Program-made: the position numbers and the translations under genes | Notes under the pieces: model-generated | Told to the model about the DNA's origin: nothing | Seen by the model: only the letters and a program-made list of their open reading frames with translations | The model's database searches: none | From: a virus | Length of the DNA stretch: 22,954 bases | IMG/VR virus record: IMGVR_UViG_3300044630_002377 | Location: 1-22,954 of that record | Direction: 5' to 3' (one strand) | Part shown: in pieces, positions 1 to 22,954 of the stretch | Numbering within the stretch: the first letter of the stretch is position 1 | Layout of the letters: every line of letters begins with the position of its first letter

Positions 1-722
1 TCATCATCATCGGATGCAGTTGATGAAAGAGTTTCAGTTGATACTGATTTTTCATCGTCTGATTGTGCTGATGGGTTTAGCCAGCCTTCCAATACACTCT
101 TTAATTCAGCGTAAGTAAGTTCTTGGTAAAGGTCAGTAATTTCTACTTGAGAGTTAAGAAATTTCTCCACATCTTCTTTGTTTTCAGCGAGTGGAGTTTC
201 TTTTGGTTTCACACGGATAGTTGTTACAGGATATGATGTACCACTATCTTCTGCAGATACAACTTCTACAACGATATCTCTACCATCAGTTTGGTCGGTA
301 ATATCACCATAGTCTGGGTCAGCCATATAACCAAGAATTTCTTGATATACAGTTTTTCCAAAGCCCCAGAAACGTACACCTTCACCTTCTTCACCTCTTA
401 CCAATACTGGTACGAATGTGCGAAGTTTCGGCTCCATACGTTTTGCTGCTTTCCAATCTTCCTTATCACCCATTCTTTTAAGTTTATCGGCAAACTCAAC
501 GATTGGGTCAGGTCTACCAAAACTCATTGGAGATAAGTAAGTTTTGTTGTTAATGTTGTAGTGAAAGAAAAGTTCAATAAAAGGATTCTCTTTGTTGAAC
601 TTGTAGGGAACTAATCTGATTTGATGTTTTCCCGGTGCTGGTTTCCAAAGTTCTACAGTTTTTCTTTGGGTGTTTTGCAGTTTGTTAAGTCTGCTCTTGA
701 TTGCATCTAAATTAATAGCCAT
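1..722 (-). CDS. gp32-like single-stranded DNA-binding protein, 3' end outside window
   Basis: The frame opens at ATG 722 and stays open to the window edge, giving 240 visible codons. The N-terminus (MAINLDAIKSRLNKLQ) is followed by a W-K-P-x-P-G-K-H-x-I-R-L-V-P block and N-P-F-I-E-L-F-F-H-Y, which resemble the start of the T4 gp32 OB-fold. The visible end is acidic and Ser/Asp-rich (ending SSTASDDD), like the gp32 C-terminal tail that contacts other replication proteins. The expected role is binding single-stranded DNA during replication, recombination and repair. No cysteine occurs in the visible part, so the zinc-binding Cys/His cluster of T4 gp32 is missing; the region where it should lie reads PMSFGRPDP. 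Two tandem promoters, a late-type element and a TAAA(A)C repeat tract lie upstream, suggesting strong and possibly autoregulated expression. The family call is an inference from motifs and is fairly secure. Confidence 0.8.
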   Translation of the reverse strand, partial: MAINLDAIKSRLNKLQNTQRKTVELWKPAPGKHQIRLVPYKFNKENPFIELFFHYNINNKTYLSPMSFGRPDPIVEFADKLKRMGDKEDWKAAKRMEPKLRTFVPVLVRGEEGEGVRFWGFGKTVYQEILGYMADPDYGDITDQTDGRDIVVEVVSAEDSGTSYPVTTIRVKPKETPLAENKEDVEKFLNSQVEITDLYQELTYAELKSVLEGWLNPSAQSDDEKSVSTETLSSTASDDD

Positions 723-725
723 TTT

Positions 726-768
726 GTTTACGTTTTAAAGTTTAATTTGTTTAAGTTTTATGGTTTTA
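726..768 (-). promoter_or_regulatory. TAAA(A)C repeat tract in gp32 leader, possible autoregulatory operator
   Basis: Read on the minus strand, six copies of TAAAC or TAAAAC lie at 763-768, 755-760, 749-754, 740-745, 732-738 and 726-730, ending three bases before the start codon. The tract is A-rich and should be unstructured. In T4, gp32 represses its own mRNA by binding cooperatively to an unstructured leader with UUAAA-type repeats next to a pseudoknot. The same logic is inferred here from the resemblance. No clear Shine-Dalgarno sequence is present. Confidence 0.55.
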
Positions 769-772
769 TTAT

Positions 773-789
773 GGTGTCTTTCCTACACC
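773..789 (-). promoter_or_regulatory. Small hairpin upstream of the gp32 repeat tract
   Basis: GGTGT (785-789 on the minus strand) pairs with ACACC (773-777) around a 7-nt loop, just upstream of the TAAA(A)C repeats. By position it could correspond to the structured nucleation site of the T4 gene 32 operator. I could not trace a convincing pseudoknot partner. Confidence 0.35.
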
Positions 790-798
790 CCTATCATA

Positions 799-807
799 TA
801 TAAATAT
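799..807 (-). promoter_or_regulatory. Candidate late promoter element (ATATTTATA) upstream of gp32
   Basis: This is the same ATATTTATA word found 21-24 nt before the structural gene starts. Here it lies about 77 nt upstream of ATG 722, just before the leader hairpin. A start a few bases downstream would give a leader beginning at the hairpin. Confidence 0.4.
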
Positions 808-817
808 AATCAGATTA

Positions 818-849
818 CAAATATACGAATAAAATTTGAGCTTTCCAAA
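818..849 (-). promoter_or_regulatory. Bacteroidetes-type promoter P1 (gp32)
   Basis: Minus strand: TTTG at 846-849, exactly 20 nt, then TATATTTG at 818-825, matching the Bacteroidetes -33/-7 consensus TTTG/TAnnTTTG. It drives gp32 with a leader of about 90 nt. It resembles P2, P3 and P4 well beyond the two core boxes. Confidence 0.8.
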
Positions 850-896
850 TCTTTTTTCAAATATTTTCATCCATACATTTTTTGGATAGATTTCAT

Positions 897-928
897 CAAA
901 TATACGAAAAATATCTGATACTGCCAAA
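897..928 (-). promoter_or_regulatory. Bacteroidetes-type promoter P2 (gp32, tandem with P1)
   Basis: Minus strand: TTTG at 925-928, a 20-nt spacer containing ATATTTTTCG, then TATATTTG at 897-904. It starts one base beyond the T-tract of the lysis-operon terminator and stands in tandem with P1. Confidence 0.8.
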
Positions 929-929
929 T

Positions 930-954
930 AAAAAAGGGAGATTTCTCTCCCTTT
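930..954 (-). terminator. Intrinsic terminator of the lysis operon
   Basis: A 9-bp stem (AAAGGGAGA / TCTCCCTTT) with a 4-nt loop is followed on the minus strand by six T residues. It lies 30 nt past the stop of the small membrane-protein gene and just before promoter P2. Confidence 0.85.
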
Positions 955-983
955 CTTACCACATTCTTATTATTTTAAAAAAA

Positions 984-1130
984 CTATTGGTACGCTTCAT
1001 AACGTTCTGTATTTTTAGTTGAGTATGATATCTTCACATGTCCTGCTATATAAGCAAATGCTAAAATTACCATAATAATTACTAAAGGTACTACTATGTG
1101 TTCTAAAATAGAATCACGCTTAGTCCTCAT
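984..1130 (-). CDS. 48-aa single-span membrane protein, candidate holin or lysis accessory
   Basis: This short frame runs from ATG 1130 to TAG 984. The N-terminus is charged (MRTKRDSILEH). One hydrophobic segment covers about residues 12-30 (IVVPLVIIMVILAFAYIAG), and the C-terminal part is polar (KISYSTKNTERYEAYQ). The start codon overlaps the stop of the preceding gene as TAATG, which suggests translational coupling, and an intrinsic terminator follows within 30 nt. The position as last gene after two murein-active enzymes makes a holin, pinholin or other lysis-timing protein the best guess. I recognise no specific family, and one short span does not prove a holin. Confidence 0.65.
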   Translation of the reverse strand: MRTKRDSILEHIVVPLVIIMVILAFAYIAGHVKISYSTKNTERYEAYQ

Positions 1131-1729
1131 TATACAATATCCTTCGATTCAATCAAAGTATATGTAAACGATGCTCCCCAAACAGTAGCTGCCTTTTTGC
1201 AAATGGTCATAAATTCATTGAAGTCAGCTTCTCTTTTAAAAACCTGACAACCTTCTGACCAATTCTCTACATATGTAGAATCTTTACCAGCTTTGTGGAT
1301 GTTAATACCAAAAATACCTTCTTGAATTTTGGTTTCATCGTAATTCATATCTCTATTAGCATCTCTATAAACCTTAACCGGCTTTTGTTGCTTTAGAGCT
1401 TCGTATTTACCTTGATGTAATCCCAATGTATGTGAACCTCTATATTGACCAGGTACTAATCGTGCAACTCCAGCTGCATTATGATATTCTTTAACTCCCT
1501 TTGTTCCAGGGTCTGTTGTGTTCACCCATTCTTTGTAAATCCAATTTCCACCATCTTTATAAGATACTGAAATTGCATCATCAAATGCGTTAGTAACCTT
1601 TGTACCGGTTGTTGAATTTCTGATACCTACGATGTTTAAATCAAATCCTTTGTTAGATGCATCTTCAAACCAAACGTATCCTTTTGATTTAATTGCTTTT
1701 TCAATTTGTTCTTTTGTGTACTTTGCCAT
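1130..1729 (-). CDS. L,D-transpeptidase/carboxypeptidase-like murein enzyme
   Basis: This 199-aa protein has no signal peptide. Residues 138-164 carry GIFGINIHKAG, then a 12-residue stretch, then SEGCQVF. The candidate catalytic pair is His145 and Cys161, 16 residues apart, preceded by Ser158. This resembles the HGxx...S-H-G-C signature of YkuD-type L,D-transpeptidases and related phage peptidases that act on peptidoglycan stem peptides. It lies 12 nt downstream of the GH19 lysin and overlaps the small membrane-protein gene, which supports a lysis role with complementary specificity (peptide rather than glycan). An alternative is a virion-associated or murein-modifying enzyme. The first 100 residues are not recognised. 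No strong Shine-Dalgarno precedes ATG 1729. Confidence 0.65.
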   Translation of the reverse strand: MAKYTKEQIEKAIKSKGYVWFEDASNKGFDLNIVGIRNSTTGTKVTNAFDDAISVSYKDGGNWIYKEWVNTTDPGTKGVKEYHNAAGVARLVPGQYRGSHTLGLHQGKYEALKQQKPVKVYRDANRDMNYDETKIQEGIFGINIHKAGKDSTYVENWSEGCQVFKREADFNEFMTICKKAATVWGASFTYTLIESKDIV

Positions 1730-1741
1730 TATAATTTACTA

Positions 1742-2572
1742 TTACGCAAGTAAGTGATAGTACTCTTTAAAGTGTTTAATTCTATCAGCCAAACCAATTG
1801 TACCACCATTTACTCTTTTAGTAATAGATGTTACTACTGCATCACTTGCGCCACCATCTGCCATCTTATGTAATCCGTTTTTAGAGAAGAACCAAGCTGC
1901 TGAAAGTAAAGCGTAATGAGATGCTACTTTATCAGGGTTAACTGTCATATCTTCACCAATTGCTTTACCAAATGCGGTATAGTTTTGTTTACCTGTTAAT
2001 TGGATATATCCACGGCCTCTGAATTTGTAGCCTTCCTTAGATGCTTCATTTCCATTACCCATTCTATCCGCATAAACTCTACTTGCAATCATTTCAGGTT
2101 TTCTTTCATATTGTTTAGCTAAAGATTCGCTTGGGAAATACTTTTTGAAAATACCCATCAAACCTTTTGCAGAATAATTTAAATTTTCTTGAGTTGCTCT
2201 GAACCCACCACTCTCATGTCCGCATTGTGCTAAGAAATGTGCTAATCTCAATGGAGTATTAATTTCAAATTTAGCAGCTGTGTCTGGAATCATAGCAATT
2301 ACCGCATCAGGAACATGTCCTTTTAACTTGTCCAATTTTAATCCACCAACAGGTTGTATTACAACAGGTGCTGGAGCCGGTACTGAACTTCCCATAATCT
2401 TAGCCCAAGTACTGTCACCCACAATACCATCTGGTGTTAATCCATTTTTTGTTTGAAAAGCCTTAACAGCTTCTTCGGTTTTAGGTCCGAAAGTAGTAAC
2501 GGCTGGACTGATGCCCAATTTTTCTTGCATCAATCTAACGTTTTCGTTGTTGTCACCTCTTTTTAGTAGCAT
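1742..2572 (-). CDS. Endolysin: peptidoglycan-binding domain plus GH19 chitinase-like lysozyme
   Basis: This 276-aa protein has an N-terminal PG_binding_1-type domain (about residues 1-60: LKRGDNNENVRLMQEKLG, FGPKTEEAVKAFQ, DGIVGDSTWAKI). A Pro/Ala linker (64-74) follows, then a GH19 catalytic domain (about 80-276). The GH19 hallmarks are AHFLAQCGHESGGF, with the presumed general-acid Glu120, and YKFRGRGYIQLTGKQNY (182-198). A second catalytic Glu is probably in NGNEASKEG around 173-181. It should hydrolyse peptidoglycan glycan strands to release progeny. There is no signal peptide, so it would need a holin; the 48-aa membrane protein two genes downstream is the candidate. The enzyme is of normal length and appears intact. 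Confidence 0.93.
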   Translation of the reverse strand: MLLKRGDNNENVRLMQEKLGISPAVTTFGPKTEEAVKAFQTKNGLTPDGIVGDSTWAKIMGSSVPAPAPVVIQPVGGLKLDKLKGHVPDAVIAMIPDTAAKFEINTPLRLAHFLAQCGHESGGFRATQENLNYSAKGLMGIFKKYFPSESLAKQYERKPEMIASRVYADRMGNGNEASKEGYKFRGRGYIQLTGKQNYTAFGKAIGEDMTVNPDKVASHYALLSAAWFFSKNGLHKMADGGASDAVVTSITKRVNGGTIGLADRIKHFKEYYHLLA

Positions 2573-2632
2573 GATTTTTATTTTTAATTAATCCGAATTG
2601 TATAACTTTATTAAAAACTCATAACCATAAAA

Positions 2633-3037
2633 TTATTGTTCCTCACCAAATGATATTACTTCAAAAATTCTAGTTTGAATTTTTTTAGTACCCTCAGCGT
2701 TAGTAAGGATAATACAGTTTTTAAATTTTTGCCAATTTAGCACAAAAGATGTGTCTAAAACTCCACCATTTTCTTCTTTAACCAATTCGTTAAGAGCATT
2801 AATAGTGTATAAGGTATTAGATTCCTTTTTTCTATGAATTAGAATGGTATTCTCCAATGGAGTTTCCGGCTGAAAAGCCGTATCAATATTGTATGTTATG
2901 AATAGTTCTTCTAAATTAGATTTATTTTGCAACACATAAATATAGTTATATACAATGTGGTAAATTTCTCTAATTTGTTGAAGAGTATTCTGAAGTTCTG
3001 ACTTTGTTGTAAAAGTACATAATAACTGGGTTTTCAT
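2633..3037 (-). CDS. Conserved-looking phage protein of unknown function
   Basis: This 134-aa protein starts at ATG 3037. A TTG one codon upstream (3040) is also in frame, but the ATG is better placed: AGGAG lies 4 nt before it, one of the clearest Shine-Dalgarno sequences in the window. The protein begins MKTQLLCTFTTKSELQNTLQQI. It has several hydrophobic strands and no signal peptide or membrane span, which suggests a small cytosolic or virion protein. A late-type ATATTTAT element lies 21 nt upstream of the start, so it is probably expressed late, heading the transcript that continues into the endolysin 60 nt downstream. I do not recognise the family. Confidence 0.75.
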   Translation of the reverse strand: MKTQLLCTFTTKSELQNTLQQIREIYHIVYNYIYVLQNKSNLEELFITYNIDTAFQPETPLENTILIHRKKESNTLYTINALNELVKEENGGVLDTSFVLNWQKFKNCIILTNAEGTKKIQTRIFEVISFGEEQ

Positions 3038-3058
3038 CAATCTCCTCTATTTTTGATT

Positions 3059-3067
3059 ATAAATATT
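3059..3067 (-). promoter_or_regulatory. Candidate late promoter element (AATATTTAT)
   Basis: The core ATATTTAT at 3059-3066 ends 21 nt before ATG 3037, between the 1259-aa gene and the gene of unknown function. It matches the element upstream of five other genes. It would drive the unknown gene and the lysis cassette. Confidence 0.55.
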
Positions 3068-3100
3068 AAAAATTAATAGAAAGGAGTTTTTACTACTAAT

Positions 3101-6100
3101 TTATTTGGTTCTGTGTCTAAATAGTAATTTTGGCGAACCCTTATCTTCCGTTTTCATATCGATTTGAATAAACGTATTATCTTGTCCTCCCATATTGATA
3201 ACCAATTTAACACCATCATATTTAATTTCATATGGTGGTTTTGGATTACAATAATAATCAGGTGATTTTACTTCAACCTCTGCAGTATTTTTGTTAATAA
3301 TTTGAGTATATACATTCTTACCACAACCATGAACATCTTTCCACATTTTGGTAAGTTGTTTTTGCCCTTGTTCAGTTTTACTCAATTCGACCATTTTCTT
3401 ACTAAAAGCTGAAAGGTATTCCTGTTTTAGGTTTTTCTTTTTTTCTGCTTTTTGCTCTTCTGTCATTGAATCATCCCAAGCATATTTCTTTCTCCAAGCA
3501 GAAACTTGTTCATCTACTGACTTTCCAATACTGCCCAAATAAACTTCACCAGCATTTGTAACGCCGGAATTTTTCATTGTTATATTTTTAGGGTCAGAAT
3601 ATGTTTTTGCAGATATTTTCATAATATCCTGCTTACCACTTGGGTTAGTATAATATACTACTAAATCAGTTGGGTCTACTTTAGGGTCAATACCCAATTT
3701 CATTAAGGCTGTTTTACCAACCCCACCAACTTGCTGAGCCCCAGTTATTTTAGAACCTTTTGGTAATAATTCTTTAATACTTTCAGCTGCTTTTTTATTG
3801 ATTTTATCAAACTTAGGTTCATCTCCACCTAATTCTTTAAAACTTTTTTGAGTAGCTGCATAAGCATCTTTGTTTTCTTTTGATGAGAATATGTAAGATA
3901 CAACACCAGCTTCATTATGCTTTCCACTCATATCAGCCAAAGCCCTATCCTTTGCACCACCTCTCAATGGTACATCAATACCAGCATCTATAATTAACTG
4001 ATTCATTTCTTCCGTTACAGTTGTACCAGCTCCACCAGTTAAGTGTTTATATGGTAATGTTGTATTTGCCGAAAGATATATCTTTTTACCACCAGCATGC
4101 CCTTCAATCAAATTATATTCAGCCATTTCTTTAAGGGCTTCTATTTTTTTCTCTTTAGTATCAGCATTTAGGTATTTTAACCAATTCTTTTTTAGAATGT
4201 TTACTCTGGTTTTGGTTTCTTTATCAGAACTAACAACCAAAGAATCCATAGTATTTAATTTTTCTACTTCCTTCTTTATAGTTTGGTTACTAAACTTTTT
4301 ACTTATTTCTTCCTTTCCAGCCCCAGCTACTTTTTTAGCTTGAGCAGTTGCAGTTTTAACTGCTTTTTGTGGAAGAACTTTTACTGTGATTCGTTCACCC
4401 TTACCAGTTACACCACTTAAAGTTTCTTCAAACAATAGGAATAATGATTGAACATCTTCTTGAACTAATGCTTTTTCTAATACTGATTCGGTTCTAATAT
4501 ATTTTGCCTCACCACCCGGCTTATCTGAATAATATCCTCCACCTAAACTATATAATCTTTTACCACTTGCAGTTTGTGCGGTTTCACCTTTTTTATCATC
4601 AGTTACTTTTGGTTGTAAATCTTTTGGTAAGGTAGGTGCTTCAGCGTTAGCATCTGCTTTCTTAGCTGCTACTCCAATTTCTTCAGCAAATTTATTTGCC
4701 ATTGGTATAATATCTTTAGCATCCATATCAATGACTCTAACTTTCATATTTGTTGGAGTACCATCTTTAATTGCTTTGGATGTCATTGCTGCCCAACGAT
4801 GATGTCCATCTATTACATATCCATCTCTACTCACATATATTGGTGCAGTAATTTTTGGATGTTCTGGGTCTTTTTCTAATGCTTTGGTCATACCAGCTAC
4901 TTTAGCACCAACCAATTCAGATTGAGTTGCTTTAAGAGCATCTGATGGTACTTCAGTATCAACTACTTTTATACCTTTCTTTGCCAACATTTCTCTAAAC
5001 ACCGGTTCGGTATCAACTTCACCACTAGCATCTTTTGGCATACTTTCTGCTTTAGAGCCGGCTTGAGGTTTACCTTTAAATTGTGGCATCTCTTCTCTTG
5101 GGATACCTAAATTATTATCACAATATAAATTTGTACCAGGTACAGTTATTTTACACAAATTAAAATTAGGTGCGTTTAAACCTTTAGCTTTAGCCTCATC
5201 AGCCATTCTAGCCAAATCATCAATTTTCATTGATATTGATTTCATTTGTTCAGATGAAATTGTATCAATTGTTGAAAAACCACTAAAAGCGTCTGTATCA
5301 GCTTGTGGTATTTCAGATTGTACATCTGCTGCATCTATTGGTTGGAATCCACTCTTATCAGTTGGTTCGGTTGTTTTGGTAGGAGTTGTTGGTTCATCAA
5401 CTTTTGCTAATTTAGCCATCACTTCCTTTTCCTTATCCAACATAGCCTTCATAGCAGGGTCATCAGAATACATACTCTTAGTCTGCTGCGGCTCAGGTTG
5501 TTGGGCTTGTGGTTGCGTTTCAGCAGATGGTTGTTCTTTACCATCTTTTTCCGAACCCAAATCTTTATTTAATTGGTCTCTTTCTTGACTTCCCTCCGGT
5601 GGTAATTGTCTTTCTGCCGCCTGTCTACCAGGGTGTTCTTTTGGTAATCTTAATAAATTTCCAATTAAACCTTCAGCATCTTCACCTTTGGCGTTTTTAT
5701 ATTTTATAACTTTATTTAAAACTGGATTTACAAATTGTTTCCCATCAGCTTCTTCAATTGATTCATAAACAATCCCAGCTTTATGAGTATTCCAACCATC
5801 TACAATTTTTTCCAAATCTTCAGGAGACATCTCCATATTTTCAATACCATCTGCAATCATTTCAGCAAACTTTATCATATTTGCTTCAGTTTCTGCTTCA
5901 CCATCTGCATCAGCAAATATTGCTGCTCTACCAACTCCTTTTAAAAGTGTTTCACCAACAACGTGTGGTATAAATTCTACGGCAACGTGTTTAGCAAAGT
6001 AAGCGGCTCCATGTGATAATCCACCCATAGCAGCACCAAATACTGCGGTTGTTGCTATCTTTATACCAACTGATTTTAGGGCTTTCTTTTCGTGGTCATC

Positions 6101-6880
6101 TAATGGTTCTCCTTTGAAGAATTTTTGAACCCCTTTACCAGCTTCTTTAAATTCGTGAACTTCGTGTGCAGCTCCTTGCTTTATTGCTTTGATAGCACCC
6201 TTTGCTTTATCTTTAATAGCTTCACCTAATGTTCTACGGGTTTCAGAACCTGGCTTATGTTCACCATTTTGGAAGAATTTTTTCTCCTCACTACCCCAAC
6301 TCTTTAATTTGTTTTTTAATTTATTTACAAATGAATTTTCAGAATCAGCTTCAGCATCTGCTTTAGCTATCTTATCCATTGTATCTTTTTCTTTTTCAAT
6401 TGATGCTTTTGCAGCAGGGTCATCGGTAAACATCTTAGATTGTGCTGCTTTTGTATCAGCATCTGCTGCTGGTTTTTCAGCTGAAGGTTTTTGAGCTTGA
6501 GTTGTACCTTTTTTCTGAGAACCTAACTCATTATCCATACTATCTCTTTCCGGAGTTCCTTCAGGTGGTAAGGTTTTTTCAGCTGCTTCTCTACCAGGTG
6601 TTCCTCTTTTTAATCTTAAAAGATTTCCAACTACACCTTCTTTATCCTCACCATCTTTACTTTTGTATTTAACAATTTTATTTAGTGCTGGATTTTTGTA
6701 TTTAGTTTCTTCTTCTCTAAGGTTTTGTAATAATTCATCCTTAATGGCAGATAACCCCATTTCGTTTAATACTTCAGATAAAACCGAAATATGTTCATCG
6801 TTTTTTGGGCTAGGTGTTCCATTATCAACTCTATAAGCCCATTCTATAAGGATTTCATTTATTATGTTCTCTACCGTCAT
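3101..6880 (-). CDS. 1259-aa multidomain protein with ParB-like motif, internal duplication and possible nuclease domain
   Basis: The N-terminal helical region (1-60, VENIINEILIEWAYRVDNG) precedes a module that occurs twice, at residues 62-121 and 385-444 (NPxLNKxxKYK...GNLLRL...PGRxAAExxLPPEG). Each copy is followed by a second shared motif, DDPAxKAxxxKEK, at about 150 and 470. Residues 270-320 are glycine/alanine-rich and hydrophobic. A ParB-like segment at about 654-715 contains VIDGHHRWAAM (DGHHRW 691-696). The C-terminal part (about 985-1259) has Glu990, Asp1072 in DPTDLVVYY and KISAK ending at Lys1092. That spacing could be a divergent PD-(D/E)xK nuclease, but Ser replaces the usual acidic residue, so this is tentative. 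Lys-rich linkers join the parts. It begins 7 nt after the secreted nuclease gene. A virion-packaged or injected protein is plausible; the overall function is unknown. Confidence 0.85.
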   Translation of the reverse strand: MTVENIINEILIEWAYRVDNGTPSPKNDEHISVLSEVLNEMGLSAIKDELLQNLREEETKYKNPALNKIVKYKSKDGEDKEGVVGNLLRLKRGTPGREAAEKTLPPEGTPERDSMDNELGSQKKGTTQAQKPSAEKPAADADTKAAQSKMFTDDPAAKASIEKEKDTMDKIAKADAEADSENSFVNKLKNKLKSWGSEEKKFFQNGEHKPGSETRRTLGEAIKDKAKGAIKAIKQGAAHEVHEFKEAGKGVQKFFKGEPLDDHEKKALKSVGIKIATTAVFGAAMGGLSHGAAYFAKHVAVEFIPHVVGETLLKGVGRAAIFADADGEAETEANMIKFAEMIADGIENMEMSPEDLEKIVDGWNTHKAGIVYESIEEADGKQFVNPVLNKVIKYKNAKGEDAEGLIGNLLRLPKEHPGRQAAERQLPPEGSQERDQLNKDLGSEKDGKEQPSAETQPQAQQPEPQQTKSMYSDDPAMKAMLDKEKEVMAKLAKVDEPTTPTKTTEPTDKSGFQPIDAADVQSEIPQADTDAFSGFSTIDTISSEQMKSISMKIDDLARMADEAKAKGLNAPNFNLCKITVPGTNLYCDNNLGIPREEMPQFKGKPQAGSKAESMPKDASGEVDTEPVFREMLAKKGIKVVDTEVPSDALKATQSELVGAKVAGMTKALEKDPEHPKITAPIYVSRDGYVIDGHHRWAAMTSKAIKDGTPTNMKVRVIDMDAKDIIPMANKFAEEIGVAAKKADANAEAPTLPKDLQPKVTDDKKGETAQTASGKRLYSLGGGYYSDKPGGEAKYIRTESVLEKALVQEDVQSLFLLFEETLSGVTGKGERITVKVLPQKAVKTATAQAKKVAGAGKEEISKKFSNQTIKKEVEKLNTMDSLVVSSDKETKTRVNILKKNWLKYLNADTKEKKIEALKEMAEYNLIEGHAGGKKIYLSANTTLPYKHLTGGAGTTVTEEMNQLIIDAGIDVPLRGGAKDRALADMSGKHNEAGVVSYIFSSKENKDAYAATQKSFKELGGDEPKFDKINKKAAESIKELLPKGSKITGAQQVGGVGKTALMKLGIDPKVDPTDLVVYYTNPSGKQDIMKISAKTYSDPKNITMKNSGVTNAGEVYLGSIGKSVDEQVSAWRKKYAWDDSMTEEQKAEKKKNLKQEYLSAFSKKMVELSKTEQGQKQLTKMWKDVHGCGKNVYTQIINKNTAEVEVKSPDYYCNPKPPYEIKYDGVKLVINMGGQDNTFIQIDMKTEDKGSPKLLFRHRTK
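5549..5728 (-). repeat. Internal duplication, copy 2 (residues 385-444 of the 1259-aa protein)
   Basis: This copy starts NPVLNKVIKYKNAKGEDAEG and aligns without gaps to residues 62-121. The encoded proteins are clearly similar but diverged, so the duplication is old rather than recent. Confidence 0.8.
6518..6697 (-). repeat. Internal duplication, copy 1 (residues 62-121 of the 1259-aa protein)
   Basis: This copy starts NPALNKIVKYKSKDGEDKEG. It shares GNLLRL, PGRxAAE, LPPEG, ERD and LGS with copy 2, which lies 323 residues downstream. Confidence 0.8.
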
Positions 6881-6886
6881 ACTTTA

Positions 6887-7498
6887 TTAAAATTTATGTT
6901 CCTTTTGATTACATTTTACTTCGTAAGATTCCCACCCTTTATCAGGTCTTGCATTTGGGAATGAATAACATTTCCATACGTTTGATTTTTCAAAGTGGAT
7001 ATGTTTGTGTAATTTTGAAGGAATTGCTGCATTTGTAGGAACTCTTTTAGCTGGATTATCAAAGTTTAAATTAATAATTACTGTCAATGATTCCTTATCA
7101 TCCCATTTTCTTTCTTGCTCTTCCAATAATCTCCACTCACCTCTATTAAGGTATTGGTCTTGCATTATTGAATTTAAATAAGAAAACGTTTGTTTTAAAT
7201 TTGTTTCATTATCAGAAAATGTTGCAGCCGGTGCACCATGTCCTTTATCATATATGTTTCCTTTGTAATCCATATCATCCGAAGTTTTAATACTTTTTTC
7301 AGTATAAAAATTCATATGACCTCTATTAACATTTGTAGGTCTGTTTGTAGAACGATACTTTATATAAAGGGGTTGTTCTAAAGATTGAGAGTACATTACC
7401 TCAAAAACTTCATTTTTCACTCTTACAACATCACTTTGTTGAGCTGCTCCAAATAATCCAATAATTAGGAAAGGGAGAATGTATAGGAATCTTTTCAT
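6887..7498 (-). CDS. Secreted DNA/RNA non-specific endonuclease
   Basis: This 203-aa protein begins with a typical Sec signal peptide (MKRFLYILPFLIIGLFGAAQ, cleavage probably near residue 19-20). The mature part carries YDKGHGAPAATF (83-94), a variant of the DRGH motif, with His87 the likely general base. It is followed by N-L-K-Q-T-F-S-Y-L-N, then QYLNRGEWRLLE (115-126), which matches the metal-binding and substrate region of the Endonuclease_NS family (Serratia nuclease, mitochondrial EndoG). Cys177 and Cys196 could form a disulfide after export. It should cut DNA and RNA in the periplasm or outside the cell. A late-type element lies 23 nt upstream, and the 1259-aa gene starts 7 nt downstream, so the two are probably co-transcribed. 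Reasons for export could include blocking superinfecting DNA or degrading extracellular DNA. Confidence 0.88.
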   Translation of the reverse strand: MKRFLYILPFLIIGLFGAAQQSDVVRVKNEVFEVMYSQSLEQPLYIKYRSTNRPTNVNRGHMNFYTEKSIKTSDDMDYKGNIYDKGHGAPAATFSDNETNLKQTFSYLNSIMQDQYLNRGEWRLLEEQERKWDDKESLTVIINLNFDNPAKRVPTNAAIPSKLHKHIHFEKSNVWKCYSFPNARPDKGWESYEVKCNQKEHKF

Positions 7499-7520
7499 TA
7501 TAGCATATTTTTGTATATAC

Positions 7521-7529
7521 TATAAATAT
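7521..7529 (-). promoter_or_regulatory. Candidate late promoter element (ATATTTATA)
   Basis: The core ends 23 nt before ATG 7498, in the 36-nt gap after the polymerase-like gene. It may drive the secreted nuclease and the 1259-aa protein late in infection. Confidence 0.55.
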
Positions 7530-7534
7530 AAACC

Positions 7535-8821
7535 TTACACTTTTCCGTAATCAATTCCCCAACTGGCTTTGATTGGAAACCCACCATCTTCAATGATATC
7601 TTTTAAGGATTTTGCGGATTGTGTATCACTATCAGCAGGATAATCAAATAGAAATGAATCATATGTGTACAACCTCATTTTAATACCAGTACCCTTAATA
7701 TAATTCATTATACCTACCATCTTATCAACGTTCATCTCCGTTTCCAGCGCTTGTAAAAGATAGTTGAACACCTTTTGTGGATTTGGTTCTTCAATCCATT
7801 TAAGTGGAATGTGGCGATAACGGGTTTGGAGATATCCGTTTTTTGATGTTTCTTCCCATACCTTTTGAATCCATTCATCTACGGCTTTAAAGTATGGTAT
7901 TTGGTGAAACTCCTTATCAATACCACCATATAGAAGGCGGAACGTAATACCCTTACCTTCACCCACATCACACCCATATTGCTCTGCTAGCCATTGATGA
8001 ACCGATGTTTGTGGTAGGGTAAATCCTATCATTTTACCAATAAGACGAGGGTGATATGCATCATAGTCCATTTGTAGGAATATTCCATCCGATACAAATA
8101 CATCTCGAGTCCCATCCGATTTGTTTAAGGCTGCGAAATTGATACCACCATGTCTATTGGATGGTCTACCTGTCACCGTAAATGGATTGTACTCCGTATA
8201 AATCAAATTATCGGATGTTAGATGTTTTCGGGCTTGAGGCCATCTATCAATAAATTTTTCCCTATCGACCCGAATTCCAAATTGTTCGATTTCTGAAAGG
8301 AGTGGTATGAAGATATCGTTGTACCAATTATAAGTTTTACTTTTTTCATTGATATGTTTTACCAATTGTGGTTCTATTGCTTCACACAATTTAAGAATGG
8401 GAATGGATTGAATGATGTCCTCTTTATAACCTTTGTGTAATAAAGGAGCTACTAAGTGTTGTATTGGTTGTTGGTAATCTATCGATTCGCTATACTTTAA
8501 AAAGTAAGCCGTATCAACATCATTCAACCCCTCCCTAATTGGTGTAATAAAAGATTGTAGTAGCTTTTTCTTTTGGAAAACCCACTTTTCACCAATGGTA
8601 TTCAACAAACCAGCTATTTGCTCATTAGAGAGTGATAGAGCGTCTGTATGTTGATGTGGTACAATATACCTATCGGTTAGGGTTCGTATGAATATGAACG
8701 AAAGAGAAGTGTTTTGCGGATGCTTATCATTATCTACCCACATAGGATACCAAAGAGATGCTTCAGTTTCCAATATGCTCTTTAATTCGTTATATTCACT
8801 AATAGATTCAACAACCTTCAT
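7535..8821 (-). CDS. Short family-A DNA polymerase-like protein lacking the thumb
   Basis: This 428-aa protein has the PolA palm and fingers motifs in order. They are TGRPS (218-222); NRHGGINFAAL (222-232); motif A MDYDAYHPRL with Asp252; motif B K290-x3-F294-x3-Y298-G; GYLQTRYRHIPL (329-340); FNYLLQALETEM (352-363); and motif C YTYDSFLFD with Asp388. Both metal-binding Asp residues are present. The Klenow steric-gate Glu710 position is His257, the HDE Glu is Ser389, and Arg754 of motif B is not conserved. The segment LSEIEQFGIRVDREKF (175-190) matches the conserved helix before the PolA thumb, but fewer than 30 residues separate it from TGRPS where about 100 are usual. The first 160 residues may be a degenerate exonuclease fold. 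The start is supported by promoter P3 immediately upstream. Activity is uncertain. Confidence 0.85.
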   Translation of the reverse strand: MKVVESISEYNELKSILETEASLWYPMWVDNDKHPQNTSLSFIFIRTLTDRYIVPHQHTDALSLSNEQIAGLLNTIGEKWVFQKKKLLQSFITPIREGLNDVDTAYFLKYSESIDYQQPIQHLVAPLLHKGYKEDIIQSIPILKLCEAIEPQLVKHINEKSKTYNWYNDIFIPLLSEIEQFGIRVDREKFIDRWPQARKHLTSDNLIYTEYNPFTVTGRPSNRHGGINFAALNKSDGTRDVFVSDGIFLQMDYDAYHPRLIGKMIGFTLPQTSVHQWLAEQYGCDVGEGKGITFRLLYGGIDKEFHQIPYFKAVDEWIQKVWEETSKNGYLQTRYRHIPLKWIEEPNPQKVFNYLLQALETEMNVDKMVGIMNYIKGTGIKMRLYTYDSFLFDYPADSDTQSAKSLKDIIEDGGFPIKASWGIDYGKV

Positions 8822-8825
8822 TTTA

Positions 8826-8857
8826 CAAATATACGAAAAATATTCGGATTTACCAAA
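8826..8857 (-). promoter_or_regulatory. Bacteroidetes-type promoter P3 (polymerase-like gene)
   Basis: Minus strand: TTTG at 8854-8857, a 20-nt spacer with ATATTTTTCG, then TATATTTG at 8826-8833. It fills the gap between the glycosyltransferase stop (8858) and ATG 8821. Only four bases separate the -7 box from the ATG, so the transcript is expected to be leaderless or nearly so. Confidence 0.8.
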
Positions 8858-9889
8858 TTATGATAAAACATCTAAGTTTATATTTGTACCAACTAATTTT
8901 ACAGGCAGTTCTTTCCTTTCAATTGGATTTATGGTATTTTTAATTTGATTATAGTATCTTCGCCATTCGGATTTTATAGTATTTGTTACACCCATAGACA
9001 TATTTAGATTTTTTTCATAATCCAAATTAATAATCTTTGGTAAAAACCCAGAAGGTCTTAGGTATTCAACATTATCTCTCAATTCCAAAATATCATCTCT
9101 CATTTTAGTACCATCGTATTCAATACCATCATCAGAAACTCTCCCCTCATCATGTACCCTTACATATGATAGTATTCTTTTTATGGAGTTATACCCCAAT
9201 CCCAAATATTCCAAACTACCTAAAAATTCTAAATCATCTGCAAACTTAGATTTTAATTGGATTTTATCCTTTACCTTTTTAATGGATGATGTTCGCATAG
9301 TATATGTGTGATATACACAAAATATGTTAGCCTTACTACAATGGATTAAAGATGTCCAATGTTGTGGTTCATCATAATAATCTTCTACAAATCTCCAAGG
9401 GTGTTTCCAAGGATGATTATTAGGAATTATGTAAGCTGCCCAAGTTGAACGTACTTTTTCAATTTCAAATGGTGTATGAGTTTCAACTAATTTAGTTGGT
9501 CCATCTTTTTTTGTAAAATTTACACAAGAACCAAATGAAAAATCTAATTCTGGATTGTTTGTGTATAACTTAACTAAAAACTCTAAGGAATCACGTACTA
9601 ACAAATCATCATCATCTAATCTTACAATAATTTCACCATCAGCCAAATCCGGAGATATTAACCAACTTTCCGAAAACAATTCCCGTTGTGTATTTGTTGT
9701 TAGATATAAAATTCGTTTAGATGGGTGTTTTGATTTGAATTTTTTGTAAATTTCAAAATTATTATTATCCGCACCATCATCAAATAATAGTACTTCCCAA
9801 TCTTTATGAGATTGTAATTCTATTGATGCCAATGATTCTTCTAAAAACTTTTGGCGATTATATGTTCTGACTACTACTGTAACTTTCAT
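8858..9889 (-). CDS. GT2-family (GT-A fold) glycosyltransferase
   Basis: This 343-aa protein starts MKVTVVVRTYNRQKFLEESL, the classic GT2 nucleotide-sugar-binding opening. It continues with VLLFDDGADN (33-42) and the metal-binding acidic motif RLDDDDLL (90-97). It should transfer a sugar from an activated donor; the acceptor could be host surface glycan, virion protein or modified DNA. There is no membrane span. The ATG lies 9 nt after the tmRNA CCA end with no promoter or terminator between, so it is probably expressed from the tmRNA promoter P4. The leader is A-rich (AAATATAAAA) with no Shine-Dalgarno. The C-terminal 100 residues are unfamiliar. Confidence 0.87.
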   Translation of the reverse strand: MKVTVVVRTYNRQKFLEESLASIELQSHKDWEVLLFDDGADNNNFEIYKKFKSKHPSKRILYLTTNTQRELFSESWLISPDLADGEIIVRLDDDDLLVRDSLEFLVKLYTNNPELDFSFGSCVNFTKKDGPTKLVETHTPFEIEKVRSTWAAYIIPNNHPWKHPWRFVEDYYDEPQHWTSLIHCSKANIFCVYHTYTMRTSSIKKVKDKIQLKSKFADDLEFLGSLEYLGLGYNSIKRILSYVRVHDEGRVSDDGIEYDGTKMRDDILELRDNVEYLRPSGFLPKIINLDYEKNLNMSMGVTNTIKSEWRRYYNQIKNTINPIERKELPVKLVGTNINLDVLS

Positions 9890-9898
9890 TTTTATATT

Positions 9899-10274
9899 TG
9901 GTGGAGATGGCGGGATTCGAACCCGCGTCTTGTTCAGTTAAACTAAAGAACTCATTCACAAGTTTATTACATTTTTCTTAATGTACAAAATAGATAAGTT
10001 TTTATATTTCATTATCATCAATATTCCCCACTCTTATTTAAGGAGTCAGCGAGAAGTACTCCGTTGTTCACATTCTATTTAAAGCCCCACGATGTGTGCG
10101 GGAGTGATTAGGCTGCTACAGCGTAATCAGCACCTACGAATGCCATAGCATCTTCGAAGGTCCAAGAAGATAATTCTTCTGCGTTTATTGTTCGATAGGT
10201 ATTTACGGATTTCCATCTAACCCGACTTGTATCATCACAATGATTTACCCTGCCAATCAATTCCAGTCATCCCC
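9899..10274 (-). ncRNA. ssrA: tmRNA (one-piece transfer-messenger RNA)
   Basis: This is a 376-nt one-piece tmRNA for trans-translation rescue of stalled ribosomes. The 5' end GGGGAUG (10274 down) pairs with CAUCUCC before ACCA at the 3' end (seven pairs, one G-U). The T arm is GCGGG-UUCGAAU-CCCGC, and the CCA is encoded. The 5' region has the conserved UGG-AAUUGAUUGG block. A tag reading frame runs from the resume codon GCA (10182) to UAA (10108). UAAAC immediately before the GCA fits the U and A conserved upstream of the resume codon in E. coli. The 24-residue tag begins AEELSSWTFEDAMAF and ends VGADYAVAA. An AGAAGA-AUUA-UCUUCU hairpin lies at the start of the tag region. Promoter P4 is directly upstream. 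Confidence 0.95.
10108..10182 (-). other. tmRNA tag-peptide reading frame
   Basis: There are 24 sense codons plus UAA. The tag ends DYAVAA rather than the common YALAA, keeping the hydrophobic-Ala-Ala end that ClpXP-type proteases read. It is much longer than the roughly 9-12 residues usual in bacterial hosts. Confidence 0.8.
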
Positions 10275-10292
10275 ATATTTTAAAGAACTATA

Positions 10293-10324
10293 CAAATATA
10301 TACAAAATATTTGAGATTTCCAAA
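10293..10324 (-). promoter_or_regulatory. Bacteroidetes-type promoter P4 (tmRNA)
   Basis: Minus strand: TTTG at 10321-10324, 20 nt, then TATATTTG at 10293-10300. The -7 box ends 18 nt before the mature tmRNA 5' end (10274), leaving a short precursor for RNase P to remove. The spacer begins GAAATCTCAAATATTTT, closely matching P1. Confidence 0.8.
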
Positions 10325-10327
10325 TTT

Positions 10328-10843
10328 TTATTGAAAACAGTTAATACCGGAATTGGCACCAGAATCACCACCAAATATCGCAAAATGGAAAGTACTAAAA
10401 GTACCAACGCCCTGCATATGATTAGGAGGTGCGTTATTAGCAAACGAATATGGACCTGCATATACATCCAATACAATAACTCCCGAAATTTGAAAATAAG
10501 CTTCCGTTGAACATCTTGCACAAGCTCCACCAAATGCTGATAATTGTAATTCACCAGGTACACCAGTTATAGTTAGTGTACCATTTCGGTTGTTTTGGGT
10601 AGGACTTATAATAGCGTTTCCAGTAAAAGTACATTGTACTGATGGTCCGGCAGTATGATTATATCTATACCATTCTGATATGGAAGCTGGATTTGCTGGG
10701 TCTGGTCTAAATGCACTATTTGTATTAATAGTTGCATATACACCATTTTCAGCTTCATCAATACCAATAAGAGCAGTAAAACTTCTTCCCAATTCTTGGT
10801 TAATTGTACCAAATGATATTTCTCCTGCCGCAGGTATTGCCAT
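10328..10843 (-). CDS. Small virion or tail-fibre-like protein
   Basis: This 171-aa protein begins MAIPAAGEISFGTINQELGR and contains SISEWYRYNH (54-63). That pattern (M-A-x-P-x-x-G-x-I-S-F...I-N-x-E-L-G) is common at the start of small phage fibre, collar or decoration proteins. The rest is rich in Gly, Asn, Thr and Ser with alternating beta-like segments (GNAIISPTQNNRNGTLTITG) and four cysteines. A late-type element 21 nt upstream supports structural-gene timing. Its gene lies between two glycosyltransferase genes and the tmRNA. It could instead be a host-recognition tip; the exact role is not clear. Confidence 0.7.
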   Translation of the reverse strand: MAIPAAGEISFGTINQELGRSFTALIGIDEAENGVYATINTNSAFRPDPANPASISEWYRYNHTAGPSVQCTFTGNAIISPTQNNRNGTLTITGVPGELQLSAFGGACARCSTEAYFQISGVIVLDVYAGPYSFANNAPPNHMQGVGTFSTFHFAIFGGDSGANSGINCFQ

Positions 10844-10864
10844 ACTATTTTAGATTACTTTTTA

Positions 10865-10872
10865 ATAAATAT
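10865..10872 (-). promoter_or_regulatory. Candidate late promoter element (ATATTTAT)
   Basis: It ends 21 nt before ATG 10843, within the 80-nt divergent gap between the fibre-like gene and the plus-strand glycosyltransferase-like gene. No matching element is seen for the plus-strand gene. Confidence 0.5.
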
Positions 10873-10923
10873 CAATTCACCTTTTTATTCATCTTAATAT
10901 ATATAAGTATATAACAAATTATT

Positions 10924-11943
10924 ATGAAATGTTACCACTCTTTTATCATTAGTACTAAAATTTCTCCATACGAATGTTTAGTTCAACTATATGCTGTTAT
11001 TAAACACAAAATGATAAATCCAAAAATACCAATAATTTTACTTACAGATAAAAAATCATTTCAGATTTTTAAATCATTAGAATTGGTAGATATTTATGAT
11101 GATGTTATAACGGATATATTTGATGATTACCCATATGATAGAATTTCTGATGCATTTTGGTCATCGCCTAAGATATGGGCTATTTCTAAATTACCAACAC
11201 CATTTGCTATTATAGATACCGATTTAATTTATAATAGACCATTAAAAGAATTTGAACATTTTGATTTTGGGTATTTGCATAGAGAAACTTCTAACGTATA
11301 TCCAAGACCATATGAAATATCGACACCAAATGGATTTAAATGGGAATCCGATATGTTGTATTATTTTAGAATTTCCACACCAATTAATGCTGCTGTTTTA
11401 TATTTTAATAATGAAATTTTTAAAAACGAATTTACTCAAAGATATTTTAATTTTGTATTAGATAACGAAGGTAAGTTTGTAAACATAGCTGAGGAGTTGT
11501 TAAAAGATAGTGTTATAGTAAATGGAATTCTTACTTCTTACATAGCCCCATCTGCAGCAGTTATATTTGCAGAACAAGCTATGTTAGGCGCTTTGGTTGA
11601 AAAATATATGTCTACTGATACTATATTTCGTTCAGGGCAATCATTACCAATAATATTTAATTCAGCCTTTTTTAATAGATTTTCAGCGGAAGAAAATAGA
11701 AAGTCTATTCAAGAAATGATTAATGAAAGTTATTATCATTTATGGGGAGCTAAATATTTTATCAATAATGATGAGTGTAATTGTAAGTTACCAAAGATTG
11801 CAGAAATGCTTATAAAATCAGGACAAGAATTACTTACCAATGGAAATTGTTGGGATAAATATGGTAGTATATACGAAAGATATAAAAAACAAATTATCCA
11901 ATCTTTGCAAACTGCAAATAATTTGGAAGATACAACAAAATAG
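10924..11943 (+). CDS. Glycosyltransferase-like protein, the only plus-strand gene
   Basis: This 339-aa protein has an alpha/beta start (MKCYHSFIISTKISPYECLV, then KIPIILLTDKK at 34-44). FAIIDTDLIYNRPL (94-107) carries a DxD-type motif, Asp98-Thr-Asp100, typical of GT-A enzymes that bind a metal-nucleotide sugar. This resembles capsular-polysaccharide or GT8-like transferases. Two cysteines in NDECNCKL (about 280-287) are a local oddity. It would glycosylate a host-surface, DNA or virion target; the sequence does not say which. It interrupts an otherwise all-minus region, and its last 50 bp overlap the 3' end of the convergent 118-aa gene. No Bacteroidetes-type promoter or late element is visible upstream. 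The gene is AT-rich like its neighbours. It may be an acquired cargo gene. Confidence 0.75.
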   Translation: MKCYHSFIISTKISPYECLVQLYAVIKHKMINPKIPIILLTDKKSFQIFKSLELVDIYDDVITDIFDDYPYDRISDAFWSSPKIWAISKLPTPFAIIDTDLIYNRPLKEFEHFDFGYLHRETSNVYPRPYEISTPNGFKWESDMLYYFRISTPINAAVLYFNNEIFKNEFTQRYFNFVLDNEGKFVNIAEELLKDSVIVNGILTSYIAPSAAVIFAEQAMLGALVEKYMSTDTIFRSGQSLPIIFNSAFFNRFSAEENRKSIQEMINESYYHLWGAKYFINNDECNCKLPKIAEMLIKSGQELLTNGNCWDKYGSIYERYKKQIIQSLQTANNLEDTTK

Positions 11944-12250
11944 CTTTCATTCTTTCGGAAGCGAATTTTACTGATTTTGAGTTAGATTCTTTTATTTGCT
12001 CAACACTTCCGGTTAATCTCCAATCCAAAGATACAACACTATAAAAAGAATTGTTTACAAACGAACTATGTGATTTTGAACTAACCTCATAAACAGGAGA
12101 AGTTGTATCATTTACCTTTTGTACAAAATATCTAACTATATAACCCCTTTTATAATCATTATCGTTTGGGGTTGGTACGCTAGGAGTAATTTTGATTTGT
12201 GTAAATTCTCTTTTACTTACTAATATATTATTATATCTTTCTAAATCCAT
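11894..12250 (-). CDS. 118-aa tail or baseplate-cluster protein of unknown function
   Basis: ATG 12250 lies one base after the TAA of the hub gene (TAATATG), giving a 118-aa protein starting MDLERYNNILVSKREFTQIK. An in-frame ATG at 12286 exists but would overlap the hub gene by 35 bp; the downstream start fits the tight operon spacing better. The sequence has several short hydrophobic strands (RGYIVRYFVQKVN, FYSVVSLDWRLTG) and no signal peptide. As the last gene of the tail run it is probably a minor baseplate component or assembly factor. I do not recognise the family. Confidence 0.75.
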   Translation of the reverse strand: MDLERYNNILVSKREFTQIKITPSVPTPNDNDYKRGYIVRYFVQKVNDTTSPVYEVSSKSHSSFVNNSFYSVVSLDWRLTGSVEQIKESNSKSVKFASERMKAILLYLPNYLQFAKIG

Positions 12251-12251
12251 A

Positions 12252-14573
12252 TTACGCTTTCTTTTGTTGTTGCTGTCTAAAACCACCTTCTATTTGAGTT
12301 TTCCAAGTCATATCATCAATTGTATGCTTTACAGATAATACTTGGAAGAATCCATTGTCTGCGTATTTTCTTGGAATACCTCTTACTTTAAATTTATCAC
12401 CTCTTTTAATTCCACTTACACCGTGTACCGTAAATGTAAATTTAATTGGTAACAATACAGAAACTGCAGCTGCATCTGTAGTAGTATCATTTCCTACTTT
12501 TTTTGCATCAAATACCATCAAATCATTTAAACATCCAATATAAATTAACTCTTCCAATGCTAAACTAAAATCACTCGTTCCTTCTAAATTTATTTTTGGA
12601 AAAATACCAACTTTTTGTAAAAACAATTCTAAATTCTTTTGAACTTCATCATCTTCACTTTTAACTTCACCACCAGCATCTTCATCTGAAGATGGTTCTT
12701 TACTTTGAAGTTGAATATCTTTTAAAATCTTATCGGTAAGACCTGTTGCGAATAGTTTACCTTCATACGATGGTCTTGATGAGTTTACATCACCACCCAA
12801 TCTACTTCCAATAATCCTATTCATTTGCTCACCACTAATATCCATATCAAATGATGCTTCGGTAAATATACTATTTAATCCATACACATCAAAAGTTGCA
12901 ATATTATCAAACGTTGTATTAGATACTAAATTTAAATCAACTATCTTTAGCATGTAATTTGAAACACCAACTTTTGTAGCACTATTATTTGCAGTTACTT
13001 CAGCTGATGGTGCTGGTACTTGAATTATTTGAAAATCCCACAATCCACCAGCAGCAGATGATAATCCATTTAGTATTTGATATAAGGCATCTTTAATAAC
13101 AAAGTTTTTAGTTTCTAAAATACCTTTTGCAAAATCAAAATTTACATAAAGGTCATCTAACCAACCCCATTTCTCTGCAGGTATAGTACTACCTTTTATA
13201 GTTGTATTTGTAAAATCAATTTTTATACCATCGGCTGTACCATTAGATACTGCATTTGGACTTGGAAATTGAATATCAATTTCACCATATTTTACGTTGT
13301 TTGGAAATGTTCCACTATATGTGTTTTGTGGTTCTGCATTAGTTGCCGCCTGCTCCAAATCAAATTTTGGTGTATTTTTATTTGGTATAAAAAGTTTTGA
13401 TTTATCTGCACTAAATATTTCTGGAAATGCTGATATGATTGTTGTAGAACTATCAATTGTCATTGTAACAAATTCATTTCCTATTTTATAACCATCTATA
13501 CCAATACTATTCATTATTTTAATCAGTGCTCCAAATCTTATAAAAGCATCATCTCCGATAATTTTAGTACCGGTTGGAAAACTTACAGATTTACCACCTT
13601 CACTTACTTGTGAATCATTTTTAATTAACCCAAAAAACGCACCGTCAGTTTTATTATTAATAGCGTTTTTAACTGCCTCATCAAAATTAATAAAATTAAC
13701 AGGACTTGCCATTGGAATCTTTCTTGAATCAACGTTACTTATTAAATCTTTTACCAATTGAGTTTGACGATTACTTGATAATTTGTTATACATCTGCATA
13801 AACCTTTTCTTACCCAAATCTTGCTCACTTAAAACTTTATAAGTTGGATATTTTTTTGCAGCAGTTTCAATCTTTTCTCCCTTTTTTTCAATATTATCAG
13901 CTGCCATAAAGTATGCTGGCAATTCTGTGAAACCTGTACAACTTATGTTTACAACCCAACCATCACCATCCATACCAATACTACCACCAGTTATAAATCC
14001 TAAATAGCAATCATATAATCCACCACTCTTACTTCTTCTCTCATTTATTTTTGCAAAGTTTTGAGTATCGGTTATATAACTTTCAGAAAGAGTTGATTGA
14101 TATGTTGCTAATGATGCTTTTTGATTCCAACCCCATTCTATATAAATTGTAAAACCAGGTTCTAAGAAATATTTTGTTATTTCATTTAATTGAGCTTCAG
14201 TATATACTTTTATTGAAAAGCTTGCTTTACGAGAAATATTACCACTACCTTCATCTATTTCAATTGATGTAATGTTTGGTTTAGGTTTTAATGGTTGAGC
14301 TTCGCCAGATGCATATATTGCAGTACCATCCCAAGTTACACCAATAACTCCAGAATTTGCTGAGTTTCCGTATATACTTGGTAATGTTTTATCACCAGCT
14401 GCTTTAAAAATACTAAAATTTGGATTCGATAACAATACACATCCATTACCAACACCAGAAGCAACTCTAACCCATGCAGTTAATCCACTTATACTTAACT
14501 GGTCTTTTTTTCTTGAATTTAAAGTAGTTTGAACATAGTCTGATATGTTCGAAAAATTAGGAAATGATGACAT
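12252..14573 (-). CDS. Baseplate hub-like structural protein
   Basis: In this 773-aa protein, residues 100-150 contain ITSIEIDEGSG, ASFSIKVYTEAQLNEI and FLEPGFTIYIEWGWN, a block I associate with baseplate hub proteins of T4-like phages. The C-terminus has VSGIKRGDKFKVRGIPRKYA, GFFQVLSVKHTI and TWKTQIEGGFR, the beta-rich end typical of hub proteins of the gp27/gpD type. A Ser/Asp/Glu-rich linker (EPSSDEDAGGEVKSEDDE) sits near 620-650. It probably forms the central hub connecting the tail tube to the cell-puncturing device. No lysozyme or spike domain is seen in it. It lies 5 nt downstream of the LysM gene and 1 nt upstream of the 118-aa gene. The exact T4 counterpart is inferred. Confidence 0.75.
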   Translation of the reverse strand: MSSFPNFSNISDYVQTTLNSRKKDQLSISGLTAWVRVASGVGNGCVLLSNPNFSIFKAAGDKTLPSIYGNSANSGVIGVTWDGTAIYASGEAQPLKPKPNITSIEIDEGSGNISRKASFSIKVYTEAQLNEITKYFLEPGFTIYIEWGWNQKASLATYQSTLSESYITDTQNFAKINERRSKSGGLYDCYLGFITGGSIGMDGDGWVVNISCTGFTELPAYFMAADNIEKKGEKIETAAKKYPTYKVLSEQDLGKKRFMQMYNKLSSNRQTQLVKDLISNVDSRKIPMASPVNFINFDEAVKNAINNKTDGAFFGLIKNDSQVSEGGKSVSFPTGTKIIGDDAFIRFGALIKIMNSIGIDGYKIGNEFVTMTIDSSTTIISAFPEIFSADKSKLFIPNKNTPKFDLEQAATNAEPQNTYSGTFPNNVKYGEIDIQFPSPNAVSNGTADGIKIDFTNTTIKGSTIPAEKWGWLDDLYVNFDFAKGILETKNFVIKDALYQILNGLSSAAGGLWDFQIIQVPAPSAEVTANNSATKVGVSNYMLKIVDLNLVSNTTFDNIATFDVYGLNSIFTEASFDMDISGEQMNRIIGSRLGGDVNSSRPSYEGKLFATGLTDKILKDIQLQSKEPSSDEDAGGEVKSEDDEVQKNLELFLQKVGIFPKINLEGTSDFSLALEELIYIGCLNDLMVFDAKKVGNDTTTDAAAVSVLLPIKFTFTVHGVSGIKRGDKFKVRGIPRKYADNGFFQVLSVKHTIDDMTWKTQIEGGFRQQQQKKA

Positions 14574-14578
14574 AACAA

Positions 14579-14866
14579 TTATTTAGTTTGGTTGTTTTCT
14601 ATCTCAATATAATTTAATGGTATTCTTAAAATTGTACCATCTTTTAAACCCAATGGAGCATTATGTATATTATTGGCTGCTGCTATAATCCACCAAAGAG
14701 ATGAATCATCATAATATTCATAAGCCAATGTATCTAAACGGTCTCCTGTTTCAGTAGCTACATAAACATCATCATCTCTCAACGGAATATTTGGATATAC
14801 CTTTGGGGTATAGACAGTTTTTCCATCAATTGATTTTTTAGTTTTGTTATTTAAGTATCTACTCAT
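14579..14866 (-). CDS. LysM-type baseplate wedge protein (gp53 or tail protein X-like)
   Basis: This 95-aa protein is essentially one LysM-like module after a basic N-terminus: VATETGDRLDTLAYEYYDDSSLWWIIAAANNI, then LKDGTILRIPLNYIEI. The GDxLDxLAxxYY and G-x-x-L-R-I-P spacing is characteristic of gp53 of T4-like baseplates and of tail protein X in P2-like phages. These help assemble the baseplate wedge or cap around the hub. The position between a 732-aa baseplate protein and the hub gene supports this. The frame is complete, 5 nt before the hub gene. Confidence 0.85.
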   Translation of the reverse strand: MSRYLNNKTKKSIDGKTVYTPKVYPNIPLRDDDVYVATETGDRLDTLAYEYYDDSSLWWIIAAANNIHNAPLGLKDGTILRIPLNYIEIENNQTK

Positions 14867-14885
14867 ATTAATAATTATTTCTAAT

Positions 14886-17084
14886 TTAATTAGTTATTCC
14901 TAAAGCTTCTAATTGTTTAAAATAATCTTCAGTAATTACTTCTTCTCTACTTTCATAGCTTTCATTTTGAGTTGGAACTTGTATTTCTTCTTCTATCACA
15001 TTTGGAGTTTTTTCCGGCTCAACTCTTCTATTAATTGTTGGTTGTGTTATTGGTAATCCTCTTTGTATCTGTCTGCTATCTTCTTCTCTAACACTTAATG
15101 GTGAATTAGATGGTACTGAACCCTTATCTATTGTAGCTACCTCAGCTCCTAAACTATTTTCACTTTGTGGTGGAGTTGTAACTAAATTTACAGGAATAAA
15201 TCCATATTTTGCTACCGTATTAGCTCTTGATTCAATAAATTTAAGAGTAATTGCAACATCAACTATTGTTGGTAATTTATAATCACTAACTTTAGCTTGC
15301 TTGCCATCTATTCTAACTTTTGCACCTTCTGGTAATCCCACCGAACCAACTTCCCAAGGTGTATTATCATCTATTGTATATGATAATGATTCAATAAAAC
15401 ACTCTTTACCTTTATAAAGATTACCTAAAGTAAATTTAATAAATGGTGGTTTAAAATATGTACTCGTATCACTATACACAATAGGATATGTTAATCCCGT
15501 TAAAAAATTAAGTTTTTCCCAAGCGATAATATGTTCGGCAACATTCATAGAATAAACTTTGAAATTAAACTGAACACTTCTTTCCACACCACCATATGTA
15601 TAATGATTAAATGGAGAACCTAAGAATTTTGCACTATCCCAAGTTGGAGATATTGTTTCACTTAATCCACTAATAGTTGCTCTAAATTGTACAGTCTTTT
15701 TAGAAGTTACTGAATAGAATTTTAGTGGTATAAAATCATAATCATCCAAAGTTCTATCACCCAATGTTAAACTTTCGCCATCATATGGCATTTTTTGGTT
15801 TATAGCATCTCCAACGTTAGTAAGACCTCTTTGTACTAATAAAGAAGTTTTTTTCTCATTTTTTAATGTTGAATATAATTTGATTTCATTTCTATCAGGT
15901 CCACCTGAAGTTATACCCCCTTCAGAACTATTTAGAGCCTCTTGTAAAGCTGCTAATTTAGTTGAAAGGTCATTTCTTAATGAAATATCAGTTGCTGCTC
16001 TATCAACAGTATCTGGATATGTCATTTCCGAATCAAATGTGTTTACATTTGGATTACTAACAACTTCTTCACCTTTTTCTGCTAATTTTTGCTGTCCTTC
16101 TTTTCTAGCTCCACTTAATTTTTCTTTTGAAGATTTACCAAGTGATTTTAATTTATCTTTTGTTGAAGCAAATGAATTTACACTAAGTGGTGGAGTTATT
16201 TTATCAATAGATGGTGGGTTTGATAGACCTCCTTGAATTTTAGCAGCAGTATCACCAAGTTTTTCTAATTTTTTATCAAGTTCTTTTCTACTTTCTAAAA
16301 CGGATGATAAATCATTTCTACCAGCTATATCATCAGCTGAAGCATCTATTGTAGAACTATACTTTAATGTACTATAATATAAAGTTGGTTCACCTACATT
16401 TTGTTCTGCTAAATTCTGACCACCAGTCTTTCTACTACCAAATAATTTTTTTCTTACTGAATCTTTTACTAACTGAATACTATTACCAATAGCTGCATTT
16501 GCTATTTGTTTTGGAGTTCCTTTAATACTATCTTTTAAAAGTTTTCCAACTAAATTACCCGCCGCATCTTTTTTAATTTCGGCAAGAGTAATCATAGTAT
16601 CAGATTCTTTTCCAACTTTAAATTTATCGTTTTGAGATATTTTAGTTGGAATCATCGTTTCAGGAAAAGCAATACCTATTTTAGATGTAATTTGCAGTGC
16701 CTTATCTTTAACTTTGTTTATAGCATTTCCTATTATTCCATTATCACCTTCACCACCTGCAGCAGCATCTGCCATTACAGTTTTTATGTTTGTAGTTCTG
16801 GTTTTTAATCTGATTATATCAGTACCATAAATTACGGGAGATGATAACCCTCTAATTGTTCTTAAACCAACTGCTTCTTCCTCTAAAAATTTTTCACTTA
16901 ATCTCGCAGTTAATGTACTACTATTTCTTAATTTTTGAACTAATGGGAAAGTTGTAGCATTAAGAATTCCATTAGAAGTAGTAATTCTTATATCCTTACT
17001 ATTTCTAATTTCATACTTAGCTTCAGCGGTTTGTCCGTTGTCTAAGATTTTGGTTCTAAATAATTCTTCTATTGTTTTTCCCAT
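14886..17084 (-). CDS. Baseplate or tail-tube-cap structural protein with internal duplication
   Basis: In this 732-aa protein, residues 440-620 form a beta-rich domain: DYDFIPLKFYSV, QFRATISGLSETISPTW, GGVERSVQFNFKVY, PPFIKFTLGNLYKGKE and SLSYTIDDNTPWEVG. I recall this domain from baseplate tube-cap/initiator proteins of T4-like phages (gp48/gp54 role), but cannot verify it. The first 380 residues are lysine-rich and helical, with a duplicated unit (about 208-270 and 318-376). The C-terminal 80 residues are low complexity and Pro/Glu-rich. It is encoded directly downstream of the tape measure, which fits a protein at the tube-baseplate junction. No enzymatic motif is seen. Confidence 0.7.
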   Translation of the reverse strand: MGKTIEELFRTKILDNGQTAEAKYEIRNSKDIRITTSNGILNATTFPLVQKLRNSSTLTARLSEKFLEEEAVGLRTIRGLSSPVIYGTDIIRLKTRTTNIKTVMADAAAGGEGDNGIIGNAINKVKDKALQITSKIGIAFPETMIPTKISQNDKFKVGKESDTMITLAEIKKDAAGNLVGKLLKDSIKGTPKQIANAAIGNSIQLVKDSVRKKLFGSRKTGGQNLAEQNVGEPTLYYSTLKYSSTIDASADDIAGRNDLSSVLESRKELDKKLEKLGDTAAKIQGGLSNPPSIDKITPPLSVNSFASTKDKLKSLGKSSKEKLSGARKEGQQKLAEKGEEVVSNPNVNTFDSEMTYPDTVDRAATDISLRNDLSTKLAALQEALNSSEGGITSGGPDRNEIKLYSTLKNEKKTSLLVQRGLTNVGDAINQKMPYDGESLTLGDRTLDDYDFIPLKFYSVTSKKTVQFRATISGLSETISPTWDSAKFLGSPFNHYTYGGVERSVQFNFKVYSMNVAEHIIAWEKLNFLTGLTYPIVYSDTSTYFKPPFIKFTLGNLYKGKECFIESLSYTIDDNTPWEVGSVGLPEGAKVRIDGKQAKVSDYKLPTIVDVAITLKFIESRANTVAKYGFIPVNLVTTPPQSENSLGAEVATIDKGSVPSNSPLSVREEDSRQIQRGLPITQPTINRRVEPEKTPNVIEEEIQVPTQNESYESREEVITEDYFKQLEALGITN
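15957..16133 (-). repeat. Internal duplication, copy 2 (residues 318-376 of the 732-aa protein)
   Basis: It contains SKEKLSGARKEGQQKLAE and, further on, DRAATDISLRNDLSTKL, matching the order and spacing of copy 1. Confidence 0.6.
16275..16463 (-). repeat. Internal duplication, copy 1 (residues 208-270 of the 732-aa protein)
   Basis: It contains VRKKLFGSRKTGGQNLAE and then DASADDIAGRNDLSSVL. The shared patterns are K-L-x-G-x-R-K-x-G-x-Q-x-L-A-E and a D-x-x-A-x-D-I-x-x-R-N-D-L-S block, about 110 residues apart. Confidence 0.6.
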
Positions 17085-17093
17085 TGTTACTTA

Positions 17094-19616
17094 TTAACCT
17101 CCATATGAGTTGCTAGATACTTTACTAACAACTTTGGTAATTCCAGATGTAACTTTACTACCATCCATATAAACAGCTATTTTACCAGCATTTAAATCTT
17201 CTCTTAGTGCTTTAATTTCAGTTATTAATTCATCCATTTTAGCACCCTCACCACCGGCTTCTTCACCACCAACTCCTAATAATGAACCAACTCCAGTTGC
17301 AATTGCACCAACTGCTGCTACTGCTAATAAACCAGGTAATGCTATCACACCAGCAGCACCAACTGCTATTAATGATGCCGATAATCCCATCAATGCTAAT
17401 GATAATGCTGCTATTGCTGGTATAAATGTTACCATACCCATTATTGCTTCACCAACCATTGTTAAATTTGGAACTAATGTTCCTATACCAGCACTCATCA
17501 TTTGAAAACCAGTTCCAATTGCCTGAAGAGCGTATCCTAATACCAATACAGATGCTGCTATTACTAACATTGCCGCTGCTCCAGCTAATATTGCTACTGC
17601 ACCAACACCACTTGTCATAATTGCTCCTAATAAAGCAACTGCACCAACCAATGCCAACATAGATACAACAGCCATACCAACAGCTTCCCAACTTACTTTC
17701 ATAAATTCTTGAACTGCCTTTCCAAATACAAATACAGCTGCCGCTACAACTAACATTGCTGCCGCACCTTTTAGAACTTCACTCATTTTGATTTTGGACA
17801 TGGAATCCATCAATCCACCTTTCTTACCTACATCCGGTCCATCGGGAACTTTTACTTTATTATCACCTAACGCACCAGCTCCAGCTGCTGCACCACCTCC
17901 AAATAAACTACCAATCTTTTTAAATGGCGCACTTACTAAATTTTTTAAGAATCCTCCCGTACCTTGTGCTATACCTTTTACATCAACTCCCATTTGGGCA
18001 AATGAACCGCCAAGCTGAGCTCCGGCCATTATCATACCACCCAATGATTTTAATGATGTACCTAAATATTTGTTTAATCCAGCATCTAAGGTTTCACCCA
18101 TTAAACTAAACTTCTCATTAAGTTGTCCACCAATTGTATTTGCGTTTTCTTGCTGAGTTACCATTTTTTGAAGTTCATCAACCGATGTACCCAATAAATC
18201 AGCCGTTGCTTTCTTTTGGAAATAATCCATTTTGTTGAAAGCATCTACACCACCCAATGCTGCTAATGTTTCTTTTGTTGCACCAGCTATATCACCTTGA
18301 TAAGCCAATGAACGTGCTCTGTCTAAGTTAATGTTCTTACCTAACATAGCACCCAATTCCAATTCTTTTGTAATTGATGATTCAAAATCCAAAAGGTTTT
18401 CAGAAATACCGGTCATTGTGCTAAGTGATACACCCATCTTTCTAGCTGCTGCGCCAGCCTCTATAAGATTCTTACCACCTTCTTTTCCAAATAATGCAAA
18501 CTCTTCAGCAGAACCTGCCAAATCAGCCATTAATTGTGATGGAATTATTCCGTTTTGTTTTGCAAACTCTTGTGTTGATTTTGTTAAATTAAGAGCCGCT
18601 TCTTCACTATTACCATTTAATCTACTAAACGAACCTAATAATCCAGCTGCTTCAGTTCCACTAATACCCATATTTGCGGATATCAATGATGTTGAAGCTT
18701 GTAATTCGGCTGATACGTTATTTATTCCACCAAATTGGTTTGCTAATTCTTTTGCATTTTCAACAGCATTATCATCAAAGAAAGCTAAAGCAGTTGTACC
18801 CATTTCAGATATACCACCCAATTGTGCTCTAGTTTCGCCTAATTTTTCAGCAAATACACCAGCACCAATTGCCAATCCTCCAAAAAATCCACCAGGCCCA
18901 GATGTTAATATCTTAGCAGTATTTAATACACCTCTAAGTGTTTTACCAATACCTTTATATACATCTATTTGTGATTGTAAATAATCTTTTGTATCAGCAG
19001 ATACAGTTGCATATTTTTCAGCAATTTGTAAAGATTGCTCTTGAGAATTTACCATTACCAACAAAGCATCAGCTTCTTCGTTTGTGATTTCTCCCAACGT
19101 TTGTTTAGCGGTAATAGTTTCTTTTATTCCATTTAACTGAGAATTATATGCATCACGAATAGATTGTTGAACTTCTAAATCATCAGGTCCACTTTCTGCT
19201 AATTTTTGCTGTAATCCTTGTAATTCAGTTACACCAGTTAAAGTACTATTTAAAATTTCTTTTTTAGTTTCATCAGCTAACAATCCTTGCTGAACTGAAA
19301 CTAAAGATGATTGTGCAACTTTTAAACTTTGAGTTTGTGATGTTGTTAATCCCTTATATATTGATGAAATTGAATTAAGCTCTGAAGCTTGTGCCGAAAT
19401 TGCTGCGTTTAAATCTAACTGTGCTTGTTTAGTACCTAAAGCCGCTTTTAATCTTTTTTCTTGAATAGTAACAAGCTTTGAAAGCTTAGTTTCCATCTTT
19501 GTAAGATTTTCAGACTCAGCCTCCGTCAGCTCTTTTTCTTTATTTTGAAGAGCCGCTATATCATCTCGTAATTTTTTAATCTTTTCGAGTATCCCTATAT
19601 TGGTATTATCAGCCAT
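17094..19616 (-). CDS. Tail tape measure protein
   Basis: This 840-aa protein has an N-terminal coiled coil (about 8-80, LEKIKKLRDDIAALQNKEK), more helices to about 220, and an Ala/Gly/Leu-rich central region. A strongly hydrophobic segment from about 615 to 780 is rich in Val/Ala/Leu (AAAMLVVAAAVFVFGKAV). A short charged end (KMDELITEIKALREDLNAG) closes it. This architecture and the position after the tube and chaperone genes identify the tape measure, which sets tail length and probably helps DNA cross the inner membrane. At the established 1.5 angstrom per residue, 840 residues predict a tail of roughly 125 nm. No lytic domain is recognisable. The gene follows the 71-aa gene after 7 nt. 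Confidence 0.9.
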   Translation of the reverse strand: MADNTNIGILEKIKKLRDDIAALQNKEKELTEAESENLTKMETKLSKLVTIQEKRLKAALGTKQAQLDLNAAISAQASELNSISSIYKGLTTSQTQSLKVAQSSLVSVQQGLLADETKKEILNSTLTGVTELQGLQQKLAESGPDDLEVQQSIRDAYNSQLNGIKETITAKQTLGEITNEEADALLVMVNSQEQSLQIAEKYATVSADTKDYLQSQIDVYKGIGKTLRGVLNTAKILTSGPGGFFGGLAIGAGVFAEKLGETRAQLGGISEMGTTALAFFDDNAVENAKELANQFGGINNVSAELQASTSLISANMGISGTEAAGLLGSFSRLNGNSEEAALNLTKSTQEFAKQNGIIPSQLMADLAGSAEEFALFGKEGGKNLIEAGAAARKMGVSLSTMTGISENLLDFESSITKELELGAMLGKNINLDRARSLAYQGDIAGATKETLAALGGVDAFNKMDYFQKKATADLLGTSVDELQKMVTQQENANTIGGQLNEKFSLMGETLDAGLNKYLGTSLKSLGGMIMAGAQLGGSFAQMGVDVKGIAQGTGGFLKNLVSAPFKKIGSLFGGGAAAGAGALGDNKVKVPDGPDVGKKGGLMDSMSKIKMSEVLKGAAAMLVVAAAVFVFGKAVQEFMKVSWEAVGMAVVSMLALVGAVALLGAIMTSGVGAVAILAGAAAMLVIAASVLVLGYALQAIGTGFQMMSAGIGTLVPNLTMVGEAIMGMVTFIPAIAALSLALMGLSASLIAVGAAGVIALPGLLAVAAVGAIATGVGSLLGVGGEEAGGEGAKMDELITEIKALREDLNAGKIAVYMDGSKVTSGITKVVSKVSSNSYGG

Positions 19617-19623
19617 CTATAAT

Positions 19624-19839
19624 TTACTTCTGTAGTGATTTTACGATTCTTTTTAATTCCTCACCTCTATCTTCAATATCTTTCATTAATTTAATTGCTT
19701 CAGGTGGTAATTTAGCAGTTTCTGCTTTTTTAATTACTTGATTTGCAGTATTTCTTTCCAATCCCTTAAAAAATGCAGCAACGAATTTATCAGCCGCATC
19801 GAATAGACCTTCATTAATTTGTTTATTTTTATTGGACAT
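19624..19839 (-). CDS. 71-aa helical protein of unknown function, first gene of tape-measure unit
   Basis: It begins MSNKNKQINEGLFDAADKF and ends KDIEDRGEELKRIVKSLQK. It is predicted to be mostly amphipathic helix, has no signal peptide or membrane span, and is rich in Lys and Glu. A late-type element lies 21 nt upstream and the tape-measure gene starts 7 nt downstream, so it heads that transcription unit. It could be a tape-measure partner or assembly factor. I do not recognise the family. Confidence 0.75.
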   Translation of the reverse strand: MSNKNKQINEGLFDAADKFVAAFFKGLERNTANQVIKKAETAKLPPEAIKLMKDIEDRGEELKRIVKSLQK

Positions 19840-19859
19840 GATATTCTTAGTTTATATTC

Positions 19860-19869
19860 TATAAATATT
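19860..19869 (-). promoter_or_regulatory. Candidate late promoter element (AATATTTATA)
   Basis: The core ends 21 nt before ATG 19839 and lies directly after the terminator of the gp51-like gene. It would start the transcript for the 71-aa protein, tape measure and baseplate genes. Confidence 0.6.
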
Positions 19870-19876
19870 CGCAAAT

Positions 19877-19907
19877 AAAAAAGTGAGGATTAACGCATCC
19901 TCACTTT
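19877..19907 (-). terminator. Intrinsic terminator overlapping the gp51-like stop codon
   Basis: An 11-bp stem (AAAGTGAGGAT pairing with ATCCTCACTTT) with a 6-nt loop is followed by a T-tract on the minus strand. The stop codon of the gp51-like gene (19890-19892) lies at the stem-loop junction, so terminating ribosomes would cover the hairpin. Confidence 0.85.
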
Positions 19908-20123
19908 AGGTACTTTTGATTTACTTTGAGCCTTTTTAACCTCTTCTGCTTCCTTTTTCTTAAATTCTATCAATTTGTTAAAGTAGAATTTTCGTAGGTG
20001 GATTGGCATATTATAAACATCTGCCCAATTGAATCCTCCATTTCCAAAATAAACCAACTCCCAAATTTGTGTATGAAGTTGGACTTTATAATCAGTTGGA
20101 AGGGTAAAAAAAGTTAATCCCAA
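19890..20123 (-). CDS. gp51-like baseplate hub assembly protein, overlapping gp26-like gene
   Basis: Counted from the only usual start codon in the frame, TTG 20123, this is 77 aa. It contains TQIWELVYFGNGGF, VYNMPIHLRKFYFNKL (36-51) and a KKKEAEEVKKA tail. The MPxxLRxxY...L pattern resembles gp51-like proteins found after gp26 in T4-like phages, which help assemble the baseplate hub. It overlaps the gp26-like gene by 32 bp in the +1 frame. No ATG or GTG exists before Met39. The nearest GGAGG is 15 nt from the TTG, which is too far. Production by a +1 or -2 ribosomal frameshift near the seven-T run at 20106-20112, giving a fused protein, is a real alternative. Confidence 0.7.
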   Translation of the reverse strand: MGLTFFTLPTDYKVQLHTQIWELVYFGNGGFNWADVYNMPIHLRKFYFNKLIEFKKKEAEEVKKAQSKSKVPKVRMR

Positions 20124-20865
20124 ATGGGATATCCAGCGCCTCCGTTTCGCCAGTTAACTCTGAAGTAAATACGAATGTTAAATCCATATCAGGAGTAATT
20201 TGTTTTACATACTTTCTGAATGCTTTAGTATCTAATGCTAAAAATTCATTTAAAATCCATTTGTTGATATAACCTCTATCCTCCTTACCATCAACCGATG
20301 TAATCATATGACGGAATCGAGTTGTTACATCTGAACTTGTTTGTATGTTTTTATTTAATCTTTCTAATGCTTGTTGTTCTCTAGTTATTTCAATATCATC
20401 ACCATGAGTTAGTAATTTAAATTCTATTTCTTTTTTAGAATTTGGAAGTTTAAATTTATATCTATTTTTCTCATTTAATAACGAATCATCAACATCTTTT
20501 GTTTGAATTTTAGAAAGGTCAATTACAACTTTTTGCTTTTCTAATGTGAATGGGTCTGTTACGTCTACATCATAGTCTGGTCCATAACCTAAAACCCTTG
20601 TTGCTAAAAGAATAGCATTTTTATCACCCAAAATAATATCATTTGGATTTACACCGGTTTCAACAACTACGGATTCAAATAATTTATCCAAAACTATACC
20701 TTTTTTAATAAGATTTTGCGAAGCAAGAATATCTTCTTCCTTTGCAGTCATGTACTTAATTTCAACAGTACCTTTTCTTAGTGGGTGTCCCTCTGGATAG
20801 ACTAATCCTTTTGATGGAAGTTCAATTATTTCCGTTGGGAAATCAAATTTTTTATTTTCGTTCAT
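20092..20865 (-). CDS. gp26-like baseplate hub assembly protein
   Basis: This 257-aa protein begins with the hydrophilic MNENKKFDFPTEIIELPSKG. A conserved block follows at about 20-60 (LVYPEGHPLRKGTVEIKYMTAKEEDIL), with ILATRVLGYGPDYDVDV-like and FKLPNSKKEIEFKL segments further on. This matches the T4 gp26-type baseplate protein family, which works in hub assembly rather than in the mature tail. A late-type element lies 24 nt upstream and a terminator of the tube gene lies before that, so it starts a new transcription unit. Its end overlaps the gp51-like frame. Confidence 0.8.
   Translation of the reverse strand: MNENKKFDFPTEIIELPSKGLVYPEGHPLRKGTVEIKYMTAKEEDILASQNLIKKGIVLDKLFESVVVETGVNPNDIILGDKNAILLATRVLGYGPDYDVDVTDPFTLEKQKVVIDLSKIQTKDVDDSLLNEKNRYKFKLPNSKKEIEFKLLTHGDDIEITREQQALERLNKNIQTSSDVTTRFRHMITSVDGKEDRGYINKWILNEFLALDTKAFRKYVKQITPDMDLTFVFTSELTGETEALDIPFGINFFYPSN
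20106..20112 (-). other. Possible frameshift site, seven T in the gp26/gp51 overlap
   Basis: In the gp26 frame the run reads AAC TTT TTT TAC. Slipping +1 or -2 keeps Phe codon pairing and enters the gp51-like frame at ACC. A TAA upstream in the second frame limits the shift to roughly the last 70 nt of the first gene. Confidence 0.4.
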
Positions 20866-20888
20866 AACTAACTACGTTTGTTTGTATA

Positions 20889-20896
20889 TATAAATA
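20889..20896 (-). promoter_or_regulatory. Candidate late promoter element (TATTTATA)
   Basis: The core ends about 24 nt before ATG 20865 and lies just downstream of the tube-gene terminator. Confidence 0.55.
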
Positions 20897-20920
20897 CATA
20901 GATTTAAAAAATTTGGAAAT

Positions 20921-20950
20921 AAAAAAGGGATACCTTTCGAGTATCCCTTT
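20921..20950 (-). terminator. Intrinsic terminator of the tail tube gene
   Basis: A 10-bp stem (AAAGGGATAC / GTATCCCTTT) with a 7-nt loop is followed by six T residues on the minus strand. It starts about 22 nt after the tube stop codon. Confidence 0.9.
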
Positions 20951-20971
20951 AGTTTATAGTTTTTTCTTAGA

Positions 20972-21460
20972 TTAGAATTCAAGAATTGCGTAATCGTAAG
21001 ATAATGTTAATTCAATAGTAGCAGGTTCGTTAGAATCAAATGCTAAATCACCAAAGTTAGCGGATTGAATAAATGCACCTTTAATAGTCCATTGTTCAAT
21101 TTTATCACCAACAGGACCTAACATATAGAATGTGATATCTTTTTTATAGAAATCAGCGTATCCTCTTCTACCAGTGATTGATTCGTGTCCCAAACGTACC
21201 CACTCCATAACAGCCTGAGCTGCAGATGGTACAATTGGGTCATAAAGAGTAACAGTAATATCTTGCCACTCACCTTTACCTTGCAACTTTCTTTTGATGT
21301 TGATGTGGTCTAACACAACGTTCTCAAATTGAATTGAAGGTCTAGCTGCCGCTTTTACCATATATGATGGGATACCGTCAATCTCCATCACATAACGATT
21401 CTTCATCTTAGGTTCGAAGTTCGTATAGAACATCTTATCAAACTCTAGTATTTCTGCCAT
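20972..21460 (-). CDS. Tail tube protein (gp19-like)
   Basis: This 162-aa protein has the length and pattern of T4 gp19. The N-terminus is FYTNFEPKMKNRYVMEIDGI, followed by beta strands such as LDHINIKRKLQGKGEWQDIT, VTLYDPIVPSAAQAVMEWVR and TFYMLGPVGDKIEQWTIKGA, and an acidic end TIELTLSYDYAILEF. It polymerises into the inner tube through which DNA passes. It follows the sheath gene after 52 nt. A late-type element 23 nt upstream and its own strong terminator make it a separately transcribed single gene, which suits a high-copy structural protein. Confidence 0.92.
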   Translation of the reverse strand: MAEILEFDKMFYTNFEPKMKNRYVMEIDGIPSYMVKAAARPSIQFENVVLDHINIKRKLQGKGEWQDITVTLYDPIVPSAAQAVMEWVRLGHESITGRRGYADFYKKDITFYMLGPVGDKIEQWTIKGAFIQSANFGDLAFDSNEPATIELTLSYDYAILEF

Positions 21461-21483
21461 TTTTTTGTCCTTTAATTATATTA

Positions 21484-21492
21484 ATAAATATT
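21484..21492 (-). promoter_or_regulatory. Candidate late promoter element (AATATTTAT)
   Basis: The core ends 23 nt before ATG 21460, between the sheath stop and the tube start. AAAGGA lies closer to the ATG as a possible Shine-Dalgarno. Confidence 0.6.
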
Positions 21493-21512
21493 CGTTTACC
21501 TGTTTTTTAGTA

Positions 21513-22954
21513 TTATGCTGAAAAACTTGCTCCAGTTGGTAAGATGTTGAAATCAATTACGATGAATTCAGCGGTCTTAGCCGGTTGTAAGAATATTTGT
21601 CCAGCCATAATGTTTCTATCTATAACATCAGGTGTATTGTTTGTTTCATCCATCACAACTTTGAATGCGTATAAACCTTGTCTTTGTTGAATTGCTTCTA
21701 AGTATGGGTTTACAGTGTTCAAGAATCTATTTCTAGTTGTAGAAGTGTTTTGTTCGAACACTAAGTAACGAGATGTAGATGCGATGTACTTCTTAACAGT
21801 GATAAGTAATCTTCTTACGTTGATTCTATCTAATGCTGAAGCCTTATCTTGCAATGTCTTCTGTCCGAATGCTACAATACCTTGTCCAGGGAATGCTGCG
21901 ATTGGGTTTACTTTGTTTTCATATAAAGTATCTCTCTCAGCGTGCGTTAATCTATTCAATACACTAACTGCTCCAGTGATACCACCTCTATTCAAACCAG
22001 CAGGTGCGAACCATTCTGCTGCTAATCTATCATTAGCTGCGTAAACAGCCGGCATCAATACTGATGGTGGAACTGAAGTTAATTTGTTAGTATTTGAATC
22101 AATTGTTTTAACCCAAGGATAGTAAGTACCAACGTAGTTTGAATCAACTGCGTTTGATTGCTCCGTAGCCATTGTGATTGTATCATTTACTGCGTTAAAA
22201 TCAGCTATATAGAAACAATCTTGTCTATCTTCTACCATATCAATTACTTTTTGAGTAATAGATGGGTGAAGGCTTCTGATGATACCAGGTGTTACAACCA
22301 TATTGATATCCCACTCATCAGGGTTTCCTATTGCGTTAATTGCTTTAGTATATGCTACCGAACCAGACGAAGTTGAAGTTGAACAATTAAATCCTTGTGT
22401 ATTTGCTCCAGATATATTTGAACCTAAGTTAACTCTAGTAGTTACGTTTAAGCCATCAAATCCGTTTTGGAATGCTAATACAAATTGTCTCTTAACCATA
22501 TCAGTCGATGCTGAACCGGTCATTACATATGTTAATTGTGAATCGAATGCAAATCCAACGTTAGAACCAGTCTCAGCGTTTTGAGGAATTGGTTTCAAAT
22601 ATTGGGTGTTATCGATTGTTGTAAAATCAAATCCAGAATAATAAATTGGAGATGATGATGTATTTCCAACAGATGTAGTTTGGAATGTTACAGCAGGTAC
22701 TAAAAGTGATTGTGCATTATTAGTAGCCTTTATTGGGTTTGTATATGCCCCATGTCCAAATGGTGCTGCTGATATTGGGAATGAACCCTGCTCTGATACT
22801 ACAACTCTTACATATTTTGATTGGTTGGTATAATCACCATTTTCAGTAATTTTACCATCGTTATCAATTGTTAAGTATCTATCACCAATTCTTCTTGCGA
22901 TATAGTTTGGAGAAGCTGGGTCTAAGTTTACGTTATTGAATGTTTCTAAAACTG
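21513..22954 (-). CDS. Tail sheath protein (gp18-like), 5' end outside window
   Basis: The frame is open from the window edge to the stop at 21513, giving 479 visible residues. A TTG at 22598 is an internal leucine, because the frame continues upstream without a stop. Upstream residues include NYIARRIGDRYLTIDNDGKI and NQSKYVRVVVSEQGSFPI, typical of the gp18 mid-domain. The C-terminal part has WFAPAGLNRGGI, NKVNPIAAFPGQGIVAFGQK, RINVRRLLITVKKYI and FEQNT...RFLNTVNPYLE, the conserved C-terminal sheath domain that polymerises around the tube. Its contraction drives DNA delivery. The family call is secure. Confidence 0.95.
   Translation of the reverse strand, partial: VLETFNNVNLDPASPNYIARRIGDRYLTIDNDGKITENGDYTNQSKYVRVVVSEQGSFPISAAPFGHGAYTNPIKATNNAQSLLVPAVTFQTTSVGNTSSSPIYYSGFDFTTIDNTQYLKPIPQNAETGSNVGFAFDSQLTYVMTGSASTDMVKRQFVLAFQNGFDGLNVTTRVNLGSNISGANTQGFNCSTSTSSGSVAYTKAINAIGNPDEWDINMVVTPGIIRSLHPSITQKVIDMVEDRQDCFYIADFNAVNDTITMATEQSNAVDSNYVGTYYPWVKTIDSNTNKLTSVPPSVLMPAVYAANDRLAAEWFAPAGLNRGGITGAVSVLNRLTHAERDTLYENKVNPIAAFPGQGIVAFGQKTLQDKASALDRINVRRLLITVKKYIASTSRYLVFEQNTSTTRNRFLNTVNPYLEAIQQRQGLYAFKVVMDETNNTPDVIDRNIMAGQIFLQPAKTAEFIVIDFNILPTGASFSA

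Follow-up and report, generated by a model that had tools for sequence, protein, structure and literature searches.

To our knowledge, why phages carry genes for tmRNA is an open question, and the locus described here raises it in a pointed form: what would a phage do with a tmRNA whose tag is over twice the usual length? The stretch of DNA that we analyzed, referred to throughout as the window, is a virus record of 22,954 bases. It is a fragment of a T4-like myovirus with the gene content of a phage, encoding a gp32-type single-strand binding protein, endolysins, baseplate parts, a gp19-type tail tube and a tail sheath, in agreement with the myovirus tail and lysis setting that an earlier note on this DNA had proposed. 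Comparison of the window with 50,697 phage records by megablast gave no match.

In an Rfam cmscan of the window the single match over cut-off was to RF00023 (91.2 bits against a gathering threshold of 47; E 1.3e-34). The match is collinear, spans positions 1–374 of the 374 in the model and is not cut off, indicating that the gene is neither circularly permuted nor two-piece; the earlier note, which had read a complete tmRNA here, is borne out by this full-length covariance-model hit. ARAGORN also called a tmRNA with the same 24-residue tag, but placed its 5′ end at 10372, 98 nt farther upstream. We prefer the Rfam 5′ end because it begins with GGGGATG, which pairs with CATCTCC before the encoded ACCA. 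Specifically, the acceptor stem, T arm and encoded CCA that had been claimed for this RNA are all in place (Table 1), and every pair of the two stems is kept in 33 aligned RNAs. The codon GCA, which follows AATAAAC, falls at the family consensus place for the resume codon in the cmscan alignment, and the tag therefore consists of 24 codons and a stop (10182–10108), so that the resume-codon context and tag frame had also been identified correctly. The window feature is a complete one-piece phage tmRNA with an unusually long tag.

Pseudoknots PK1 to PK4 were aligned by cmscan, with low posterior after the tag, where relatives differ in kind. Clearly different forms of this post-tag region (alignment columns 185–485) occur beside nearly the same tag, and they look as if they were exchanged modules.

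Table 1 Features of the tmRNA locus and of other genes in the window (positions are those of the window)
Feature	Position	Strand	Evidence or remark
One-piece tmRNA gene (ssrA), 376 nt, 3′ CCA encoded	9899..10274	minus	cmscan RF00023
Acceptor stem, 5′ strand GGGGATG	10268..10274	minus	Pairs with 9903-9909; 7/7 pairs kept in 33/33 RNAs
Acceptor stem, 3′ strand CATCTCC	9903..9909	minus	Followed by ACCA, 9899-9902
T stem-loop GCGGGTTCGAATCCCGC	9910..9926	minus	5 pairs in 100% of cells; 4/5 with both-sided changes
Tag reading frame, 24 codons and stop, AEELSSWTFEDAMAFVGADYAVAA	10108..10182	minus	ARAGORN coding part 191-265 from 10372; cmscan resume position
Conserved tag extension ELSSWTFEDAMAFVGA	10129..10176	minus	Upstream of terminal DYAVAA; alignment
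Putative promoter, Bacteroidota type	10293..10324	minus	TTTG 10321-10324 and TATATTTG 10293-10300
Leader element AGTTCTTTAA	10280..10289	minus	5 nt before mature 5′ end
Glycosyltransferase family 2 gene	8858..9889	minus	Pfam PF00535, E 2.1e-16; start codon 9 nt beyond tmRNA 3′ end
428-aa gene, remotely similar to DNA polymerase A	7535..8821	minus	Downstream of tmRNA in 36/93 loci
773-aa gene	12252..14573	minus	Relatives upstream of tmRNA in 46/93 loci
Tail sheath	21513..22952	minus	PHROG 23, E 1.8e-63; yardstick for phage relatedness

Relatives were collected by two routes, whose locus counts overlap and are not counts of independent phages. By the first, the tail sheath was searched for in viral contigs, the best 80 loci were taken, and 50 of their records were searched for tmRNA; 16 of the 50 held one over cut-off, and all 16 of these tmRNAs have the long tag in frame, in records not chosen by the tag. 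By the second, a tag pattern gave 309 stretches, of which 197 encode a relative; of the 80 of these that were taken further, 79 show the tag by the search expression. Scanning of the first 60 sheath loci with ARAGORN gave a tmRNA in just one, because most of the tmRNAs lie outside those loci. The program also read the tag wrongly in L088, L094 and L096, for which we took it from the reading frame, and it missed the tmRNA that Rfam detected in L231 and L232; in L251, too, it called none. For further work we used 41 records, 38 of them tag-bearing and three phage records without the tag (PP395634.1, LR756508.1 and MW353176.1). RF00023 scored over cut-off in 37 of the 38 and in LR756508.1, the exception being G082, in which the tag lies near a contig end.

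From these data we extracted 45 family RNAs, the window's included (38 distinct; two are a few bases short at contig ends). The long tag is in frame in all 45, with a whole length of 23, 24, 25 or 26 codons in 7, 29, 3 and 6 of them, respectively. Among the loci collected there are 28 distinct core variants, with 22 or 23 residues from a conserved Glu to the end, and across the family the extension of about 16 residues that precedes the C-terminal A[VLIY]AA has the consensus VELST[MW]TFEDAMAFVGA. The Trp to which the earlier note drew attention occurs in some tags but is not general, since others have Met or Phe there.

The 3′ ends are less uniform. CCA is encoded in 23 of the 43 uncut family members, and the other 20 end in CAA (15), CTA (4) or CGA (1); 3′ maturation must therefore vary within the family, and the 20 members without CCA would need host trimming and CCA addition. 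An exact 27-base 3′-end pattern matched 16 stretches, nine of them with the long tag. Four more (L103, L108, L112 and L114) are viral contigs whose tmRNAs are of the permuted type, with 10–14 residues in the tag, and in the remaining three ARAGORN called no tmRNA. Two further records stand apart. LR756508.1, a 484 kb uncultured phage and distant sheath relative, has a tmRNA (L233:2435-2881, 72 bits) with a candidate tag of about 33 residues, NADYESAGFTAEDFAQMDGESLYHGSERKPAAV, that ends in AAV and not AA; its frame and start were read by hand, and ARAGORN differs. An 'Acinetobacter phage' record (L082, CAKLQF020000028.1) has the ssrA tag ANDETYALAA and an adjoining integrase gene, and has the look of a stretch of host chromosome bordering a prophage.

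Comparison of 33 aligned RNAs indicated that the acceptor stem, helix 2, T stem and stop-codon hairpin have changed on both sides with pairing kept. Both-sided cells number 136, compared with 48.5 after shuffling and no more than 24 with partners slid, for a structure that was derived from the same alignment; one of five structure measures, further pair types, was not raised (30 against 30.9 shuffled). In the acceptor and T stems 100% of cells are paired, with both-sided changes in 1/7 and 4/5 pairs, one acceptor pair having A-U replaced by G-C in 14 of the 33 members. In the stop-codon hairpin 99.1% of cells are paired, and a U-A to A-U exchange is seen in 12/33, the alanine codons changing in step.

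The tag itself is conserved in a different manner. The 28 core tag DNA variants of the 45 RNAs encode 18 core peptides, and among 22 equal-length variants the variable columns at codon positions 1, 2 and 3 number 7, 3 and 17 of 22 codons (Fisher p 3.8e-5, third against first and second positions), with a pN/pS of 0.257 over 22 haplotypes; nucleotide identity in the alignment of 33 RNAs is 0.841 in the tag, 0.842 in the acceptor and T arm and 0.631 elsewhere, all of these figures coming from related sequences that are not independent events, with shared ancestry uncorrected. One locus (L229) has exactly the tag DNA of the window, with 50% identity in the remainder of the RNA. The phages that carry the tag are far less alike: by best segment, sheath identity to the window is 66–86% in 20 of the 38 tag-bearing records, 51–53% in five and 29% in G065, and no sheath was detected in 12, some being fragments. 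By these measures the tag is under purifying selection as a peptide, across phages with widely diverged sheaths, and its near-constancy in such different phages suggests that they use it for a purpose of their own.

What might that purpose be? We give a probability of roughly 55% to the reading in which the window encodes a functional phage tmRNA that carries out ordinary trans-translation with host SmpB, and in which the tag combines a degron with an extension that acts as a second recognition element; it is the conservation of the extension that points to such a role. The tmRNA would have a promoter of its own, and its transcript would be matured by enzymes of the host. Once it carries alanine and is in complex with the host's SmpB, it would enter stalled ribosomes during infection, with the long tag being added to the stalled protein. 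Its C-terminal A[VLIY]AA would serve as the usual ClpXP-type degron and the extension as a second protein-recognition element, whose partner would most likely be a host protein (protease, unfoldase or adaptor) shared among the bacteria that these phages infect. The phage would thereby have tagged products removed in a way that serves it. Should the extension prove to have a partner, bacterial protein quality control would gain a new recognition element, and the approximately 16 codons of the extension would offer a defined handle on the fate of tagged proteins and on phage yield.

The A[VLIY]AA C-terminus fits the ClpX-type degron of ssrA tags. All 28 core variants end in this way, as the search expression demanded; the tags that ARAGORN read correctly, which the search expression did not force, end in the same way. 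SmpB was not found in any of the 41 records searched, many of which are fragments, and host SmpB would therefore be needed. Recognition of ssrA tags by SspB and ClpXP in E. coli and Caulobacter provides a model for an adaptor-binding segment ahead of the ClpX signal. The tag-bearing phages differ from those systems in that SspB is absent from all 38 of their records (of the 14 control genomes, SspB was present in those of E. coli and Caulobacter alone). ClpP is encoded in 5 of the 38 (G054, G056, G057, G059 and G084), 3.6–3.9 kb from the tmRNA; given this low count and its occurrence in the tag-less W01 and in W02 as well, we rejected phage ClpP as a general partner. Nor did we find a dedicated phage partner, that is, a gene present in all seven tag-bearing genomes compared yet absent from both tag-less relatives, in a comparison with the G065 proteins as queries (blastp, E 1e-4) that included several incomplete records and sequences of W03 and G057 short by 366 and 926 bases. 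The two genes common to all seven, one PhoH-like and one epimerase-like (named by eye), are shared with W01 and/or W03 as well. We therefore consider the extension most likely to target a partner in the host. Two other properties of the tag were considered and rejected. An amphipathic helix in the extension was not supported, the hydrophobic moment being no higher than in shuffles for 5/5 variants (p 0.30–0.46), and mimicry of another phage protein was not supported, because the 38 tag-bearing records hold no second tag-like copy beyond a weak match in G065 (E 0.097).

The sequence upstream of the gene supports the promoter of its own that the earlier note had proposed. TTTG and TATATTTG have the spacing of Bacteroidota promoters. 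A motif TTTGG...TATATTT, a looser one worded after sight of the sequences, is present in 23 of the family's 36 distinct upstream regions, where 0.015 would be expected; a stricter motif occurs in 13/36 against 0.28 expected. The motif is absent from 13 of the 36 regions, and several of the tmRNAs without it adjoin tRNA genes and may be transcribed from upstream. Between promoter and gene, 13 of 33 distinct upstream regions have the sequence AGTT[CA]TTT[AG]A at a spacing of exactly 5 nt from the mature 5′ end, against an expectation of 0.21; it resembles a boxA antitermination element. The host is probably a member of the Bacteroidota, because the promoter is of this type, because Shine-Dalgarno-like sites are scarce (3 of 15 window genes examined), and because Flavobacterium phages are, with one phage recorded from Microcystis, the nearest named phages by sheath. 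A search of genome contigs with the window sheath gave one match, in a MAG of a phylum represented by 3 genomes, and is uninformative on the host.

The genes around the tmRNA also recur. Among nine window ORFs within 6 kb, six have relatives near tmRNA in 46, 43, 39, 36, 29 and 23 of 93 loci, a set in which a contig can be represented by more than one locus; the comparison excluded, by a size filter, the short ORF 10328-10843 that adjoins the tmRNA. The three ORFs without such relatives in the 93 loci are a 118-aa ORF, a 339-aa plus-strand ORF (10924-11943) and the glycosyltransferase gene. The last has no relative near tmRNA in any of the other 92 loci (a cluster of one), and is perhaps an insertion transcribed from the tmRNA promoter. 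In several other phages the tmRNA is located among tRNA genes, and two tag-bearing phages (L246 and L251, from G062 and G063) have >20 tRNA genes around it. Ribosomal protein bS21 is encoded in seven of the 38 tag-bearing records (G053, G059, G061, G062, G064, G041 and G079).

A plainer account is that the tmRNA simply supplements the host system, serving only to keep ribosomes free during infection, its long tag being inherited from an unsampled host lineage and its extension having no phage-specific role. We think this doubtful, but it deserves serious consideration: a survey placed phage tmRNAs for the most part with the tmRNAs of their host lineages (PMC9004378), and the tRNA clusters beside the tmRNA in several records, together with the bS21 genes, make a translation-support package plausible. 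The searches for the tag outside these phages argue against it. In 84,980 species genomes 28 stretches matched one core pattern, from which a changed core would escape, and none was confirmed as a tag, so that the identical host tmRNA raised by the earlier note as a possible sign of carry-over did not appear there. Searches by tblastn gave no relative in 72,556 plasmid records and no match in 50,697 phage records, with a 23-residue query that can miss distant tags. The purifying selection that the extension is under, in phages with far-diverged sheaths, likewise speaks against an extension without a role in the phages.

A bolder version of a phage-specific role is also conceivable, and we regard it as speculative and unlikely. 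The extension could be a viral quality-control code that docks on a conserved host factor and steers products stalled during infection down a path chosen by the phage, which might be fast recycling of host proteins or the protection or relocation of phage ones. If so, the tmRNA gene would be a takeover device found in common in phages that infect the same kinds of host but are dissimilar in other respects.

Distinctly less likely, in our view, is that the tag reprograms quality control in such a way that stalled proteins are not degraded but, for example, sequestered or targeted to the membrane or virion. The length and conservation of the extension would fit such a role, as would its lack of counterparts: within the 38 tag-bearing records it is unmatched elsewhere apart from the weak G065 match, it matches no known family, and searches of PDB, Pfam and PHROGs with the tag gave nothing at E values up to 10. 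The degron-like ending of the 28 core variants and of the ARAGORN-read tags, described above with its dependence on the search expression, argues instead for degradation, as in our preferred reading of a degron with a second recognition element.

It is very improbable that the extension is kept for RNA structure, as an extra hairpin beside the pseudoknots with the peptide a by-product. The earlier note had seen a hairpin-forming segment in the tag, and in silico many isolated tag RNAs do fold into a hairpin (judged by eye); one pair, between columns 130 and 149, is compensatory, with both sides changed in 4/33 RNAs. The hairpin thus forms in part but is incompletely kept in relatives, with 82.6% of cells paired as against 94.9–100% in other helices, and in 6 of its 11 pairs the departures are all unpaired cells. 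RNA structure alone is therefore insufficient to account for the extension, and we rejected the hairpin as the cause of its conservation. Two further observations count against the RNA reading: changes fall mostly at third positions, and the differences in tag length are of whole codons. Barely credible is an origin by assembly chimerism or by passive carry-over from a host. The earlier note had raised it, and the record is indeed a fragment, but the recurrence of six of the nine nearby ORFs beside tmRNA in 23–46 of 93 loci makes chimerism unlikely, and the 16 of 50 sheath-related records with a tmRNA over cut-off also count against it.

Phage tmRNAs as such are known. The earlier note had implied that they are rare, and they are uncommon, but less rare than that, one survey counting them in 402 of 18,146 phage genomes (PMC9004378). 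A conserved long phage tag was not found in the literature that we searched, which was mainly open-access; relative to that literature the conserved long tag is new. What sets it apart is a peptide of twice the usual tag length that is conserved as such in phages sharing little else, with no bacterial copy confirmed. A list of phage-encoded ssrA genes includes those of mycobacteriophages Bxz1, Cali and Wildcat and of Bacillus phage G (PMC4131195), and in Wildcat the tmRNA is reported to be the most highly expressed lytic gene (PMC7474061). The window shares with these phages the possession of an ssrA gene; its tag had no tblastn match in the 50,697 phage records searched. Methylophage Melnitz resembles the window in having a tmRNA in a T4-like myophage, but its tmRNA is described as two-piece (PMC9004378), whereas that of the window family is one-piece and not permuted. 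Streptomyces phage tmRNAs likewise encode a tag, ANSNVASAYALAA, and have a similar 3′ end over about 48 nt, but their tag, as annotated, is of 13 residues and lacks the extension. With the bacterial one-piece tmRNA (RF00023) the family shares the acceptor and T arm, helix 2, the resume-codon context, the AA at the tag end and the stop-codon hairpin. It differs in its tag, which has 23–26 residues and a conserved extension where the most frequent length in a database of 97,179 sequences is given as 10 residues (PMC11915505), in keeping with the unusually long tag that the earlier note had claimed.
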